From assembly GCA_030730025.1 (NCBI GenBank), contig JANQWC010000004.1, positions 29,179 to 93,178 of the forward strand: a stretch of DNA of 64,000 nt, in the 5' to 3' direction. Below are positions 1-64,000 of this stretch, piece by piece. Made by a program: the position numbers and the translations under genes. The notes below the pieces were generated by a model. It saw nothing but the letters and a program-made list of their open reading frames with translations, had not been told where the DNA came from and did not search any database. This DNA comes from Crocinitomicaceae bacterium. Its GTDB lineage: Bacteria; Bacteroidota; Bacteroidia; Flavobacteriales_D; Crocinitomicaceae. Numbering within the stretch: position 1 is the first letter of the stretch; each line of letters begins with the position of its first letter.

Positions 1-436
1 CTGCTGCTTTGGCTGCATTAGCTGCAACTTCAGCTGCCATGCGGTCAGCTTTTTCTTTTTCGGCGTTTTTCACTAAACCAGTGATTTTGCCATCAATTTT
101 AGCCGATTTGTCAGCTAACCATTGATTGAAACGCTCTTCTACTTGCTCGGCAGTTAATGCACCTTTTTTCACGCCGTTAAGCAAGTGATTTTTGTACAAA
201 ACTCCTTTGTAAGATAGAATAGCACGAGCAGTCTCGGACATTTCAGCACCAGTCTGAACCCAAGCAAGTGTCGCATCAAAGTTGATGTCGATTACAGCAG
301 GGTTAGCAGTTGGGTTGTAAGTTCCGAGTTTTTCGATGAATTTACCATCGCGTTTTGCACGGCTGTCAGCAGCTACCAAGTGAAAAAATGGTTTGCCTTT
401 TTTACCGTGTCTTTGAAGACGAATGCGTGTTGCCAT
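1..436 (-). CDS. rpsP: 30S ribosomal protein S16 (partial, C-terminus beyond window)
   Basis: Small-subunit ribosomal protein S16, which binds 16S rRNA during 30S assembly. The reverse-strand translation begins MATRIRLQRHGKKGKPFFHL and continues through the S16 core with VAADSRAKRDG and LGTYNP. The frame stays open to base 2, about 145 codons, so the gene is cut by the window edge. After the roughly 80-residue core comes a Lys/Ala/Glu-rich tail (KNAEKEKADRMAAEVAANAA), the low-complexity extension usual in Bacteroidota S16. The start is the ATG at 434-436. It sits about 57 bases downstream of a consensus promoter, so it probably has its own transcript, with rimM/trmD-type partners likely outside the window. 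Confidence 0.95.
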   Translation of the reverse strand, partial: MATRIRLQRHGKKGKPFFHLVAADSRAKRDGKFIEKLGTYNPTANPAVIDINFDATLAWVQTGAEMSETARAILSYKGVLYKNHLLNGVKKGALTAEQVEERFNQWLADKSAKIDGKITGLVKNAEKEKADRMAAEVAANAAKAA

Positions 437-493
437 TGTTCTTTACAGTTTTGGGTCCGAAACCCAGGTTGATAAATAAGTGAATTAAGGGTG

Positions 494-525
494 CAAAGAT
501 AGTCATTTTATTTGAACGCTACAAA
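494..525 (-). promoter_or_regulatory. Bacteroidota-type promoter for rpsP
   Basis: Read on the minus strand, TTTG (522-525), a 20-base spacer and TATCTTTG (494-501) match the Bacteroidota -33/-7 consensus TTTG-N19..21-TAnnTTTG. It lies between the upstream glycosyltransferase stop (528) and rpsP, giving a leader of about 50 bases. No other gene can use it. Confidence 0.75.
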
Positions 526-527
526 AC

Positions 528-1919
528 TTATTTGCCCTGCGCCTTAAATACAATGATGACGGTGTAGAACATGATTTTGATGTCGAGCGCCAAAGTGCGG
601 TTTTTCATGTAAATGAGATCGAACTTCATGCGCTGCAGCATTTGATCAACGTTTTCGGCATAGCCATATTTAACCTGCCCCCAGGAGGTAATGCCTGGTC
701 TCACGCGCGTGAGGTGCATGTATTGCGGTTCAATAGCCACGATTTGATCAATATAAAACTGACGCTCTGGGCGCGGCCCAACTAAAGACATTTGCCCCAA
801 AAGCACATTGAGAAACTGCGGAAATTCGTCGAGACGCGTTTTGCGCATGAAACGACCAATTGGCGTGATGCGCGGGTCTCCTTCTTTGGAGAGTTGCGGC
901 CCCGCTTTTTCAGCATCGGTATACATCGTGCGGAATTTGATGATTTTAAAGCGCTTGCCGTCACGACCCACTCTATCTTGCAAGAAAAAGATAGGACCTG
1001 GCGAAGACAACTTTACCGCCACCGAAGAAAAAATAAAGAAGGGAATGAGAAACAACAGCGCGACAAAAGAAATGACGATATCCATGAGGCGCTTCACTGC
1101 TCTTTGCCAATAAGGCATGACGTCAGGGTTGATTTCGATGAGCAGGGCGCCGTAAATGTTGGTCATGTCGACAGAACCCGCCAAAATGCTGTACATATCG
1201 GGCAAAACCCTGATGCGGATTTTACCGTTGTCTATGCGCGCAATGATAGACTGCAAGCGGTCGTGGTCAGAACTTTCAATCGCAATAATGACCTCTTCCA
1301 CTTGTTGCGCTTCCAAAACAGCTTCTAAGTCGGGGAGCTTACCGAGGTGTGTAAGCTGCGGGGCCAATAGGTTGTCTCGGCCATTGACCTGAAGAAAGCC
1401 TACAAAATGATTGATCATGTTTGGTGCAGCAAGCAACTCTTGATAAATTTCAATAGCGCGTTCATTGCCCCCAATAATGAGTGTTTTAAAACCGTGCCCT
1501 GCCGCTTTGATGTACTTGATCAGAATGGTTGTAAAGAGCACTCTTCCAAATGATGTAAAACTCAGGTGAATGATAAATAACCAAATGGTGAGCTGGTAGT
1601 AATTCTGATAACTGCGGACTTGGTCGTCGATCAAGAGGGTAAAAAACAGGACAATAGTCCCGAAAAAGGACGCAGCCAAACTCAAATTCAGGACTTTCAA
1701 GCGAAACAAGCGGCGGATGTCGTGGTAGGTGCCTTGTAGGGTGTAAAATACCAACCAAAATAGCGGCAACAACAACACGCCCATCCAAAAGTTACCGTCG
1801 GCGTGAAAAGGCTTGCCTTCGATCTGGACCTGACGCACATAAAAAAATAAACCCCATGAACTACTCGCACTGAGCAAGTCAATACAAATCAAAAACGCTA
1901 TCCAAAAACGGTCTTTCAT
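528..1919 (-). CDS. Undecaprenyl-phosphate sugar phosphotransferase (WcaJ/polyprenyl glycosylphosphotransferase family)
   Basis: 463-residue membrane enzyme that probably moves a sugar-1-phosphate from a nucleotide sugar onto undecaprenyl phosphate, the first step of an exopolysaccharide or capsule repeat unit. Several hydrophobic helices lie in residues 1-125, followed by a CoA-binding/Rossmann-like middle (KTLIIGGNERAIEIYQELL). The C-terminal bacterial sugar transferase domain starts near residue 270 and shows KRLMDIVIS, SSPGPIFFLQDRVGRDGKRF, FRTM and TRLDEFPQFLNVL. Length is normal for the family. Its ATG overlaps the stop of the upstream lipoprotein gene by one base (TAATG), suggesting translational coupling. 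The sugar specificity cannot be read from the sequence. Confidence 0.9.
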   Translation of the reverse strand: MKDRFWIAFLICIDLLSASSSWGLFFYVRQVQIEGKPFHADGNFWMGVLLLPLFWLVFYTLQGTYHDIRRLFRLKVLNLSLAASFFGTIVLFFTLLIDDQVRSYQNYYQLTIWLFIIHLSFTSFGRVLFTTILIKYIKAAGHGFKTLIIGGNERAIEIYQELLAAPNMINHFVGFLQVNGRDNLLAPQLTHLGKLPDLEAVLEAQQVEEVIIAIESSDHDRLQSIIARIDNGKIRIRVLPDMYSILAGSVDMTNIYGALLIEINPDVMPYWQRAVKRLMDIVISFVALLFLIPFFIFSSVAVKLSSPGPIFFLQDRVGRDGKRFKIIKFRTMYTDAEKAGPQLSKEGDPRITPIGRFMRKTRLDEFPQFLNVLLGQMSLVGPRPERQFYIDQIVAIEPQYMHLTRVRPGITSWGQVKYGYAENVDQMLQRMKFDLIYMKNRTLALDIKIMFYTVIIVFKAQGK

Positions 1920-2809
1920 TAGAAATATACCACCTTGATGTTATCGATTAATATCAGATTATTGGCAATGGTGCTGTCGTAAAAAGCCCTAAAAGCTTGG
2001 ACATAATTGGTGTTGTTGGGGCCCGCAGTAATGACCTCGCTCAGTAAAATGTACATTTTCTTCCAACGCAAATTATTCAATGGACTTTTATTCATCGTGA
2101 CCATCGCATTTTCGTTGGTGCCGTTGGTATTCACAAATAAGAGGTAATTGGTAAAAGGAACCGAGTTGCAGTAATCAATCTCTAGCATAGCTTGCTTGTT
2201 CTTGGGAATGGTCAGCTGCTGGTCTTGATTGGTATAGGCCACCCACATAGAGTCTTGCGCGCTCAAGAGTACTTTACCGTAATAGTTGCCATTGAACCAT
2301 TTGAGGGTGTCGTTGGCCAAGGTGAGGTTGGCTGAAGACGTATTGGGGTCGTCGGTGAGTTTGATGTTGATGTCTTCGAAGTCTTCTGTCCAGATATTGA
2401 CGTTGTCTTTGTAATGCGTTTTGGGTGCGAGCGTTAGGGTTTGGTTTTTGACAAAAACGCCTGTTACTTCAAAAGGCACCATGTGTTCATTGCGCATTTT
2501 GGTGGCTGAAATGCCATTGACTCTGATGGTTGGATAAATGCGAATGCTCGCGGAACCCTCTTTGAGAATCGGAATCTTGAAAGGAACCTCAAAAATACCG
2601 ATGAGTTGTTCGTCTACATAAACCCAAGCATCGGTGAGGTTGTGAGTGAGCTGACCTTCCTCCCCGTTGAGTGTGGGGTTGGCCTCGAGTGTCCATTCCG
2701 TGACTTCTAGCCAAGCAGGATCCGGATTGTTCTTGACACAAGCGCCTAAGATAAGCCCCAGAAAAAGAAGGTAACGATAGACCATGGATACGGAACGAAA
2801 GTCAGTCAT
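1919..2809 (-). CDS. Hypothetical lipoprotein
   Basis: 296 residues with no family I recognise. A lipoprotein signal is visible: a hydrophobic stretch YRYLLFLGLILGAC with the lipobox Cys at about residue 24, so it should be membrane-anchored after export. The rest looks beta-rich with many Asn/Thr, and the C-terminal part (from about residue 150) resembles a carbohydrate-binding or jelly-roll-like domain only in general character. The start at 2809 lies two bases after the oxidoreductase stop. An internal ATG at 2785 would give a shorter, more typical signal peptide (MVYRYLLF) and could be the true start. It sits between a Gfo/Idh/MocA oxidoreductase and a polysaccharide-priming transferase and is probably cotranscribed with both. 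Confidence 0.75.
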   Translation of the reverse strand: MTDFRSVSMVYRYLLFLGLILGACVKNNPDPAWLEVTEWTLEANPTLNGEEGQLTHNLTDAWVYVDEQLIGIFEVPFKIPILKEGSASIRIYPTIRVNGISATKMRNEHMVPFEVTGVFVKNQTLTLAPKTHYKDNVNIWTEDFEDINIKLTDDPNTSSANLTLANDTLKWFNGNYYGKVLLSAQDSMWVAYTNQDQQLTIPKNKQAMLEIDYCNSVPFTNYLLFVNTNGTNENAMVTMNKSPLNNLRWKKMYILLSEVITAGPNNTNYVQAFRAFYDSTIANNLILIDNIKVVYF

Positions 2810-2811
2810 TT

Positions 2812-3771
2812 TTATTGTATGAAGTGCTTACTATTTTGTACTATTTGTGCTTGAGCACGCGCATCTATTTCCAAAGCGAGCTCCAGTGCGCGCAGCCCTG
2901 CCTCAACCCCTACCTTTGGCGCATGGCCTGCGTGGTAAGCGCTCGCAAAATCGAGCCACTGGGTTTGCAAAGCATTGCTGGGCACAACTTCTAGTGCGTC
3001 TGTTCCTGAACCGGAACTGGGCTGTACAGCTGCTGTTTTCTCCAATAGGTCTAATGCGATAGTTTGTCCGGGCATTTGTAAGCGCAAGGCTCTCTGTTTC
3101 TGGTCCGAAATGCGCGAAGCAAAAAGCTTGGCTTTCAAACCGTCTTCAAAAGCGATGCTAGCCTGTACCTCGTCTGAGAAAGCGCTTTGCTTGCATTTGG
3201 CAACTACCTCAATAGCTACAACCTTACTTGAGGTATGAGTGAGCAGCAGATCGATATCGTGGATCATGAGGTCGAGCACAACCGACACATCTGAGCCGCG
3301 TTCTTGAAAAGGTGCGGTTCGGCTAGCTGTAAAATCGAGGAGTTGTGCGCCGAGATATGGCTCTGCAGCTATTACAGCCGGATTGAAACGCTCGACGTGT
3401 CCGACTTGCACAAAGCTTTGTTGTTGCAGCGCGAACTCATGAAGTTCTTGAGCTTCTTGGAGCGTGGCACACATCGGTTTTTCGACAAAAACAGCTTTGT
3501 CCGCCAAGAGCGCTTCTTGCGCCAAGTGAAAATGAGCAGGCGTGCTGGCAATAATGGCCACGGCATCTATTTCTGCAAGCAATTGTGCATAGTCCGCAAA
3601 AAATTTTGGACTTGATTTGACCTGATCTTGTTTGGCTTCGGGGTCGCTCGAAAATGAAACTTTTTTGCGGTCGTGGATTCCTACCACATCAAAGTGCGCA
3701 GCTAGTTCTTGGAGCACCCCCACATGAATGCGCCCCAAATAACCAATACCGACAATGCCAATGCGAATCAT
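2812..3771 (-). CDS. Gfo/Idh/MocA family NAD(P)-dependent oxidoreductase
   Basis: 319-residue dehydrogenase of the glucose-fructose/inositol dehydrogenase superfamily. The N-terminal Rossmann fold has the dinucleotide motif GIVGIGYLG (residues 5-13). The family signature EKP appears in VFVEKPMC (about residues 95-101), and the GHVERFNP / MIHDIDLL segments (about 123-170) belong to the catalytic C-terminal domain. The substrate is probably a sugar or sugar nucleotide but cannot be named. Its ATG lies only about nine bases after the T-tract of a strong terminator belonging to the rplT operon. It must therefore be transcribed by readthrough or from a promoter inside the rplT tail (see finding). 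Downstream genes are a lipoprotein and a glycan-priming transferase. Confidence 0.85.
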   Translation of the reverse strand: MIRIGIVGIGYLGRIHVGVLQELAAHFDVVGIHDRKKVSFSSDPEAKQDQVKSSPKFFADYAQLLAEIDAVAIIASTPAHFHLAQEALLADKAVFVEKPMCATLQEAQELHEFALQQQSFVQVGHVERFNPAVIAAEPYLGAQLLDFTASRTAPFQERGSDVSVVLDLMIHDIDLLLTHTSSKVVAIEVVAKCKQSAFSDEVQASIAFEDGLKAKLFASRISDQKQRALRLQMPGQTIALDLLEKTAAVQPSSGSGTDALEVVPSNALQTQWLDFASAYHAGHAPKVGVEAGLRALELALEIDARAQAQIVQNSKHFIQ

Positions 3772-3779
3772 TTCTTTAT

Positions 3780-3813
3780 AAAAAAAGCCATTAATCGGTA
3801 GACTAATGGCTTT
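3780..3813 (-). terminator. Rho-independent terminator of the thrS-infC-rpmI-rplT operon
   Basis: A perfect 10-bp stem (3784-3793 pairing with 3804-3813; AAAGCCATTA/TAATGGCTTT on the minus strand) with a 10-base loop, followed on the minus strand by seven T residues (3786-3780, partly inside the stem). It lies 22 bases after the rplT stop codon. Confidence 0.85.
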
Positions 3814-3834
3814 GAGCTGATATAGGTTTCAAAC

Positions 3835-4182
3835 TTATTTTTTTACCGTATCGACAACCGCTTTGAAAGCTTCTGGGTGGTTCATGGCTAAATCGGCAAG
3901 TACTTTGCGATTGAGTTCAATTCCACTTTTGTGTACGGCACCCATAAACTGTGAATAGCTCATGCCGTGAAGGCGAGCTCCCGCGTTGATACGGGTAATC
4001 CAGAGTGAACGGTAGTTTCTTTTCTTTTGCTTACGTCCAGAGTATGCATAAACAAGCCCTTTTTCAATGGCGTTTTTTGCAACTGTCCAAACATTTTTAC
4101 GACGACCAAAGTATCCTTTGGCCAATTTCATCAAGTTCTTTCTACGAGCTCTTGACGCGACGTGATTTACTGATCTTGGCAT
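3835..4182 (-). CDS. rplT: 50S ribosomal protein L20
   Basis: 115 residues, normal for L20, which binds 23S rRNA early in 50S assembly. The protein opens [20 protein letters not shown] and contains the conserved [27 protein letters not shown] and [15 protein letters not shown] segments. It is the last gene of thrS-infC-rpmI-rplT and is followed by a clear terminator. The 88-base gap to rpmI shows no obvious pseudoknot that I can support by eye, so L20 autoregulation is not claimed. Confidence 0.97.
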
Positions 4183-4270
4183 ATTTTTTAAATTTTTTGG
4201 TAGGGAGTGCTTCGAAGAAGACTTAAGGGACTCAGTACCGGGTTCTACAATTTATTAACCGTTAAAGGGA

Positions 4271-4468
4271 CTATTTCATGCACAATTGCAACTTGACATT
4301 TGAGAGGTCAGCATCGTGAACCAATCCGGCGTGCGTAAGATTGCGCTTACGTTTGGTAGCCTTTTTGGTGAGGATGTGACTCTTAAATGCATGCTTGCGC
4401 TTGATTTTGCCACTTCCAGTGATGGTGAATCGCTTCTTTGCACTGGATTTTGTTTTCATTTTAGGCAT
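4271..4468 (-). CDS. rpmI: 50S ribosomal protein L35
   Basis: 65 residues, the usual length of L35. It begins [20 protein letters not shown] and has the basic [24 protein letters not shown] core. It lies between infC and rplT in the conserved infC-rpmI-rplT order. The start is the ATG at 4466-4468. Confidence 0.97.
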
Positions 4469-4508
4469 TTGCTTGCTTTTTTTTGAGTTAAACTTCTATA
4501 TCAGCTTC

Positions 4509-5054
4509 TTATTTCTTTTTCGGGTTGATCATCAAGATCATTTTTTTACCTTCTAGTTTTGGTAATTGTTCTACCGCACCGAGGTCAGCGAGTTCTTGGG
4601 CAAATTTGAGTAGTAAAATCTCGCCTCTGTCCTTGAACACGATGGTTCTTCCTTTGAAGAAAACGTAGGCCTTGACCTTACTACCCTCTTCGAGGAATTT
4701 TTTAGCGTGGGCTAATTTGAAAGCGAAATCGTGGTCGTCGGTATTGGGACCAAAGCGAATTTCTTTCAAAACAACCTTGCTTTGTTTGGCTTTCAGTTCT
4801 TTGCTTTTGCGCTTTTGGTTGTAAATGAACTTTTTGTAGTCCAGGATTTTACAAACCGGGGGCGTAGCGTTTGGAGAGATTTCCACAAGATCCATGTCTT
4901 GTTCTTCAGCTAAAGCAATGCCCTTGGCAACGCTCATGACCTGTGGTTCTTCTCCTTCGATAACAAGGCGGATTTCAGACGCATAAATCTTTTCATTGAT
5001 GCGGTGCTGAGCAGCCTCTTCTCTTTTTACAAATGGTTTTGAGTTTCTTCTCAT
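4509..5054 (-). CDS. infC: Translation initiation factor IF-3
   Basis: 181-residue IF-3, which keeps 30S subunits free and checks initiator tRNA and start codon. The N-domain shows [14 protein letters not shown], the linker is Lys-rich (around [16 protein letters not shown]), and the C-domain has [14 protein letters not shown] and LLKFAQEL. A plain ATG at 5052-5054 is used, unlike the AUU start that drives IF-3 autoregulation in enterobacteria. The gap to the thrS stop is 17 bases, so the two are cotranscribed. Confidence 0.96.
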
Positions 5055-5071
5055 TCAGTGGTTAGTTCAAC

Positions 5072-7009
5072 TTAAGCCAGTTCTGCGGTAATTACTTCCT
5101 GAATCAAGTCCGCAAATTTGTTCAGGTCCATGCTGCCGTGGTCGCCGACGCCGCGCTGTCTGACAGAAATGGTGTCTGACTCGGCTTCTTTCTCACCTAC
5201 GATGAGCATGAAAGGTACTTTTTTGAGTTCTGCGTCGCGAATTTTCTTGCCGATTTTCTCGTTGCGGTCGTCAATAAGTCCGCGAATATCGGAATTATTT
5301 AGGAATTCTGAAACTTTTTCTGCGTAGTCGTTGTATTTATCGGAGATTGGCAAGACGATAAATTGTTCTGTAGACAGCCAAAGCGGGAAGTCGCCGGCGC
5401 AGTGTTCGAGCAAGACAGCCACAAAACGCTCCATCGAGCCAAACGGTGCGCGGTGGATCATTACGGGGCGGTGTTTTTGGTTATCGGCGCCAATGTACTC
5501 GAGCTCAAAGCGTTCGGGTAAATTGTAATCGACTTGAATGGTGCCTAACTGCCACTCTCTTCCCAATGCATCTTGCACCATGAAATCGAGTTTCGGGCCG
5601 TAAAATGCCGCCTCACCATAAGCTACAACTGTAGGCAATTCTTTTTCGGCTGCGGCTTCTATTATAGCTTGCTCGGCGCGCTGCCAGTTTTCATCGGTAC
5701 CGATGTACTTGGAGCGGTTTTCTTTGTCGCGGAGCGAAATTTGTGCTTTGAAGTTTTCAAACTTGAGCGTTTTGAGCACATAAAGCACGATATCGATGAC
5801 GTTCTTGAACTCTTCTTTCACCTGCTCTTGGGTACAGAAAATATGCGCGTCGTCTTGCGTAAAGCCGCGAACGCGTGTCAGGCCGTGGAGCTCTCCGGAT
5901 TGTTCGTAGCGGTAGACCGTACCAAACTCTGCAAATCGTGCGGGTAAATCTTTGTAAGAGCGCGGTTTGCTTTTAAAGATTTCGCAGTGGTGCGGGCAGT
6001 TCATCGGTTTGAGGTAGAATTCCTCGTTGACATCTGGGGTGCGGATCGGCTGAAAGGAATCGGCGCCGTATTTTTCGTAGTGACCGGAGGTAACGTAGAG
6101 TTCTTTGTTGCCGATGTGTGGGGTAATGACTTGTTGGTAACCCGCTTTTCTTTGCGCTTTTTTAAGGAAGTTCTCTAAACGCTCGCGCAATGCAGCGCCG
6201 TTAGGCAGCCAAAGTGGCAAGCCCTGCCCGACTTTTTGACTAAAGGTAAAAAGCTCTAATTCTTTACCTAGCTTGCGGTGGTCGCGGCGCTTGGCCTCCT
6301 CTACTCTTTCGAGGTATTCGGTGAGCTCAGCTTGCTTCGGAAAGGTGATGCCGTAAATGCGCGTCAGCTGCTTGTTTTTTTCGTCGCCGCGCCAGTATGC
6401 ACCAGCGATTGCGGTGAGTTTAACGGCTTTTACAAAACCGGTGTCGGGGATGTGTGGCCCACGACATAAATCGGTGAAGTTGCCTTGCGTGTAAAAAGTG
6501 ATGCTGCCGTCTGGGAGGTCGGCTAAAAGTTCGAGTTTGTAAGGGTCTTGCTTTTCTTCAAAGTAAGCGATGGCATCGGCTTTGCTGATTTCTTGACGCA
6601 CAAAAGGACTTTTGAGCTTGGCCAACTCTTTCATTTTTTGCTCGATTTTCTCGAGGTCTTTTTCGGAGATGCTGTGCTCCATGAGGTCTACGTCGTAGTA
6701 GAAACCGTTGGTAACCGGTGGGCCAATGGCCAATTTGATACCTGGGTAATAAAACTCAAGTGCCTCGGCCATGAGGTGCGCAGAGGAGTGCCACATGGTG
6801 GATTTGCCTTCGGCGTCTGACCACGTGAGCAATTGGAGCGTGCAGTCTTGGGTTAAAGGCGTGCTGGCATCTTTGATTTGGTCGTCGATGCGGGCAGCGA
6901 GCACATTGCGTGCAAGGCCTTCAGAAATGGATTGGGCCACTTGCATGGCGGTAGTTCCGGCGTCAAACGTACGAATGTTGCCGTCCGGAAAAGTAACGTT
7001 AATGGTCAT
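5072..7009 (-). CDS. thrS: Threonine--tRNA ligase
   Basis: 645 residues, full length for bacterial ThrRS. Domains in order are the N-terminal TGS domain ([15 protein letters not shown]), the editing/SAD domain with the HxxxH zinc-like motif ([13 protein letters not shown], about residues 72-84), the class II catalytic core ([32 protein letters not shown] with motif 2) and the C-terminal anticodon-binding domain ([14 protein letters not shown] to the end). The Cys of MNCPHH is a zinc ligand in this family. It is the first gene of the thrS-infC-rpmI-rplT operon, behind a TAATTTTG promoter box. Confidence 0.98.
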
Positions 7010-7028
7010 AGTGTGTAATAATGAAGCG

Positions 7029-7036
7029 CAAAATTA
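7029..7036 (-). promoter_or_regulatory. -7 promoter box for the thrS operon
   Basis: TAATTTTG on the minus strand, an exact TAnnTTTG match, 19 bases before the thrS ATG. I see no good -33 TTTG at the expected distance, so the upstream element is weak or absent. Confidence 0.55.
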
Positions 7037-7058
7037 CAAAAAAATGTGCGGATAAGCG

Positions 7059-7859
7059 CTATTTATTGTGGCTGCGCAGTGCGGTTTGAAGGTCGGCTTG
7101 CATGGCGCGAATTTGGCTGCCCAATGCGGCGTGATCGAGTTGGATATCGGGGAGTTCTCGGGAGATGTAAGAAACAAAGCGCCAGACTTCTAGCACCTCA
7201 GATACAGGCACTTCAAAAGGCGCATACAGTGGATTGGTGGAGCTCAGGCGAAGAATTTGCTGCTCTTGGAGTAAATTTTGAACGTATTTAAAGACGATGC
7301 CATCTTCTTTGGTTACGACTACACAAGGCGTATTGGAAGGCAGGCGCAACCAATCTTGAACGAACTCGCCCACGACATAAGAGCCGTGCACCACAGGTGG
7401 CATGGAGTCGCCAGCAATGGGAAACGCGCGGTATTTGCGGTCTTTGGACAAAAAGGGCAAGCGCAAAGTTGGGAGTTCTTGGAGATAGTTGGGGTCTGCG
7501 TAGCCACTGGTGTAGCCAGCGCTCACTTTTTCAGAAATGAGTTCGATTTCTTCTTCGTTTTGCGCATTGACAACCGTAGTGAGCACGCGCAAATGCTGGC
7601 CGCTGGCCTCACCCCTCCACGCACCTTGAAAAGCGTCTAGCTCAACTGCAGGCAGTTTATCTAGGGGCTTAGATAAGAGAACTTCTAAAGGGATTTGTTC
7701 GGATTGCGCGAGCTGCAAGAGCAGTTCTAAACTAGGCTGGGCCACTTCGTTTTCATAACCGCTGTAAGTAGAGCGATTGAGACCGAGCGCCTGGGCCATT
7801 TCTTCTTGAGACTTGCCTTTTCTTTTGCGTAAAAACTTGAGATTCTGAGCGATGTGCAT
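7059..7859 (-). CDS. XRE-family repressor with S24 (LexA/CI-like) C-terminal domain
   Basis: 266 residues. An HTH_3 domain occupies residues 5-60 (LKFLRKRKGKSQEEMAQAL, LNRSTYSGYENE). A peptidase S24 domain follows at about 110-230 with GDSMPP (nucleophile Ser152) and IVFKYV (candidate general base Lys191). An Ala114-Gly115 pair in SAGY lies just before the S24 domain, where LexA/CI proteins self-cleave, so all three elements of an autocleaving repressor appear present; cleavage itself is inference. The promoter region just upstream (7877-7937) holds several ATCAAT-type inverted repeats, one covering the -33 box, which suggests autorepression. It is probably monocistronic. The regulon is unknown: SOS-like, or merely a domain relic as in many Bacteroidota paralogues. 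Confidence 0.85.
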   Translation of the reverse strand: MHIAQNLKFLRKRKGKSQEEMAQALGLNRSTYSGYENEVAQPSLELLLQLAQSEQIPLEVLLSKPLDKLPAVELDAFQGAWRGEASGQHLRVLTTVVNAQNEEEIELISEKVSAGYTSGYADPNYLQELPTLRLPFLSKDRKYRAFPIAGDSMPPVVHGSYVVGEFVQDWLRLPSNTPCVVVTKEDGIVFKYVQNLLQEQQILRLSSTNPLYAPFEVPVSEVLEVWRFVSYISRELPDIQLDHAALGSQIRAMQADLQTALRSHNK

Positions 7860-7876
7860 AATGCTGATACTTTGCT

Positions 7877-7937
7877 CAAAAATAAGTAAAATATCAATAA
7901 CTCATCAAAATATTGATTATTTTTTAATCAATTGATT
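7877..7937 (-). promoter_or_regulatory. Promoter and palindromic operator cluster of the XRE/S24 repressor
   Basis: On the minus strand, TTTG (7906-7909), a 21-base spacer and TATTTTTG (7877-7884) form a consensus promoter. A perfect interrupted palindrome, ATCAA-N4-TTGAT, lies at 7904-7917 directly on the -33 element. A 12-bp perfect palindrome AATCAATTGATT lies at 7926-7937, and a half-site ATATCAATAA at 7891-7900 sits in the spacer. All share the core ATCAA(T), as expected for a dimeric HTH repressor controlling its own gene. Confidence 0.65.
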
Positions 7938-7949
7938 TACAGAAAGCAG

Positions 7950-8726
7950 CTATTGTGCTTCAAAGCGATAAGAAATCCAGCCTGGTGCACTGCCTTCACC
8001 CGCGCTGAACCTCGATAATTTGGCGTATTTGAGGGCCTGTTCGATCATGCACGAGCTGGCGTTTTTACTTTTGGCGGCAATGTAGTTGGCAACAGTTACT
8101 TTCCCTGCCGCCGATACTTCTATTTGCACATACACCATACCTGCCGCATTGAAGCCACAGGTGTAGCCAGGATTTCTGACATACCAAGTGTTGCCCTCAA
8201 AAGCACTGCGTTTATTGACACTGAAATCTACCATGACTGCTCCTGCGTATTGATTGGGCTGCGCACTTCCATTCGTGGAGCTCGTTTGCGGCGTTTGCCC
8301 CTCTTGCTTGAGTTGCGCAATGCGCTTATTGCTTTCTTGTACAATGCGCTCGCGGGCAGCGGCCCCTCCTGTTTGCGCAAAAACCTCAGCCTCAAAATCT
8401 CGGGCGGTTTGCTCAGGGTTGCCTTGACTTGCGCCCCCAGTTTGTGTAGACCAATTCTTGTCGGAGCGTGGACGCGTGTCGTTGGCATCGCGGGCCACAC
8501 TTCTCAACGATGCATTTTGTTGGGCCGCCTCCATCTCTTGACGGAGTTGCTCTTTTTCTTCTTCACTGACGTCTGCTAAAGCCACTTCATATAGCGCTTC
8601 ATCGGCAAGGAGTTCTTCTTTTTTAACGGTAGTGAGTTCGAGATAGACAAATGACCCAACATACAAACTCAGCACGACAATGAGCGCCTTGAGGTAGTGT
8701 TCGGATTGGATTTGTCTGGGATTCAT
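7950..8726 (-). CDS. TonB-like envelope protein with single N-terminal membrane helix
   Basis: 258 residues. One hydrophobic helix spans about residues 13-31 (LKALIVVLSLYVGSFVYLEL). A charged, coiled-coil-prone stretch follows (SEEEKEQLRQEMEAAQQ, about 54-70), then a Gln/Ser/Thr-rich linker. The C-terminal domain from about 165 has a TonB-C-like pattern (VYVQIEVSAAGKVTVANYIA ... ALKYAKLSRFS). This layout is that of TonB or of the TonB-C-containing proteins common in Bacteroidota, but there is no Pro-rich spanner and no exbB/exbD nearby. A role in energising outer-membrane transport is only inferred. Its ATG overlaps the WG-repeat gene stop by four bases. Two cysteines in the C-domain (GYTCGFN, ASSCMIE) could pair in the periplasm. 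Confidence 0.6.
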   Translation of the reverse strand: MNPRQIQSEHYLKALIVVLSLYVGSFVYLELTTVKKEELLADEALYEVALADVSEEEKEQLRQEMEAAQQNASLRSVARDANDTRPRSDKNWSTQTGGASQGNPEQTARDFEAEVFAQTGGAAARERIVQESNKRIAQLKQEGQTPQTSSTNGSAQPNQYAGAVMVDFSVNKRSAFEGNTWYVRNPGYTCGFNAAGMVYVQIEVSAAGKVTVANYIAAKSKNASSCMIEQALKYAKLSRFSAGEGSAPGWISYRFEAQ

Positions 8727-10678
8727 GGCTTGAGTGTCAGGATTTTTTGATCGGCAACAAGGTAGTAAGCCAAGCCTTCTGGGGTGCTGAGCTGAAATGA
8801 GCGCTGATCAAAACGCACGATGCGCTGATAGCCACAACTGATAATAGGTGTGCCATCGGTACCATACAAGCCCAAACCGTTGTTGTTTTCCACTAAAAAA
8901 TAGTTTGATTCTAGTCGTTTAATTGTTTTATATTCAGGATTCAATATCCATTTACCTGAAGTATCGATCAAACCCAATCCCTGCGTTTGTTCAACCAAAT
9001 ATCCAAAAGGTGCAAAAGGCGTAATTTTCTCATTGACAAGCGGCAAAATCACTTTTGAATCGAGGCCAAGCAAGCCCCACTTCCCACCCTGCTGAACAGG
9101 CCACAAGCCACCCCAAAAAGGCTGAGCAGCCTCGTAGGCATTCTTGATCATTACTTTTCCTTTGGCATCCATGAGACCTAGTTTTCCTGATTTGGCACAA
9201 ACCGCATAGCCTTCCTTCGTGAAGAAAGCCAGTTCGTGCGCTATCAAAAACCATTCCAATCCGTTCAATTCCAAGCGCTTGCCAGTCGTATCGAAATAAT
9301 GGAGGTTCTTCCCTTGCTTGGCGATGAACAGCGTGGCGTCGGTCAAGACAATAATATCGTCGTACTTAGGTGCCAAAATGACTTTTCCTTTTTTGTTGAG
9401 CCCTACTTTGCCGTTGCGTTCGATGCGCTCATAAGGCTGTTCGCGCTTGGTCTCTACTGGCGCTACTTGCCAATCAAAAGCACTGAGTGTTTGCTGCAGC
9501 TCTTCCCATTGCAGTGGCGTTTGTTGCAAAAACTGACCCTGCGCGTCGAGCAAAAGATAACCGCTGCTATCCTCGAGAATAAAACCCCCTTCATCTGGAG
9601 AAATATCGAGGTATTTGAAAGCAATAATTTGTTCATTGCGCTTATTGATCAGTCCGTAGCGGCCGTCTTTAGAAACAATTGCCAAGCCCTCATAAAACGC
9701 ACTGGCGTCGTCGTACTGTGCTGCAATTAATACCGTGCCTGTTGCATCCATGTAGCCATAGGCATTGGCTTGGATAAATGGATACAAATGCTTGAGCAGC
9801 AGTTCGCCGTCTTTTTCTAAATCTTCGATGAATGGATAAGCTGGATAAGTGCTCTTAAAGGCCGCGAGTTTCTCCACGCTGTAGGTTTGCATGTAGAGCC
9901 GGTAAAGCTGCTTCCAGGCCGTGGCTACTTGCGGTGCTGCGGGATACGTTTGAATAAAATGCGTAAATGATTCCAGCGTTCCGACCTGCACATACTTGTT
10001 GTAGAGTCGCTCCCAAGCCTTTTCGACATGAGGATTAGTGGGGTTTTGCGCAATGAAATCAGACAATTCTGCTTCGGTGTCGTGCTGTGTGCGCTCTTGA
10101 TACAACAAAAGCTCATAACTGGCCGTGGCGGCTGCTTGCTGTGTCGCATTCGGATACATGACCACAAATGCCTGCATGGCAGCAGACGTTTGCGCCCGCA
10201 GCGCCTGATCAAACGCAAGTGAATCGCGCAAACCAACCACTACTTTTTTGTAGGCTGGGTACTTTTGGCCATAACGCTCCATGAAGCGCTCGAGTACAGC
10301 GATTTGTGGTGCACCCACAGCCATTTGCAATTCGCGGCTGGCCAACTGCTCAAAAAGCTGTTGGGTGGTGGAATCTTGGATGGCTAAATCGATTTGTAAT
10401 TTCGCCTTCGATTTGCTATCTAATAAAGGGTAGCTGTTCTCAAATTTAGAGAGGTACGCAAACGCGCTGTCTGCCTGGTAACAAAATGGCGTGAGGTAAT
10501 ACATCGTCCAGCCGTAGCTGGCTGCAATAGGTGCTTTTTCGAGGTCTTTTTGCAAAAAACTTTGCGCCAAACCGAAATTGTTTTGCTGTATAGCCAAAAG
10601 TGCCTTTTGGGTATTTTTTTGCGCAAAAACAACCAATGAAAAGAAAAGGAACAACGACAAGAAGGTGCCATTTCTCAT
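8723..10678 (-). CDS. Exported WG-repeat protein
   Basis: 651 residues with a clean signal peptide (MRNGTFLSLFLFFSLVVFAQ). The first half (about 25-290) is helical and TPR-like in character. The second half carries WG repeats, seen as successive YGYMDATGTVLIAAQYDDA, YGLINKRNEQIIAFKY, VGLNKKGKVILAPKYDD, LGLMDAKGKVMIKNAYE, WGLLGLDSKVILPLVNE and LGLIDTSGKWILNPEYK, each about 45-50 residues. WG repeats form beta-propeller-like folds used for binding. Overlaps of four bases with nadE upstream and with the TonB-like gene downstream tie it into one operon. The molecular partner is not known. Confidence 0.85.
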   Translation of the reverse strand: MRNGTFLSLFLFFSLVVFAQKNTQKALLAIQQNNFGLAQSFLQKDLEKAPIAASYGWTMYYLTPFCYQADSAFAYLSKFENSYPLLDSKSKAKLQIDLAIQDSTTQQLFEQLASRELQMAVGAPQIAVLERFMERYGQKYPAYKKVVVGLRDSLAFDQALRAQTSAAMQAFVVMYPNATQQAAATASYELLLYQERTQHDTEAELSDFIAQNPTNPHVEKAWERLYNKYVQVGTLESFTHFIQTYPAAPQVATAWKQLYRLYMQTYSVEKLAAFKSTYPAYPFIEDLEKDGELLLKHLYPFIQANAYGYMDATGTVLIAAQYDDASAFYEGLAIVSKDGRYGLINKRNEQIIAFKYLDISPDEGGFILEDSSGYLLLDAQGQFLQQTPLQWEELQQTLSAFDWQVAPVETKREQPYERIERNGKVGLNKKGKVILAPKYDDIIVLTDATLFIAKQGKNLHYFDTTGKRLELNGLEWFLIAHELAFFTKEGYAVCAKSGKLGLMDAKGKVMIKNAYEAAQPFWGGLWPVQQGGKWGLLGLDSKVILPLVNEKITPFAPFGYLVEQTQGLGLIDTSGKWILNPEYKTIKRLESNYFLVENNNGLGLYGTDGTPIISCGYQRIVRFDQRSFQLSTPEGLAYYLVADQKILTLKP

Positions 10679-11457
10679 TGCTTCAACAAGGCTTTAAGGT
10701 GATCCGGGACCTCGCAAACTGGTATGGCTTGCATTTTGTGCGCGTTGGCGCGGTTATATTTGTTGTAAATAGCCAAGACTTCTTGCTGGCGCGCAGTGAG
10801 TGTGCTCACATCACCAGTAAAGCACATGGCCCACTCGAGCTCTGGGTAGGTAGCGCCAATTTGGTCTTCATCTGAGCGGCCGTCTTCCCACAAACCGTCT
10901 GTAGGGGCTGCGTTTTGAATAGAAGAAACTACACCGAGTGCTTTGGCTAGCGCAAAAACTTCGGTTTTCATGAGGTCGGCGATCGGGCTGAGGTCTACCC
11001 CGCCATCGCCGTATTTGGTATAGAATCCGACCCCAAAATCTTCTACTTTGTTTCCTGTGCCAGCCACCAAACACTGATTGGCCTGAGCCACTGCGTAAAG
11101 TGTCGTCATGCGCAAGCGCGCTCGGGTGTTGGCCATAGCGAGCCTGTGCGCAGCTGCATTGGCAGGAAGCGCGGCGCTAAGGGTTTCAAAAGATGGCGTG
11201 AGGTCGATGGTTTGAAGTTGCACATTCGCAAAACGACTTTGCAAATCTTGCATGTGTTCGCCCGCGCGGTCAAATTCTGCTTTGGTTTGGCGAATGGGCA
11301 TGGTGACACAGATCGTTGGGGCGCCGGTTAGTGCACAAAGTGTGGAGGTTACAGCGGAGTCGATGCCGCCAGAAATACCCACCACAAAACCCTTTGCATG
11401 TGCAGTTTGCAGGTACGAACCTAACCAATGGGAGATATGTGAAGCCAGCGCGTGCAT
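10675..11457 (-). CDS. nadE: Ammonia-dependent NAD+ synthetase
   Basis: 260 residues, the size of the short ammonia-using form without a glutaminase domain. The PP-loop ATP pyrophosphatase motif SGGIDSAV is at about residues 29-36. The deamido-NAD/ATP region shows GTGNKVEDFGVGFYTKYGDGGVDL-type sequence (about 132-155) and TEVFALAKALGV. It catalyses the last step of NAD biosynthesis. It lies four bases after an outer-membrane barrel gene and overlaps the WG-repeat gene. In Flavobacteriia nadE is often found beside gldB, as here (gldB diverges less than 1 kb away). Confidence 0.95.
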   Translation of the reverse strand: MHALASHISHWLGSYLQTAHAKGFVVGISGGIDSAVTSTLCALTGAPTICVTMPIRQTKAEFDRAGEHMQDLQSRFANVQLQTIDLTPSFETLSAALPANAAAHRLAMANTRARLRMTTLYAVAQANQCLVAGTGNKVEDFGVGFYTKYGDGGVDLSPIADLMKTEVFALAKALGVVSSIQNAAPTDGLWEDGRSDEDQIGATYPELEWAMCFTGDVSTLTARQQEVLAIYNKYNRANAHKMQAIPVCEVPDHLKALLKQ

Positions 11458-11461
11458 GGGC

Positions 11462-12280
11462 TTAGAATAACAGCGTGAATTTCAAATGTGCTTGATTGAG
11501 CGTGGCTTGGGTTCTAAAGTAATCTGCGGCTTGGGTGGTTTCATCGATAGTAAACAAAGTGTAGTTTTGTTCTTTACCCGTGAGGTGTAAAGGCATGAAC
11601 CCATAGCTGTAACCAACTTCTGCCACCAAACAAGTGGAACCCGAAAAATTCCATTCTACGCCGGCACTGATGCCAATGTTTGCATTGTAAAAGAAAAGGT
11701 CTTTGCTCACCTTCATACCGAGGTTTTCTTCTGCAGAACCATTGATGCTACCGGCAAACGGAACAACATAACCCTTGTCATCGACGGTATTGGTCAATAA
11801 AAAACGGTTGCGCAATCCAAAGCGAAGGATGCCGCGGTAATCGCCGATGAAGTCTGTTCTAAAGGTGAGGCCGATGGGCAGCGCCAAGTAAAGCGGCTCA
11901 TAGGTGCGCTCGGTGAGGTTGAAAAATAAGTCGGTAGAAACGGTTTCTCCTTTTGGCTTGATTTGCTTGTCGGTGAAACGGTAGAAAACGTCTTGGTCGC
12001 TGACGTTGTAACTGATGCGGTCGATGTCGAATTCAACGCCACCGCTAAGCGCAATATTTTGTGATTCTTTGGAGGCTTTGGTGAAACACACACCAAAAGA
12101 AGATGAAAAACCTGGCGAGCTGCCTAAAAGATTGGTGCCCATCTTCGGAAAATTGAGCCCTACGGACCCGGTAACGCCACCTTGGAGCTTCTTTTCAGAA
12201 ACTGCCTGAGCAAAAGAAACGTTGTTTTGACCTAAAAAGAAGGCACAAAATAAAAAGAGTTGAAAACGCAGTGATTTCAT
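11462..12280 (-). CDS. Predicted outer-membrane beta-barrel protein
   Basis: 272 residues with a signal peptide (SLRFQLFLFCAFFLGQNNVSFAQ). Alternating hydrophobic/polar strands end in the aromatic-terminated strand AHLKFTLLF, which is characteristic of outer-membrane barrels. It may belong to the PorT/OMP_b-brl_2 type of small barrels. I do not recognise conserved residues that would separate PorT from other members. First gene of the operon with nadE, the WG-repeat protein and the TonB-like protein. Its promoter overlaps that of the divergent gldB. Confidence 0.6.
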   Translation of the reverse strand: MKSLRFQLFLFCAFFLGQNNVSFAQAVSEKKLQGGVTGSVGLNFPKMGTNLLGSSPGFSSSFGVCFTKASKESQNIALSGGVEFDIDRISYNVSDQDVFYRFTDKQIKPKGETVSTDLFFNLTERTYEPLYLALPIGLTFRTDFIGDYRGILRFGLRNRFLLTNTVDDKGYVVPFAGSINGSAEENLGMKVSKDLFFYNANIGISAGVEWNFSGSTCLVAEVGYSYGFMPLHLTGKEQNYTLFTIDETTQAADYFRTQATLNQAHLKFTLLF

Positions 12281-12296
12281 GTTGCCTGATTAATGT

Positions 12297-12314
12297 TAAT
12301 TTTGAACAAAAATA
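12297..12314. promoter_or_regulatory. Interlocked divergent promoters for gldB (+) and the barrel-nadE operon (-)
   Basis: TAATTTTG on the plus strand (12297-12304) is followed 19 bases later by the gldB ATG. TATTTTTG on the minus strand (12307-12314) precedes the barrel gene ATG by 26 bases. The boxes are two bases apart, so the two polymerases would occupy the same DNA and each start point falls next to the other's -7 box. The -33 elements are weak on both sides. Confidence 0.6.
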
Positions 12315-12323
12315 ACAATATTC

Positions 12324-13328
12324 ATGATACGCAAGCTCAGTCTTCTACTCCTGCTCATCGGTCTTTACGCCTGTCAGTCCGACACCTATCAGGTAAATTT
12401 AGATAGCGCTAAGCATCATGTCAGCTACCAAAACCTCGACTCCTCTTTTCGTTACGCGCACATCAATGAGCAAAGACGCTTGATCAAAGCCCTGCTCGCG
12501 TCTGATTTCGACCTCTCGCAGTTTTGTTTCCCCTACGCTTTGCAGGTGTCTACGCAATCGGACAGCGCTTTTATCAATGGTTTGCAGCGCACTTTTTCCC
12601 AACCTTTCAACAAGCAAGTTTTTTCAGCCTTAGATAAGCGTGCCAAATGGCGCATGAAAACATTTCAACAAATTGAAGCCGGACTCAAAAGACTCTCCCT
12701 ACTCGCCCCCAAAGTTCCTGTAGCCAAAAACGTTTATTTTGCCTACACGCAGTTTGCAGCCAGCGCTTACGCCTCTTCAACAGCTATTGTTTTGGGTCAG
12801 GAGCGTTATCTAGGAACCGACCACCCCATTATCGCGTCGCTGCCTCCACAGCAATTTTACGACTGGATCAAAGAAGGCATGGCGCCGCAATACGCAACTT
12901 CTGACGCCTTACTGATTTGGCTCGGCACAAACGTTTTGAAAACCACCGACGAAAACTTTGCCAGCGAGATGATCCGCTGGGGCAAGTTGCTCGCTATTTT
13001 AGAAATCATTAGCCCTGAGGTGGCGCTACACAACCATTTGCGCTACAGCGAACAAGATTTTGAATGGGCGCTCAAAGCCGAGCGCGGCGTTTGGGAATAC
13101 CTCGTAGACCAACAATTACTTTTTAAAACCGACCAAGAACTCAACATGAATTTCTTGAACGAAGGCCCCTACTCTATTGGCCTGCCGCAAGAAAGCCCAG
13201 ACCGCATGGGGCGTTTCTTAGGTTACCGTATCGTGAAGCAATACATCGATGCAAATGAACCATCCATTCCAGCCCTGCTGGCACTACCTTATCACCAAAT
13301 TCTAAAAAAATACGAAGTACCGCAATGA
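12324..13328 (+). CDS. gldB: Gliding motility lipoprotein GldB
   Basis: 334-residue lipoprotein. The signal MIRKLSLLLLLIGLYAC ends at lipobox Cys17. The body matches GldB in size and features, with conserved-looking stretches such as YFAYTQFAASAYASSTAIVLGQERYLG and GPYSIGLPQESPDRMGRFLGYRIVKQY. GldB is required for gliding and is linked to the T9SS/gliding machinery in Flavobacterium. The next gene, overlapping by four bases, is gldC, and nadE diverges upstream; this order supports the call. It sits behind the TAATTTTG promoter box at 12297. Confidence 0.88.
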   Translation: MIRKLSLLLLLIGLYACQSDTYQVNLDSAKHHVSYQNLDSSFRYAHINEQRRLIKALLASDFDLSQFCFPYALQVSTQSDSAFINGLQRTFSQPFNKQVFSALDKRAKWRMKTFQQIEAGLKRLSLLAPKVPVAKNVYFAYTQFAASAYASSTAIVLGQERYLGTDHPIIASLPPQQFYDWIKEGMAPQYATSDALLIWLGTNVLKTTDENFASEMIRWGKLLAILEIISPEVALHNHLRYSEQDFEWALKAERGVWEYLVDQQLLFKTDQELNMNFLNEGPYSIGLPQESPDRMGRFLGYRIVKQYIDANEPSIPALLALPYHQILKKYEVPQ

Positions 13329-13666
13329 GTGAAATCGTCAAAACCTCCGAAATCAGTATACAAGTAGGCCTCAATGAAAACCTACTGCCCTTGCGCATGT
13401 TGTGGTCGGCCAGCGATGGTCAGATAGAAAACGCCGAAGCGGCTGCTTTTCTGCTATCAATCTGGGATCCGAAGTCAAAAAACACCATGAAAATTGACCT
13501 CTGGACCAAAGACATGACCATCGAAGAAATGAAGCAATTCTTTCACCAGACCTTGCTCACCATGGCAGACACCTTTGAAAAGGCAACCGGCGAACACCTC
13601 ATCTCGGAAGACCTCCGCGACTACTGCTACCATTTTGCCGACAAAATGAATATCCTGCCCGAATAA
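13325..13666 (+). CDS. gldC: Gliding motility protein GldC
   Basis: 113 residues without a signal peptide, the size of GldC, a small soluble protein linked genetically to gldB. It starts MSEIVKTSEISIQVGLNENL and contains IENAEAAAFLLSIWDPKSKNTMKIDLWTK-type sequence typical of the family. The ATGA overlap with gldB and the TAATG overlap with the DUF2797 gene show strong translational coupling. Its biochemical role is not established. Confidence 0.88.
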   Translation: MSEIVKTSEISIQVGLNENLLPLRMLWSASDGQIENAEAAAFLLSIWDPKSKNTMKIDLWTKDMTIEEMKQFFHQTLLTMADTFEKATGEHLISEDLRDYCYHFADKMNILPE

Positions 13667-14457
13667 TGGAATTTTTGCTCCAAAAAATGAAAACTGCTCA
13701 AGATGAGCAGGTGCAATATTGGCTGGGCGACGGCACGCAAGAAATCAATTTGAATGCCTTGATTGGACAAACCATTTCTTTTCGCTTCACCGGCGCTATT
13801 TTCTGCCGGGAGTGTCAAAAGAAAATCAATAAATCTTTTGGTGAGGGATTTTGTTTTACATGTTTCTCTACGGCTGCCTCGGCAAGCCCTTGTATTTTAC
13901 ATCCGGAACTTTGTCAAGCACATTTAGGTTTGGGCCGAGACCCAGGCTACGAACAAAGGCACCACAACCAACCCCATTTCGTCTACTTGGCGCAGACCGA
14001 TCAACTCAAGGTGGGCATCACGCGCACAACCCAAAAGCCAACGCGCTGGATAGACCAAGGCGCTGCCGCAGCTATCATTTTGGCAGAAGTACCCAACAGG
14101 TATTTATCTGGCGTACTGGAAGTGGCGCTCAAATCTCAATTTGCAGACAAAACCAACTGGCAGCGCATGCTCCAAAACAGCCCTTACGACGGGCCGGCAC
14201 TCGACGAACAAAAATGGGAGCTCGAAGAAAGCCTTCCGGCTGACCTCACACAGTACTGGACCGACGACGAAGAAATTTGGAGTTTTAACTATCCTGTCTT
14301 GCGCTACCCCGACAAAGTGAATTCCTTATCTTTGGACAAACAAGCGCACGTGAGCGGTACCCTAACAGGCATCAGGGGGCAATACCTCTACCTCGATCAT
14401 TCACTTGTGATCAACATCAGAAAGCACACCGGTTATCAAATCAAATGGGAAAACTAA
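13666..14457 (+). CDS. DUF2797 protein with zinc-ribbon and GIY-YIG-like core
   Basis: 263 residues of the DUF2797 family. Near residues 46-70 two Cys pairs (CRECQ ... CFTC) form a zinc-ribbon pattern, with further Cys/His at CILHPELCQAH (about 76-86). From about residue 105 HFVYLAQTDQLKVGITR followed by RWIDQGA resembles the (V)YL...KVGxT...R pattern of GIY-YIG/T5orf172 domains; that link is my inference. The C-terminal part is unassigned. It is locked between gldC (one-base overlap) and a GtrA gene (13-base overlap). Function unknown. Confidence 0.75.
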   Translation: MEFLLQKMKTAQDEQVQYWLGDGTQEINLNALIGQTISFRFTGAIFCRECQKKINKSFGEGFCFTCFSTAASASPCILHPELCQAHLGLGRDPGYEQRHHNQPHFVYLAQTDQLKVGITRTTQKPTRWIDQGAAAAIILAEVPNRYLSGVLEVALKSQFADKTNWQRMLQNSPYDGPALDEQKWELEESLPADLTQYWTDDEEIWSFNYPVLRYPDKVNSLSLDKQAHVSGTLTGIRGQYLYLDHSLVINIRKHTGYQIKWEN

Positions 14458-14924
14458 TACGCCAGGTTCTCGACCTTTTTTACCCGTTGTTTGCGCGTTT
14501 TTTCGACAAGCAAACCTATTATTACGCTGCTTGCGGCGGCAGCAACTTGGTATCGAGTTGGTTGTTTTTCTACCTCATCTTTCAATATGTCTTTGAAAAA
14601 CGGATTTTCAACATTCAATTTGCATCAAATACTTACGTAGTTTCTGCATACACCCTGAGCTCCATGCTTTGTTTTGTCATTGCCTTTACGCTGGGCTTTT
14701 TGCTCAATAAGTATGTGGTGTTTACAGACAGCAAACTCATGGGTCGTGTACAGCTATTTCGCTACGCAGTGAGCGCTGGGTTTTCTTGGTTAGGCAATTA
14801 TTTATTGCTTAAAATCATGATCGAGAGCCTGCAATTCTACCCTTCGATCGCCAATGTTTTTTCTAGCATTGCGGTGGTATTCCTTTCGTATTTGCTGCAA
14901 AAGAAATACACCTTCAGGCACTAA
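14445..14924 (+). CDS. GtrA-like family membrane protein
   Basis: 159 residues with four hydrophobic segments (about 30-50, 63-85, 100-125, 130-150). The GtrA signature appears as CFVIAFTLGFLLNKYVVF and RYAVSAGFSWLGNYLLL. GtrA proteins are small four-helix membrane proteins associated with cell-surface polysaccharide synthesis, often thought to flip lipid-linked sugars. It overlaps the DUF2797 gene and ends the gldB-gldC-DUF2797-gtrA operon. It converges with the DUF4249 gene 16 bases away, and I see no hairpin terminator in between. Confidence 0.85.
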   Translation: MGKLIRQVLDLFYPLFARFFDKQTYYYAACGGSNLVSSWLFFYLIFQYVFEKRIFNIQFASNTYVVSAYTLSSMLCFVIAFTLGFLLNKYVVFTDSKLMGRVQLFRYAVSAGFSWLGNYLLLKIMIESLQFYPSIANVFSSIAVVFLSYLLQKKYTFRH

Positions 14925-14940
14925 ACAAAAGACCCCAATT

Positions 14941-15870
14941 TTATTGACAGACCAAAGTGTCTATCCAAGGTGAGTAAGCCACCCAAATTCCCAAGGCGCC
15001 ACCTTCTATGTTGGTCGGGATATTTGTAGGCACCGCAAAGGGGCTGCCTCCTGAATAAATTTGATTGTATTTCTTTTCGAAGTAATTGTATTCTTTGCCG
15101 CCGATTTTAGAGAGCTTGACAACAATTGTGTCTTCGAGCTTGTAAAAACCTCTGTATGCATCATTGCCATTCTGATCATTGAAACTCATTGGATTTTCAT
15201 ACCCAAAATCAAAAGTGAGACCATTGAAAAATTTGTCGTTAAAATATGGATTGAACGTTTTTGAAAACTGAAAATCTTGTAAATATTTGACCTCCCACAA
15301 ATATGCATCGGCGGTATTTGCCGGATCGGTGAGTTTGGCCCAAGAAAATCCGCGGTCCGTAAAGTTGCCTTCTGGCTTCCAATACAAGGAATCCAATGCA
15401 ATAGGGTCTAGGATTTTAGAGCTCGCAGTGTATTGATTGCCCTGATGTGCAATTTGAAGCGTGTAGGTTTTGCCGACCTCGCCGAGCATGTTCATAGAGA
15501 CATACGCACACAAGTGCAAATTCACTAAGATTTCTGCCGGAATACCAAAAATGCCGGCGGCAACCTGCTCAAGACCTGGAGGGAGGTCATCGGTGCAAAT
15601 TTTAGTGAGTGTGTCGGTTTGGGTACCGTTAGATAGCACAACAATGGCGTCATCTACAAAACTATTGAGGTAAGACTCATAGTTGGTGCTCGAATAGACA
15701 TTTGCGCTCCTTGAAAGCAACAGGATGGCGGGTTGGCCCGTTTCAATGCGACCATCTACAACCAATTGCTCTTTGTAGCCAGGGATATCGATCTGCACCT
15801 CTTTGGTACAACTCCACAAAGAAGCAAAAGCGAGGCTAAAACTGAGGTATTTTAAAATTCGAAGTTCCAT
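14941..15870 (-). CDS. DUF4249 family lipoprotein, partner of the TonB-dependent receptor
   Basis: 309 residues. A lipoprotein signal (ILKYLSFSLAFASLWSC) ends at Cys22. DUF4249 is recognised by CTKEVQIDIPGYKEQLVVDG at the N-terminus and by the GGALGIWVAYSP-like C-terminus. Such lipoproteins are usually encoded beside a TonB-dependent receptor and are thought to be its outer-leaflet or periplasmic partner, analogous to but not homologous with SusD. The 19-base overlap with the receptor gene supports joint expression. The substrate is unknown. Confidence 0.85.
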   Translation of the reverse strand: MELRILKYLSFSLAFASLWSCTKEVQIDIPGYKEQLVVDGRIETGQPAILLLSRSANVYSSTNYESYLNSFVDDAIVVLSNGTQTDTLTKICTDDLPPGLEQVAAGIFGIPAEILVNLHLCAYVSMNMLGEVGKTYTLQIAHQGNQYTASSKILDPIALDSLYWKPEGNFTDRGFSWAKLTDPANTADAYLWEVKYLQDFQFSKTFNPYFNDKFFNGLTFDFGYENPMSFNDQNGNDAYRGFYKLEDTIVVKLSKIGGKEYNYFEKKYNQIYSGGSPFAVPTNIPTNIEGGALGIWVAYSPWIDTLVCQ

Positions 15871-18251
15871 GTGACACTAGGTATAATTGGAAATAAAGAG
15901 ACTTGTTTGATACTCAAAGAGAAATTACCACTCATGAAATCGCCGTTATTGTCTACGTACAAAAAGAATGGATTGAGGCGATTGTAAACGTTGTAAACAG
16001 AAAAAGACCAATTGCTGCGGTACGCCTTTTTCACTTGAATATCCTGACCTGTAACTGGGTCGGTTATGGTTTTGTAAGCTTTACCGTAACGCGTTGCGCT
16101 AAGGTCTAGGCGGTGATAGGGCGCCATGCGCGTTGAGTTGCGCGGGCCGTACTGAAACAATAAGTTTTGATCTTGGACATACCAGCTTGCAGGGAGAGTA
16201 AGGGTGTTTCCTGTGGCGTAAATAAAACTAGCGCCGAAGGTCCAGGTGTCGTTGAGTTTGTAGGTACCAACCAAATTGAGGTCGTGACGACGGTCGTACT
16301 TGGCTGGGTAAATATTCCCTTCATTGATATCGGGGAAGCGTCTTTCGGTTTTGGCCCAGGCATAGCCGATCCAGCCCGTAAATGCGCCTTCTGTCTTTTT
16401 GAGAAAGAATTCTGCACCATAAGCCCAGCCGTCGCCGTACACCAATAAGTTGTCGGTGTTGTCATTGACGTTGTCGCCAGGCAAAGCACCTTCTTTGAAT
16501 TCAATGAGGTTTTTCATGCCTTTGTAGTAGACCTCCACAGATGCTTCATAGCGGTCTTTGTCAAAATTTCTGAAATAGCCAATAGAGGTCTGAAAACCTT
16601 GTTCTGGTTTGGCTTGATCGGTGGTTGGGAACCAGATGTCGGTAGGTAAAGAAACGGCACTGAGCGTTACTAAATGCACGTATTGGTAGTTGTAGGCATA
16701 ACCACCTTTAATAGAGCTGTTGTCGGGTAGCAGATAACGAAATGAAAGGCGCGGTTCTAGCCCTTGGTAAAAAGCAATGACGTCGCTTCTGTTGTAGCTT
16801 ACGACGCTGTCTGGCGTAGAAATGCCGTCGCCTTTGATGTAGCGATCAAAAGGACCCACGTGTGCAAAAGTGCTGTAGCGCAAGCCTGCATTGATGCGCA
16901 GGGCCTCATTGACATCGAATTCGTCCAAAGCATAAATAGCGGTTTCGTGAGAATATAAATGCTGAGCTGAACCGGTATTGAAGACAACTGTGTCGTTTTG
17001 AGCAGACAAACTGGTGGGTGTAAAATCGTGATAAGTATAGATGCCACCCCATTTGATGCGGTGTTTTGGGTTGGGGAAATACGAGAAGTCTACTTTGGCG
17101 GTGTAGTCTCGGATGCCGGAGGTGAGTGCTACGCGGAATTCATCTTGTGTAGAAGCGAATTCAAAATTATAGTCTGAGTAAGATATGGTGGTATTTAAGA
17201 AAAGTTTGCTCGTAAATAAATGGTTCCAGCGCAGGGCGGCGATGCCATTGCCCCAAGGCATATCAACCCGAAAACCGCCATTGTTATCCTTAAATGAGAA
17301 GATATCTTTGCCGTAGTAAGCGCTTAAATAAATTCGGTCTTTGTCGGTGAGTTTGTAATTGAGCTTGGCATTGAGGTCGTAGAAGAAATAACCCGAACCT
17401 GCAAATGGCGAAGTATCGGAAATAACTGCTTTGGCCAAAATATCGATATAGGTACGGCGTGCAGAAACCACAAAAGAGCCGCGGTCTTTTTTGAGCGGCC
17501 CTTCGACCGTTAAGCGAGATGAAATGGCACCAATACCGCCTTTTACCTTGAATTTCTTGAGATTGCCTTCGTTCATGTTGACCTCAAGCACCGAAGACAA
17601 ACGACCACCATAATTGGCAGGCATGCCGCCTTTGATCAGGTTGACACTATTGATGGCATCTGAATTGAACACGGAGAAAAAACCAAACAAATGCGCTGCA
17701 TTGTAGACCACGCCTTCGTCGAGCAAGACTAAGTTTTGGTCCGGGCCACCGCCTCGCACGTAGAAGCCTTGGCCGCCTTCTGATACCGAAGACACACCAG
17801 GTAATAACTGAAGGGTTTTGACGACATCGACCTCGCCCATGAACGCCGGCAAGGTTTTGACTTGGTCCATTTTGAGTTCCATTTGCCCTAATTTGGCAGA
17901 GGTGACGTTTTCCGAGCGCTTGCCCGTAACGCGCACGTCTTTGACCTCTTGAATGGCCATGTCGAGTTCTAGGCTAATGATTTGGTCTTTGTCTAGTGCA
18001 ACGCTCTTCACGATAGTGGCAAAACCATCGCAGCGGTATTCGATTTGGTAGGTGCCAAGTGGAAGCGTAAGGCTGTAAAAGCCGTAGTTATTGACGGTTG
18101 TACCCGTTTTGAGTTCTTTGACAAAGATGCGGGCCGTACCGAGTGCCTCACCGCTGCGCGCATCTGTAATATAACCGCTTATCGTGGCCTTTTTTTGAGC
18201 GAAAACAAGAAACGAAAAGGAGATAAAAAAGAGAGAGAGAAGAGTTTTCAT
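15852..18251 (-). CDS. TonB-dependent receptor with carboxypeptidase-like N-terminal domain
   Basis: 799-residue outer-membrane transporter. Signal peptide MKTLLSLFFISFSFLVFAQ. A CarboxypepD_reg-like domain follows (ATISGYITDARSGEALGTA, about 22-100), then the plug (QLLPGVSSVSEGGQGFYVRG and LIKGGMPANYGGRLSSVLEV, about 120-225), then the 22-strand barrel ending SLFPIIPSVTWNFEF with a terminal Phe. It imports a ligand using TonB energy. A DUF4249 lipoprotein overlaps its end. This is not a SusC/SusD pair: no SusD is present and the N-terminal features are those of the DUF4249-associated class. A TACCTTTG promoter box lies 34 bases upstream. Confidence 0.95.
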   Translation of the reverse strand: MKTLLSLFFISFSFLVFAQKKATISGYITDARSGEALGTARIFVKELKTGTTVNNYGFYSLTLPLGTYQIEYRCDGFATIVKSVALDKDQIISLELDMAIQEVKDVRVTGKRSENVTSAKLGQMELKMDQVKTLPAFMGEVDVVKTLQLLPGVSSVSEGGQGFYVRGGGPDQNLVLLDEGVVYNAAHLFGFFSVFNSDAINSVNLIKGGMPANYGGRLSSVLEVNMNEGNLKKFKVKGGIGAISSRLTVEGPLKKDRGSFVVSARRTYIDILAKAVISDTSPFAGSGYFFYDLNAKLNYKLTDKDRIYLSAYYGKDIFSFKDNNGGFRVDMPWGNGIAALRWNHLFTSKLFLNTTISYSDYNFEFASTQDEFRVALTSGIRDYTAKVDFSYFPNPKHRIKWGGIYTYHDFTPTSLSAQNDTVVFNTGSAQHLYSHETAIYALDEFDVNEALRINAGLRYSTFAHVGPFDRYIKGDGISTPDSVVSYNRSDVIAFYQGLEPRLSFRYLLPDNSSIKGGYAYNYQYVHLVTLSAVSLPTDIWFPTTDQAKPEQGFQTSIGYFRNFDKDRYEASVEVYYKGMKNLIEFKEGALPGDNVNDNTDNLLVYGDGWAYGAEFFLKKTEGAFTGWIGYAWAKTERRFPDINEGNIYPAKYDRRHDLNLVGTYKLNDTWTFGASFIYATGNTLTLPASWYVQDQNLLFQYGPRNSTRMAPYHRLDLSATRYGKAYKTITDPVTGQDIQVKKAYRSNWSFSVYNVYNRLNPFFLYVDNNGDFMSGNFSLSIKQVSLFPIIPSVTWNFEF

Positions 18252-18285
18252 AAAATAACATTGTCGATATGACGCTAAAGCGATG

Positions 18286-18293
18286 CAAAGGTA
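18286..18293 (-). promoter_or_regulatory. -7 promoter box for the TonB-dependent receptor operon
   Basis: TACCTTTG on the minus strand, an exact TAnnTTTG match, 34 bases before the receptor ATG. No clear -33 TTTG lies at the expected distance. Confidence 0.5.
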
Positions 18294-18369
18294 ACATCTT
18301 TATAACAAGGAATGGTGTGAGAAGGTTTTCAGGCAACCAAAATTGTATTTAAATCCCTTTTTTTAACCC

Positions 18370-18397
18370 TTGAATCCTTGAGATGTTTGTAAATTTG
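18370..18397 (+). promoter_or_regulatory. Promoter of pabB, four bases before the start codon
   Basis: TTG (18370-18372), a 17-base spacer and TAAATTTG (18390-18397), then four bases to the pabB ATG. The distance predicts a transcript starting at or next to the A of the ATG, that is a leaderless mRNA. The rest of the 18252-18401 gap holds only AT-rich sequence. Confidence 0.6.
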
Positions 18398-18401
18398 AAC
18401 A

Positions 18402-19592
18402 ATGGAAGCAACTTGTTTTTTTTGGCAGCACCACCATCATGGGCTCCTGCTGGGGATCGGGCAACAAGCATCCTTTGAGTGCAAACTGCAATTTGATGCC
18501 ACCGCTTTTCAAGCATTCCTCACTAAAAATGCCGGCAACTACATTTTTGGCTACCTGAGTTTCGATGTCAAAAATGCCTTTGAAAACCTCAACTCCAATA
18601 ACCCAGACCAACTAGACTTCCCGCTTGTGCACTATTGGGTACCAGAGAGCTTGTATCGGCTAACGCCTACCCCTACTTTGTTCTGGGGTACTGACAGCGT
18701 TCAAAACCAAGCCGAAGCCCAAGCGCTATGGGAAGCTTTTGAACAAAAACAAGGCGTTCTCGACACTACATTTGAACCCCGCACGTCCAAAGCAGCTTAT
18801 TTTGAACACTTTGAACAGCTCAAAGACGCCTTGCAGCGCGGCGACATTTACGAGGTCAATTACTGCCAGGAATTTGCTACAGCCAATTGCGAAGTAAACA
18901 ACCCTGTTGGTTTATTTGGCCGCTTGTATGCCGAAACGAAAGCACCGCATGCCGCGTATATCCAAACGCCAGACCATTTGGTTTTGTGTGCCAGCCCAGA
19001 GCGTTTTTTACAAAAAACGGGCAACGTGCTTCGTTCGGAACCCATCAAAGGAACAGCTCCGCGCTCAAAAGACCTTGTAACAGACCAAAAACTCGCCCGC
19101 GACCTCCAAAACAACCCCAAAGAGCGCGCCGAGAACATCATGATTGTCGACCTCGTGCGCAACGATTTAGCTCAAGTAGCCAGCAAAAACAGCGTCGGCG
19201 TTGATGAACTCTGCGAGATTTACAGCTTCGAGACCGTACACCAAATGATTTCAAAAATCAGCTGTGCGCTCGAGCCCACGGTTCAGTTTATAGAAATCCT
19301 CAAGGCCTGCTTTCCGATGGGCAGCATGACCGGCGCACCTAAAATTGCAGCGCTCGAACAAATTGAACGACACGAAGATTTCAAGAGAGGTCTCTACTCT
19401 GGCAGTATTGGCCTGATCGAGCCCAACGGTGATTTCGACTTCAATGTCGTCATCAGAAGCCTGCTCTACAACCGCAACAAGCACTATTTATCTTGTTCGG
19501 TGGGCAGCGCACTTACCATTGGCGCAAACGCCGACGACGAATATCAAGAATGCTTATTGAAAGCAGCAAAACTGATCCATGGCCTCCGCTAA
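18402..19592 (+). CDS. pabB: Aminodeoxychorismate synthase component I (chorismate-binding)
   Basis: 396 residues of the TrpE/PabB/MenF chorismate-binding family. The nucleophile motif reads PIKGTAPR (about residue 213 on). Lys in this motif marks PabB, while TrpE has Ala there. Further family motifs are ERAENIMIVDLVRNDL, FETVHQMISKI, CFPMGSMTGAPKIAALEQI and GLYSGSIGLI. It makes 4-amino-4-deoxychorismate for folate synthesis with a PabA glutaminase encoded elsewhere. The N-terminal domain is short, so the chain is smaller than TrpE. The start codon is four bases after a promoter box, and the 3' end overlaps tilS by 14 bases. Confidence 0.9.
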   Translation: MEATCFFWQHHHHGLLLGIGQQASFECKLQFDATAFQAFLTKNAGNYIFGYLSFDVKNAFENLNSNNPDQLDFPLVHYWVPESLYRLTPTPTLFWGTDSVQNQAEAQALWEAFEQKQGVLDTTFEPRTSKAAYFEHFEQLKDALQRGDIYEVNYCQEFATANCEVNNPVGLFGRLYAETKAPHAAYIQTPDHLVLCASPERFLQKTGNVLRSEPIKGTAPRSKDLVTDQKLARDLQNNPKERAENIMIVDLVRNDLAQVASKNSVGVDELCEIYSFETVHQMISKISCALEPTVQFIEILKACFPMGSMTGAPKIAALEQIERHEDFKRGLYSGSIGLIEPNGDFDFNVVIRSLLYNRNKHYLSCSVGSALTIGANADDEYQECLLKAAKLIHGLR

Positions 19593-20877
19593 CCTTTCTT
19601 CTTTAGCGGCTGAACTCGATGAACTCCGCAGTTATTTCAAGACCCATAAGGCCGGTTGTTATTTAGTGGCCACAAGTGGCGGAAAAGACTCGATGTTGCT
19701 TTGTGAACTCATGCGCATGCTGGCACTCCCATTTGAGGTCTTGCATGTCAACTATGGTTTGCGAGGCGCCGAAAGCGAGGCCGACCAAGCTTTTGTGGAG
19801 GCTTATTGTCAAAAATACAAATTGCCTTTACATATCAAACGCGTACAATTAGCCGCAGTGCTGCAAGAAAATCATAAAAACCTTCAGGCCGAGGCCAGAC
19901 GCATTCGCTATGCTTTTTTCAGCGAAATGCAACAACAGCAGCCCGGTAGCCTCATTTGCACGGCGCACCACGCCGAGGATCAAATTGAAACGTTTTGGCT
20001 GCAACTCGCGCGCGGAGCTGGCATGAAAGGCTTGGCCGCAATGGAAGTCAGTCAAAAGGGTTTACTGAGACCTCTTTTGAACTTTCGGCGCAAAACCCTA
20101 GACGCGCTGGCTACTGAACTAGGCTTGCAATGGCGCGAAGACAGCAGCAACGCCTCCCTCAAATACCGCCGCAACCGCTGGCGCCATGTATTTATTCCGT
20201 TTTTAAAAAATGAACTACCGCAGCTAGAGCAAAGCATCCTATTGATTCAAAAACAATTTGCGCTCGACATACAAGCCCAAGAAGCATTGCTGCACTCCGC
20301 GCTCTCTGGGCTTAAAAATAATAGAAGTATTTGTTTAAATGAATTAACTCAACTATCTACCTATCAATTTATTGAGTTATTTAAATTATTCGATATACCC
20401 ACTCATGTCATCCGACGACTCCCCGACTTATTTGTAGCTGAAAGCGGCAAGTTCATCGCTTGGCAAGTAGAAACGGGCGCGGCCAAATCATTTGTAGTCA
20501 GGCAAAAAGACCAACTCATTTTCTTAAATTCGGAAGCCACAGATTGGACATTTGCGCTGGAAGATCTTCCATCTCAGGCAGCGTCAGAAGTCCCCAATAC
20601 CAACTTTCTCATCGATCGCCAACGCATCAAAGGCACCCTCTTTTTCAGACAAGTAGAGGCCGGTGACCGCATGCCTGTTCGGGGCATGAAAGGGACTAAA
20701 AAAGTACTGCAGATTTTGAAAGAAGCTGGTATTCCGGCGCCGCTGCGCAAACTGCAATGCGTGCTATGCGATGAACAACAAATCATTGCGGTTCCGAATT
20801 TGCAAGTGAGCGCATTGGTTCAAGCCAACGAAAACACGACCCAATTGGCAGCTCTTTACTTCTCAAAAAAGCCGTAA
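19579..20877 (+). CDS. tilS: tRNA(Ile)-lysidine synthase
   Basis: 432 residues. The PP-loop SGGKDSMLL (about residues 30-38) activates C34 of tRNA-Ile(CAU) for lysine addition, letting it read AUA. The conserved HVNYGLRG, CTAHHAEDQIETFWLQLARG and LLRPLLNFRRK segments follow. The C-terminal TilS domain is seen around FFRQVEAGDRMPVRGMKGTK and KKVLQILKEAGIP. The gene overlaps pabB by 14 bases. Its TAA stop forms the first three bases of the next promoter box. Confidence 0.95.
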   Translation: MASANLSSLAAELDELRSYFKTHKAGCYLVATSGGKDSMLLCELMRMLALPFEVLHVNYGLRGAESEADQAFVEAYCQKYKLPLHIKRVQLAAVLQENHKNLQAEARRIRYAFFSEMQQQQPGSLICTAHHAEDQIETFWLQLARGAGMKGLAAMEVSQKGLLRPLLNFRRKTLDALATELGLQWREDSSNASLKYRRNRWRHVFIPFLKNELPQLEQSILLIQKQFALDIQAQEALLHSALSGLKNNRSICLNELTQLSTYQFIELFKLFDIPTHVIRRLPDLFVAESGKFIAWQVETGAAKSFVVRQKDQLIFLNSEATDWTFALEDLPSQAASEVPNTNFLIDRQRIKGTLFFRQVEAGDRMPVRGMKGTKKVLQILKEAGIPAPLRKLQCVLCDEQQIIAVPNLQVSALVQANENTTQLAALYFSKKP

Positions 20878-20882
20878 TTTTG
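20875..20882 (+). promoter_or_regulatory. -7 promoter box overlapping the tilS stop codon
   Basis: TAATTTTG begins with the TAA stop codon of tilS and ends three bases before the ATG of the RsmF-like gene. It matches TAnnTTTG exactly and predicts a leaderless transcript for the downstream gene. Confidence 0.5.
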
Positions 20883-20885
20883 AAC

Positions 20886-22205
20886 ATGACTTCACTTCCT
20901 CAGGACTTCATCAAACGCATCCAACAAGACCCATTTGTGCCGGCCGGTTTGCTGCAAGCCCTAGAAGAAACCGCACCTACTTCTGTTAGGCTGCATCCGC
21001 AGCGCAAGTCTAATTTTCAAACATCAGACCCCGTAGCCTGGAGCTCTAGCGGTATTTACCTCAAAGAAAGGCCTGCGTTTACGTATGATCCGCTTTTTCA
21101 TGCAGGCGCTTATTATCCGCAAGAAGCGGGCTCGATGTACCTCGAAAAAGTACTCGAGCAGCTCGCGCTTCCTGAAAACCCTGTAATCTTGGACCTCAGT
21201 GCTGCACCAGGCGGTAAAAGCACGCTCATTGCCAGCTTTTTAAATCAAAAAGGCATTCTGATTGCCAATGAAATCAACCGTTCAAGAGCCTATATTCTCA
21301 GTGAAAACCTCACCAAATGGGGCTACGCCAATACTTTTGTCTGCAACCACAAACCGAGTGAACTCAGCGCATTGCAAGGTCAGGTAGATGTATTGGTGGT
21401 AGATGCACCTTGCTCGGGAGAAGGCATGTTCCGCAAAGACCATCAAGCAAGAGCGGAGTGGCATTTGGGCAACGCTGCAACGTGCGCAAGCCGTCAGACA
21501 GAGATTATAGACGAGGTTTGGCCCTTGCTCAAAGAAGGCGGCTACCTTATTTATTCAACTTGCACCTTCAATCCCGAAGAAAATGAAAACCAACTCATTC
21601 ATTTGCTCGAAGAAGAAAGCGCCCAAAAGATCAAACTACCACACTTTGAAGGCCTTCAAGCAGACAGACACGAAATTGGATACTATTTCTTTCCCAATCA
21701 GGTCAAAAGTGAAGGCTTTTACATTGCCGCTTTGCAAAAAACCTCGCGGGCACACACCAAGCACAAGCCTTCAAAAAACAGCGAACTAGGTGCGGCTCCA
21801 AAAGAGCTCCTAGCGATGCTAAACACTACCCACGATTTACAATTTTGGCAAGAAGCCGATCAAGTTTACGTCACCACACCTTTTGCGCGCTCCATATATG
21901 GACTGATCAAAGACCTGAAGTTTTTGAAAAAAGGCATACATGTAGCCACAGCGCACAAAAAATCTTGGACGCCTGGTTACGAGCTCACCTACAGCCTCTT
22001 ACCTATTTGGAATTTTCCTATCAAAGCAGTTGAAGCACCTGAGGCCCTGCGGATCTTGCACGGCGAGAGCCAACAATGGGAGGCGCCTGCAGGTTTTTAC
22101 TTAGTCACTTTTGAAGGTCAAGCCATTGCAATGATCAAGCAAATTGGACAGCGCTTCAATAACCTACACCCTACCGAATGGCGCATTCGTCACCTCCCCA
22201 AATAA
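20886..22205 (+). CDS. RsmF-like rRNA (cytosine-C5)-methyltransferase (NOL1/NOP2/Sun family)
   Basis: 439 residues from the ATG at 20886. A TTG two codons upstream is in frame but overlaps the promoter box, so it was not chosen. The SAM-binding motif is LDLSAAPGGKSTLIASFL (about 97-114). The two catalytic Cys segments are DAPCSGEGMFRKD and STCTFNPEENE. The C-terminal region beyond about residue 285 is an extra domain as in RsmF/YebU-type enzymes. It probably makes an m5C in 16S rRNA. The exact site (1407 in E. coli RsmF) is assumed by homology only. Confidence 0.88.
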   Translation: MTSLPQDFIKRIQQDPFVPAGLLQALEETAPTSVRLHPQRKSNFQTSDPVAWSSSGIYLKERPAFTYDPLFHAGAYYPQEAGSMYLEKVLEQLALPENPVILDLSAAPGGKSTLIASFLNQKGILIANEINRSRAYILSENLTKWGYANTFVCNHKPSELSALQGQVDVLVVDAPCSGEGMFRKDHQARAEWHLGNAATCASRQTEIIDEVWPLLKEGGYLIYSTCTFNPEENENQLIHLLEEESAQKIKLPHFEGLQADRHEIGYYFFPNQVKSEGFYIAALQKTSRAHTKHKPSKNSELGAAPKELLAMLNTTHDLQFWQEADQVYVTTPFARSIYGLIKDLKFLKKGIHVATAHKKSWTPGYELTYSLLPIWNFPIKAVEAPEALRILHGESQQWEAPAGFYLVTFEGQAIAMIKQIGQRFNNLHPTEWRIRHLPK

Positions 22206-22210
22206 GACCA

Positions 22211-22819
22211 ATGGACGCACAAGAAGCTTATCAGAAACTTTACAACTACACCAGCCAGCGCGTCGCGATACAGCCCGCTGATTGGGAACTGATGAAACAG
22301 TATTACCACCTCAGAAAGGTGTCAAAAAAAGATTTCTTCCTCAAAGAAGGCTCAACCAATTTCAATCAGGGCTTTGTGGTGGACGGTACGCTGCGCGTTT
22401 ATTATACAGACACCAAAGGCAACGAGCACGTCTTGTACTTTGCCTTTGCCGATTGGTGGGTGGGCGATCTATCGGCTTTTCATTTTGATGACGCAGCTAC
22501 ACTGAATGTCCAAGCACTAGAAGAAAGCTACATCCTGGAAATCTCCAAAGAAGACCTCGAATATTTATTTGACCAAATTCCGGCACTCGAGCGCTTGTTT
22601 AGAGTGATGGCCCAGCGCACGCTCGCGGTCTTGCAAAAACGCTTCCTGATGACGGTTTCTGCCCATGCAGAGGAGCGCTACCAAGAACTACTCCACCGAC
22701 ACCCCGGCATTGAACAAATAGTAGCGCAGCATCAAATTGCCTCCTATCTCGGTATTTTACCCGAAAGCCTAAGTCGAATGAAAAAAAAACTTTACGTATC
22801 TTCGCCAAACAAAAAATAA
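22211..22819 (+). CDS. Crp/Fnr-family transcriptional regulator
   Basis: 202 residues from the ATG at 22211, the first start after the upstream stop; an in-frame extension into the methyltransferase gene was rejected. The cyclic-nucleotide-binding fold occupies about 25-120 (FLKEGSTNFNQGFVVDGTLRVYYTD, FADWWVGDL). A dimerisation helix follows at about 125-150, then a short HTH with ILPESLSRMKKKL near the end. It lacks the N-terminal Cys of Fnr. The effector is unknown. It sits five bases after the methyltransferase and four before the S46 peptidase, which has its own near-consensus promoter box. Confidence 0.88.
   Translation: MDAQEAYQKLYNYTSQRVAIQPADWELMKQYYHLRKVSKKDFFLKEGSTNFNQGFVVDGTLRVYYTDTKGNEHVLYFAFADWWVGDLSAFHFDDAATLNVQALEESYILEISKEDLEYLFDQIPALERLFRVMAQRTLAVLQKRFLMTVSAHAEERYQELLHRHPGIEQIVAQHQIASYLGILPESLSRMKKKLYVSSPNKK
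22797..22804 (+). promoter_or_regulatory. Near-consensus -7 box before the S46 peptidase gene
   Basis: TATCTTCG inside the last codons of the Crp/Fnr gene differs from TAnnTTTG at one position and lies 18 bases before the peptidase ATG. Confidence 0.35.
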
Positions 22820-22822
22820 ATC

Positions 22823-24964
22823 ATGACACAATTTAAACGTATTACGCTTGCGCTCTTCTTGTTTGTAGGGCTTTTTGTACGTGCCGATGAAGGCATGTGG
22901 TTTTTGATGTTTATCGATCGCCTCAACCACCGTGACATGCAAAAAATGGGTCTTCAACTCACCGCAGAAGAGATCTATAGCATCAACAACTCCTCATTGA
23001 AAGACGCGGTTGTTCAGTTCAACGGAGGCTGTACTGCAGAGCTCATCTCTAAAGACGGTTTGCTCTTGACCAACCACCACTGTGGTTACGACGCCATTGC
23101 CGAACTCTCTACCCCTGAGCACGACTACCTTACAGACGGTTTCTGGGCCGCTGACCGCAGCCAAGAACTCAAGCCAAAATCTTTATACGTGCGCTTTTTT
23201 GTACGCATGGACGACTGCACCAAGCGCATTATGTCCAAAGTTTCGGACAACATGACCGAAGCAGAGCGCAATAAAATCATTAGAGAGGAAATCGCCCTCA
23301 TCGAAAAAGAAAATAGCGAAGGTGGCAAATATGTTGTTTCTGTGCGTTCGTTTTTCCAAGGCAATGAATTTTATTTCTTTGTTTACCAAGACTACAAAGA
23401 CGTTCGTTTGGTAGGTACGCCGCCAAACAGCATTGGTAAATTTGGTGGGGACACCGACAACTGGGAATGGCCACGCCACACCGGAGACTTCTCTATGTTC
23501 CGCGTTTACGCAGATGCCAACGGCAATCCTGCCGATTTCAGCACCACAAATGTTCCTTTACATCCAAAACACCACCTTCCAATCAACCTCAACGGCGTGA
23601 AAGAAGGAGATTTCGCCATGATCATGGGTTATCCAGGTCGTACCAACCGTTGGTTGCCTGCAGGTGGTATTGACCAAAACGTTAAATACGCCTACCCAGC
23701 TTGGGTGGAGGCTTCCAAAACAGCCATGGACGCCATGAAAACCTACATGGACAAAGACGCCAATGTGCGTCTCAACTACGCATCTAAATACGCGCGCACG
23801 GCCAACTACTGGAAAAACCGTCAGGGCATGATTGATGCACTCACGCAATTCCAAACAGCTGCTGCCAAAGCCAAAAACGAAGCAAAATTTGACGCTTGGG
23901 CCAACAAACCTGAAAACAAAGCGAAATACGGTACAGTGGTGACTTCGCTCAATAATTTCTACAGCGCCACCAACGACAAATCAAGACACGACAACTACCT
24001 CTCTATTCTCGTTCGCAACTCAGAATACGCAGGCATTACACGTGGATTGGGCTCGCAACTCATGGCCTACGCCAAGGCAGATGCCACCAAAAGAAACAGC
24101 ATGAAAGCAGATCTAACGGCTGCCATCAATGAATTTTTTGAAACGACTTACGGACCAGCCGAAATGGATGTCCTGATCAACGGCCTAGACCTCTACGCTG
24201 CCAAAGCCAATTACGAACTCGCCAATGGCGTTGCGAGCATGTACGCAGATGGCTCTACTCAAAACGAAGTACGCGCTATGTTTGCGATGTCTATTCTCGC
24301 CTCTAAAAACGGCATGCTTGCATTTTTAGAAGCACCGAGCGAAGGCCAATTGAGCAACGACCCCTTGTACAAATTGTCAGCAGACATGTTTGCACAACTC
24401 ATGAAGCGTTCCGACGAACTCATCAAACTTACCGACGACTACAACCGCGCCTACCGCCTACTCGTTGCTGGTTTGAGAGAATCAGGTCTCAGCACCATCC
24501 TCTATCCAGATGCCAACAGTACGCTTCGCCTCACTTATGGTAAAGTAAGTGCGCTTCCTGCAGACAAACGCAACGACGCCAAAATCAACAACTACACTAC
24601 GCTTCAAGGGACCATCAACAAATACAAGCCCAACGACGAAGAATTTGATTTGCCACAACGCCTCATCGAACTCAATGCCAAAAAAGACTTTGGCCCTTAC
24701 GCAGACAAAGCGGGCTACATGCCTGTCAACTTCCTTACCAACAACGACATCACTGGTGGTAACTCAGGTTCACCTGTCTTGAACGGAAAAGGAGAATTGA
24801 TCGGTTTGGCCTTCGATGGCAACATTGAAGCCATGGCTGGCGACGTAATCTTCGATCAAAAATTGCAAAAAACAATCAACGTCGATATCCGCTACGTGTT
24901 ATTTATCATCGATAAATACGCTGGTGCAAAACATATTGTTGACGAAATGACCATCGTCAAGTAA
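22823..24964 (+). CDS. S46 family dipeptidyl-peptidase (DPP7-type)
   Basis: 713-residue exported serine exopeptidase. Signal peptide FKRITLALFLFVGLFVRA. The chymotrypsin-like triad can be placed: His in LLTNHHCGYDA (residues 85/86), Asp in GGDTDNWEWPRHTGDFS, and Ser in TGGNSGSPVLN. Eighteen residues after the catalytic Ser the sequence reads AFDGN. Gly at this point is the DPP7 state (hydrophobic P1), whereas DPP11 has Arg and prefers Asp/Glu. It probably releases dipeptides from imported or surface oligopeptides in the periplasm. It is followed by a hairpin pair and a strong terminator. Confidence 0.95.
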   Translation: MTQFKRITLALFLFVGLFVRADEGMWFLMFIDRLNHRDMQKMGLQLTAEEIYSINNSSLKDAVVQFNGGCTAELISKDGLLLTNHHCGYDAIAELSTPEHDYLTDGFWAADRSQELKPKSLYVRFFVRMDDCTKRIMSKVSDNMTEAERNKIIREEIALIEKENSEGGKYVVSVRSFFQGNEFYFFVYQDYKDVRLVGTPPNSIGKFGGDTDNWEWPRHTGDFSMFRVYADANGNPADFSTTNVPLHPKHHLPINLNGVKEGDFAMIMGYPGRTNRWLPAGGIDQNVKYAYPAWVEASKTAMDAMKTYMDKDANVRLNYASKYARTANYWKNRQGMIDALTQFQTAAAKAKNEAKFDAWANKPENKAKYGTVVTSLNNFYSATNDKSRHDNYLSILVRNSEYAGITRGLGSQLMAYAKADATKRNSMKADLTAAINEFFETTYGPAEMDVLINGLDLYAAKANYELANGVASMYADGSTQNEVRAMFAMSILASKNGMLAFLEAPSEGQLSNDPLYKLSADMFAQLMKRSDELIKLTDDYNRAYRLLVAGLRESGLSTILYPDANSTLRLTYGKVSALPADKRNDAKINNYTTLQGTINKYKPNDEEFDLPQRLIELNAKKDFGPYADKAGYMPVNFLTNNDITGGNSGSPVLNGKGELIGLAFDGNIEAMAGDVIFDQKLQKTINVDIRYVLFIIDKYAGAKHIVDEMTIVK

Positions 24965-24970
24965 GACATT

Positions 24971-24995
24971 GCAAGTTGGTGCTTCCAACTAGCTT
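24971..24995 (+). other. Hairpin downstream of the S46 peptidase gene
   Basis: AGTTGG (24974-24979) pairs with CCAACT (24985-24990) around a five-base loop, extendable by CAAG/CTTG with a two-base bulge. No T-tract follows. It stands just before the terminator at 25002 and may help stabilise the 3' end. Confidence 0.4.
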
Positions 24996-25001
24996 GTAAG
25001 G

Positions 25002-25028
25002 AAAGGGCCTCTTCGGGGGCCTTTTTTT
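25002..25028 (+). terminator. Rho-independent terminator after the S46 peptidase
   Basis: AAAGG-(g)-CCTC pairs with GGGGCCTTT around a TTCG tetraloop and is followed by seven T. The T-tract overlaps the stop codon of the convergent aroB. Confidence 0.85.
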
Positions 25029-26088
25029 ATGCGATAAAATCTTGGAGTGCGTGCTGAAAATCCGTAAATGTCAACTTTTGGTCAAAAAGACAAGAACCAA
25101 TTTGGGGCAATAAACAAATCCGCACCTCCCCGTTTGCATTCTTTTTATCTTGCTGCATGAGCGTCCAAAGGCCTTCGGCATCATTTGGGATTTGAATTGG
25201 GTAGGTTTGTTTGATGCATTTTTCAATGGCTTCAAACTCCGTTTGGCTCAAGTTAGCTTGATCGACGGAAAGCTGCGCTTCTAGCAGCATACCGATTGCC
25301 ACAGCATGTCCGTGAGCGAGCGGGGTGTCGGAGTTGAGATAATAGGACTCTAGGGCATGGCCGATGGTGTGTCCAAAATTCAGGATTTTTCGCAATCCTT
25401 GTTCAGTAGGGTCTTGCGCTACGATATCAACTTTGATTTGAACCCCTTGTTGTATGGTTTCAGTGCGGAGTTCGAGCGGAATATTTTTGATCTGCGTGAG
25501 CGCTTCCCACAAGGTTTTATCGGCGATCAGCGCATGTTTGAGCAGCTCGGCAAAGCCGTTGCGCCATTCGGTGTCGGGCAGTGTCTGTAAGAAGCCTGTA
25601 TCTACAAAAGTAGCAAGGGGTTCTTGAAAAGTACCCAACTGATTTTTATAACCCGCTAGGTCAATTCCTGTTTTACCGCCTACTGCAGCATCTACCATAC
25701 CGAGCAAACTAGTGGGGATATGCACAAATGCAAAACCACGTTTGTAAACCGACGCCACAAAACCGCCGAGATCTGTGACGACACCACCTCCCAAATTGAG
25801 CAGTAGGTCGTGGCGGCCAAAACCAGCTTCTGTAAGCGTTTCCCAGACCTGAAAACAAACTTCGAGCACTTTGTTTTCTTCGCCCGCCGGCAGCATAATT
25901 ACCTCCGCAGTGGCCAAGGCTTCAAAGCCGGTAATCAGGTACTCCAAGCAGTGGTCGTGGGTATTTTCGTCGACGAGAATCGCAATTTTTGAATTTGAAA
26001 ACTGCGCAAGTAAGTCGATAAAACGTGCGTTTGAAAGAGGCCCCCATTCGAGCGGACTGAGCTGTTCAGAAAAAGAAGCCATATGCAT
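25027..26088 (-). CDS. aroB: 3-dehydroquinate synthase
   Basis: 353 residues, normal for AroB, which turns DAHP into 3-dehydroquinate in the shikimate pathway. The NAD-binding and active-site region reads LNLGGGVVTDLGGFVASVYKRG followed by IPTSLLGMVDAAVGGKTGID (about 95-140). The metal-binding His appear in LNFGHTIGHALE and AHGHAVAIGM. The first ATG (26088) lies four bases after a TAAATTTG box. A second ATG at 26082 would leave ten bases. Divergent from proline dehydrogenase. Confidence 0.95.
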   Translation of the reverse strand: MHMASFSEQLSPLEWGPLSNARFIDLLAQFSNSKIAILVDENTHDHCLEYLITGFEALATAEVIMLPAGEENKVLEVCFQVWETLTEAGFGRHDLLLNLGGGVVTDLGGFVASVYKRGFAFVHIPTSLLGMVDAAVGGKTGIDLAGYKNQLGTFQEPLATFVDTGFLQTLPDTEWRNGFAELLKHALIADKTLWEALTQIKNIPLELRTETIQQGVQIKVDIVAQDPTEQGLRKILNFGHTIGHALESYYLNSDTPLAHGHAVAIGMLLEAQLSVDQANLSQTEFEAIEKCIKQTYPIQIPNDAEGLWTLMQQDKKNANGEVRICLLPQIGSCLFDQKLTFTDFQHALQDFIA

Positions 26089-26092
26089 GGTT

Positions 26093-26119
26093 CAAATTTA
26101 CGAAAAGACCTTAATTTTG
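26093..26119. promoter_or_regulatory. Compact divergent promoter pair for aroB (-) and proline dehydrogenase (+)
   Basis: Minus-strand TAAATTTG (26093-26100) ends four bases before the aroB ATG. Plus-strand TAATTTTG (26112-26119) ends four bases before the proline dehydrogenase ATG. The whole divergent control region between the two start codons is 35 bases, leaving no room for a 5' leader on either side. Confidence 0.6.
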
Positions 26120-26123
26120 GTGC

Positions 26124-27317
26124 ATGATTTCTTTCGACAACACCGAAATTGCCTTTCGCTCCAAAAACAAGCAGGACCTCCAACGCGCCTACTTGCTTTT
26201 CAAGATCATTGGCGCGCCCAGCATCGTCAAACTAGGCAAGATCCTGACGCCGCTCGCGCTGCAACTGCACTTGCCCATCAAAGGCCTGATCAAAAAAACG
26301 ATCTTCAAGCAGTTTTGCGGCGGAGAAACGATCAATGAGTGCGACCCAGCTATTGCAAGCTTGCATGCTTTTGGCATCGGCACCATTCTCGATTATTCGG
26401 TGGAAGGTAAAACCCAAGAAGAAGATTTCGAGCAAACTACCCAAATCATCATTCAAACCATCGAAAAATCGGCCACCGATAAGCGCATTCCTTTTGCTGT
26501 TTTCAAAGTAACTGGAATTGCCCAACACCACCTGCTCGAATTGGTCTCAGCACAAATCAGAGCCGCTCGTCAAGGCCTGTCCTTTCGCGAGCTCTCTGCA
26601 CAAGAAACCGAACAGATCAAGGCCATCATTGAGCGCATAGACCGCATTTGTGCTGCTGCTGCCAAACACCAAACGCGTTTGTTCATCGATGCCGAAGAAA
26701 CCTGGATCCAAACGGCTATCGACCAATGGACCTTTGACATGATGTGCAAATACAACAAAACCGCTTGTATTGTATACAACACTATTCAGATGTACCGCCA
26801 CGATCGCCTCGCCTATTTACACAGCGAATTGGAACGTGCAAAAGCAGCTGATATTCAATACGGTGTAAAGTTAGTGCGCGGTGCCTACATGGAAAAAGAG
26901 CGTGCAAGAGCACTTTCTATGGGCTACCCCTCGCCTATTCAACCCGATAAAGCAAGTACAGACAAAGACTACGATGCAGCGCTTGACTTCTTAGTGGCGA
27001 ACAAAGATGTTTTCTCGATTTGTGCTGGAACGCATAATGAAAATAGCTCGATGTACCTCGTAACTTTGCTTCATCGCGAACAGGTAGACCCCAAAGACCC
27101 CAAGTTTTACTTTGCACAGCTTTTAGGGATGTCTGACCACATTTCTTTCAATCTTTCGGATGCGGGCTACCAAGTTGCTAAATATGTGCCTTTTGGCCCT
27201 GTTCAAGAAGTTTTGCCTTATTTACTGCGCCGTGCAGACGAAAACACTTCTGTTGCGGGGCAAACCAGTCGAGAATTGAACTTGATCATCAAGGAAAAAG
27301 CGAGAAGAAAAGCTTAG
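26124..27317 (+). CDS. Proline dehydrogenase
   Basis: 397-residue FAD enzyme oxidising proline to pyrroline-5-carboxylate, the monofunctional form without the P5C dehydrogenase half of PutA. The barrel shows KLVRGAYMEKERARA (about 250-264), CAGTHNENSS, FAQLLGMSDHISF and the flavin/substrate motif YLLRRADENTS (about 370-380). Length fits the mitochondrial-like Bacteroidota type. The start codon is four bases after a promoter box, so the mRNA is probably leaderless. It overlaps the convergent T9SS cargo gene by four bases. Confidence 0.93.
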   Translation: MISFDNTEIAFRSKNKQDLQRAYLLFKIIGAPSIVKLGKILTPLALQLHLPIKGLIKKTIFKQFCGGETINECDPAIASLHAFGIGTILDYSVEGKTQEEDFEQTTQIIIQTIEKSATDKRIPFAVFKVTGIAQHHLLELVSAQIRAARQGLSFRELSAQETEQIKAIIERIDRICAAAAKHQTRLFIDAEETWIQTAIDQWTFDMMCKYNKTACIVYNTIQMYRHDRLAYLHSELERAKAADIQYGVKLVRGAYMEKERARALSMGYPSPIQPDKASTDKDYDAALDFLVANKDVFSICAGTHNENSSMYLVTLLHREQVDPKDPKFYFAQLLGMSDHISFNLSDAGYQVAKYVPFGPVQEVLPYLLRRADENTSVAGQTSRELNLIIKEKARRKA

Positions 27318-28777
27318 TGCTTAACTACCGGATAGGTCTTGCCATCTATGCGAACGAAATAAACGCCTTGAGGCCAAATACCCAAATCAATAGTTTGGGA
27401 AGGCGTGATGGTTTCTCGATGCAGTAAATGCCCCATGGCATCTTGAATTTCAATCAATTTAGGCACAGCACCCGACCAATCAAAATGCAATACGGATACT
27501 ACTGGGTTCGGGAACATCAGTACATTACTGCCTTCAAACAGCGGGCTCAACCCCACTAATTGTTGTGTTGTAAAAACAGTATCTGTCTGAACATAAGCAG
27601 AACCATTGCCATTCACTTTCAATATAAATACGTTACTTCCACCGTTGAGCTGATTTTGACCGTCAACGATAACCGAATTATAACCTGTCGCGATAAACCC
27701 GCCGTCTAAAGTTGGACGGATGTTTCCGATGTAGTCGTAGCCTTGGTTGAGAATGGTAGTTGATGGAAAACCCGCGATCCAGTATCCATAGTAAGCATCG
27801 GCATAAGCAAAATAAAGATCGTAGGGCTCTTGGTAAGTGTTGTCATTCAGGACTTGAACCCCTAGAATGGTGAGGTCCTGCTGAGGTAAATAGGCAAACT
27901 GTTGGATGATGTCGTCTGAAACCAAATTATCCACAACTTGTGTCAGAATGACGCCATCAAGTCCTATGGAGCCACTGAATTTGTCGTAATCCGCAGGACC
28001 CGACTTGTAACCTGCGAACTGAACGCCATATAAACTTGGTGTCAGATCTAACACAACAAAATCACCACTCAGGTGACCCAAAGTATCGAACCATTGCACA
28101 ACACCTTGATCGTTAATTTGCATGACGAAACCTTTTGTGGCACTTGAATCTGCAACAAACCACTCCCCTCCTACAACATATAAACTATCCGAAACACGAA
28201 CGACGCTATTGGCGCGGTCTGCCCCTGCTGTTCCGAGGGTTTTTGTCCAAAGTGTGTCGCCGTTCTTGTCCAAGCGCATGACAAATACGTCGGCTTCAGC
28301 GCCTAATGTGGCTTGTCTTTCACCAACGAGCACAAAGCCGGTATCTGCGGTCATGACGCCATCGTGGATGCGATCCCAGGCGGGGTTTTGGTAGGTTTTA
28401 ATCCATTGTTGGTTGCCCGCAAGATCTGTGAAGATGAGCATGGGGTCGTAGTTGCCATTACTCCAGGAATTCGACATGCCGGCAAGATAGTAACCCATTC
28501 CAGGACGGTGAAAAACACGCTTGATTTCTTCGCTCTCTTGTGCGCCATAAGCATGGCTCCACACATAAGCCCCTACAGAATCGATTTTCATGAGAAATCC
28601 TTGTGCGTTTTCTTCCCAGCTGCCACTGCTACCGGCAACCAGATAGGTAGAATCAGGCAAGGCTAAAACATCTTCTCCCTTGTCAAAACCAGTACCGGAA
28701 TACAACTTATAAAAACGCGTTTGCGCACTGAGTAATTGTACTGCGCACAAAAAGAACAAAACAGTTAGAGATCGCAT
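27314..28777 (-). CDS. Secreted protein with T9SS type A sorting domain
   Basis: 487 residues. Signal peptide SLTVLFFLCAVQLLSAQ. The body consists of repeats resembling delta-60/Kelch-like beta-propeller blades (DGGFIATGY, PDSTYLVAGSS, TADTGFVLVGE, SLYVVGGEW). The C-terminal 75 residues form a Por-secretion sorting domain: VLMFPNPVVSVLHFDWSG ... GHLLHRETI ... GVYFVRI ... VKH. It should be carried across the outer membrane by the T9SS and anchored or released. Last gene of a four-gene operon led by a thiolase; its ATG overlaps the previous gene by 13 bases. Confidence 0.88.
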   Translation of the reverse strand: MRSLTVLFFLCAVQLLSAQTRFYKLYSGTGFDKGEDVLALPDSTYLVAGSSGSWEENAQGFLMKIDSVGAYVWSHAYGAQESEEIKRVFHRPGMGYYLAGMSNSWSNGNYDPMLIFTDLAGNQQWIKTYQNPAWDRIHDGVMTADTGFVLVGERQATLGAEADVFVMRLDKNGDTLWTKTLGTAGADRANSVVRVSDSLYVVGGEWFVADSSATKGFVMQINDQGVVQWFDTLGHLSGDFVVLDLTPSLYGVQFAGYKSGPADYDKFSGSIGLDGVILTQVVDNLVSDDIIQQFAYLPQQDLTILGVQVLNDNTYQEPYDLYFAYADAYYGYWIAGFPSTTILNQGYDYIGNIRPTLDGGFIATGYNSVIVDGQNQLNGGSNVFILKVNGNGSAYVQTDTVFTTQQLVGLSPLFEGSNVLMFPNPVVSVLHFDWSGAVPKLIEIQDAMGHLLHRETITPSQTIDLGIWPQGVYFVRIDGKTYPVVKH

Positions 28778-29934
28778 CGGAACTGAAGATAAAGTGAGGC
28801 GCCATTTTGCAAGGCAATGTTGTCTGAGCGCAATAGCAATTCGCTGCGCTTGAATCGAAAAGCGGAATAAGCCTGCATGCGCAAACCACCAAAGCCACCA
28901 TAGGCCATTCCGAGGCCGGTATGCCAGGCTTTTTTGACTTTGAGTTGCGCACCCGCATAAATGAGCGGTGTATAGGTTTGACGCAGTATAAACTGAGCAC
29001 CGTAGTAAGCTTCTAAGCGCTGCGGGCTGTCCCAGTCTAAAGTTTTGGACAAACGGATTTGGGCTGGCAAAAGCATCCAGCTTGGCCCTACCGATTTTTG
29101 ATATCCTAAAGAATCTAAGAAGCTACTAGTGAGCTCATCCAAACTTGTTTGTTGCCACTCGGCAAGCGAATAGCCCGCATAGGCTAAAGTGCCATCTAGG
29201 CTGTAGTTTGTAGACTTGGCGCTGCGGGCCACCCCTAAATTTTGGACAAGCAACTGGAATTGCTGCTGGTTATCAGCAGAATCGCTGGCACCAAAATGGT
29301 AGTCGATGTCGATGGCCACACCATAGGTATTTGCTGCACTTCCAGCCAAGTTGGCTTGCCCCTTCAGCGCGAGATCTATTTGCGCCGTACTGGGATCTTG
29401 GAACCAAGTTCCTTTTTGGATGCTTGCTCCGAGGTGTTGTTGAACAGAAACCATATGCAGCAAAAAAGAAGATTTGGTGTCAGGATTGTAGATTCCAAAA
29501 CCAATTTTGGAGAAAATAGTAGCTTCAGCGCGCAGGTTGCTCAAATCTAAGGTATCGCCTGCATAGGGCAAACCACCCCTGAAAACCAAACCAAAAAGAT
29601 CTTTAGAAAATTGAAGCCCAGCATACTGATGGATGCCAGCGCCCAAGACCCATCTATAACTAGAGCCCCATTTTCTACTGTCTTTGGAAACCGACCAAGG
29701 TGTTTGCCACTGCGCATTGAAGCCCATTTGCAGACCAAAGGTATTGCGCTGCTGCAAATTGGCCAACGAGCGATTGATTTGACTTGAGTCGATCAGACCG
29801 CCATACAAAAAAGCGTCGGTCACTTGTCGGCGCACACCAGTGCTGTTGTAAGCACCATATGTATCGAGCAAAATAGTTTGCTGCGCATAAGCGGACTGCA
29901 AACTCACCACCAACAAAAGCAAGAAATAACGCAT
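28765..29934 (-). CDS. Predicted outer-membrane protein (DUF5723-like)
   Basis: 389 residues. Signal peptide MRYFLLLLVVSLQSAYAQ, then repeated amphipathic strands ending GASLYLQFRCDL. The N-terminal segment LANLQQRNTFGLQMGFN and the overall layout resemble the DUF5723 outer-membrane proteins of Bacteroidota, but I cannot confirm the family without a profile search. One-base overlap (TAATG) with the large lipoprotein upstream and 13 bases with the T9SS cargo gene downstream. Confidence 0.6.
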   Translation of the reverse strand: MRYFLLLLVVSLQSAYAQQTILLDTYGAYNSTGVRRQVTDAFLYGGLIDSSQINRSLANLQQRNTFGLQMGFNAQWQTPWSVSKDSRKWGSSYRWVLGAGIHQYAGLQFSKDLFGLVFRGGLPYAGDTLDLSNLRAEATIFSKIGFGIYNPDTKSSFLLHMVSVQQHLGASIQKGTWFQDPSTAQIDLALKGQANLAGSAANTYGVAIDIDYHFGASDSADNQQQFQLLVQNLGVARSAKSTNYSLDGTLAYAGYSLAEWQQTSLDELTSSFLDSLGYQKSVGPSWMLLPAQIRLSKTLDWDSPQRLEAYYGAQFILRQTYTPLIYAGAQLKVKKAWHTGLGMAYGGFGGLRMQAYSAFRFKRSELLLRSDNIALQNGASLYLQFRCDL

Positions 29935-31520
29935 TAGGGTCTGATTTGGGTTTGGAGTTGAAGTTGTAATTGCAAAGCCAAGAACGCGTTGGCTTGGATG
30001 TGTTGCTGAATAGCCAAACCGGTGTTTGGATCAGTGGTGGCAAAGGTTGCAGCTACGGCCACTTCATTGAGGTCTTGGAGGTCTGCAACCAAAGCGGGTG
30101 GCAAAACAATCTGAATTTTGCTTTTCTTTTTGAGCAAACCGTCTGCTGGGTCTATCTGCCCCATTACCGCAGAGGCCAATTGCGCGTCGGCAATGACGGT
30201 GTGCAAAATTTGCCCGTCTTTCATAAAATACAAGACCAAATCACAGGCCAACGGAAAAGCGTTGGTGGCGTTGAGCACAACCGTAGCGCCGGTTACATGG
30301 GTTTTGCTGAGGTCTTGTTTGAGGTTGAGTGCAAAGGTGTCTTGGAGGGTCAGGCCATCGGCGCTCAGGGCCATTGGCATTTGTGCAGCAATTTTGAGGC
30401 GCAAGTGGCTGTGGGCAAAAGCTTCGTCGTGGCCAGCAGCGGTGTTGCCCCAAGGGTTGGGTTGCAGCTGGTAGCTTACCTGCTGAAAAGCACCAAGGTT
30501 TTCGAGGTAACTTTTGATATTGCTGTTATTTTGGTCAAAATGCAGGTTCAGCGTACTGGGCTGAAGGGTATTCCAGGTGCCCACGGCCGGCGCCAGATAC
30601 ATGCTGGGGCCAATACTTGGCGCCGTTAAGGAAATGGCTTGTCCTTGCGTGTTGGTTGCGCTCAAGGCTTCAATTTGGGCCCGCAAGGCCATTTTAAAAC
30701 CGTTTTCTATTTGCAAATCGAGGCTGAGGTCGGGCAAGGAGATGCTGCCACTCGTAATTTTATCTAAATAAGGCAGGGTAAATTGTTCTTGGCCGGCAAT
30801 GAGCGCAGATCCAAAATATCCTTTGGCGTAATCAAAACGCAAGTTTTGAAAAGAGGCTTCAAATTTAAATACCTGGTTATTGTAGATCGATACTGCCTGA
30901 CCATTGGGGTCTGTTTTGAGCGTGAGTTTCGATTGCAGCTGGTTGTACTCCAAGCCTTGCAGCCCACTTAAATCGATGTCGTAGCCACTTAAGTTGATGT
31001 TTTCCGTTGCCACACTTGGATTTTGAACCGTGCCCGGTGGTACCGTATAGTTTTGTATGAACACCTGTCCATTTTGGCTTACCCCAGGCAATTCGATTTG
31101 ATATAAAACAGCCGTGTTGAGCGGGTTATAGACTTTGAGCTGAATTTGACCCGACTGCACGCGCACTTTTTTAAGTTGGATGTCGCCGAGTTCGAGTTCG
31201 TGCACCTTCACGCTATTCACAAACACAAAGCCAGGCGTCACGTTATTGACTGTGAAATTGGATTGGTATTGCTGTGTAATGGCCGTATCCGGAATTTTGA
31301 CGATATCAGACAAACTGAGGTCGAGTAAGGTGCGGCTCAGGTTGATGTCGATTTGGTTATTGCTGATGCTGAGCGTGGAATCGTTGTAGAGATGCGCCAA
31401 GCTGAGGGTATCGTTGAGGACGGGCACTAACCAATCGGTTTGCCAACGCGTTGGGTCTTTCTTGCAGGAGAATAAACCCAACAAAATGATCAAAATACTT
31501 AGCCAACGCATATGTTTCAT
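29934..31520 (-). CDS. Large hypothetical lipoprotein
   Basis: 528 residues from the ATG at 31520; a TTG two codons earlier overlaps the thiolase stop and was not chosen. The signal HMRWLSILIILLGLFSC ends in a lipobox Cys, followed by KKDPTRWQTDWLVPVLNDTLSL. The protein is beta-rich with many Gln/Leu/Asn, and an internal region with several LDLSGLQGL-like strands suggests an elongated fold. No known domain recognised. Three surface-type genes in a row (lipoprotein, barrel, T9SS cargo) suggest one assembled envelope complex, but this is inferred only from gene order. Confidence 0.75.
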   Translation of the reverse strand: MKHMRWLSILIILLGLFSCKKDPTRWQTDWLVPVLNDTLSLAHLYNDSTLSISNNQIDINLSRTLLDLSLSDIVKIPDTAITQQYQSNFTVNNVTPGFVFVNSVKVHELELGDIQLKKVRVQSGQIQLKVYNPLNTAVLYQIELPGVSQNGQVFIQNYTVPPGTVQNPSVATENINLSGYDIDLSGLQGLEYNQLQSKLTLKTDPNGQAVSIYNNQVFKFEASFQNLRFDYAKGYFGSALIAGQEQFTLPYLDKITSGSISLPDLSLDLQIENGFKMALRAQIEALSATNTQGQAISLTAPSIGPSMYLAPAVGTWNTLQPSTLNLHFDQNNSNIKSYLENLGAFQQVSYQLQPNPWGNTAAGHDEAFAHSHLRLKIAAQMPMALSADGLTLQDTFALNLKQDLSKTHVTGATVVLNATNAFPLACDLVLYFMKDGQILHTVIADAQLASAVMGQIDPADGLLKKKSKIQIVLPPALVADLQDLNEVAVAATFATTDPNTGLAIQQHIQANAFLALQLQLQLQTQIRP

Positions 31521-31522
31521 TT

Positions 31523-32737
31523 TCAATTTGCTACATTTTCAATAACCGCTGCATATCCCTGGCCTACGCCGATACACATGGTCACTAAGGCATAACGCTT
31601 ATTGCTGCGTTTTAATTGTCTTGCGGCAGTCAAAAGCAAGCGCGCGCCACTCATGCCGAGCGGATGCCCCAAGGAGATGGCGCCGCCGTTTGGATTGATG
31701 CGTGCATCGCGGTCTGCAAGACCCAGCGCACGCGTGCAAGCCAACACTTGGGCGGCAAAAGCTTCGTTGATTTCGATCAGGTCAATTTGATCCAAAGTGA
31801 GACCTGCTCGTTCGAGTGCCTTTTGGCTTGCCGGTACCGGGCCAATGCCCATGATGCGGGGCTCCACACCTGCCACAGCTGCCGACAAGATCTTAGCCAT
31901 TGGCTGCAAACCGTGTTGTCGAACGCCTTCTTCATTGGCCAACAACAAGGCTGCAGCGCCGTCGTTGAGCCCTGAAGCGTTACCAGCCGTTACGCTACCA
32001 TCTTTTTTGAAAGCTGGACGCAAGTTGGCTAAGGTAGCTAAGGTGGTATTGGCGCGGGCAAATTCGTCTTTTTCAAAAACGATGGCTTCTCCTCTTTTTT
32101 GTGGTATCTGAATGGGTAGGATTTCTGCTGAATAAAAGCCCGCGGCCTGAGCGGCGGCAGTTTTTTCTTGGCTCCAACAAGCAAATGCATCTTGATCAGC
32201 TCTGGAAATTTGATATTGTGTAGCTAAATTTTCAGCGGTCATGCCCATGCTGTCTACGCCGTAAAGCGCTTCCATTTGCGGATTGATGAAACGCCAGCCA
32301 AAACTGGAGTCGTGCATTTGGGCGTCGCGGCCAAAAGCGCTAGAGGTTTTAGAAATGACCCAAGGGCCGCGCGTCATATGCTCAACGCCTCCGGCTACGT
32401 ATACATTGCCCTCGCCATTGCGCAGTGCGCGCGTGGCGTTGACAGCTGCAGCTAAACCTGACGCACAAAGGCGATTGACGGTTTCGCCAGGTACTTCTAT
32501 CGGATAACCAGCCAACAAAGAGGCCATACGCGCCACATTGCGATTGTCTTCGCCCGCCTGATTGGCACAGCCCAAAAGGACATCTTCTATGCTCAGCGGA
32601 TCTAGCTGCGGATGGCGTGCGAGCAAGCCAGCGAGTACTTTGGCCGCGAGATCATCGGCGCGCAATGTTGCTAAACTACCGCCAAAATTGCCAATTGCAC
32701 TGCGGATTCCGTCAATTAAATATACTTCTTGAGACAT
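31523..32737 (-). CDS. Acetyl-CoA acyltransferase (thiolase; PcaF/PaaJ-like)
   Basis: 404 residues. Thiolase active sites are all visible: Cys91 in VNRLCASGLAA, the GNASGLNDGAAALLL region, NEAFAAQ, His in GGAISLGHPLGMSGARL, and the second Cys in TMCIGVGQG. The N-terminus (YLIDGIRSAIGNFGGSL) and GPWVISK/FGRD resemble beta-ketoadipyl-CoA thiolases. No aromatic-degradation genes are nearby, so a general fatty-acid thiolase role is equally possible. It has a good promoter upstream and leads an operon of three envelope genes, which is unusual company. Confidence 0.92.
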   Translation of the reverse strand: MSQEVYLIDGIRSAIGNFGGSLATLRADDLAAKVLAGLLARHPQLDPLSIEDVLLGCANQAGEDNRNVARMASLLAGYPIEVPGETVNRLCASGLAAAVNATRALRNGEGNVYVAGGVEHMTRGPWVISKTSSAFGRDAQMHDSSFGWRFINPQMEALYGVDSMGMTAENLATQYQISRADQDAFACWSQEKTAAAQAAGFYSAEILPIQIPQKRGEAIVFEKDEFARANTTLATLANLRPAFKKDGSVTAGNASGLNDGAAALLLANEEGVRQHGLQPMAKILSAAVAGVEPRIMGIGPVPASQKALERAGLTLDQIDLIEINEAFAAQVLACTRALGLADRDARINPNGGAISLGHPLGMSGARLLLTAARQLKRSNKRYALVTMCIGVGQGYAAVIENVAN

Positions 32738-32754
32738 TGTTTCGATTTTCTATT

Positions 32755-32784
32755 CAAAGATAAAATAAAATGTGCCGTCGACAA
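32755..32784 (-). promoter_or_regulatory. Promoter of the thiolase operon
   Basis: Minus-strand TTG (32782-32784), 19-base spacer, TATCTTTG (32755-32762), then 17 bases to the thiolase ATG. Good match to the Bacteroidota consensus. Confidence 0.65.
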
Positions 32785-32803
32785 GAATTCACCAATTTTA
32801 GTT

Positions 32804-33670
32804 ATGTTCGTATCCATGGAAAATACGCACTGCCCGATCTGTCATTTTTCGGCTACTCAACCCATTTTTGACAACACGCTTTTGAAGTGTCCAAAATGTG
32901 GGCACGGTTGGGCCAATCTCCAACTAGACCAAGCTTATTTACAGCAACTTTACGCTGAAAACTACTTCAAAGGAGAAGAATACGCCGATTACCTTGCCGA
33001 TAAAGAAATTCTGCAACTCAATTTTGCCAAGCGCACCAAGCAAATTGCCGCAAAAGGCTTAGTACCTAAAAAAGCTTTAGAAATTGGCTGCGCCTATGGC
33101 TTTTTCTATGAAACACTCAAAGAAACCTTTCCTTCAGCAAGCTACCAAGGCTACGATATTTCGGCAGCGGCGATCAGCTATGCCAACGAATATTTCGGCC
33201 CTCATTTTTCAGCTGAAAACTATTTAGAAACAAACTCCGCCCACACCTACGACGCCATTTTCATGTGGGATGTAATAGAGCACTTGTCTGACCCAGGAGC
33301 TTTTTTGGCCAAAGCACAAAAGGAATGCGAACCAGGCGGTATGCTCTACCTTACCACCGGCGATTTTGGAGCGCTCTTACCCAAGCTCCAAGGCAAAAAA
33401 TGGCGCATGATCCACCCGCCAACACACCTGCATTATTTTACACAAAAATCCATGACGGCACTTTTGCAGCAGCACGGATTTGAGCCCGTGTTTTTCAAAT
33501 ACCCGCCGGTTTACCGCTCCTTGAGACTGATTTATTTTGCGCTCTTCATTTTGAATAAAACACCCAAGCGCTTTCATCAATGGATCTACGAGCGCATCCC
33601 GAAAGCGGCCTCTATTCCGATCAATACACGCGATATCTTTTTTGTTGGCGCCAAAAAAACAACCGTATAA
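32804..33670 (+). CDS. SAM-dependent methyltransferase with N-terminal zinc ribbon
   Basis: 288 residues from the ATG at 32804; the ATG at 32816 (MENTHCPIC) is an equally good candidate and would drop four residues. Two Cys pairs, CPICH and CPKCGHGW, form an N-terminal zinc ribbon as in many Methyltransf_23-type proteins. The SAM site is ALEIGCAYGFFYETL (about 92-106), then FMWDVIEHLSDPGAFL and the C-terminal HPPTHLHYFT. Members often methylate sugars or quinone-like lipids; the substrate is unknown. Its stop overlaps the FAD oxidase start (TAATG). Confidence 0.85.
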   Translation: MFVSMENTHCPICHFSATQPIFDNTLLKCPKCGHGWANLQLDQAYLQQLYAENYFKGEEYADYLADKEILQLNFAKRTKQIAAKGLVPKKALEIGCAYGFFYETLKETFPSASYQGYDISAAAISYANEYFGPHFSAENYLETNSAHTYDAIFMWDVIEHLSDPGAFLAKAQKECEPGGMLYLTTGDFGALLPKLQGKKWRMIHPPTHLHYFTQKSMTALLQQHGFEPVFFKYPPVYRSLRLIYFALFILNKTPKRFHQWIYERIPKAASIPINTRDIFFVGAKKTTV

Positions 33671-35064
33671 TGTACCACACCATCACTTCCGCAGACCTCA
33701 ACTTTTTTGAGTCGCTCCTTTCAGACCGTTGTAAATCGGACCTCGCTACCCGCGAAGCCTACAACCACGACCACACCGAAGACCTGCATTTTACGCCAAG
33801 TGTGGTGCTCTTACCACAAAACACCCAAGAGGTTTCAGAAATAATGGCTTATTGTCATGCACACAATATCCCCGTAACGCCTGCTGGTGCCAGAACGGGC
33901 TTGAGTGGCGGCTGCCTGCCGATTCATGGCGGTGTTTTATTGAGCTCAGAAAAGCTCAACCGCATCATCGAAATCGATGAAAAAAATGCGCAGGTAACTA
34001 CAGAACCTGGGGTCATTACTGAAGAATTACAAAACGCCGTCAAGGCCAAAGGTTTGTTTTACCCTCCAGACCCTGCCAGCAAAGGCTCTTGCTTTATTGG
34101 GGGCAACATTGCCGAAAATTCAGGCGGCCCCAAAGCAGTCAAATATGGTGTCACCAAAGACTGGGTACTCAATTTAGAAGTGGTTTTGGCCGACGGCACC
34201 ATTATGTGGACAGGCGCCAATGTTGTCAAGAATGCAACGGGTTACAATCTCACGCAATTAGTGGTGGGTTCGGAAGGCACATTGGCTTTTGTGACCAAAA
34301 TTGTGCTCAAACTCATTGCCCACCCTACCCAAACGCTGCTTATGCTCGTACCGTTTTACGACGCAGTACAGGCTTGCGAGGCGGTGACCTCCATTTTCAA
34401 TGCGGGTATTACCCCTAGCGGGCTTGAATTCATGGAACACAACGCCTTGCGCTGGTCTCAGACCTTTTCTGGCGATTTCAGTATTGAAGTCAAGGATACA
34501 CATGCGGCCCATTTGCTTATTGAAGTCGATGGTTTTGATGCCGAACAACTCATGAAAGAATGCGAAGCCATCATGGCCGTGCTCGAAACTTACCCGACAG
34601 ACGAAATTTTATTTGCAGAATCTGAAGCGCAGAAAAACACACTCTGGAGCCTGCGCCGCAAGGTTGGCGAAGCCGTCAAAGCACAATCTGTCTATAAAGA
34701 AGAAGATACGGTAGTGCCGCGCTACGCGCTACCGCGTTTGCTTGCAACGGTTAAGGCCATTGGGCAAAAATATGGTTTTGAATCGGTGTGTTATGGCCAT
34801 GCCGGAGACGGAAACTTGCATGTAAACATCATCAAAGGAAACTTAAGCGACACCTTTTGGAACGAAGAACTCACTGTAGCTATACGCGAACTATTCACGC
34901 AAGTTATTGAGATGGGTGGCACCATTTCTGGAGAGCACGGCATTGGGCTTGTGCAAAAACCCTACATGGACCTCGCTTTTAGCGAAACTGGCCTAGGGCT
35001 CATGCGCGGCATCAAGCAAGTTTTTGACCCCAAAGGCATTTTAAATCCTGGGAAGATCTTTTAG
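33670..35064 (+). CDS. FAD-linked oxidase (GlcD/D-lactate dehydrogenase type)
   Basis: 464 residues from the ATG at 33670, which overlaps the preceding stop; a longer in-frame reading inside the methyltransferase gene was rejected. The FAD_binding_4 domain occupies about 40-220 with PVTPAGARTGLSGGCLP and YPPDPASKGSCFIGGNIAENSGG. The FAD-oxidase C domain is marked by CYGHAGDGNLHVNII and SGEHGIGLVQKPYM. It probably oxidises a 2-hydroxy acid such as D-lactate or glycolate. There is no GlcE/GlcF gene beside it, so it is likely a single-subunit enzyme. Confidence 0.92.
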   Translation: MYHTITSADLNFFESLLSDRCKSDLATREAYNHDHTEDLHFTPSVVLLPQNTQEVSEIMAYCHAHNIPVTPAGARTGLSGGCLPIHGGVLLSSEKLNRIIEIDEKNAQVTTEPGVITEELQNAVKAKGLFYPPDPASKGSCFIGGNIAENSGGPKAVKYGVTKDWVLNLEVVLADGTIMWTGANVVKNATGYNLTQLVVGSEGTLAFVTKIVLKLIAHPTQTLLMLVPFYDAVQACEAVTSIFNAGITPSGLEFMEHNALRWSQTFSGDFSIEVKDTHAAHLLIEVDGFDAEQLMKECEAIMAVLETYPTDEILFAESEAQKNTLWSLRRKVGEAVKAQSVYKEEDTVVPRYALPRLLATVKAIGQKYGFESVCYGHAGDGNLHVNIIKGNLSDTFWNEELTVAIRELFTQVIEMGGTISGEHGIGLVQKPYMDLAFSETGLGLMRGIKQVFDPKGILNPGKIF

Positions 35065-35579
35065 GATTCCATCCAATGCAAATTGCGGCTGTAAAGAAAG
35101 ACCCATAAGCCACCGTAGATAATCCCGACAATCGTGAGTATCGTTGGAATACCCGTAATCGGGTTGAAAAGATAAGGCAAGACCACCAACCCAAGGCTGT
35201 AAATGATGTAAAAATGAAAGCCTAGTTTTCTGCGTTGGTACATCAAAACAACGCCCGCAAGACCCAGCACCAAGATCAAAAACTGAACGCTGTTGTAGGC
35301 CTGAAAATGCTTGAACATGTTGTCTGTGACGCTTTCCATCTGGTCAATGATGTATGTAAAATCAGCTGCACCACCTTCTTCGAGTTGTTCGCGCATGTTG
35401 GCAAATTCCAACTTAGCTTGTTTGATCATTTTGGCGTCAGGTTTGGCGCCGAGCATGCCGCTGAAGGACCCTAAAAGACTCACGCTGATATTGATACTCG
35501 ATAGAATGACCAAAACCAATAAAAAAACCGGTCTTTTCTTCTTGACGATAGGCTCGTCTTGGATTTCAAAATCATTCAT
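35061..35579 (-). CDS. Hypothetical membrane protein
   Basis: 172 residues with four hydrophobic helices: about 17-40 (LLVLVILSSINISVSLLGSFS), 100-115, 122-140 and 143-162. The N-terminus is cytoplasmic-looking and acidic (MNDFEIQDEPIVKKKRP). A soluble helical stretch of about 55 residues separates helix 1 from helix 2. No family recognised. It overlaps the HAL-type lyase gene by eight bases and its 3' end overlaps the convergent FAD oxidase by four bases. Confidence 0.75.
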   Translation of the reverse strand: MNDFEIQDEPIVKKKRPVFLLVLVILSSINISVSLLGSFSGMLGAKPDAKMIKQAKLEFANMREQLEEGGAADFTYIIDQMESVTDNMFKHFQAYNSVQFLILVLGLAGVVLMYQRRKLGFHFYIIYSLGLVVLPYLFNPITGIPTILTIVGIIYGGLWVFLYSRNLHWMES

Positions 35580-37062
35580 GTGCTAAATATTGTTGTATAA
35601 AGTTTTGGGCAGCGTGCATGTCGTTGGCTAAGATGCGATCTGTGTCTAGACTAGGAACCACCGTTCTGAACTGGGTATGGAGTGCTTCTGTCCAGACAGC
35701 TGCTTGTAAAGGTCTTCTGAATTCCAAGCCTTGGGCAGCATGAATGAGTTCGATGGCCAGGATTTTTTGGCAGTTGTCCAAAACGCGATAAAGTTTGGTA
35801 GCGGCGTTGGCACCCATACTGACGTGGTCTTCTTGGCCGTTACTGCTGTCAATAGTGTCTACAGATGCCGGAGTACACAATTGTTTGTTCTGACTGACAA
35901 TAGACGCACACGTATATTGGGTAATCATGAGCCCGGAGTTGAGCCCAGGGTTTTTGACCAAAAACGCAGGTAAACCGCGCGTTCCGGAAATGAGTTTGTA
36001 GGTTCTGCGCTCAGAGATGCTGCCCATTTCGGCCATGGCAATCGCCAAAAAGTCGAGGATGAGCGCCAAGGGTTGGCCATGGAAGTTACCGGCAGACACC
36101 ACTTGGTCGTCGTCGGGGAATACCGTCGGGTTGTCGGTCACGGCATTGATTTCTCTAGTGACAATTTGGGCAGCGTGGTCTATGGTGTCTAAAGTAGCGC
36201 CGTGTACTTGTGGTATGCAGCGGAACGAATACGGGTCCTGGACATGCGCTTTGGCTTGTTCCATGATTTGGCTGCCTTCTAATTGGTTTCTGAACCATGA
36301 GGCCACACGAATCTGGCCCACTTGGTTTCTGATCTCATTGACATTGGCTGCAAACGGTTCTTTGCGGGCGTCGTAGGCTTCAATGGAGAGTGCCGCCACC
36401 TGATTGAAACCTTCAAACAAGCGGTAAGATTGTGCTACAGCATAAGATGCATAAGCCGACATGAATTGCGTACCATTGAGTAAAGCCAAACCTTCCTTGG
36501 ACTGAAGCACAATTGGTTTTAAATTAAATCTTTTGTTTAATTCAGTAGTGCTTATCTTCTCATTTTCAATGTAAACCTCTCCTTCTCCAATCAAGGGAAG
36601 TGAAAGATGTGCCAGCGGCGCGAGGTCGCCAGAAGCGCCCAAACTACCCTGCTGATAGATCACCGGATAGATGCGCTCATTGAAGAAAAACAAGAGGCGT
36701 TCCACTGTGGCCAACTGCACGCCAGAGGCGCCTTTTGAAAGACCGAGTACCTTGAGTAAAAGCATGCGGCGCACCACTTCTTGCGGGACCTCCTCACCCA
36801 TTCCACAAGCATGGGAGCAAACGAGGTTGCGCTGCAGCGCTTCGAGGTCTGCATGGCTAATGGCGGTGTCGCACAAAGAACCAAAGCCGGTATTGATACC
36901 GTAAATGAGTTGGGAACTCTGTGCTACTTTTTGATCGAGGTAGGATCTGCATGCTTGAATGCGCTCCTTTAATTCTTGTCCGAGAACAAGGGGTTCTTGG
37001 GTGCTCAATAAATGCTCAAATTCTTCTAAGCTGAGGTAAGCAGAAGTCAGTTCTAAAGACAT
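35572..37062 (-). CDS. hutH: Histidine ammonia-lyase family enzyme
   Basis: 496 residues from the ATG at 37062; a longer frame that runs into hemB was rejected because the protein family starts at about this point. The MIO cofactor triad Ala143-Ser144-Gly145 sits in GSLGASGDLAPLAHLSL. Other family motifs are YGINTGFG, NLVCSHACGMG (His-containing, as in HAL and TAL), QDPYSFRCIPQVHGA and NFHGQPLAL. It deaminates histidine to urocanate if a true HutH. hutU and hutI are not in the window, so tyrosine ammonia-lyase is an alternative. Eleven bases downstream of hemB. Confidence 0.88.
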   Translation of the reverse strand: MSLELTSAYLSLEEFEHLLSTQEPLVLGQELKERIQACRSYLDQKVAQSSQLIYGINTGFGSLCDTAISHADLEALQRNLVCSHACGMGEEVPQEVVRRMLLLKVLGLSKGASGVQLATVERLLFFFNERIYPVIYQQGSLGASGDLAPLAHLSLPLIGEGEVYIENEKISTTELNKRFNLKPIVLQSKEGLALLNGTQFMSAYASYAVAQSYRLFEGFNQVAALSIEAYDARKEPFAANVNEIRNQVGQIRVASWFRNQLEGSQIMEQAKAHVQDPYSFRCIPQVHGATLDTIDHAAQIVTREINAVTDNPTVFPDDDQVVSAGNFHGQPLALILDFLAIAMAEMGSISERRTYKLISGTRGLPAFLVKNPGLNSGLMITQYTCASIVSQNKQLCTPASVDTIDSSNGQEDHVSMGANAATKLYRVLDNCQKILAIELIHAAQGLEFRRPLQAAVWTEALHTQFRTVVPSLDTDRILANDMHAAQNFIQQYLAHE

Positions 37063-37073
37063 AATATAGGAGG

Positions 37074-38048
37074 TTAGTTGCGCACAAACTGCGCGAAATC
37101 TTTGGCAAAATAAGTCAGGATACCATCGGCCCCCGCACGGCGCATGCTCAATAGCATCTCGCTCACAGCGCGCTCGTAGTCTAACCAACCGTTTTTGGCA
37201 GCCGCGTAAACCATAGCGCACTCACCACTTACGTTGTAGGCCGTGATGGGCAGCGGAAAATTCTCTTTTAGTAAGGCAATGACATCCAAATAACAAAGCG
37301 CAGGCTTCACCATCAGCATATCGGCACCTTCTTCAAAATCGAGCTGTGCTTCTAACAAGGCTTCTCGCTTGTTGGCCGGATTCATTTGATAGGTTTTTTT
37401 ATCGCCGGATTTGGGCGCAGAATTGAGTGCATCGCGAAACGGGCCATAAAAAGCGCTGGCATATTTAGCGGTATATGACATTATAGAAACGTCTGTGTAG
37501 CCTTTTTCGTCTAGTGCACTGCGTAAATAACCCACACGGCCGTCCATCATGTCAGAAGGGCCAATGATATCGGCACCGGCCTGTGCTTGCGCGAGGGTCA
37601 TGTTGGCTAAAATGGGCAAGGTTTCGTCGTTGAGAATGCGGCCATCTTGAACCAAACCGTCGTGACCATCAGAAGAATACGGATCCATGGCCACATCTGT
37701 CATGACCACCAACTCTGGAAATTCTTTTTTGATTGCCGCAATGGCGTGCAAATAAAAGTTGTCGTCAGACCAACTATAGGAGGCCATTTGGTCTTTGTGC
37801 AGCTCATCTACCGCCGGAAAAATATCGATGGTAGAAATACCAAGTTTGAGGCAAGCCTCGAGTTCTGGTAACAAACGATCTAAAGACCAACGGAAATTGT
37901 TGGGCAAAGAAGCGACTTCATCTTTGATGCCTTTGCCGTCTTTGAGAAAAATCGGATAAATGAGGTGCTGAACGCCTAATTGCGTTTCTTCTACCATTTG
38001 GCGAATGGCGCTGTTTTTGCGGTTGCGTCTGGGGCGTATGGTATTCAT
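37074..38048 (-). CDS. hemB: Porphobilinogen synthase (delta-aminolevulinic acid dehydratase)
   Basis: 324 residues. Condenses two 5-aminolevulinate to porphobilinogen in haem synthesis. The active-site lysines lie in SYTAKYASAFYGPFRDAL and in DMLMVKPALCYLDVI, where the second is the Schiff-base Lys. The opening RRNRKNSAIRQMVEET and the GRILNDETLPILANMTLAQA segments are typical. The metal region lacks the triple-Cys zinc site of animal enzymes (it reads VMTDVAMDPYSSDGHDG), so it is the magnesium-type. Three bases separate it from fabG. Confidence 0.95.
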   Translation of the reverse strand: MNTIRPRRNRKNSAIRQMVEETQLGVQHLIYPIFLKDGKGIKDEVASLPNNFRWSLDRLLPELEACLKLGISTIDIFPAVDELHKDQMASYSWSDDNFYLHAIAAIKKEFPELVVMTDVAMDPYSSDGHDGLVQDGRILNDETLPILANMTLAQAQAGADIIGPSDMMDGRVGYLRSALDEKGYTDVSIMSYTAKYASAFYGPFRDALNSAPKSGDKKTYQMNPANKREALLEAQLDFEEGADMLMVKPALCYLDVIALLKENFPLPITAYNVSGECAMVYAAAKNGWLDYERAVSEMLLSMRRAGADGILTYFAKDFAQFVRN

Positions 38049-38051
38049 CTT

Positions 38052-38798
38052 TTACATGAGCATGCCACCACAAACGTGTAGCGTTTGTCCGGTGATGTAG
38101 GCAGAGAGATCTGAAGCCAAGAAAACAGTTGCATTGGCAACATCTACCGGCTGGCCACCGCGCTTGAGCGGAATGCTGTTGCGCCAAGAAGCAACGACAT
38201 CTTGATCGAGTACTTCGGTCATTTCGGTTTCAATGAAACCAGGCGCAATGGCGTTGCAACGGATATTGCGCGAGCCGAGCTCAGCAGCAATAGATTTGGT
38301 GAAACCAATGAGGCCCGCTTTGGATGCAGCGTAGTTTGACTGCCCTGCGTTTCCTTTGACACCCACTACCGAACTCATGTTGATAATAGAGCCTGAGCGC
38401 GCTTTGAGCATTGGTTTTTGCACCGCTTTGGTGAGGTTGAAGGCCGATTTTAAGTTGGTATTGATGACTTCGTCCCATTGTGCTTCTGTCATGCGCATCA
38501 AAAGGGTGTCACGGGTAATACCTGCGTTATTGACAAGCACATCTACGGTGCCAAAAGCAGCCACGACGTCGTCTACGAGTTGTTGTGCTTGGTCAAAATT
38601 AGACGCATCTGAACGAAAACCTTTGGCAATACCGCCATTGGCAGTGAGTTCGACCTCGAGTGCACGGGCTTTTTCTTCAGATGATAAATAAGTAAACGCA
38701 ACGGTTGCGCCTTGTTGAACGCAAGTTTCTGCAATTGCTTTACCGATGCCGCGCGAGGCGCCAGTAATTAGAACGACTTTGTTGTCTAGTAATCCCAT
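38052..38798 (-). CDS. fabG: 3-oxoacyl-[acyl-carrier-protein] reductase
   Basis: 248-residue short-chain dehydrogenase. The cofactor loop is TGASRGIGKAIAE (about 13-25), NNAG is present, and the catalytic Ser/Tyr/Lys appear as MSSVVGVKGNAGQSNYAASKAG. The C-terminus GQTLHVCGGMLM is typical of FabG. Reduces 3-oxoacyl-ACP with NADPH in fatty-acid elongation. First gene of a probable fabG-hemB-hutH-membrane protein operon, with a TATCTTTG box 23 bases upstream that lies within the preceding lipoprotein gene. Confidence 0.92.
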   Translation of the reverse strand: MGLLDNKVVLITGASRGIGKAIAETCVQQGATVAFTYLSSEEKARALEVELTANGGIAKGFRSDASNFDQAQQLVDDVVAAFGTVDVLVNNAGITRDTLLMRMTEAQWDEVINTNLKSAFNLTKAVQKPMLKARSGSIINMSSVVGVKGNAGQSNYAASKAGLIGFTKSIAAELGSRNIRCNAIAPGFIETEMTEVLDQDVVASWRNSIPLKRGGQPVDVANATVFLASDLSAYITGQTLHVCGGMLM

Positions 38799-38815
38799 GT
38801 GATTTATATAGTTAT

Positions 38816-39463
38816 TTAGTTCAAAGATAAAAAAGTCTGATTAGATACGATGCGTAAATCTTCGCGATGGATGCCCTTTCTCTTAAAGGTGGTGTCGCAG
38901 AGCGAGCTGGCATAATGCGGCGTGACCTCTACCCTGCCCGATTTGATGATTGGAAATACCTCTTCAATTTTAGGCGGGCTGCAATAAGGTGTTTGGCGCT
39001 TGCGCAAGCCCGCCTCTATCGTTTGCAAAAGGCCAGGTGAACCTTCAAGAAATAACCTTGAAATTTGATTTCCTTTTCTAGTAAAGAGGTAATTGACGAC
39101 TGTTTTGCGCGTGCCTTCAGACATCGGGCAATCTAGCCAAACTTCTTGATTCAGGCTCAGTACTTTATCGGTCGCCCACAATACTTTGTAGTTGATGTGC
39201 ACACTGCGCTGCCCCACACAAAAAGCACCCAAAGTATCTTTTTTGAGCAAGTGCTGCATGAGTTTGGTAAAAGGATGGCCACCAAAATGCGGATAGTCAA
39301 TTTGAATGCTATCGAGTTGGAGTTTTTGCTTGTAATACTTGATGGGTTCGGACGTGGCGCTTTGCTCGAGTAGGTCAAATTGATCCATGCGCGCGCGGTT
39401 TTCGCGGCCGCAAGCAAACAGCAGCAAACTCAATAGTAAAAAAGAACCGACTTTTGAAATCAT
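38816..39463 (-). CDS. Hypothetical lipoprotein
   Basis: 215 residues. Lipoprotein signal KVGSFLLLSLLLFAC with lipobox Cys18, followed by GRENRARMDQF. The rest is a mixed alpha/beta soluble domain with three Cys in the second half (CPMSEGTR, YCSPP, SLCDTTF). No family recognised. ATGA overlap of four bases with the upstream rimO suggests cotranscription. Confidence 0.75.
   Translation of the reverse strand: MISKVGSFLLLSLLLFACGRENRARMDQFDLLEQSATSEPIKYYKQKLQLDSIQIDYPHFGGHPFTKLMQHLLKKDTLGAFCVGQRSVHINYKVLWATDKVLSLNQEVWLDCPMSEGTRKTVVNYLFTRKGNQISRLFLEGSPGLLQTIEAGLRKRQTPYCSPPKIEEVFPIIKSGRVEVTPHYASSLCDTTFKRKGIHREDLRIVSNQTFLSLN
38822..38829 (-). promoter_or_regulatory. -7 promoter box for fabG, inside the upstream gene's last codons
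   Basis: TATCTTTG on the minus strand, 23 bases before the fabG ATG. It overlaps the final codons of the lipoprotein gene. The -33 element is not clear. Confidence 0.5.
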
Positions 39464-40773
39464 ATCACGAGGTTGCCATAAAGATCGTAGTGATCTGCAC
39501 TGGTGATCAATACACGCGAAAAATCGCCCAATCGAACATAACCCGCTGATTTTTTCACCAAAACTTCGTTGTCTACCTCCGGTGAATCAAACTCAGAGCG
39601 CCCGATGAAATAATCGCCTTCTGCACGGTCAAACAAAACTTTGAGTTCCTTACCTACTTTGAGCTGATTGAGCTCATAAGAGATACCGCTCTGCAATTCC
39701 ATAATCGCATCGGCGCGTTCTTTTTTGATCGCCGCCTCTACGTCGTCGGTAAATTGGTAGGCGTGGGTGTTCTCTTCGTGCGAATACGTAAAGATGCCCA
39801 AGCGATCAAAACGCGTGCGCTCCACAAAGTCGTACATTTCTTGAAAATCAGCTTCGGTTTCTCCAGGATAACCAGCAATGAGCGTGGTGCGCAGCGCCAA
39901 ACCTGGCACTTTAGCACGAATGGCCGCAACGAGCTCTTCGGTTTTTTCGCGGGTGATGCCGCGGCGCATGGCCTGTAGTATTTTGGTAGAACCGTGCTGC
40001 AAAGGCATGTCGAGGTACTTGCAGATGTTGTCGCGCTCTGCCATGACGTCGAGTACATCCATCGGGAAACCGGACGGGAACGCATAATGCAGGCGGATCC
40101 AGTCCAGACCTTCGATATCGGAAAGGCGCTTGAGCAAATCGGAAAGCGCGCGTTTTTTGTATAAATCAAGACCGTAATATGTGAGGTCTTGGGCAATGAG
40201 CATGATTTCTTTCACGCCGTTAGCCACCAAACCTTTGGCTTGTAGCACCAAATCTTCTATTGGTGTAGAGAGGTGCTTGCCGCGCATGAGTGGAATCGCA
40301 CAAAACGAACAAGGGCGGTCACAGCCTTCGGCAATTTTGAAATACGCATAATGACTTGGAGTGGTGAGGATGCGCTCTCCAACGAGTTCGTGTTTGTAGT
40401 CGGCTTTGAGTGTTTTGAGTAAGCGCGGAAGCTCACGGGTACCAAAGTAGGCATCTACCTCAGGAATTTCGCGCTCTAAATCTTCGCGGTAACGTTCAGA
40501 CAAACAACCCGTAACGTATACTTTTTCGACCAAACCTTCTTGCTTGGCTTCTGCGTAGCGCAAAATGGTATCGATAGACTCTTGCTTGGCGTTGTCAATG
40601 AAGCCGCAAGTATTGATGATCACAATCTCAGAATCGTCTTGTTGGGCTTCGTGCTCGACCTCAAACTGATTGGCCTTGAGTTGTGCCATGAGCACTTCAG
40701 AATCAAAAGTATTTTTAGAACAGCCAAGTGTAACCACATTGACTTTATTCTTTTTAAGGGTTTTCGTCTTCAT
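39460..40773 (-). CDS. rimO: Ribosomal protein S12 methylthiotransferase
   Basis: 437 residues from the ATG at 40773; a TTG ten codons upstream is rejected because it precedes the promoter. Three domains: the MTTase N-domain with its iron-sulfur Cys (VVTLGCSKN, IINTCGFI, YVTGCLSERY), radical SAM with CDRPCSFCAIPLMRGKHLS (about 140-158), and a C-terminal TRAM domain (ELKVLFDRAEGDYFIGRSEFDSPEVD). It adds a methylthio group to Asp of S12. The ATG is seven bases after a TATTTTTG box. Confidence 0.95.
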   Translation of the reverse strand: MKTKTLKKNKVNVVTLGCSKNTFDSEVLMAQLKANQFEVEHEAQQDDSEIVIINTCGFIDNAKQESIDTILRYAEAKQEGLVEKVYVTGCLSERYREDLEREIPEVDAYFGTRELPRLLKTLKADYKHELVGERILTTPSHYAYFKIAEGCDRPCSFCAIPLMRGKHLSTPIEDLVLQAKGLVANGVKEIMLIAQDLTYYGLDLYKKRALSDLLKRLSDIEGLDWIRLHYAFPSGFPMDVLDVMAERDNICKYLDMPLQHGSTKILQAMRRGITREKTEELVAAIRAKVPGLALRTTLIAGYPGETEADFQEMYDFVERTRFDRLGIFTYSHEENTHAYQFTDDVEAAIKKERADAIMELQSGISYELNQLKVGKELKVLFDRAEGDYFIGRSEFDSPEVDNEVLVKKSAGYVRLGDFSRVLITSADHYDLYGNLVI

Positions 40774-40780
40774 TCGGTTA

Positions 40781-40788
40781 CAAAAATA
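40781..40788 (-). promoter_or_regulatory. -7 promoter box for rimO
   Basis: TATTTTTG on the minus strand ends seven bases before the rimO ATG, so the mRNA would carry at most a few untranslated bases. Confidence 0.55.
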
Positions 40789-40810
40789 GGACTCTTTGCG
40801 CAATTGGTAT

Positions 40811-40818
40811 TACTTTTG
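40811..40818 (+). promoter_or_regulatory. -7 promoter box for the lipoprotein-tlyA transcript
   Basis: TACTTTTG on the plus strand, 24 bases before the lipoprotein ATG at 40843. Divergent from the rimO box 23 bases away. Confidence 0.45.
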
Positions 40819-40842
40819 ACGACACTTGTCAAGCAAGAACCC

Positions 40843-41286
40843 ATGAAAACGCTTTTTATCCTCCTTTTATCCTCCTTACTTTTGTCTTGTTTCGTACCAA
40901 GATCCAAACGCATCCCACCTTTGAGCTATATGCAGCGCCAACTTTCAGAGATCAACGATTCACTTTACCAAAGTGAAACAGAGCCCATCCAAATCGATTC
41001 GCTCCAACTTGAAGCAAACCTACTTACACTTTACTATTCCTGTCCAGACAATCCGGGAGAATTGCGTTTAGTGGGTAGTTCTATGCTTGCCAAATCATTT
41101 CCGCCTATTAGATCTTGTAAACTCATGAGCGCAAGTCCTAAAGCACGCTCCCATAATTTATCACCTTACAAAGGAGCTGTGCAATTTGACATCAAACCAC
41201 TAAGTCATAAATTCATCAAAGATGCGCCTACCTATCTTCAAATTCAAGGTTGGCCTGAAAAAATACTTTTTATTTACCCTGAATAA
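40843..41286 (+). CDS. Small hypothetical lipoprotein
   Basis: 147 residues from the ATG at 40843. A long in-frame extension reaching back into rimO was rejected, since the internal Met begins a textbook lipoprotein signal (MKTLFILLLSSLLLSC, lipobox Cys16). The mature part has a TonB-C-like or carboxypeptidase-regulatory-like size but no motif I can name. Two Cys (YYSCPD, RSCKL) may pair. The TAATG overlap with tlyA couples the two genes. Confidence 0.7.
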   Translation: MKTLFILLLSSLLLSCFVPRSKRIPPLSYMQRQLSEINDSLYQSETEPIQIDSLQLEANLLTLYYSCPDNPGELRLVGSSMLAKSFPPIRSCKLMSASPKARSHNLSPYKGAVQFDIKPLSHKFIKDAPTYLQIQGWPEKILFIYPE

Positions 41287-42020
41287 TGGAAGAAGAACGC
41301 ATTGACAAAATCATTCTCGAACGCGGCCTTGTGAGTTCGCGCGTGCGCGCCGAGGAAATCATCAAAAAATATGGCGTAAAGGTCAACGGCAAGCTCTTTT
41401 CCAAGCCTGGCAAAAAAGTACCTACCGATGCCGTCATTGAACTGCTCGCTGCAGAAATTCCGTGGGTTTCAAGAGCGGCTTACAAGCTGATCGCCGCACT
41501 TGACCACTGGAAAATTGATGTCAAAGACCAAACTTTCATCGACCTAGGCGCCAGCACGGGTGGATTTACGGAAGTCATGCTAGACCGAGGTTTGGCAAAG
41601 TGTTATTGCGTTGATGTCGGGCAAAAACAACTCCACGAAAAAATCAAAAACGACCCAAGGGTTGTCAATTTAGAGAAAACCCACGCCCGTGACCTCACCG
41701 AAAAATTGATTCCAGAACAAGTGGATGGTCTGGTGGTCGATGTGTCGTTTATCTCACTCGAAAAAGTCCTGCCCTTCACCATTCCCTTTCTCAAAGACAA
41801 AGCCCAGGTCATTTTGTTGATCAAGCCGCAATTTGAACTCGGCCCCGGATCTTTGAACAAAGCGGGCGTTGTGAAGGACACCAGCCAGTACCCAGCGCTT
41901 TTAGAAAACATCAAGCAAATGGCACAACGCAACCAATTGCAATGGAAGGCTTACATGGACTCTCCTATTCTCGGTGGCGACGGCAACGCCGAATTTTTAG
42001 GCTACTTTGAAAAGATTTAA
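41286..42020 (+). CDS. TlyA-family rRNA (cytidine-2'-O)-methyltransferase
   Basis: 244 residues. An N-terminal S4 RNA-binding domain (ERIDKIILERGLVSSRVRAEEII, about 3-60) is followed by an FtsJ-like SAM methyltransferase with FIDLGASTGGFTEVMLDRG (about 84-102) and VVDVSFISLEKVLP. In mycobacteria TlyA methylates 16S and 23S rRNA and affects capreomycin sensitivity; the family is also annotated as haemolysin A. RNA modification is the better supported role. Starts on the last base of the lipoprotein stop. Confidence 0.9.
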   Translation: MEEERIDKIILERGLVSSRVRAEEIIKKYGVKVNGKLFSKPGKKVPTDAVIELLAAEIPWVSRAAYKLIAALDHWKIDVKDQTFIDLGASTGGFTEVMLDRGLAKCYCVDVGQKQLHEKIKNDPRVVNLEKTHARDLTEKLIPEQVDGLVVDVSFISLEKVLPFTIPFLKDKAQVILLIKPQFELGPGSLNKAGVVKDTSQYPALLENIKQMAQRNQLQWKAYMDSPILGGDGNAEFLGYFEKI

Positions 42021-42022
42021 GC

Positions 42023-42030
42023 TATTTTTG
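42023..42030 (+). promoter_or_regulatory. -7 promoter box for the small gene at 42038
   Basis: TATTTTTG just after the TlyA stop, seven bases before the ATG at 42038. Another very short predicted leader. Confidence 0.45.
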
Positions 42031-42037
42031 CAGCATC

Positions 42038-42406
42038 ATGATGAGTATTGAAGCATTAGAGCGTGCATTTTTAGACCTAGAATTTCAGGCCAACCGCATC
42101 GCCAAACTCAAGGAAATCGACCCCGATCACCTTCACAAATTCAATGCACGTTCAGAAGAAGTGCGCCTGCAATTGCTGCAAATGGGCTTGCACCCAGACT
42201 TGCACGCCAAACTAGAGGCCTTTGCGCCCATTGATGAAAACTACAAACCCGCTTTTGGCTTTGGTAGAAAACTACTCAACATTCTTTTACTGGGCCAGCA
42301 CAAAAAGCGCTTTATTCCTAAAAAACAAGAAGCATATTTTCGCAAAGAGGTAGCAGAGCGCAGCCGTTTGTACAGCTATGCCAAAGGCCACTTAAGCGTT
42401 GATTAA
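42038..42406 (+). CDS. Hypothetical protein
   Basis: 122 residues (a second ATG follows immediately at 42041). No signal peptide and no membrane helix. The first half is helical and charged (ALERAFLDLEFQANRIAKLKEI). The second half is basic with GRKLLNILLLGQHKKRFIPKKQE. No family recognised. Its own promoter box lies seven bases upstream, and its stop codon abuts the stop of the convergent amylase gene with no gap. Confidence 0.65.
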   Translation: MMSIEALERAFLDLEFQANRIAKLKEIDPDHLHKFNARSEEVRLQLLQMGLHPDLHAKLEAFAPIDENYKPAFGFGRKLLNILLLGQHKKRFIPKKQEAYFRKEVAERSRLYSYAKGHLSVD

Positions 42407-44746
42407 CTACTGAATGAGCTCGAGCTGCTTATACACTTTTCCTTCATTGGTTTGAAGGACTAGCCAGTAGAATCCGGACGAGAACAGGTCCATTTGCACC
42501 TGAAATTCCTTTTCATTGACAGCCACAAACGAAAGTGAAGTTGTTTTCCCCGACACATCAACAAGAGCCATGCTTTCCAACTGAAGCCCATCGGAAAGCG
42601 CTACTTTGAACTGTCCGTGGTTCGGATTAGGATACACCACGACTTCCATACCGAGTTGTTCATCTAACCCAGCACCGGGCTCTGTAAAAGCACAAGCACA
42701 TTTATTTTTGACCTCATTGGTGGCCACAACCGCTGGCGCTTTGTAAATCGCTTTCACCCAACAATGCTGGCCTGCCTGCGTAGCCGTGGCGTTGCGCAAG
42801 CGAATGGTGTGCCACCCACTGTAGGTCGGAACAAAAGAAAACGCACCATTACCCGTTTGGGTAGCAGAATCGATTGGACTGCAGTCTTTATCGAGGACAG
42901 CCAGTGTGAGGGCTAAATTGGGTGCGCTCGGATACCACTCAATTTGGACTTCTTCTCCCGCTTTGGCGTAAATGCGACCCACTACCCTGCATTCGAGGCT
43001 GTTGTTGGGTAATTTACCGCCTTGTTGCAATGAGTTGGCGTGGCGATCGCCGAGGTCGTCGTTCATTTCCCATTCTTGCACCACGTTTTTGGCCGGGCGT
43101 TGGTAATTGGCGGTAATACCCTGCGGCGCCCATACGCAATAGCCTCTGCGACCTAAATTGGCACTGCCATCGCAAGGTGGAATTGAGATATTGACTTTGC
43201 CGCCGCCGTAAACAGTTGTTGGGTTGCTATTTGCGCCAGAGTAGTCTATCAATACGGTGCCGTCGGGCCAGTTGGTTTGTACGCCCGTTAAGTTTTGCCA
43301 TTGGGTCCAGTTATCAGTAATGCCAATGAGCGCTTTGGCGCCGCGCTCAATCACCAGCGCATCGGGTGCTTGCCAGCGCACAAAATAGGCGCCGTCTTTG
43401 AAATGTAAGTTTTGGTGACACCACAATAAATTGGCAATATCTGTATCTAAGGGCAAAGCACTGCTATCGGTGGGCGCATGACCAAAGCGGTTGCCGTTGT
43501 AGCCTATATCGAAAAGGTCTTCAAAAAAGAGTTGTGGCGCGCCATCTACGGCCATCACAATTGCGTGTGCAGCCGAACTGCGGCCATCGTTGGGTTCTAT
43601 GTGTGGGCTGAGCTCAGAGCCTGAATTCCAGCCGGTGTAATTGCCTTGTGCGGAGAGTTGTGGCCTAAAGGTGTCGTGGTTATTGACAAACGGCACGGTT
43701 CTTTGGCGGTTTTGTTGTTGCTGACTCGGTATTTGACTGAGGTCATAGGTGCCGTTGCTGTTTACCATGGCAGACAGCGCAAAACGCAAATTGAAATCAA
43801 AAGTACCTGCGCGGTTTTGAACGGCGTCGGCCCAAGCGTCGAGCTGTGCGGTGCTGCCCACCCATTCGCCAACTGCAAAGAGTTCGGGGCCACCACTCGC
43901 CCACATGGCGCCATATTGCAAGTTCCAGAGTACATCTTCGGATACATACGCAGGGAAATGTTTGACTGCATCAAAACGCAGGCCATCAAAACCCACTTGC
44001 TTTTTGTACCAAACCAACCAATTGCGCATGCCAGCACGCATGTAATCTGAACTTTGTGGTGGATTATATAAAGCATTAGATGAGGTGCCAAAAGCATTGC
44101 TTTCAAAAGAAACATCGGGGCCCCAATACGGTGAATTGATATCGTTGCTGCAACAAACATTGTTGTTGTTGGGGTAAAAGTTTTGCCAGTTTTTACTGAA
44201 GCGGCCTTCACGGGCCAAATAATTAGCCGCGCTCTCCGAGGAAGCTGGCGTCTTGAAACTCACGTAGCGGAAATTCTTGTAGCGGTTGTTTTGGCCGTCG
44301 TCCATGGCCGCAGGGTCTTGGCCACCCGAACCATTGGCACTGCCTGCGTTGCTCACGTGGTTGAGCACGACATCTTGAATGACGTCGATGCCATTGGCGT
44401 GCAAAACGGCCACCATGCGCAAAAGTTCGTCTTTGTCGCCCATGCGGGTTTTGGTGCTGTTCTTTTGGAATTTATCGCCGAGGTCGTAATGATCAAAAGG
44501 GGAATAACCCACACTGTTCGTACCTGCATTTTTGATGGTCGGCGGAATCCAGATGGCGTCTACACCCAACTCCGCCAAACGCGGCGCTAGTTCGGTAAGG
44601 TAATTACACCAACCATTTGGGTAATTGGTGTTCCAGTAATCCCACCAATAGGCCTGCAAAACCACCTGCCGATTCGTCGGATTGACCTGCGCAACAACCT
44701 GCTGCAAGCCAAAAAGCACAAAAGTGCATAACAATAATTTTTTCAT
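42407..44746 (-). CDS. Secreted GH13 alpha-amylase with T9SS sorting domain
   Basis: 779 residues from the ATG at 44746 (a GTG one codon earlier is not preferred). Signal peptide MKKLLLCTFVLFGLQQVVAQ. The GH13 barrel (about 25-490) has DGLRFDAVKHF (nucleophile Asp), FAVGEWVG (acid/base Glu) and FVNNHDTF. A beta-rich middle region follows (about 560-690), perhaps starch-binding. The last 75 residues are a T9SS type A sorting domain (VVYPNPNHGQFKVAL, LVDVSGKTTSL, GFYWLVLQT). It should degrade starch outside the cell. Last gene of the maltodextrin operon. Confidence 0.93.
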   Translation of the reverse strand: MKKLLLCTFVLFGLQQVVAQVNPTNRQVVLQAYWWDYWNTNYPNGWCNYLTELAPRLAELGVDAIWIPPTIKNAGTNSVGYSPFDHYDLGDKFQKNSTKTRMGDKDELLRMVAVLHANGIDVIQDVVLNHVSNAGSANGSGGQDPAAMDDGQNNRYKNFRYVSFKTPASSESAANYLAREGRFSKNWQNFYPNNNNVCCSNDINSPYWGPDVSFESNAFGTSSNALYNPPQSSDYMRAGMRNWLVWYKKQVGFDGLRFDAVKHFPAYVSEDVLWNLQYGAMWASGGPELFAVGEWVGSTAQLDAWADAVQNRAGTFDFNLRFALSAMVNSNGTYDLSQIPSQQQQNRQRTVPFVNNHDTFRPQLSAQGNYTGWNSGSELSPHIEPNDGRSSAAHAIVMAVDGAPQLFFEDLFDIGYNGNRFGHAPTDSSALPLDTDIANLLWCHQNLHFKDGAYFVRWQAPDALVIERGAKALIGITDNWTQWQNLTGVQTNWPDGTVLIDYSGANSNPTTVYGGGKVNISIPPCDGSANLGRRGYCVWAPQGITANYQRPAKNVVQEWEMNDDLGDRHANSLQQGGKLPNNSLECRVVGRIYAKAGEEVQIEWYPSAPNLALTLAVLDKDCSPIDSATQTGNGAFSFVPTYSGWHTIRLRNATATQAGQHCWVKAIYKAPAVVATNEVKNKCACAFTEPGAGLDEQLGMEVVVYPNPNHGQFKVALSDGLQLESMALVDVSGKTTSLSFVAVNEKEFQVQMDLFSSGFYWLVLQTNEGKVYKQLELIQ

Positions 44747-44757
44747 CACAACCTGAA

Positions 44758-47040
44758 TTACTTCAGTGCTGCCTCATGCTGAGCTCCTGCCTCAATTTGG
44801 ATGGTAGTGCCCGCTAAATCACATGAAATCAGCGCCGAACCTAAATTAGTAATCGTTACTTTTTGTTGATTGATCGCTATGTCTAAGGGTTGATTTTGAT
44901 AGCGGATCTGAAATGCATAACTTTTCCAAGGATTTGGAATCTGTGGATCGATAGACAAGCCGTCTTCGTACACACGCACGCCTGCCAAGCCTTCTACAAC
45001 AGACATCCAGGTACCGGCCATAGAAGTAATGTGCAAGCCTTCGTCTGCCTCGTGGTTGTAGTCATCGAGGTCTAAGCGGCTGGTGCGCAAATACAACTCA
45101 AGGGCTTTGTCTAGGCGCTTGATTTTGGCCGCGAGGATCACGTGTACACAAGGTGAAAGCGATGATTCATGAACTGTTTTGGGTTCGTAAAAGTCAAAGT
45201 TTTCGCGGATGATGTCTTCGTTGAAATGGTCCTCAAACAAATAAAGTCCTTGCAAAACATCTGCTTGCTTGATGAAAATGGAGCGCAAAATGCGGTCCCA
45301 AGACCAATGCTGATTGATCGGTCGCTCTGCAACGGGAATGTCTGAGGCGCTCAATTGCTCTTTGTCCATAAAGCCATCTTGCTGCAAAAAGATGGAAGTG
45401 CCTTCCAAGGTTGGGAAGTAGACGTTAGCTACGATGTGTTGGAACTTTTCGATTTCTTCGGAAGTCAGCTTTTGAGGAAGATCAGATTTGACTTTCGCAT
45501 TGGCCTCCAAGCAGTAAGCAATACACCAATGCGCAATATAGTTGGTGTACCAGTTGTTGTTGACGTTGTTTTCGTATTCGTTTGGCCCCGTTACACCGAG
45601 CATGACATAAGCTTGCTTGGCCTCTGACCAATTGAAGCGCTGCGCCCAGAAGCGCGCGATGCCAGCCAAAACTGGCAAGCCGTAGGTATCTAAGTAGGCG
45701 TGATCGCCGGTGTGGCGGATATAGTTATAAATACCAAAAGCGATGGCGCCGTTGCGGTGGATCTCTTCAAAGGTGATTTCCCACTCGTTGTGGCATTCTT
45801 CGCCGTTCATGGTCACCATTGGGTACAGCGCAGCGCCATCTTTGAAACCGAGCTTTTCGGCGTTTTCTATGGCGCGGTCGAGGTGGTGATAGCGGTAAAC
45901 CAAAAGCTGGCGCGCTACTTTCGGATCGGCTGTTTTGAGGTAAAACGGCAAGCAATACGCTTCGGTGTCCCAGTAAGTGGCGCCGCCGTATTTTTCGCCG
46001 GTAAAACCTTTTGGCCCAATATTGAGCTTGGCATTTTTACCCGTATACGTTTGATATAAATGAAAAATATTGAAGCGAATGCCTTGCTGAGAAGCAACGT
46101 CGCCTTCAATTGAAATATCTGCACTCTTCCAGATTTCGGCCCATGCGGCTTCGTGCTCGGCGCGCAAGGTGTCAAAACCGGTGGTGTAGGCATCGCGCAC
46201 GCGCTTGATGGCCTTGGCAGCCAATTCAAACTCGGAATGGTTGATCGTAGAAGTGACAGCAACATATTTTTTAAGCGTGAAACGAACGCCCTGCTCTAGG
46301 TAGTGCTCAAAATTGTTTTCTACGTAAAAAGCGCGTTGGGCCACATTCGGATGAATGGTCAGGAGTTCTTGTTCGCGCCAAAAACTAAAGCGCATGGCCG
46401 TAGCGACGCAAAAATCTGTTTTCTTCGTGCGCGTGCACAAAATTCCTTTCTGAAGATCTACTTTTCTGGAGTCTTCTTGCCAAAAGAATTCGTCGTAGTT
46501 GGCATCGTGGTTACTGATGTTGCCATCTAGGTACGGCGTGAACTTGACATTTCCACTGAAATTGAGGGGTGTTACGCTGTAGCTGATCGCTGCAATTTCT
46601 TCGCGCGCCATGGAGCAAAAGCGAATGCTCTCAATCTCGAGTTCTTTTCCGCTGCCAAACACAACGCGAACCGTTCTTTTGAGCAAACCGTTTTGCATGT
46701 CCAGCTCGCGGTGAAAGTACTTCACTTGCTGGGTGTTCAAATCGAGTTGTTCGCCGTCGATGCTGATGTCGATGCCAATCCAGTTGGTGGAATTAACAAC
46801 TTTGGCAAAATATTCTGGGTAACCGTTTTTCCACCAACCAACGCGTGTTTTGTCGGGGTAGTAAACGCCACCAATGTAGCTACCTTGTAAAGAAGGCCCA
46901 CTGTATTTTTCTTCAAAATTGGCGCGCTGGCCAAAAGAACCATTGCCGATACTGAAAATACTCTCGGCTTGTTGTTGTTTACTCTGGTCAAATTTGCTTT
47001 CGATGATCTTCCACGGATCAATTTCAAATAAATTACGCAT
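44758..47040 (-). CDS. GH65 maltose phosphorylase
   Basis: 760 residues. Inverting phosphorylase that splits maltose with phosphate to glucose and beta-glucose-1-phosphate in the cytoplasm. The N-terminal beta-sandwich covers about 1-270. The (alpha/alpha)6 barrel contains the proton-donor Glu488 in TGPNEYENNVNNNWYTN, a sequence typical of maltose rather than trehalose or kojibiose phosphorylases. TYWDTEAYCLPFY and NQHWSWDRILRS further support GH65. There is no signal peptide. It overlaps pgmB, which uses its product, by eight bases. Confidence 0.93.
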   Translation of the reverse strand: MRNLFEIDPWKIIESKFDQSKQQQAESIFSIGNGSFGQRANFEEKYSGPSLQGSYIGGVYYPDKTRVGWWKNGYPEYFAKVVNSTNWIGIDISIDGEQLDLNTQQVKYFHRELDMQNGLLKRTVRVVFGSGKELEIESIRFCSMAREEIAAISYSVTPLNFSGNVKFTPYLDGNISNHDANYDEFFWQEDSRKVDLQKGILCTRTKKTDFCVATAMRFSFWREQELLTIHPNVAQRAFYVENNFEHYLEQGVRFTLKKYVAVTSTINHSEFELAAKAIKRVRDAYTTGFDTLRAEHEAAWAEIWKSADISIEGDVASQQGIRFNIFHLYQTYTGKNAKLNIGPKGFTGEKYGGATYWDTEAYCLPFYLKTADPKVARQLLVYRYHHLDRAIENAEKLGFKDGAALYPMVTMNGEECHNEWEITFEEIHRNGAIAFGIYNYIRHTGDHAYLDTYGLPVLAGIARFWAQRFNWSEAKQAYVMLGVTGPNEYENNVNNNWYTNYIAHWCIAYCLEANAKVKSDLPQKLTSEEIEKFQHIVANVYFPTLEGTSIFLQQDGFMDKEQLSASDIPVAERPINQHWSWDRILRSIFIKQADVLQGLYLFEDHFNEDIIRENFDFYEPKTVHESSLSPCVHVILAAKIKRLDKALELYLRTSRLDLDDYNHEADEGLHITSMAGTWMSVVEGLAGVRVYEDGLSIDPQIPNPWKSYAFQIRYQNQPLDIAINQQKVTITNLGSALISCDLAGTTIQIEAGAQHEAALK

Positions 47041-47668
47041 ATTGCTCTACTCTAAATTCAGTCAAATCGTTCAAATAAATATCTGCTATGTCTGCAATGT
47101 GTGGGTTACCTACCCCAACAGCTGTAAAACCTCCTGCTTTTGCGGCGGCTATGCCAGAAGCGGCATCTTCAAAAACCATACACAACGCAGGATCTAGACC
47201 CAATGCACTGGCGCCGTTGAGGAAAACTTCAGGATGTGGCTTAGGGTCCTTGACGCCGTTTCCGTCGATCACGACCTCAAAATAGCTGCGGATGTTGAGT
47301 TTGTCTAATATAAAATTGGCATTCTTACTCGAGGAACCGACCCCCAATAAAATACCTTGGGCCTTGGCTTGTTCGAGGACATCCAAAACGCCCGGCAAGA
47401 GGTTTTCTTGGTTCAAATCTTGGATAGACTCAAGATAAAAATCGTTTTTGCTCTTCAATAAGGCTTCAAATTCAGAACTGGATATGGTTTTGGCGCCCAA
47501 TTCGAGAATTTTCAGCAGCGAATCGGCACGGCTCACGCCTTTCAAGAGTTCGTTTTCTTTCTCTGTAAACTCAATACCCAAGGAATGGGCACAGCGTTGC
47601 CAAGCCAAAAAATGGTTGTGTTCTGTGCTGACCAAGACGCCGTCGAGGTCAAATAAAAAAGCTTTCAT
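47033..47668 (-). CDS. pgmB: Beta-phosphoglucomutase
   Basis: 211 residues from the ATG at 47668; a GTG three codons earlier lies across the MFS stop and is not preferred. HAD-superfamily enzyme with the nucleophile motif FDLDGVLVSTEHNHF, in which the first Asp is phosphorylated and the second is general acid-base. Later motifs are GVGSSSKNANFIL, DPKPHPEVFLNGA and VFEDAASGIAAAKAGG. It turns beta-glucose-1-phosphate from the maltose phosphorylase into glucose-6-phosphate. Both neighbours belong to the same pathway. Confidence 0.95.
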   Translation of the reverse strand: MKAFLFDLDGVLVSTEHNHFLAWQRCAHSLGIEFTEKENELLKGVSRADSLLKILELGAKTISSSEFEALLKSKNDFYLESIQDLNQENLLPGVLDVLEQAKAQGILLGVGSSSKNANFILDKLNIRSYFEVVIDGNGVKDPKPHPEVFLNGASALGLDPALCMVFEDAASGIAAAKAGGFTAVGVGNPHIADIADIYLNDLTEFRVEQYA

Positions 47669-47669
47669 G

Positions 47670-49004
47670 TTATCCACGCGTGATTTGCTTATCGGTAAGA
47701 ATCAAATTGAGTAAGCCCGCCAACACAAGCGACGAACCTGCTAAAAGCATGGGTGCAATAGGGCCGTCTCCAAATATTTTGGAAAGCGCATTGACACCAC
47801 CTAAAGCTGCAATAATTTGAGGAATCACGATAAACATATTGAACAAGCCCATCATGAGGCCCATTTTGTTTTCATCGACAGTGCTCGAAAGCATGGCATA
47901 AGGCATCGATAAAATACTACCCCACGCAAAACCGATGAGTGCAAAACACAACCATAGGTAATCGGGGCTCGGAATGAAAGCCATCAGGATGAATCCGGCG
48001 CCGCCGGCCACCAAAGAAACCAAGTGCACCCATTTGCGGTTGACACTGAATTTGGCCGCATAAAAAGTGAGCGCAAGCGCAAATAACATTGAAGTAAGGC
48101 CATAAACACCCATGTTTGAACCCACTGAATCGGCAGCGACTTGAAACGCTTGGTTCATTTGCTCAAAGTTGGCGCTGTTTGCTAAAGGAGCTGGCGCGTT
48201 GTAGACAGTAGCGGTAAGCGCTGGCGTGGCCATACTCCACATGGTAAAGAAGGCAAACCAACTAAAGAATTGAATGAGGCCTAGCTTGAGCATGGTTGGC
48301 GACATACTGGTCACTGAACTCCAAAAATCTGTGATGAAATTCCCGTTTTTCTTTTCTTTTTCAAAGGCTGCTTCATCGGAAGGCGGATACTCCGTTGTTG
48401 TAAAGATGGTGTACAAAATACTGCCAAGAAAAACAACTGCACCAATAGCAAAAGCCACTTTGACGTTCATTGGGATTCCTTTTGCTGCAGCGTCGTCGTT
48501 GAAGCCGAGTTGAGAAACCATCCAAGGTAAGTTCGAAGCCACCCAGGTACCGATTCCGATGATGAGCGTCTGAAGGATGAATCCATAAGAGCGCTGCGAT
48601 TCTGGTAATTTATCGGCAACCAAAGCGCGGAAGGGTTCCATGCTGATGTTGATAGAAGCATCTAGCATCCAGAGGAAGCCCGCGGCTATCCAAAGCGTTG
48701 GCGAATACGGCACAAAGAAAAGTGCGATGGAGCTAAGGATGGCGCCAATTAAAAAGTAGGGCTTGCGGCGACCAAAACGCACCGACCACGTGCGGTCAGA
48801 AAGAAAACCGATGATCGGCTGTACGATGAGTCCGGTGAGTGGGGCGGCAATCCATAAGCCAGGGATTTCTTCAGGTGAAGCACCTAGCGTCTGAAAAATG
48901 CGAGACATATAACCGCCTTGTAGCGCAAATCCAAATTGGATGCCCATGAAGCCAAAGCTCATGTTCCAGATTTGCCAAAACGAAAGTGTAGGTTTAGTTT
49001 GCAT
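47670..49004 (-). CDS. MFS sugar transporter (SLC45/GPH-like, probable maltose importer)
   Basis: 444 residues with about 12 hydrophobic helices. The MFS loop 2-3 motif is [18 protein letters not shown] (about 62-80), followed by a large cytoplasmic loop near 215-235. The N-terminus [21 protein letters not shown] resembles the SLC45-like sugar symporters often found beside maltose phosphorylase in Bacteroidota. It most likely brings maltose or short maltodextrins across the inner membrane. It lies one base upstream of pgmB and 21 bases downstream of the second amylase gene. Confidence 0.88.
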
Positions 49005-49025
49005 GGCTAGAAAGGTCTTTGGAGA

Positions 49026-50345
49026 TTAGCGAACGTATACCGCGTAGCCCCAAGGAGCGAGCGTCAGGACTTGTTTGCCTTTTAAAGTCTCTTTTCTATC
49101 CGTGAAAAGATTCTTGTAGGTACCCGCAGCATAGGGGTGCACAGTAACTTTTTGTGCTTTGGCGCTCAAGTTGAGCAACACTACAACCTTAGAATCTCCT
49201 TGCTCACGCGTGTAAATCAATAGATCTTTTTGCTCTTTGGTACTCAAGAACTTTGGCGCCGTTTGGTTGGCCCCAACATAAAGTGCTGGCTGCGTTTGGT
49301 GCATGTGAAGCAAGCGGGAGTAGAAATCGACGAGGTCCATTTTGTCCCAGTTGATGCTGTCTTTGTCGAAGAATTTCAAGCGGCGGTCTAAAGATGTTTC
49401 TTGACCGTTGTAGACCAAGGGCATGCCTTGAATGGTAGCGGCCATGACAGCCAACGCGAAGCGCGCCTCGCCCATGCGTTCCATTTCGGTGCCATTCCAA
49501 GAGTTTTCGTCGTGGTTGGAGGTAAAGTTCATATGGAAGGCGCCAGCAGGAAGTTGCATGCGCTCAAAATACGCTTGGACGTCGGCAGCGTTTTTCTTTC
49601 CTTTGGCAAGGTCGTTCATGATGTGGTGAAACTCCCAACCGTAGGTCATTTCAAAAGCAGTATAAAGTTCTTTGCCTTCTGCTTCGGCCAACATAAAGAC
49701 AGGTTTGATTTGATCTAGAGCGGCGCGCGCGGTGTTCCAGAAGTCCATAGGCACCCATCCTGCGACGTCGCAGCGGTAGCCATCGATATTGAAATCACGG
49801 ACCCAGTATTCCATACAAGCAATCATTTCTTTGCGCATGTCGGGGTTGTCGTAATTGAGATCTGCGACATCCCACCAGTCGGTGCCAATTGTTGGTTGTA
49901 CTTTACCGAGTGAGTCTAAAGTGTACCACTCTGATTTTCCTTCCTCAATCCAGAGCGCATCTGGCGAGGTGTGGTTGGCTACCCAGTCAATGATGACTTT
50001 CATGCCGAGGTTGTGTGCTGCTTCTACTAAATGAGCAAAATCTTCGTGGGTGCCGAACTCCGGATTGATACCGCGGTAGTCGCGAACAGCATAGTAGCTA
50101 CCAAGACTGCCTTTTCTGTTGAGTTCTCCGATAGGGTGGATTGGCATCAGCCACAAGATATCAACACCCATTTCTTTGAGGCGCGGCAAGTGTTTTTCAA
50201 ACGCAGCAAAAGTACCCTCTGGGGTAAATTGGCGGATGTTGACTTCATAAATTGTGGCATTTTGAACCCACTCAGGTGTTTTGAGTTGTGCAAGTGCAAC
50301 AAGCGAGAAAAATCCAAAAAGGATAGAAAGTGTGATTTTTTTCAT
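49026..50345 (-). CDS. GH13 alpha-amylase, exported
   Basis: 439 residues. Signal peptide MKKITLSILFGFFSLVALAQ. The GH13 motifs are visible: IDWVANHTS (region I), DGYRCDVAGWVP (nucleophile Asp), FMLAEAEG (acid/base Glu) and TSNHDENSW (region IV). A small C-terminal beta-domain follows (about 365-439). There is no sorting domain or lipobox, so it should act in the periplasm, turning imported dextrins into maltose. No SusC/SusD genes are in the window, so outer-membrane uptake must be encoded elsewhere. Confidence 0.92.
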   Translation of the reverse strand: MKKITLSILFGFFSLVALAQLKTPEWVQNATIYEVNIRQFTPEGTFAAFEKHLPRLKEMGVDILWLMPIHPIGELNRKGSLGSYYAVRDYRGINPEFGTHEDFAHLVEAAHNLGMKVIIDWVANHTSPDALWIEEGKSEWYTLDSLGKVQPTIGTDWWDVADLNYDNPDMRKEMIACMEYWVRDFNIDGYRCDVAGWVPMDFWNTARAALDQIKPVFMLAEAEGKELYTAFEMTYGWEFHHIMNDLAKGKKNAADVQAYFERMQLPAGAFHMNFTSNHDENSWNGTEMERMGEARFALAVMAATIQGMPLVYNGQETSLDRRLKFFDKDSINWDKMDLVDFYSRLLHMHQTQPALYVGANQTAPKFLSTKEQKDLLIYTREQGDSKVVVLLNLSAKAQKVTVHPYAAGTYKNLFTDRKETLKGKQVLTLAPWGYAVYVR

Positions 50346-50347
50346 GA

Positions 50348-51211
50348 CTAAACAGTTTCAGTTTTTAAAATGTATTTCAAATGGTAAGCCACCAAGCCCT
50401 CAACAGGCTTTTGAATAATGGAGGCTATTTGAATATGGAGTTCGGCTGCGGCCTGAAACAATTCTTTTTCGAATATTTTGGAAAGCGAGCCAACAAAATG
50501 TACTTCGGTGTTTTGGTAGTCGTCGTAACAACAAACATGCACCTTCATGAAATGCTTGAAGCCATTGAAAACCATTTCTGAAAAGTACGGATGCGCTTTG
50601 TGCTTGGCAATAAACGGCATGAAAGACGCAATAAATACGTTGGCATTGGGCTCGCGGTACACGCGGTCTACGATGAGGTCTTTGTCGAGTTGGTAGGTCG
50701 AGATGAAGTCTGCTTCAATTTCTGCTGGCAAGTGGTGATATAAAAAAGAAGAGAGCAATTGCTTGCCAAAATAACTACCACTGCCTTCGTCGCCGAGGAC
50801 ATAACCTAAAGCAGGTACTTCTTCTGATAAATGCAAACCATCAAAATGACAAGAATTACTTCCAGTACCGATGATGCAGGAAATACCTGGTTTGCCTGTA
50901 TAGGTTGCATAAGCACAGGCAAGGAGGTCGTGCTCGACTAAAATGGAAGCATTAGGGAAGATTCGGCGCAGGCCTTCTTCGACAATTTGATTGAGTTCAG
51001 GACTTGAACAGCCCGCACCATAAAAGTAAATACCTTTGATGCCAGCAGCCAATTGCATGATATCTGTGTTTTTCTTCAGCTCAGCCTCGATGATATCGGC
51101 TGAATGAAAATATGGATTGAAGCCCATTGTTGAAAAAAAACTTTGGTTATTTTTGTTGTCTACTAATACCCAGTCGCTTTTGGTAGAACCACTTTCAATA
51201 ATGAAATACAT
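50348..51211 (-). CDS. BadF/BadG-type sugar kinase (N-acetylglucosamine kinase-like)
   Basis: 287 residues of the ASKHA ATPase fold. Phosphate-1 motif IIESGSTKSDWVLV (residues 4-17), phosphate-2/adenosine region CIIGTGSNSCHFDG (about 112-125) and GYVLGDEGSGSYFGKQLL. This family contains GlcNAc and glucosamine kinases in Bacteroidota. Within a maltose operon the likely substrate is the free glucose left by maltose phosphorylase; this is inferred from context. First gene of the six-gene operon, behind a TATATTTG box. Confidence 0.85.
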   Translation of the reverse strand: MYFIIESGSTKSDWVLVDNKNNQSFFSTMGFNPYFHSADIIEAELKKNTDIMQLAAGIKGIYFYGAGCSSPELNQIVEEGLRRIFPNASILVEHDLLACAYATYTGKPGISCIIGTGSNSCHFDGLHLSEEVPALGYVLGDEGSGSYFGKQLLSSFLYHHLPAEIEADFISTYQLDKDLIVDRVYREPNANVFIASFMPFIAKHKAHPYFSEMVFNGFKHFMKVHVCCYDDYQNTEVHFVGSLSKIFEKELFQAAAELHIQIASIIQKPVEGLVAYHLKYILKTETV

Positions 51212-51230
51212 AGTTTGTTATAGAGTGAAT

Positions 51231-51266
51231 GATAGCTTTGTGTCAATTTTACACTATCCAAATATA
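51231..51266 (-). promoter_or_regulatory. Promoter and operator-like repeats of the maltodextrin operon
   Basis: Minus-strand TATATTTG (51259-51266) is a -7 box 47 bases before the kinase ATG. Immediately downstream in the transcribed direction lie nested inverted repeats: GTGT/ACAC (51240-51243 with 51251-51254, seven-base spacer) inside GATAG/CTATC (51231-51235 with 51254-51258). A repressor bound here would block the first transcribed bases. The divergent Nudix regulator starts 18 bases beyond the box. Confidence 0.5.
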
Positions 51267-51283
51267 TAGATAATACTTCATAC

Positions 51284-52039
51284 GTGCAGCACATTCAAAA
51301 AAAAATCAATTCAGAACTCAATCCAAACGTCTCCGTAGACTGCGTTATTTTCGGATTTGACCTCGAACAACTTACCGTGCTGCTCATCGACCGCGGCGAG
51401 ATTTCATCTGCGTTTGGGCCGCGTTTGGCCCTACCCGGCAACCTCATCTACGACAACGAAAACCTCGACATGGCCGCCAACCGCGTTTTGGACGAACTTA
51501 CTGGCCTCAAGGACATTTACCTAGAACAAGTTGGTGCTTTTGGCGACCCCGACCGCATCCACAAAGAGTCTGACCGCGAATGGCTCAAGAGCATCCGTGC
51601 AGAACCAGAAGCGCGCGTGATCACTGTGGCTTATTTTACGTTGGTCCCGATGTCCGACTACAAACCCCAAGCCTCCTCTTTTGCCAAAAACGCAGATTGG
51701 ATACCCGTCAGTGAAATCAAAGAACTCGCCTTTGACCACTTCGAAATTTTACAAGCGGCCAAAGAAAAACTCAAGCAAAAAATCAAAATTCAGCCCATCG
51801 GTTTCAACCTGTTGCCTGAAAAATTCACCTTAAGTCAGCTACACCGCCTCTACGAATCTATCCTAGACAAACCCCTAGACAAGCGCAATTTCAGACGCAA
51901 AATCCAAAAGCTCGACATTCTAACAAGTTTGAGAGAAAAACAACGTGGGGTTCCGCACAAACCCTCTTTATTGTATGAGTTCAACGAAGAAAAATACCAA
52001 GAACTCACCCAAACAGGCTTCGATAACTTCGGTTTCTAG
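51284..52039 (+). CDS. NrtR/AraR-type Nudix transcriptional regulator
   Basis: 251 residues from a GTG at 51284; no in-frame ATG exists between the preceding stop and the conserved region. The N-terminal Nudix domain (about 15-150) has a degenerate Nudix box, GNLIYDNENLD followed by RVLDELTGL, in which the Glu after Arg and the second Glu of the EExG core are replaced, so hydrolysis is unlikely. The C-terminal winged-helix domain covers about 165-245 (FTLSQLHRLYESILDKPLDKRNFRRKI). In Bacteroidota such proteins (for example the Bacteroides AraR) sense sugars or their derivatives and repress sugar operons. Divergent placement points to control of the maltodextrin operon. Confidence 0.85.
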   Translation: MQHIQKKINSELNPNVSVDCVIFGFDLEQLTVLLIDRGEISSAFGPRLALPGNLIYDNENLDMAANRVLDELTGLKDIYLEQVGAFGDPDRIHKESDREWLKSIRAEPEARVITVAYFTLVPMSDYKPQASSFAKNADWIPVSEIKELAFDHFEILQAAKEKLKQKIKIQPIGFNLLPEKFTLSQLHRLYESILDKPLDKRNFRRKIQKLDILTSLREKQRGVPHKPSLLYEFNEEKYQELTQTGFDNFGF

Positions 52040-52145
52040 GCAACTTCTTTTTTTTATCCGAACAAAAAATTGTAATTTTCTAAGGTAATTGTTACCCTGG
52101 TGTAACTTTTGCGACCAACAAATTGTTCTACTGCCGGACACAATT
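52040..52145 (+). promoter_or_regulatory. Upstream control region of the ECF sigma operon
   Basis: 106 bases without a gene. A T-run (about 52047-52056) follows the Nudix gene but I see no stable hairpin before it. GTTAC (52091-52095) and GTAAC (52102-52106) form a five-base inverted repeat, and TAACTTTTG (52103-52111) is a -7-like box with one extra base. The GTTAC/TGTAAC blocks resemble AAC-containing ECF -35 elements, so autoregulation by the encoded sigma is possible but not shown. Confidence 0.35.
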
Positions 52146-52637
52146 TTGAACCGCTCTGACTACAATACCTGTGTAGACCTCCACAGCGACGCGCTGTATA
52201 GGTTTTGTTTGCATTTCATGCGAGATGTCGAACCAGCACGCGATACCGTACAAGACTGTTTTGAAAAATTGTGGATCAACAAGGAAAGCGTCACAACAGA
52301 CAAAGCAAAAGCTTGGTTGTTTACTTGTGCAAATCACCTGATGCTCAATCAAGTGAAGCGCAACAAAGTCAAACAACAGCATTTGGACTCGCTCGGATGG
52401 AGCAGCACCAATAGCACAGACAAGCACTTTGAAACCCAACAACTCATCGAATTGTTGGTCAAAGATTTGCCGCCTCTGCAAAAAAGCATCTTGTTGCTCC
52501 GAGACCTCGAAGGCTATACTTACCAAGAAATCGGTTCCATGCTCGACCTGACCGAAGCCCAAGTGAAAGTATACCTTTTTAGAGCGAGGCTCAAAGTCAA
52601 AAAACGCGCTAACGGACAATTTGTATTGGCTTCATGA
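52146..52637 (+). CDS. ECF-type RNA polymerase sigma factor
   Basis: 163 residues from a TTG at 52146. No ATG exists before the conserved region. The frame is open back to another TTG at 52089, but that start lies upstream of the -7-like box and adds residues unlike the family. Region sigma-2 is seen as LHSDALYRFCLHFMRDVEPARDTVQDCFEKLW, with a WLFTCANHLMLNQVKR segment. Region sigma-4 reads LPPLQKSILLLRDLEGYTYQEIGSMLDLTEAQVKVYLFRARLKV. It should redirect RNA polymerase to envelope-related genes. Its stop overlaps the next gene by four bases (ATGA), the usual arrangement of a sigma and its anti-sigma. Confidence 0.9.
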   Translation: MNRSDYNTCVDLHSDALYRFCLHFMRDVEPARDTVQDCFEKLWINKESVTTDKAKAWLFTCANHLMLNQVKRNKVKQQHLDSLGWSSTNSTDKHFETQQLIELLVKDLPPLQKSILLLRDLEGYTYQEIGSMLDLTEAQVKVYLFRARLKVKKRANGQFVLAS

Positions 52638-54265
52638 AACCTACATTAGAAAACATCGATCAATGGCTCTTTGATGCCCTCGAAGGCAACTTAAGCCCCG
52701 CTCAAGAGCAAGTCCTAGACGACTTCATCGCCCAGCACCCGGAGCTCGAGCTCGAACAAGAGGCTTGGTTCAAAACCAACTACGTCGCTTCAGAAATCAC
52801 CTTTGAACCAAAAGCTGCGCTCTATCGCAAAAAGCAATTTGGCTATAAACCTTTTGCAGCAGCAGCTGTCCTGCTCTTGCTACTTGCCGTTGGCTTCTAC
52901 CAAAACCAAGAAGCGCCTTCAAAAGGTACGCTTTCAAAAGCGCCATCAAAAGCGACGCTTTCAAAAGGAATTTCTCAACAGAATACAAACTCTCCATCGA
53001 CAAACTCTCCATCGACAACTACACTTTCATCAACTCCTTCTACTCCACTCGTTTCTTCAAATCCACTCGTTTCTTCAAATCCGGCTACAACCGAAGTTTC
53101 TCTATTTTCAAACACTGTTTCTCTCCCTACAACAACTTCCTCCTCTCCACTCGCTTCTTCAAATCCACTCGTTTCTTCAAAACAAGCTACAAATTTAGCG
53201 ACCCTGAAGCCTCTTGCAGCTGGCCTTATCACAGGCTACCGCACCGATTTGCGTTTTGAAGCCCTCGCTGGCGTACAAAGCGAGCTGGAGCTCAAGAATA
53301 ATTGGCGTTTGCCGGCACTGCAGCGCGCCAGTCAGTTTGCGCAAAAAGAACTGGGTCTTAGCAACAACCAGACTTACGACCTACTGCTTCCGGGCAAGAG
53401 CAACATCGATGCGAACATCAGCAGTGTAGGTACGCTTTCGCAAACGCGCTTTCAGAGCAGCAGTCTGGCGCGCACAGGTACCGCCAGCGAACAAAGCCTC
53501 ATGGGGCAGCAATTTAGCCTCGATGGCTATTCGCGCAGTTTGCGGGCTGGGCTTGGTATTCAGGGCAGCTACAAACAATATGCTGGCGCAGCAGTGTCTG
53601 ACTACGAAATTGGACTCATTGCAGCACCTAAAATTGCACTCAATCGCATGATCATCCTAGAACCCGCTGCGCGCTTGCGCTTGGGGGCGCGTTACGCCGA
53701 TGCGGCCAAACTACAGAGCCTTTCTTTTATCGAATTTGAAAACGCCGACCTCAGAGCCGTTCAGGTTGATACCGCATTATCAGTTGGCCGCCGCCTTTTT
53801 TACAAGGACCTCGACCTCAGCCTAGCCATCCAGACACCTATTTTATTTGTGAGTGCCCAACTCGAAAACGCATTCAGGCATTTTGACTACGCCATGGGCA
53901 ATGAGCAAAATCCGAGCAATAGCAGCGCACCGCAACAACTCACCGTTTCCATCGGCACACAATACGCTTCGCGCAATGAAAAAATGCGCCTCGCGCCTTA
54001 TTTGCAATACCGAAGCAATCGCTTGCAAACGCAATACTTAGCTGGTATCCAACTGAACCTCAACAAATGGCAGCTCGGTGCAAGTGTGGCCAGTAACCAA
54101 CAGTATCAAGCGTCGTTGGGCTATTTGGGCAAACACAGCGCCATCATCCTGCAAAGTTGCCAGCACCAACTTCTGACACTCAACACACCAAGTTATTTTC
54201 ACCAAGTCACGTTCCGCATTTACTCACAACCTAGCCGCAAGGCCCGTCGTTATATCTCTTTGTAA
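52634..54265 (+). CDS. Predicted dual-membrane-spanning anti-sigma factor with C-terminal outer-membrane barrel
   Basis: 543 residues in four parts. Residues 1-60 are a small acidic helical domain like the zinc-less N-termini of Bacteroidota anti-sigma factors (IDQWLFDALEGNLSPAQEQVLDDFI). Residues 71-89 form one membrane helix (FAAAAVLLLLLAVGFY). Residues 90-195 are a Ser/Pro/Thr/Lys low-complexity tether encoded by tandem repeats. Residues about 200-543 look like an outer-membrane barrel with alternating strands (RSLRAGLGIQGSY, LEPAARLRLGARY, LSLAIQTPILFVSAQLENAF, RLAPYLQYRSNR, YFHQVTFRIYSQ). The barrel resembles the PorP/SprF-type barrel of the next gene in layout. With no N-terminal signal, the head should be cytoplasmic. 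This matches the Dma-type anti-sigma factors of Bacteroides. Confidence 0.75.
   Translation: MKPTLENIDQWLFDALEGNLSPAQEQVLDDFIAQHPELELEQEAWFKTNYVASEITFEPKAALYRKKQFGYKPFAAAAVLLLLLAVGFYQNQEAPSKGTLSKAPSKATLSKGISQQNTNSPSTNSPSTTTLSSTPSTPLVSSNPLVSSNPATTEVSLFSNTVSLPTTTSSSPLASSNPLVSSKQATNLATLKPLAAGLITGYRTDLRFEALAGVQSELELKNNWRLPALQRASQFAQKELGLSNNQTYDLLLPGKSNIDANISSVGTLSQTRFQSSSLARTGTASEQSLMGQQFSLDGYSRSLRAGLGIQGSYKQYAGAAVSDYEIGLIAAPKIALNRMIILEPAARLRLGARYADAAKLQSLSFIEFENADLRAVQVDTALSVGRRLFYKDLDLSLAIQTPILFVSAQLENAFRHFDYAMGNEQNPSNSSAPQQLTVSIGTQYASRNEKMRLAPYLQYRSNRLQTQYLAGIQLNLNKWQLGASVASNQQYQASLGYLGKHSAIILQSCQHQLLTLNTPSYFHQVTFRIYSQPSRKARRYISL
52917..53182 (+). repeat. Tandem DNA repeats encoding the periplasmic tether
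   Basis: Within the anti-sigma/barrel gene: degenerate TCAAAAG-containing units (about 52917-52970), a 15-bp unit repeated twice (52985-53014), and an 18-bp unit CCACTCGTTTCTTCAAAT present in two pairs (53045-53080 and 53147-53182), one copy with a single C/T change and the last with a final-base change. Units are multiples of three, so copy-number change keeps the frame. Confidence 0.8.
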
Positions 54266-54267
54266 TT

Positions 54268-55230
54268 ATGAAAAAGTTAAGCTTATCCCTACTCTTCTTG
54301 GTTGCAACCAGCAACTTGCTTGCCCAAGACCCCACCTTTACGCAGTTCTATTCCAACCCGGTCTACCTCAATCCCGCGCTAGCTGGCTCGAGCGGCTGCC
54401 CACGTGTGGCACTCAATTACCGCAACGAATGGCCGCAACTCACGGGTAATTACGTCACGTATGCGGCGGCTTACGACAGCTATTTCAAGAATATTTCTGG
54501 CGGCGTTGGCCTCATTGCCCTACACGATGTGCAAGGCCAAGGAACAATTCAGACATCCATGATTGGCGCTAGCTACTCCAACTACCTGAAAGTCAATCGC
54601 AAATTCAGACTCATGTTTGGAGCGCAAGCTGCCTATTATCAAAAATACCTAGACTGGAGCAAACTCACTTTTGGCGACATGATTGACCCGCGCCGCGGAT
54701 TCATCTACCAAACCGGTGATGTGCCACGTGGCAACGGCCGCCGTGGCTTCTTCGATGTGTCGGCAGGTATTGTGGGCTTCAGCAAGAATTTCTATTTCGG
54801 CGCGGCTTTTCATCACCTCAACAGACCAGACGAATCCATGATCCTCGGCCAATCTAAGCTGCCCATCAAAGTAACAGGGCACATCGGGGCAAACATCAAG
54901 CTCGGGCAGCGCGGTCGCTATTCAAGCACCACATTTTTATCGCCAAATATTATTTACCAGAACCAAAACGGCTTTCAGCAACTTAATGTTGGTGCCTACC
55001 TCAAGTATGAAAGTTTTACCATCGGCGCTTGGTACCGCAACAAAGATGCGTTTATCCTCACCGTCGGCATCAACACAGACAACTACCGAATTGGGTACAG
55101 CTATGACCTCACGGTTTCGCCACTCGGCAATGGGGTAAGCGGCGGTTCTCACGAAGTATCATTGGGCATCAACCTCAAATGCAAAAAACCAGCCCGCGAC
55201 TTCAGACGCATCAGCTGTCCTTCTTTCTAG
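54268..55230 (+). CDS. Type IX secretion system membrane protein PorP/SprF family
   Basis: 320 residues. Signal peptide KLSLSLLFLVATSNLLAQ, then the PorP/SprF hallmark DPTFTQFYSNPVYLNPALAGS (about 21-41) and NYRNEWPQL, with barrel strands to the end. A Cys/Arg-rich tail (KCKKPARDFRRISCPSF) follows the last strand region. These proteins hold T9SS cargo or adhesins at the outer membrane; SprF serves the SprB adhesin in Flavobacterium. It starts two bases after the anti-sigma/barrel gene, so sigma, anti-sigma and PorP form one operon. The giant adhesin encoded 1.8 kb downstream is a candidate client. Confidence 0.92.
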   Translation: MKKLSLSLLFLVATSNLLAQDPTFTQFYSNPVYLNPALAGSSGCPRVALNYRNEWPQLTGNYVTYAAAYDSYFKNISGGVGLIALHDVQGQGTIQTSMIGASYSNYLKVNRKFRLMFGAQAAYYQKYLDWSKLTFGDMIDPRRGFIYQTGDVPRGNGRRGFFDVSAGIVGFSKNFYFGAAFHHLNRPDESMILGQSKLPIKVTGHIGANIKLGQRGRYSSTTFLSPNIIYQNQNGFQQLNVGAYLKYESFTIGAWYRNKDAFILTVGINTDNYRIGYSYDLTVSPLGNGVSGGSHEVSLGINLKCKKPARDFRRISCPSF

Positions 55231-55241
55231 ATTGTTGAGCA

Positions 55242-55266
55242 GCTAAATTGCAATTTGTAATTTAGC
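55242..55266 (+). promoter_or_regulatory. Inverted repeat overlapping a promoter-like box before the M14 peptidase gene
   Basis: A perfect eight-base inverted repeat, GCTAAATT (55242-55249) with AATTTAGC (55259-55266), nine-base spacer. Its right arm overlaps TAATTTAG (55258-55265), one mismatch from TAnnTTTG and four bases before the peptidase ATG. No T-tract follows, so an operator or mRNA hairpin is more likely than a terminator. Confidence 0.45.
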
Positions 55267-55269
55267 GCC

Positions 55270-56994
55270 ATGAAACAATTCTTATTCCTCTGTGTATTTG
55301 GCGCCGCTCATTGGGGCCAAGCACAGCAAAATTGGTCGGGCAACACCTCCCCAGCGTACGACGAACTCATTGCGCACCTGCAGCAGCTAGACCGCGCACA
55401 CAAAGAAATCAAACTCTACAACATGGGGCCTTCAGACTACGGCCAACCCATTTACTTGTGTGTGATCAATGGCGTGAAGGATTCCACAAAGACCTTTGAA
55501 AAAGCGCGCAAGTCCACCACTATGCTCATCAATAATGCAATACATCCGGGTGAGCCAGACGGTATCAACGCTTGTTTGATCTGGCTCGACCAATGGATCG
55601 GCGCAGGCAAACCCCTAAAAAGCCGAGACAACCAAGACTTACCGCTCATTGCATTCATACCAGCCTATAACGTGGGCGGCATGTACAACCGCTCGGGTAC
55701 GAGCCGCGCCAATCAAAATGGCCCAGATGCGTACGGATTTAGAGGCTCAGCCAAAAACCTCGACCTCAACCGCGATTTCACTAAAATGGATGCCGTCAAT
55801 ACGCTTACGTTTGTCGAGATTTTTCAAGCCCTCGACCCCGATATTTTCATAGACAACCACGTCTCCAACGGCGCAGACTACCCCTATACGCTCACTTATA
55901 TCAGCTCGATGAAAGAAAGAATGGCACCGAGCATGCAAAACCTCACCTACAACAACTGCATCCCGACCTTAAAAGCATACTGTCAGATCGGTCATTTTGA
56001 ATTGTTTCCGTATGTCGAATTGAAAGGAGAAACACCCGAACAAGGCATTGTGGCCTTTAACGACCTACCCCGCTATGCCATGGGCTATGCCAGTTTATTT
56101 CATGCACTCTCTTTTACGGTAGAAACACACATGCTCAAGCCCTTCCCACAAAGAGTGCAAGCCACGCTACAATTCATGAATTCGGCAATTGCCTACACCA
56201 TGCAAAATGCAGCGCAAATTGAACAAGCGCGAAATGAAGCGATTGAATGGAGCCAAGCACAATCGTATTATCGCTTTAATTATCAATTGAACGAACAAAC
56301 CAATGACAGCATCCGCTTCAAAGGTTACGCAGCGACTTACCCTAAACATCCAATTACGGGTTTAGCTCAGCTCGAATATGATCAACAAAAACCTTATGAG
56401 CAATTCATCCCCTATTTCAATGAATATTTTCCAAAAGACTCCATTACCATTCCTAAATATTACGTAGTAGGTGGACAAGAAACTGAGGTGATTAAAAACC
56501 TCCAATTAAATGGCGTTGCGTATCAAGTCATTGATTCCTTCTATTATAAAGACGTCAATTGTTTTGTAGTGAAGGATTACAAAGCCCCTACCCGCCCCTA
56601 TGAAGGGCATTTCAAACTCTCCAATATTCAAATAGCGAACAGCACGCAAAAGCTACTCCTCAAACCTGGCGATATCATTGTGCCCACCAAACAAGACCGT
56701 GCGCAATTCATTCATGCCGTATTGCAACCCAAAGCCGAAGACAGCTACCTCTCTTGGAATTTCTTCGACTCCTATTTGCAGCAAAAAGAATACTTTTCGG
56801 CTTATGTTTTTAAAAGCCAAATTGAAGAGATCCTAGCCAAGGACCCAGCATTAAAAAAAGCATACGAGGAAAAAAAGGCACTCGATGTCAAGTTTGCACA
56901 AAGCGAATGGGATCAACTGTTTTATATCTATCAGCACAGCCCTTATTTCGAGCAAACCTTTATGCGTTTGCCGATCTATCAAATTTTTGACTAA
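55270..56994 (+). CDS. M14-family zinc carboxypeptidase, exported
   Basis: 574 residues. Signal peptide MKQFLFLCVFGAAHWGQAQ. The catalytic domain spans about 25-310. Zinc ligands are His92 and Glu95 in NAIHPGEPDG and His197 in DNHVSNGADY. Arg168 lies in the NLDLNRDF motif and the general base is Glu285 in FTVETHML. A C-terminal region (about 330-574) holds beta-strand segments and ends without a sorting domain, so periplasmic or outer-membrane-associated action is likely. It follows the PorP/SprF gene by 39 bases and ends at a bidirectional terminator. It may trim peptides or wall material near the secretion site, but the substrate is not known. Confidence 0.9.
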   Translation: MKQFLFLCVFGAAHWGQAQQNWSGNTSPAYDELIAHLQQLDRAHKEIKLYNMGPSDYGQPIYLCVINGVKDSTKTFEKARKSTTMLINNAIHPGEPDGINACLIWLDQWIGAGKPLKSRDNQDLPLIAFIPAYNVGGMYNRSGTSRANQNGPDAYGFRGSAKNLDLNRDFTKMDAVNTLTFVEIFQALDPDIFIDNHVSNGADYPYTLTYISSMKERMAPSMQNLTYNNCIPTLKAYCQIGHFELFPYVELKGETPEQGIVAFNDLPRYAMGYASLFHALSFTVETHMLKPFPQRVQATLQFMNSAIAYTMQNAAQIEQARNEAIEWSQAQSYYRFNYQLNEQTNDSIRFKGYAATYPKHPITGLAQLEYDQQKPYEQFIPYFNEYFPKDSITIPKYYVVGGQETEVIKNLQLNGVAYQVIDSFYYKDVNCFVVKDYKAPTRPYEGHFKLSNIQIANSTQKLLLKPGDIIVPTKQDRAQFIHAVLQPKAEDSYLSWNFFDSYLQQKEYFSAYVFKSQIEEILAKDPALKKAYEEKKALDVKFAQSEWDQLFYIYQHSPYFEQTFMRLPIYQIFD

Positions 56995-57013
56995 CCATTC
57001 TAAATTCTCAGTT

Positions 57014-57046
57014 AAAAAAAAGCCCCGAGCTGCGCTCGGGGCTTTT
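57014..57046. terminator. Bidirectional terminator between the M14 peptidase and the giant adhesin
   Basis: A perfect 13-bp stem (57018-57030 with 57034-57046, AAAAGCCCCGAGC/GCTCGGGGCTTTT) with a three-base loop and A/T tracts on both sides, placed between convergent genes. Confidence 0.92.
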
Positions 57047-57068
57047 GCATTGGCACAAGGCCTATAGC

Positions 57069-60000
57069 TTAGTTTTTAACGATGCGGATCGCTTCGGCTG
57101 CTTCGGCTACTTTTAGGAAGTAGATGCCGCGTGCAACTTGGTCGATGTCGATAGTCGTTGACGTACCATTTAGTGCGCCAGTAGCGACCACCTTACCTTG
57201 CGCATCTTGAATCACGTAGTTGCTGTACAACGCTTCGGACGCTTTCAAAGTGAAGACTGCATCAGTTGGGTTTGGTTGAACTGAGAAGCTAACAACCGTT
57301 TGCTCATCTAGACCAACTGTTAAAGTAAGATTCAATGTAATTGTGGAATCACAACCAGCTGCGTTGGTCAGTGTTTGCGTGTAGGTACCAGATTGGGTGT
57401 ACATGATGTCGTTGAGAATGTAGTCAGCAACACCCGTCGCGTTGATGGTGCTTGTCGTAGGCTGATTCACCTGAACCGCTACAGCATTTGTAGTTACGGA
57501 ACAACCTGCTGGACTGGTAACCGTGGCGCTATAGCTACCGGAAGTTGTTACATTTATTGAGCTGCTTTGCGCCGTGTTAGACCACACATATGTATTACCT
57601 GCAGCTGCACTCAATACTACACTTTCTCCTTCGCAGAAACTCAACGGACCACTTGCCACAATAAAGTTAGCAGGAAGCGCATTGACTGCTACATCAATAG
57701 AAGTGGTATCTGAACAACCGTTGGCAGCAGTAGCCGTAAGCACATAAGTACCGGCTGTGCTTGCGCTCAGCGTTGAGCCAGACTGACCATTTGACCATCC
57801 ATAAGTAGCAGCACCAGATGCTGTTAAAGCCACACTACCACCTTGACAGAAGGTTGTTGGTCCGTTAGCAGTAATTTGCGCTGTAGGTGCTGGTAAAATA
57901 GTGACTGAAACAGGCGCAAGTGTTGTTGTACACCCATTTGAACCCGTGACCGTTACACCATAATTGCCAGTTGTTGTTGGCACTATACTTTGAGAAGTGG
58001 CATTGTTGGTCCAGAGGTAAGTGCCTGTTCCGGAAACAGCTAAAGAAACAAGCTGATTAGAACAACTTGTCGCCGAACCTGTCAGGTTGATACTTGCCAC
58101 CGGCGCACTCAACACATTGACTAAAATCGCATTGGACACTGCTGAACAACCACTCGGACTTGTAATAGTGACCGTATAGGCACCAGAATTACTTGCGGTA
58201 ATGCTTGGTGTGGTTGCACCATTGGACCACAAATAAGTTCCACCTGCATAACTATTCGCATTGAGCGCCACACTTGCGCCCGCACAGAAATTCGTCGGAC
58301 CAGCAGCAGCAATTGTTGCATTTGGAGTAATTCCTGTTCCCAAAGTATATACGGAACTTGCAGAACAGCCATTCGCGTCAACAACCGTTAAAACATAAGT
58401 GCTTGGTTGCTGAACCGTGATGCTATTGCTCTGAGAACCTGTACTCCAGCTGTACGAAGCAGCATTGATCGACGAAGTCAGGCTGACCGACTGACCTGAG
58501 CAAATAGCAGGGGCACTTGCTTGGATGGCCACAGCAGGGGCTGTATTCACCGTAACTTGAACAGGCGAAACTTGATAGCTACATCCAGCGGCATTTGTGA
58601 TGATCGCACCATAAGCACCTGTAGCATTGACCAAGATCTGTGAGCCAGTTTGGTTTGTACTCCATTGATAAGCAAAACCTGCCGGTAAACTCAACTGAAC
58701 AGCTCCACCCGAACAGAACGAGAGTGGCCCATTGGCTACAATCGAAACCGGACTGATGGTGTTGACCACAACTGGTGAAGTTGTTGACACAGCACAACCA
58801 TTGGCATAAGTAACTGTGTATGTCAGGTTTGTAGCACCAGCGCCAAGACCAGTATAGCTACCTGATGTTGGATCAATACCGACCACGCTTGGATTTTGAC
58901 TTGACCAAACACCATTGGCAACCGCATTTGAAAGCTGTGCGCTCGCACCTAAACAAACAGCGGCGGCACCAGTATTTGAACCAAGTGCAGGTGCAGCGAG
59001 CATTTGTACGCTAATTGGTGTGGCACTTGCACTACAAACACCGTTAGAAACTGTTAACCCAACAGTTTGCGTAGTCGCTAAAGTAATGCTTTGCGAAGTA
59101 GCGCCATTAGACCACGCATAACTTGCCGCCGGATCAGCAGTGAGCGTAACGCTAGCACCTTCACAGAAAGTAAGTGCGCCTGAAGAAGAGATATTAATAG
59201 AAGGCAAGGATTGCACGGCAACCTGAATTGGCGTCGAAAGTGCCGAACAACCATTCAAAGAAAGGTTAACGGTGTAAGCTCCTGGCGCTTGAACAGTGAT
59301 ACTTTGAGTAGTGGCGCCATTGCTCCATAAATAGCTAGTAGCAGGCTCAGCTGAAAGCGTAACACTTCCACCCTGACAGAAAGTAGTTGGCCCCGACGCC
59401 ACTACAGTACTCACTGGTAGCGCATTGACCTCAACGAGCGTTGGCACCGAAGTAGCGCTACAGCCGTTTTGAGTGGCTTGTACAGTGTATGAGCCTGCTG
59501 TTTGAACCGAAATACTTTGTGTTGTGGCACCTGTACTCCACAAATAACTACTTGCAGGAGCTGCTGTCAAGACCACATTTGATCCGGCGCAAATGCTTGT
59601 TGAGCCAGATGCGGTTATCGTTGCTGTTGGGGCAGTCAGTGTACTCACGACTACCGGTACAGCACTCGCACTACAACCAGCAGAATTGCTCACACTCAAG
59701 CCGATGCTTGTTGCTGTGGAAACCGTAATACTTTGCGTTGTGGCGCCGTTTGTCCAGAGGTAAGACGAAGCAGCTGGAGCAGTGAGCGTAACGCTCGCGC
59801 CAGAGCAAAGGCTCAAAGAGCCAACAACTTGAATTTGAGGCACCGCAGGTGGTGCTTGAACGCTAACTACCGAGGCTGCGGAAGCGGCCACACATCCATT
59901 TGCGTTGGTTACCTGGACTGCATAATTACCTGCGGTATTGACCACAATACTTTGAGTTGTGGCGCCATTGCTCCAAGAATAAGCTGCAGCCGGCGTTGCT

Positions 60001-63000
60001 GTTAGGGTAACACTTGCGCCCTGGCAGAAGCTCAACGGACCACTTGCCGTGACACTTGCACTTGGAAGGGCCTGTACAACCACAGCTACTGGTGCACTTG
60101 TAGCGGCACAACCGTTGTTGTTCACGTTAACTGAATAATTTCCAGCTGTACTGACAACAATACTTTGCGTGGTAGCACCATTGTTCCAAAGGTAACTTGA
60201 AGCAGTCGCTGCGGTGAGCGTAACTGAACCTCCTTGACAGAAGGTAGTTGTCCCGATTGTAGAAATCGTTGGCGTTGGCAGCGGCGTCACGTTGATGGTC
60301 GTGACGGCAGATGTAGCACTACAACCGTTTTGCGTAGAAAGCACGCTGTAGTTACCCGCGGTATTGACTGTAATACTTGCAGTTGTAGCACCATTTGACC
60401 ACAAATAGGTTGTGGCAGGGCTAGCCGTAAGTACTACATTGCTACCCTGACAAATTGTAGTCGGGCCATTTGCAGCAACCGTTGGGCTTGGCAAAGCGGT
60501 CACGGAAACGGTAATTGGAGCCGAAGTTGCACTACAACCATTTGAATTGACAGCAACGGTATAAGTGCCGGCTGTACTTGCACTAATGCTCTGAGTAGTT
60601 GCACCGTTTGACCACAAGTAAGCTGAACCAGCGCTAGCCGTCAAGGTGACCGCAGCACCCGCACAAATAGTCGTGCTGGCTGCTGGGGTAATTGTAGCCG
60701 TTGGAAGCGCATTGACAGTTACACTTGTATTGGCAGAAGTTGATGTACAACCTTGGTTATTGGTGAGCACCAAAGAGTAGTTTCCGGCAGCACTTGCGGT
60801 GTATGTTGGCGCAGTAGCACCACTAATTGGCGTTCCGTTGAGGCGCCACACATAACTAAATGTGGAGCCAGTAGGCGGCGTTGGTCCGTTTAAGACAACA
60901 GACGAACCAGCACAAAATGTTGTTGAACCGATATTGGTAATGACGGCATTCGGACTTGGCGCCATGGTTACAACTGCTGGCGTGGCACTTGCCGAACATC
61001 CATTAGCAGTTACACTCAAGCCATAAGAACCGGCCGCATTGACCGTAATACTTTGGGTATTGGCACCATTCGACCACAAATAACTAGAAGCTGGGCTTGC
61101 GGTCAAGACCACAGTAGCACCCGCACATAGCGTGGTAGCTCCACTAGCGGCAATCGTTGGTGTAGGCAAAGCATTCACCACAACTGCTAATGGAGCGCTA
61201 GTTGCGCTACAGCCATTGGTCGTGAGTTCAACACTGTAACTTCCCGTAGCATTGGCAACAATACTCTGAGTTGTGGCACCAGTAGACCATAAATATGAAC
61301 CGGCACTTGGGGCCGTAATTGTGACGTTATTTCCTGCACAGAAAGTGGTTGCTCCACTTGTAGTGAGGGCAGTTGAAATGGCAGGCTGCACACTTACAGA
61401 AGTTGCTGTCGAATTACTGTAGCAACCGTTGTTCAAGCTAGAAACTTGATAAGTCCCGGCCTGAGCAACCGTAATACTTTGCGTTGTAGCACCAGTAGAC
61501 CACAAATATGCAGTACCCGGACTTGCCGTCAGCGTGACGCTAGCGCCTGGACATAAAGTTGTCGAACCCGAGGCTGAAATTGAAGTTGGAGTCGTCGACT
61601 GAACCGTCATGGAAAGGGATGCATTCGCTGTACAACCATTTGAAGTGGTGATTTGATAAGAAATGACAACCGATCCAGCAGCAAGCCCTGAAACCAAACC
61701 ACTTAAAGGGTTAACCGTTGCTTTACTGATATCAGAACTAGACCATAGACCATTGGTTGTGGCATTGCTCAATTGGGTACTCGCGTTGACACAAACACTG
61801 CTCGAACCACTGATTGCAGCAATGGTTGGCTGCGCCAGAACTTGTACGCTTACTTGCTGCGCGCTCGCGCTACAGCCATTTGCAGCTGTCATGGTGAGGC
61901 CGTAGTTTCCAGCTGTACTGACAACTATACTTTGGGTTGTAGCCCCAGTAGACCAAAGATAACTTGTGGCGGATGGCGCACTCAGCTCAACCGAACCACC
62001 CTGACAAAATGCGGTAGATCCAGACGCACTGATTGTCGTCAAAGGAGCCGCTAAAATGGTGATCGGATAATCTACTGTAGCCGTACAGCCGTTGAGGTTG
62101 GTATACGTATAGCTGATGGTTGAAGAACCCGCAGCAAGGCCCGTTACCAACCCGTTGATATGTCCAACAGTAGCAGTATTCAAGTTTGATGAGCTGTAAA
62201 CTCCACCAGACATCGGAATACTCAATTGGATTTGACCATTGCTACAAACCGTACTCGGACCACTTATCTGACTCATGGTCGGTAAAGGATTCACCACCGT
62301 TTGAATGCTGGCTGCTGCACTCGTACAGCCAAAGCCATTGGTAATTTGAACACTGTAGGTTCCTGCACTCTGAGTACTGATGCTCGAAGTAGTGGCTCCT
62401 GTTGACCACAAATAGGACAAGCCAGCACCTGTATTTGCTTGTAAAGTCACTGCTGCGCCTTGACAAAATGCCGTTGGGCCACTCGCCGTTATTTGCGCCT
62501 GTGGCGTCGGATGGTATGCTACAAAAACTGGTGTCGAACTCGCACTACAGCTTCCCGAACCCACGCTAACCGAGTAAGAACCTGCGGCAGAAACATCGAT
62601 ACTTTGGGTTGTTTCACCTGTACTCCACAAATAGCTAGTAGCCGGCGAAGCTGTTAAGGTAAGGTTTGAACCTGGGCAGATGGTTGTGGAACCATTGGTA
62701 GAGATCGTTGCAACTGGTACTTGGATAACACTTACAACAATTGGATCCGATGTTACGGTACAACCGTTTGAACCGGTAAGGGCAACTGTAAAGGTTCCAG
62801 CCGAACTAACGTTTATACTCGGCGTTGTCTGGCCATTGCTCCACGTATAAGCAACAGCGCTTCCTGTTGTGATGTTGATACTTGCACCGGCACAAATAGC
62901 GATGTTGTTGCCAGGGTAAATGGTGGCATTTGGAACAGGGTTGACATTGATTTGAACACTGTTTGAATTCGCACTACATCCATTTACTGTTGTGATGGCA

Positions 63001-64000
63001 ACTTGATACGTACCTGCTGCATTCACAACTATACTTTGGGTTGTTTGTCCTGAACTCCACAAATAACTAGCGCCCGCACTGGCCACAAGGGTGATGGAGT
63101 CTCCCTGACAAAATGTTGTTGAACCGTTCTGTGTGACTTGTGCATTTGGCAGCGCATTGACCGCAATTACTTGGCTAGCCGTACCTGGATTTGCGTTCAA
63201 ACAACCCGGCATATTGGCAACATGATACGTAAGTGTTGCACTTCCTGGGCTCACAGGCGTAGCCAATCCGGTTAGCGGATTCACAGCCAAAACAGCTGGA
63301 TTACTCGAAGACCAAAGGCCGTTTGGCGTCGCATTAAGGTATTGTTGGGCAGCGCCCATACAGAGCCCAGAAACACCTGAAATAGAAGCAATTGTTGGTG
63401 CAGGAATAACAGTAATTGTGACCGCATTAGAATTGGAGCTACAACCATTGGCACCAGTGATGATCACACTGTATGTTCCTGAAGATGTTACCGAAAGGGT
63501 TTGTGTCGTGACATTATTTGACCAAAGGTAACTCGAAGCTGTTGAAGCTTGTAAACTCACGCTTTCGCCAGCACATATTTGAGTAGCTGGTGGTATTAAA
63601 ATTTGGTTAGATGGTAGCGCCTTGATTTGCAATACCTTTGTAGCGGCATTGACACAACCAAAACTATTGGTAACGGTATAAGTAATGACTACACTACCAG
63701 CAGAAATAGCGTTCACCACGCCGGTTTGTGCATCAATAGTAGCTAAATTCGGGTTGGATGAAGTCCAAACGCCACCAGAAATATTATTGGAAAGCGTAAT
63801 GGAAGAACCAACGCAAACACCGTTGTTACCCCCTGCTATCAACCCAGGATTTGGAATCGGATTGATCACGACAGCCGCAGCGGTTTCAGTACCCCAACAC
63901 ACCCCTTCGCGGGCTCTAAAATAATAGGTACCCGAAGTGGTAATACTTTCAGAAGTAGATGGTGTAGTGATACTTGTGCCATTTGAGGTTGTTCCTTGGA
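57069..64000 (-). CDS. Giant Ig-like-repeat surface protein with T9SS sorting domain (partial, 5' end beyond window)
   Basis: More than 2300 residues; the frame stays open through the window end (codons before 63902 encode ...TTSGTYYFRAREGVCWGTE), so the N-terminus is missing. By eye there are 24 modules of about 75-80 residues. Each has a SYLWSNGATTQSI-like strand, a following AGTYxVxVT strand, and two conserved Cys (FCxGxSV and NGCSA) that could form a disulfide. Interspersed are five Big_2-like modules (LWSSSNPAxxxVNPLTGLxxGLxxGSxxISY). The last 75 residues are a T9SS type A sorting domain (FSVQPNPTDAVFTL, VIQDAQGKVVATG, GIYFLKV). Likely a cell-surface adhesin or stalk. Confidence 0.92.
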   Translation of the reverse strand, partial: QGTTSNGTSITTPSTSESITTSGTYYFRAREGVCWGTETAAAVVINPIPNPGLIAGGNNGVCVGSSITLSNNISGGVWTSSNPNLATIDAQTGVVNAISAGSVVITYTVTNSFGCVNAATKVLQIKALPSNQILIPPATQICAGESVSLQASTASSYLWSNNVTTQTLSVTSSGTYSVIITGANGCSSNSNAVTITVIPAPTIASISGVSGLCMGAAQQYLNATPNGLWSSSNPAVLAVNPLTGLATPVSPGSATLTYHVANMPGCLNANPGTASQVIAVNALPNAQVTQNGSTTFCQGDSITLVASAGASYLWSSGQTTQSIVVNAAGTYQVAITTVNGCSANSNSVQINVNPVPNATIYPGNNIAICAGASINITTGSAVAYTWSNGQTTPSINVSSAGTFTVALTGSNGCTVTSDPIVVSVIQVPVATISTNGSTTICPGSNLTLTASPATSYLWSTGETTQSIDVSAAGSYSVSVGSGSCSASSTPVFVAYHPTPQAQITASGPTAFCQGAAVTLQANTGAGLSYLWSTGATTSSISTQSAGTYSVQITNGFGCTSAAASIQTVVNPLPTMSQISGPSTVCSNGQIQLSIPMSGGVYSSSNLNTATVGHINGLVTGLAAGSSTISYTYTNLNGCTATVDYPITILAAPLTTISASGSTAFCQGGSVELSAPSATSYLWSTGATTQSIVVSTAGNYGLTMTAANGCSASAQQVSVQVLAQPTIAAISGSSSVCVNASTQLSNATTNGLWSSSDISKATVNPLSGLVSGLAAGSVVISYQITTSNGCTANASLSMTVQSTTPTSISASGSTTLCPGASVTLTASPGTAYLWSTGATTQSITVAQAGTYQVSSLNNGCYSNSTATSVSVQPAISTALTTSGATTFCAGNNVTITAPSAGSYLWSTGATTQSIVANATGSYSVELTTNGCSATSAPLAVVVNALPTPTIAASGATTLCAGATVVLTASPASSYLWSNGANTQSITVNAAGSYGLSVTANGCSASATPAVVTMAPSPNAVITNIGSTTFCAGSSVVLNGPTPPTGSTFSYVWRLNGTPISGATAPTYTASAAGNYSLVLTNNQGCTSTSANTSVTVNALPTATITPAASTTICAGAAVTLTASAGSAYLWSNGATTQSISASTAGTYTVAVNSNGCSATSAPITVSVTALPSPTVAANGPTTICQGSNVVLTASPATTYLWSNGATTASITVNTAGNYSVLSTQNGCSATSAVTTINVTPLPTPTISTIGTTTFCQGGSVTLTAATASSYLWNNGATTQSIVVSTAGNYSVNVNNNGCAATSAPVAVVVQALPSASVTASGPLSFCQGASVTLTATPAAAYSWSNGATTQSIVVNTAGNYAVQVTNANGCVAASAASVVSVQAPPAVPQIQVVGSLSLCSGASVTLTAPAASSYLWTNGATTQSITVSTATSIGLSVSNSAGCSASAVPVVVSTLTAPTATITASGSTSICAGSNVVLTAAPASSYLWSTGATTQSISVQTAGSYTVQATQNGCSATSVPTLVEVNALPVSTVVASGPTTFCQGGSVTLSAEPATSYLWSNGATTQSITVQAPGAYTVNLSLNGCSALSTPIQVAVQSLPSINISSSGALTFCEGASVTLTADPAASYAWSNGATSQSITLATTQTVGLTVSNGVCSASATPISVQMLAAPALGSNTGAAAVCLGASAQLSNAVANGVWSSQNPSVVGIDPTSGSYTGLGAGATNLTYTVTYANGCAVSTTSPVVVNTISPVSIVANGPLSFCSGGAVQLSLPAGFAYQWSTNQTGSQILVNATGAYGAIITNAAGCSYQVSPVQVTVNTAPAVAIQASAPAICSGQSVSLTSSINAASYSWSTGSQSNSITVQQPSTYVLTVVDANGCSASSVYTLGTGITPNATIAAAGPTNFCAGASVALNANSYAGGTYLWSNGATTPSITASNSGAYTVTITSPSGCSAVSNAILVNVLSAPVASINLTGSATSCSNQLVSLAVSGTGTYLWTNNATSQSIVPTTTGNYGVTVTGSNGCTTTLAPVSVTILPAPTAQITANGPTTFCQGGSVALTASGAATYGWSNGQSGSTLSASTAGTYVLTATAANGCSDTTSIDVAVNALPANFIVASGPLSFCEGESVVLSAAAGNTYVWSNTAQSSSINVTTSGSYSATVTSPAGCSVTTNAVAVQVNQPTTSTINATGVADYILNDIMYTQSGTYTQTLTNAAGCDSTITLNLTLTVGLDEQTVVSFSVQPNPTDAVFTLKASEALYSNYVIQDAQGKVVATGALNGTSTTIDIDQVARGIYFLKVAEAAEAIRIVKN

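Follow-up and report, generated by a model that had tools for sequence, protein, structure and literature searches.

Can the state of an outer-membrane barrel of the T9SS be reported to a sigma factor by a single polypeptide that reaches across both membranes? In FecR/FecA-type surface signalling, the state of an outer-membrane barrel reaches an ECF sigma factor via an inner-membrane anti-sigma factor, with transporter and anti-sigma factor as separate proteins and with TonB; the locus described here, unlike that arrangement, would use one polypeptide. It belongs to the genome bin of a Crocinitomicaceae bacterium (Flavobacteriales; 1.78 Mb, 81% complete), where it sits within the 64,000-nucleotide stretch of DNA that was analysed and that we call the window. 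Those relatives that have names are Crocinitomicaceae and Flavobacteriales bins. An NrtR-like Nudix regulator gene (51284-52039) is followed, on the forward strand, by genes for an ECF sigma factor of 163 amino acids (52146-52637), a 543-amino-acid protein (52634-54265) and a PorP/SprF shuttle-family protein of 320 amino acids (54268-55230). The ATG of the 543-codon gene at 52634 forms an ATGA overlap with the sigma TGA at 52635-52637, and its end at 54265 leaves two bases before the porP start at 54268. Both junctions had been noticed in an earlier sequence-only reading of this DNA, whose observation as a whole is confirmed here; its starting point of 52040 falls merely at the end of the preceding NrtR-like gene. 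The locus contains no type B cargo gene. The M14 peptidase gene downstream of it is a neighbour in close relatives only.

The sigma factor is recognised by Pfam Sigma70_r2 and r4_2; NCBIfam NF058625 (the GFO_1088/PG0214 family) scores 120 bits, slightly below its cut-off of 130. ORF calling placed the start at 52089. We favour the TTG at 52146 because the aligned relatives start there and because the longer reading would run into a conserved promoter at 52101-52130.

An AF2 model of the 543-residue protein, built with a 29-sequence alignment, divides it into four parts. Residues 1-60 (52634-52813, + strand; NIDxWLFxxxEGNLS...) form an acidic, putatively sigma-binding domain of three helices (8-16, 22-34 and 36-48, at pLDDT 82-94), which is the best-conserved part of the homologue alignment. 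The net charge of -10 over these 60 residues (mean about -9 over 29 homologues) bears out the acidic N terminus that had been read from the sequence. The same domain also occurs in barrel-less transmembrane proteins adjoining sigma genes. The N terminus is modelled as a helical domain and has no signal peptide. Next comes a single inner-membrane helix, modelled at residues 72-90 (52847-52903, +) rather than at 71-89 as first placed; the 16 residues ahead of it carry a net charge of +3, and since residues that are net positive stand before the helix in 26 of 29 homologues, the topology is predicted to be N-in. Residues 91-251 (52904-53386, +) make up a disordered periplasmic tether rich in Ser, Pro, Thr, Asn and Gln, as judged from pLDDT, length and composition. 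The sequence-only reading was right about its composition and gave it 105 residues; the model falls below pLDDT 50 across residues 92-226, and the whole tether has about 160 residues, 52% of them S/T/P/N/Q. Tethers of homologues, at 139-274 residues, are long enough that they could, if extended, span a periplasm. The remainder, residues 252-537 (53387-54244, +), models as a 14-stranded barrel with pLDDT mostly 80-95, in agreement with the barrel-like strands proposed for the C-terminal part, although these cover about 285 residues and not some 340.

This domain order of helix 72-90, disordered tether and C-terminal 14-strand barrel agrees with the Dma-like architecture claimed earlier. The Dma proteins of Bacteroides thetaiotaomicron have a published dual-membrane architecture (PMC13088901), by which they too carry an N-terminal anti-sigma domain, one transmembrane helix, a disordered tether and a C-terminal barrel, with an ECF sigma factor encoded next door in a three-gene operon. 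On the combined basis of ORF, AF2 model, profiles and synteny, the 543-residue protein, called Dma below, is a candidate anti-sigma factor of this dual-membrane type with a putative sigma-binding N terminus. What sets it apart from the Bacteroides system is a barrel from the T9SS PorP/SprF shuttle family and a porP as the third gene; the hosts of the triplet also carry T9SS genes.

By profile comparison, the Dma barrel is a member of the PorP/SprF family, the resemblance suspected from the sequence alone. Aligned by hhalign to the family of the downstream PorP, it matched over 288 columns at 99.7% probability (E 9e-27). Pfam PorP_SprF (PF11751) matched 22 of the 29 Dma homologues directly (best E 1.9e-29), whereas the window's own protein, searched alone against Pfam, gave no match for its barrel; conversely, a Dma profile recovered ordinary PorP genes at about E 1e-30. 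In a fold comparison, the Dma model superposed on the T9SS translocon protein PorV at Z 22.4 (8gl6_F; 3.1 Å over 252 residues) and Z 22.2 (6h3i_F), values level with those to FadL-type barrels. By itself, Foldseek put FadL at the top of its list, the TM-scores being modest because the model is long and partly disordered. Sequence searches of solved structures with PorP and Dma profiles returned nothing meaningful. The model of the neighbouring PorP has 14 strands too.

Dma thus shares with PorP/SprF shuttles such as SprF and P. gingivalis PorP (PMC12618676, PMC9143113, PMC12635249) a 14-strand FadL/PorV-like barrel with significant profile homology. Unlike those shuttles, its barrel is fused to a cytoplasmic domain and a transmembrane helix instead of a signal peptide of its own, and it has neither the FGDMID loop 3 nor the Cys tail of a working shuttle: the FGDMID core occurs in none of the 29 homologues, the Dma barrel lacks the paired tail cysteines of PorP, and in most members it is free of cysteine altogether. 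In a tree of 61 sequences (Dma barrels, PorP and the other SprF-like proteins of the window's genome), all Dma barrels, drawn from several families, fell into one clade (UFBoot 96), separate from PorP and from those other SprF-like proteins. One fusion, and so a single origin of Dma barrels, is therefore the simplest reading of the tree.

A genome survey bore out the linkage to PorP. Within the family, 69 of 100 genomes contained a match to the 543-residue protein. A sigma gene lay directly upstream of dma at all 80 named loci. At 70 of them the contig reaches far enough downstream to show the next gene, and in every case porP began within about 12 bases; at the remaining ten the contig stops too soon, and these were left out of the porP count. 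With such conservation on both sides (80/80 loci for sigma, 70/70 testable loci for porP), the arrangement goes far beyond what chance would give. The same triplet was also seen elsewhere in the Flavobacteriales, in other families, and in one more family of the class. PorP is much the better conserved protein, at 74% mean column identity against 35% for Dma.

The third gene encodes a PorP/SprF-family protein by every feature we scored: TIGR03519 at 231 bits (cut-off 90.6), PF11751 at 196 bits, also above cut-off, a loop 3 and a Cys tail. The loop-3 signature, TFGDMIDPRRGFIY (residues 134-147; 54667-54708, +), is near-invariant in the PorP alignment, and the periplasmic C-tail (residues 303-320; 55174-55227, +) holds two invariant cysteines, C305 and C317. 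Of 295 genomes from the class, 233 contain close relatives of this protein, and nearly all checked genomes encode one PorP copy between porU and gldJ; gldK was rejected as the identity of the latter gene, which NCBIfam calls gldJ. The operon PorP is a second copy of this housekeeping protein (82% identity in the window's genome), and because of this duplication the T9SS link is stronger than could have been known from the locus alone. At least two PorP copies were present in 33 of 51 genomes with Dma and in 9 of 46 without (P 1.2e-5, a rough guide only since the test ignores phylogeny), and 8 of those 9 belong to one genus.

In several genomes, the operon PorP has its nearest relative in that genome's own porU-gldJ copy, though the operons are orthologous, with identities within a genome of up to 99.7% in protein and 96% in DNA. 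The copies there evolve in concert, for which gene conversion is the natural explanation, and gene conversion in turn implies that both serve a single function. The pair is older in the genus of the window, where the copies fall in separate clades. Many contigs break within the operon-type PorP, as expected since PorP is a repeat. PorP/SprF proteins are shuttles of type B cargo (PMC12618676, PMC9143113), and in F. johnsoniae type B cargoes that have no neighbouring shuttle share one orphan shuttle (PMC12618676). The window's genome contains six PorP-family genes, three of them adjoining a type B sorting domain, and 20 such domains in all; by analogy, the operon PorP could be a shared shuttle of the orphan type.

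Upstream of the sigma gene lies a putative ECF-type operon promoter, TGTAAC-N16-TTGTTCTA (52101-52130, +), recognised by its conservation among loci. The TGTAACTT at this promoter is invariant across 17 close relatives. TGTAAC-N15/17-TTG[CT]T stood just upstream of sigma at 69 of 77 loci, and GTAAC at all 77, so placed that the operon probably drives itself. The strict pattern occurred once in the window's genome and a control pattern not at all; as the pattern finds essentially the operon alone, the regulon may be tiny. In most genomes, the porU-gldJ copy of porP has a different promoter, also ECF-like (TGTAAC...CGT). Its differing -10 element means that the two porP copies are not simply co-regulated, and they probably answer to different sigma factors.

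These results bear on a structural reading of the pair, in which a hetero-complex of the Dma barrel and PorP would tether the gliding/T9SS track to the inner membrane and sigma control would be secondary. In SprF, a disulfide between tail cysteines and GldK connects shuttle and gliding track (PMC12635249); a comparable Cys tail is retained in PorP, and the Dma barrel is instead tied to the inner membrane. Against that stand the strict sigma adjacency and the conserved ECF promoter; so does the concerted evolution of operon and housekeeping PorP in several genomes, which makes the two look interchangeable. We regard a purely structural role as very improbable.

Our main reading, to which we give a probability of roughly 55%, is that the PorP-like barrel senses shuttle or cargo state and that the sigma factor induces the operon, including a spare PorP. 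The N-terminal domain would hold the co-encoded sigma factor at the inner membrane, and the tether of about 160 residues would cross the periplasm to a PorP/SprF-type barrel inserted in the outer membrane, a type IX shuttle turned dedicated receptor, which would have lost the PorP signal peptide, loop-3 motif and Cys tail. There the barrel may meet, or lose contact with, the usual partner of PorP, the likeliest being a type B cargo domain or a translocon still holding one. Tension or proteolysis would carry the change at the barrel along the tether and release the sigma factor, which would then transcribe its own operon from TGTAAC-N16-TTGTT to yield spare PorP and more anti-sigma factor, the latter closing a negative feedback loop. 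Points that weigh against this reading are the lack of a Pfam match for the window's own barrel, the lack of a type B cargo gene nearby, the possibly tiny regulon and the separate control of the two porP copies. The earlier interpretation is supported in part: the Dma-like architecture, the PorP/SprF kinship of the barrel and the linkage to PorP all stand, while an N terminus that binds sigma, a barrel inserted in the outer membrane of living cells, T9SS-barrel occupancy as the signal and transfer free of a protease relay are proposals; ligand and direction of signalling are parts that we infer.

Dma proteins and PorP shuttles are both already known; what is new, as far as the open-licence papers searched go, is a candidate Dma-type anti-sigma factor made from a PorP-family barrel and encoded beside a duplicate PorP, since no PorP-family anti-sigma factor was reported in them. 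PorXY-SigP control of T9SS genes in P. gingivalis (PMC4800418, PMC7712824) likewise joins an ECF sigma factor to a T9SS-related signal, but is a two-component system with no anti-sigma barrel. For the sensing of T9SS load or state outside PorXY-SigP, the locus offers a one-polypeptide candidate sensor, with a spare shuttle gene as its output and a defined promoter for a reporter. It also suggests a possible ligand class for Dma-type anti-sigma factors.

That the signal concerns the type B branch of the T9SS is argued most strongly by a second, apparently unrelated group of sigma-adjacent transmembrane proteins in other Bacteroidia families, which have no PorP barrel. Where PorP is encoded directly downstream, the disordered tail of these proteins contains about 17 residues copied from PorP loop 3 (compare FGDQIDPRKGFIYKTQE with FGDQIDPQRGFIWTTNE). 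When members of one family were aligned without gaps to the neighbouring PorP, loop 3 was the best match in 21 of 21, equalled by at most 6 of 300 shuffles and by none in most members; the loci of six relatives that lack the loop-3 motif contain no PorP. The copy recurs in eight members of other families, six of them at 0/1000 shuffles. Other members of the group instead end in PKD domains plus a CHU_C domain, a type IX signal domain that passed the Pfam cut-off in 7/7 scanned (TIGR04131 passed its own in 2). Anti-sigma factors have thus repeatedly acquired T9SS shuttle or cargo parts, and in type B secretion the barrel and loop of the shuttle are partners of the cargo signal (PMC9143113).

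The loop copies also bear on a different kind of sensor, one of outer-membrane assembly, in which the PorP-like barrel would report on the folding and insertion of PorP-type barrels by BAM, and an unassembled barrel would let a periplasmic protease free the sigma factor for more PorP, following sigma-E logic. The Dma barrel is by its fold a BAM client, and the periplasmic PorP segment of the barrel-less proteins would fit a mimic of unassembled PorP; yet the copied segment is a loop and not the terminal beta-signal, and Dma retains a full 14-strand barrel under constraint, so that we consider an assembly sensor unlikely. For the main reading there is a difficulty as well: the PorP model puts loop 3 on the outside of the cell, and mimicry of it in the periplasm is then hard to explain, unless the form that matters is unassembled PorP or a loop inside the lumen.

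Nor do the decoy parts favour a generic envelope or tension sensor, in which the barrel would be merely an outer-membrane anchor, the signal would be periplasm width or vesiculation, and PorP would be one target. Bacteroides Dma1/2 do control vesiculation (PMC13088901), and the disordered tether is long and variable in length, as such a sensor might have it. The PorP-type barrel, the adjacent PorP gene and the unrelated anti-sigma factors with PorP loops or type B domains all point instead to the T9SS, leaving a generic sensor decidedly unlikely.

Extending the main reading, T9SS-bearing Bacteroidia may commonly watch the type B branch through ECF anti-sigma factors with decoy T9SS parts, reporting directly on shuttle or cargo availability and inducing spare PorP; we hold this tentatively, at somewhat below even odds. 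Independent lineages with loop or cargo decoys make the idea testable, and if the theme holds across lineages it would amount to a general T9SS surveillance strategy. The decoy parts so read are the whole shuttle barrel (in the window), shuttle loop 3 and the type B cargo domain. One further member of the second group ends in a small OMP_b-brl_2 barrel.

A wider sigma regulon is not claimed: a loosened promoter pattern gave 8 matches in the window's genome against 5 for the control. Only one other of these matches is consensus-like, and it lies upstream of a frame-broken outer-membrane protein gene.

Transmembrane anti-sigma candidates that lack a barrel occur in other families of Bacteroidia (L257-L280, L299-L311, L314 and L315), their disordered tails bearing a copy, of about 17 residues, of the PorP loop 3 signature. 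The genes of these candidates are flanked by one for an ECF sigma factor and, on the other side, usually by one for PorP. The same group includes candidates (L316, L319, L320, L322, L323, L324 and L326) whose C-terminal end consists of PKD domains together with a sorting domain of type IX (type B); such a cargo signal on an inner-membrane protein would expose the anti-sigma factor to the T9SS. Transmembrane proteins of 335-359 aa adjoining a sigma gene (L218-L222) have the N-terminal domain of Dma, the dual-membrane anti-sigma candidate, in some cases apparently in tandem, and end in a short conserved peptide with no barrel.

The Dma tether is encoded by short imperfect repeats (52912-52967 and 52975-53232) that are hairpin-like on the minus strand; tether length varies among close relatives, the pattern that slippage would give. 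Elsewhere in the window, the minus strand encodes a repetitive surface protein of 2277 aa (57069-63902), and its end resembles a type A sorting domain of the T9SS.

A second site of the operon's TGTAAC-N16-TTGTT promoter type lies upstream of a frame-broken gene for a small outer-membrane protein (L296, 5069-5742, minus strand), the only other candidate sigma target besides the operon. One genus (g10; L256 in genome G058) retains a second copy of PorP that is accompanied by neither sigma nor Dma and may be a remnant of the operon. The operon's locus, which is of Crocinitomicaceae type, is also present in public genome bins (L033, L041, L054, L059 and others) that bear the titles Sphingomonadales, Chryseobacterium gleum or Chitinophaga pinensis; these titles appear to be wrong.

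Follow-up and report, generated by a model that had tools for sequence, protein, structure and literature searches.

What do short in-frame tandem repeats do in a gene whose product appears to join an anti-sigma head to a beta-barrel, and do they change the length of the tether between the two? The question is raised by a gene cluster in the genome of a Crocinitomicaceae bacterium (assembly GCA_030730025.1, 1.78 Mb in 28 contigs and 81% complete); among named relatives, MAGs that carry the labels Crocinitomicaceae and Flavobacteriales come nearest to it. The whole stretch of DNA that was analysed, called the window here, covers 64,000 nucleotides of contig JANQWC010000004.1, and positions are counted from its first letter. 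Three adjoining genes make up the cluster:

52146..52637, plus strand: ECF sigma factor gene with Sigma70_r2 and r4 matches; its start codon is uncertain, the open reading frame opening at 52089
52634..54265, plus strand: open reading frame of 543 aa for a putative Dma-like anti-sigma/PorP-like barrel protein (AF2 model; 87 distinct homologs)
54268..55230, plus strand: separate PorP/SprF gene belonging to this cluster (PF11751, E 1.3e-57)

The sigma gene, whose best NCBIfam model (NF058625, 117.7 bits) stays under the cut-off of 130, has a stop codon that overlaps the start codon of the 543-aa gene. The gene order sigma factor, anti-sigma/barrel protein, PorP is conserved: among 76 loci examined, a sigma homolog lies directly upstream in all 74 that are testable (at least 520 bp upstream) and a PorP homolog directly downstream in all 53 that are testable on the other side (at least 1000 bp downstream).

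In the available part of the published account, Dma2 is described as having an anti-sigma domain, a transmembrane helix, a long disordered tether-like region and a C-terminal beta-barrel, and Dma proteins as holding back their cognate sigma factor (PMC13088901). The same succession of parts is predicted for the window protein by an AF2 run on an alignment of 70 sequences (mean pLDDT 73.7, pTM 0.58):

52634..52849, plus strand: N-terminal helical head, aa 1-72, presumed to bind the sigma factor (pLDDT of about 90 for helices 8-47)
52847..52903, plus strand: predicted inner-membrane helix, aa 72-90, with basic residues before it (AF2; mean hydropathy 2.28)
52919..53305, plus strand: predicted disordered tether, aa 96-224 (almost all residues under pLDDT 50)
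53234..53344, plus strand: GYR motif and the 37 residues that follow it up to the conserved K238 (22 of 75 full-length homologs carry GY[RQ] at a distance of 37-39 aa ahead of the barrel)
53360..54253, plus strand: predicted C-terminal PorP/SprF-like beta-barrel, about aa 243-540, with strands over aa 272-530 (AF2, hhalign to the PorPs of the cluster, VIA)

Helices in the head are modelled at residues 8-17, 22-34 and 36-47. A Foldseek search of the head against 350,542 PDB chains returned three matches at E<=10, all of them anti-sigma proteins (RsiW twice and ChrR) and none significant (E 1.4-9.7), and the best of six chains compared by VIA was 5wuq_C (Z 5.8, 66 aligned residues, rmsd 3.5); no anti-sigma chain matched the head profile in hmmsearch. 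From these non-significant fold matches, the gene order and the analogy with Dma proteins we infer that the head has an anti-sigma role. The single transmembrane helix after the head and the long disordered tether are both Dma traits that are present by prediction, although the tether region aligns poorly, so that low pLDDT is weak evidence of disorder there. An earlier note on this DNA had placed a disordered tether of about 105 residues between head and barrel; the placement agrees with the predicted helix, strands and pLDDT, whereas the length was put too low, since the predicted stretch takes in nearly all of aa 96-224 and 148 residues separate the end of the helix from K238. Where the spacing between GY[RQ] and the barrel is fixed, length changes fall between the inner membrane and the motif, which is a possible docking or cleavage site within an otherwise disordered tether.

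The C-terminal barrel, the remaining Dma trait, is likewise present by prediction, its model scoring Z of about 22 against known barrels. The best VIA match is 8gl6_F from a T9SS complex (Z 22.5, 253 aligned residues, rmsd 3.1), with FadL-type barrels and 6h3i_F from the T9SS translocon within 1 Z of it; the two T9SS chains we take to be PorV. An hhalign comparison of 75 barrels with 53 downstream PorPs gave 99.2% probability (E 5.9e-20, 289 columns, 15% identity), running from about residue 243 of the barrel protein and from PorP residue 17 or 18, which would place the start of the alignment near the end of the PorP signal peptide region. The PF11751 model picks out 40 of the 70 sequences in the alignment at E<=0.1 (best 2e-29), and TIGR03519 picks out 35 of the 70 (best 6.9e-30); the window protein itself has no match to any Pfam family at E<=1, and neither of these two models matches it. 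Judged by these alignments the barrel is PorP-like by homology, and we do not claim the window protein as a strict PF11751 member.

The repeats encode part of the predicted disordered stretch (about aa 96-224) between the predicted membrane helix and the barrel. TRF finds four in-frame arrays within 52911-53181, all inside the 543-aa reading frame; they are given here with their difference from G011, the nearest relative found:

52911..52967, plus strand: array of 27 bp x 2.1, 90% match; length unchanged in G011
52985..53018, plus strand: array of 15 bp x 2.3, 100% match; 30 bp (two units) longer in G011
53044..53082, plus strand: array of 18 bp x 2.2, 100% match; 18 bp longer in G011
53146..53181, plus strand: array of 18 bp x 2.0, 94% match; 18 bp shorter in G011

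All four main periods (27, 15, 18 and 18 bp) are divisible by three, which confirms what the earlier note had said of the unit lengths. Its description of the copies as near-identical does not suit all of them (90-100% match), and the first array has an overlapping and degenerate reading at 52911-52967 as 15 bp x 4.0 (73% match, 15% indels). The units of the two 18-bp arrays are near-equal, their consensus differing at one base, and the clean arrays hold 2.0-2.3 copies each. Biased composition alone does not account for the arrays: the summed TRF score of the window tether is 304, whereas 500 codon-preserving shuffles of it averaged 4.3 and peaked at 72, with 0 of 500 reaching 304.

Three of the four arrays thus differ by whole units between the window and G011 (barrel identity 86%). 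Identical copy number in close relatives, named by the earlier note as a finding that would speak against its claim, was not seen in G011, the only relative sharing these arrays; a DNA search of 40 genomes with the window tether returned just three of them, namely its own genome, G011 and G006, the last with a single 29-base match. Elsewhere in the family, L104 and L114 (barrel 98% identical) differ by 42 bp in a 6-bp GAGAAT array in which some units are degenerate. L043 is longer than L004 by 48 + 12 bp at an 18-bp array, the first 83 barrel residues of the two being 96% identical; two full units lie inside the 48 bp, and the difference is consistent with array growth, although 48 bp is not a whole number of 18-bp units. 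These pairs, like that with G011, were chosen for having arrays and so show that arrays change, not how often, and the copy-number comparisons are between species, with one genome per species. The repeats in the tether and their change between species are real. In L008, oriented positions 1164-1245 are a run of 82 N within an ACA/AAC triplet repeat of the tether, probably an assembly gap at the repeat.

Nearly all length variation among the relatives falls in the tether. In the full-length set (n=75; 12 of the 87 distinct homologs were left out as cut at a contig end, headless or holding X) tethers measure 174 +/- 26 aa with a range of 125-263, barrels 304.7 +/- 2.4 aa with a range of 300-321 and heads 72.9 +/- 2.8 aa. 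The 121 close pairs together show 486 tether, 59 head and 11 barrel gaps, but genes recur among these pairs, which are therefore not independent; a recount over 25 non-overlapping close pairs puts 77 gaps in tethers, 10 in heads and 1 in barrels. Tether length changed in 19 of the 25 pairs and is equal in six, some of them at 60-70% tether identity, a hint that length is constrained to some degree and does not drift freely. The tethers of L015, L073 and L094 are all exactly 156 aa long and align gap-free at only 60-85% identity, which hints that length is constrained and sequence is not.

How much of this variation is due to repeats is another matter. Counting arrays with a TRF score of 40 or more, the 75 genes hold 18 in their tethers, all in 11 genes, against one in heads and one in barrels; the period is divisible by three in 17 of the 18, and arrays also occur in some of the left-out homologs (L008, L027, L043 and L109, among 12 scanned). 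The remaining 64 of the 75 tethers are without a detectable array, so that in most tethers length changed with no recognisable array. The idea that repeats set tether length throughout the family is therefore rejected, and the repeat claim fits the sub-lineage of the window. Arrays are indeed commoner in the window's clade (5/8 vs 6/67; Fisher p 0.0012), a clade picked after seeing the data. As to the reach of the family, a phylum sample of 296 genomes, few of them of this family, gave a match in the own genome alone at E<=1e-30; in an order sample 32 of 120 genomes matched at E<=1e-25, in families labelled f1, f3, f10, f11 and f13 and with some rows partial; a family sample yielded matches in 147 of its 150 genomes at E<=0.001, many among the matches listed being barrel-only, that is, PorP-like.

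The explanation that we hold to be probable is that the repeats form part of a disordered periplasmic tether in a Dma-like trans-envelope anti-sigma protein, and that units are gained and lost in a sub-lineage while tether length drifts over species time. The N-terminal helical head, anchored at the inner membrane, would hold the ECF sigma factor encoded upstream, and some 130-150 flexible residues would tie it to the PorP/SprF-like barrel, which we infer to sit in the outer membrane. Within the sub-lineage short in-frame units would come and go in the tether because duplication of a whole unit is tolerated in a disordered linker but not in head or barrel; tether length would drift within wide bounds (125-263 aa) over species time rather than act as a fast switch. 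The likeliest working model is that the barrel reads the state of the outer membrane or of the T9SS and that the head then releases the sigma factor.

Other readings give the length changes a purpose or a faster tempo. Selection might act through the gain and loss of repeats to adjust the signalling threshold to each species' envelope, tether length fixing the reach or resting tension between barrel and head; the earlier note, too, had supposed that tether length would tune distance or tension if the protein spans the periplasm. That the tether alone varies much in length, and that 6 of 25 close pairs keep the same tether length although their sequences differ, would suit such tuning, as would a worm-like-chain estimate of about 16, 11 and 5 pN for 125, 148 and 263 residues, by which the observed length differences could matter mechanically; yet the estimate depends on constants that were assumed (a persistence length of 0.4 nm and 0.36 nm per residue) and on an assumed span of 25 nm, and length changes freely in 19 of the 25 pairs, as neutral linker drift predicts, so that we regard adaptive tuning as unlikely. 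Far less probable still is a phase-variable contingency locus, at which tether length would be switched within a population by slipped-strand changes. In its favour, the arrays are in frame with copies up to 100% identical, and the N run in L008 falls inside a triplet repeat, but clean window arrays of 2.0-2.3 copies and the presence of arrays in 11 of 75 tethers only speak against it, and as a main reading it is not supported. Length change by slippage without a broken frame, as put forward by the earlier note, thus agrees with the in-frame arrays and whole-unit differences; it is not general, however, and with about two copies per array fast switching is doubtful.

It is also conceivable, though we consider it improbable, that the stretch is shaped by a nucleotide-level element (regulatory, RNA or an overlapping reading) or by recent recombination rather than by tether length. 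Between the window and G011, 12 of 87 four-fold sites differ in the tether, as against 16 of 35 in the head and 53 of 117 in the barrel; the earlier note had counted strong codon-level conservation, together with identical copy number, against its claim, and this unusually low divergence leans that way. Of the 25 non-overlapping pairs, 18 have a lower rate of four-fold differences in the tether than in the barrel (sign test p 0.043; totals of 273/902 for tethers and 1091/2582 for barrels), the tether rate being lowest of all in the window/G011 pair, and G makes up 10% of the bases here. Against a nucleotide-level element, the tether rate exceeds that of the barrel in the other 7 pairs, alignment of repeats tends to pair like copies, and codon usage in the tether is different; the sigma gene is low too (4/56, four other neighbouring genes ranging from 26/99 to 54/142), which fits patchy recombination. 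The troughs in synonymous divergence from G011 lie at 52146-52637, the sigma gene, and at 52919-53230, in the tether. Patchy recombination, codon choice, repeat alignment and nucleotide-level constraint could each contribute to this dip, and the trough against G011 is explained by none of the proposed readings.

The own genome (G000) holds 6 PorP_SprF matches and 20 type B CTD (TIGR04131) matches, 16 of them over the cut-off. By coordinates three of the six PorPs (C3, C5 and C7) adjoin a type B CTD match and C4, the PorP of the sigma/barrel cluster, does not, so that C4 could be an orphan shuttle; from the numbers of the two kinds of match, an orphan shuttle may serve more than one cargo protein, perhaps several. 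Also in the window, on the minus strand at 57069-63902, is an open reading frame of 2277 aa with repeated Ser/Thr-rich units and a terminal T9SS type A sorting domain (TIGR04183, 36.5 bits). We speculate that a T9SS shuttle-type barrel swapped its signal peptide for an anti-sigma head, a membrane helix and a tether, that the single chain reports type B cargo loading or the state of the neighbouring PorP to the ECF sigma factor, and that tandem duplication within the tether sets reach and resting tension; this fuller scenario is possible, and on balance we doubt it.

Several known systems share features with the window protein. In TonB-dependent transducer signalling an outer-membrane barrel informs an ECF sigma factor via an inner-membrane anti-sigma protein; the path from barrel to ECF sigma factor would be alike, but there it runs through two separate proteins and here through one chain. 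In-frame tandem-repeat variation in linkers changes length by whole units without a frameshift; unlike such known cases, the window arrays have few copies and their change is seen between species only. Phase-variable contingency loci carry many pure tandem copies, unlike the clean arrays of the window.

The closest likeness is to the Dma anti-sigma factors, as far as the available part of their description goes: a four-part anatomy, predicted for the window protein and with a head presumed to be an anti-sigma domain, and a neighbouring ECF sigma gene are shared, the likeness being one of described anatomy, and the Dma partners are described there as ECF21-group, the sigma factor adjoining the 543-aa gene being of ECF type (PMC13088901). 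What sets the window protein apart from that description is its PorP/SprF-like barrel, the PorP gene that follows and a tether with tandem arrays; PorV, SprF, FadL, T9SS and tether length are unnamed in the available Dma account. The PorP-like proteins themselves are described, in the parts of the papers available, as FadL-family barrels of 14 strands to which type B CTD proteins bind (PMC9143113, PMC12618676). The window barrel resembles these T9SS PorP/SprF shuttle proteins in its homologous FadL-type fold and differs from them in that a membrane helix and tether replace the cleaved signal peptide and in that it has no PF11751 score. A literature search at the level of titles and abstract openings found no description of an anti-sigma/PorP fusion or of repeat variation in a Dma tether. 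The Dma-like anatomy is known in outline; what looks new is the PorP-like barrel with its fixed gene order, along with a tether that is the one part to vary freely. With 75 homologs of near-fixed head and barrel and tethers of 125-263 aa, together with species that differ by repeat units, the role of tether length becomes directly testable, and a PorP/SprF-like barrel with a PorP gene next to it makes T9SS cargo or shuttle state a concrete candidate for the input to such a trans-envelope protein.
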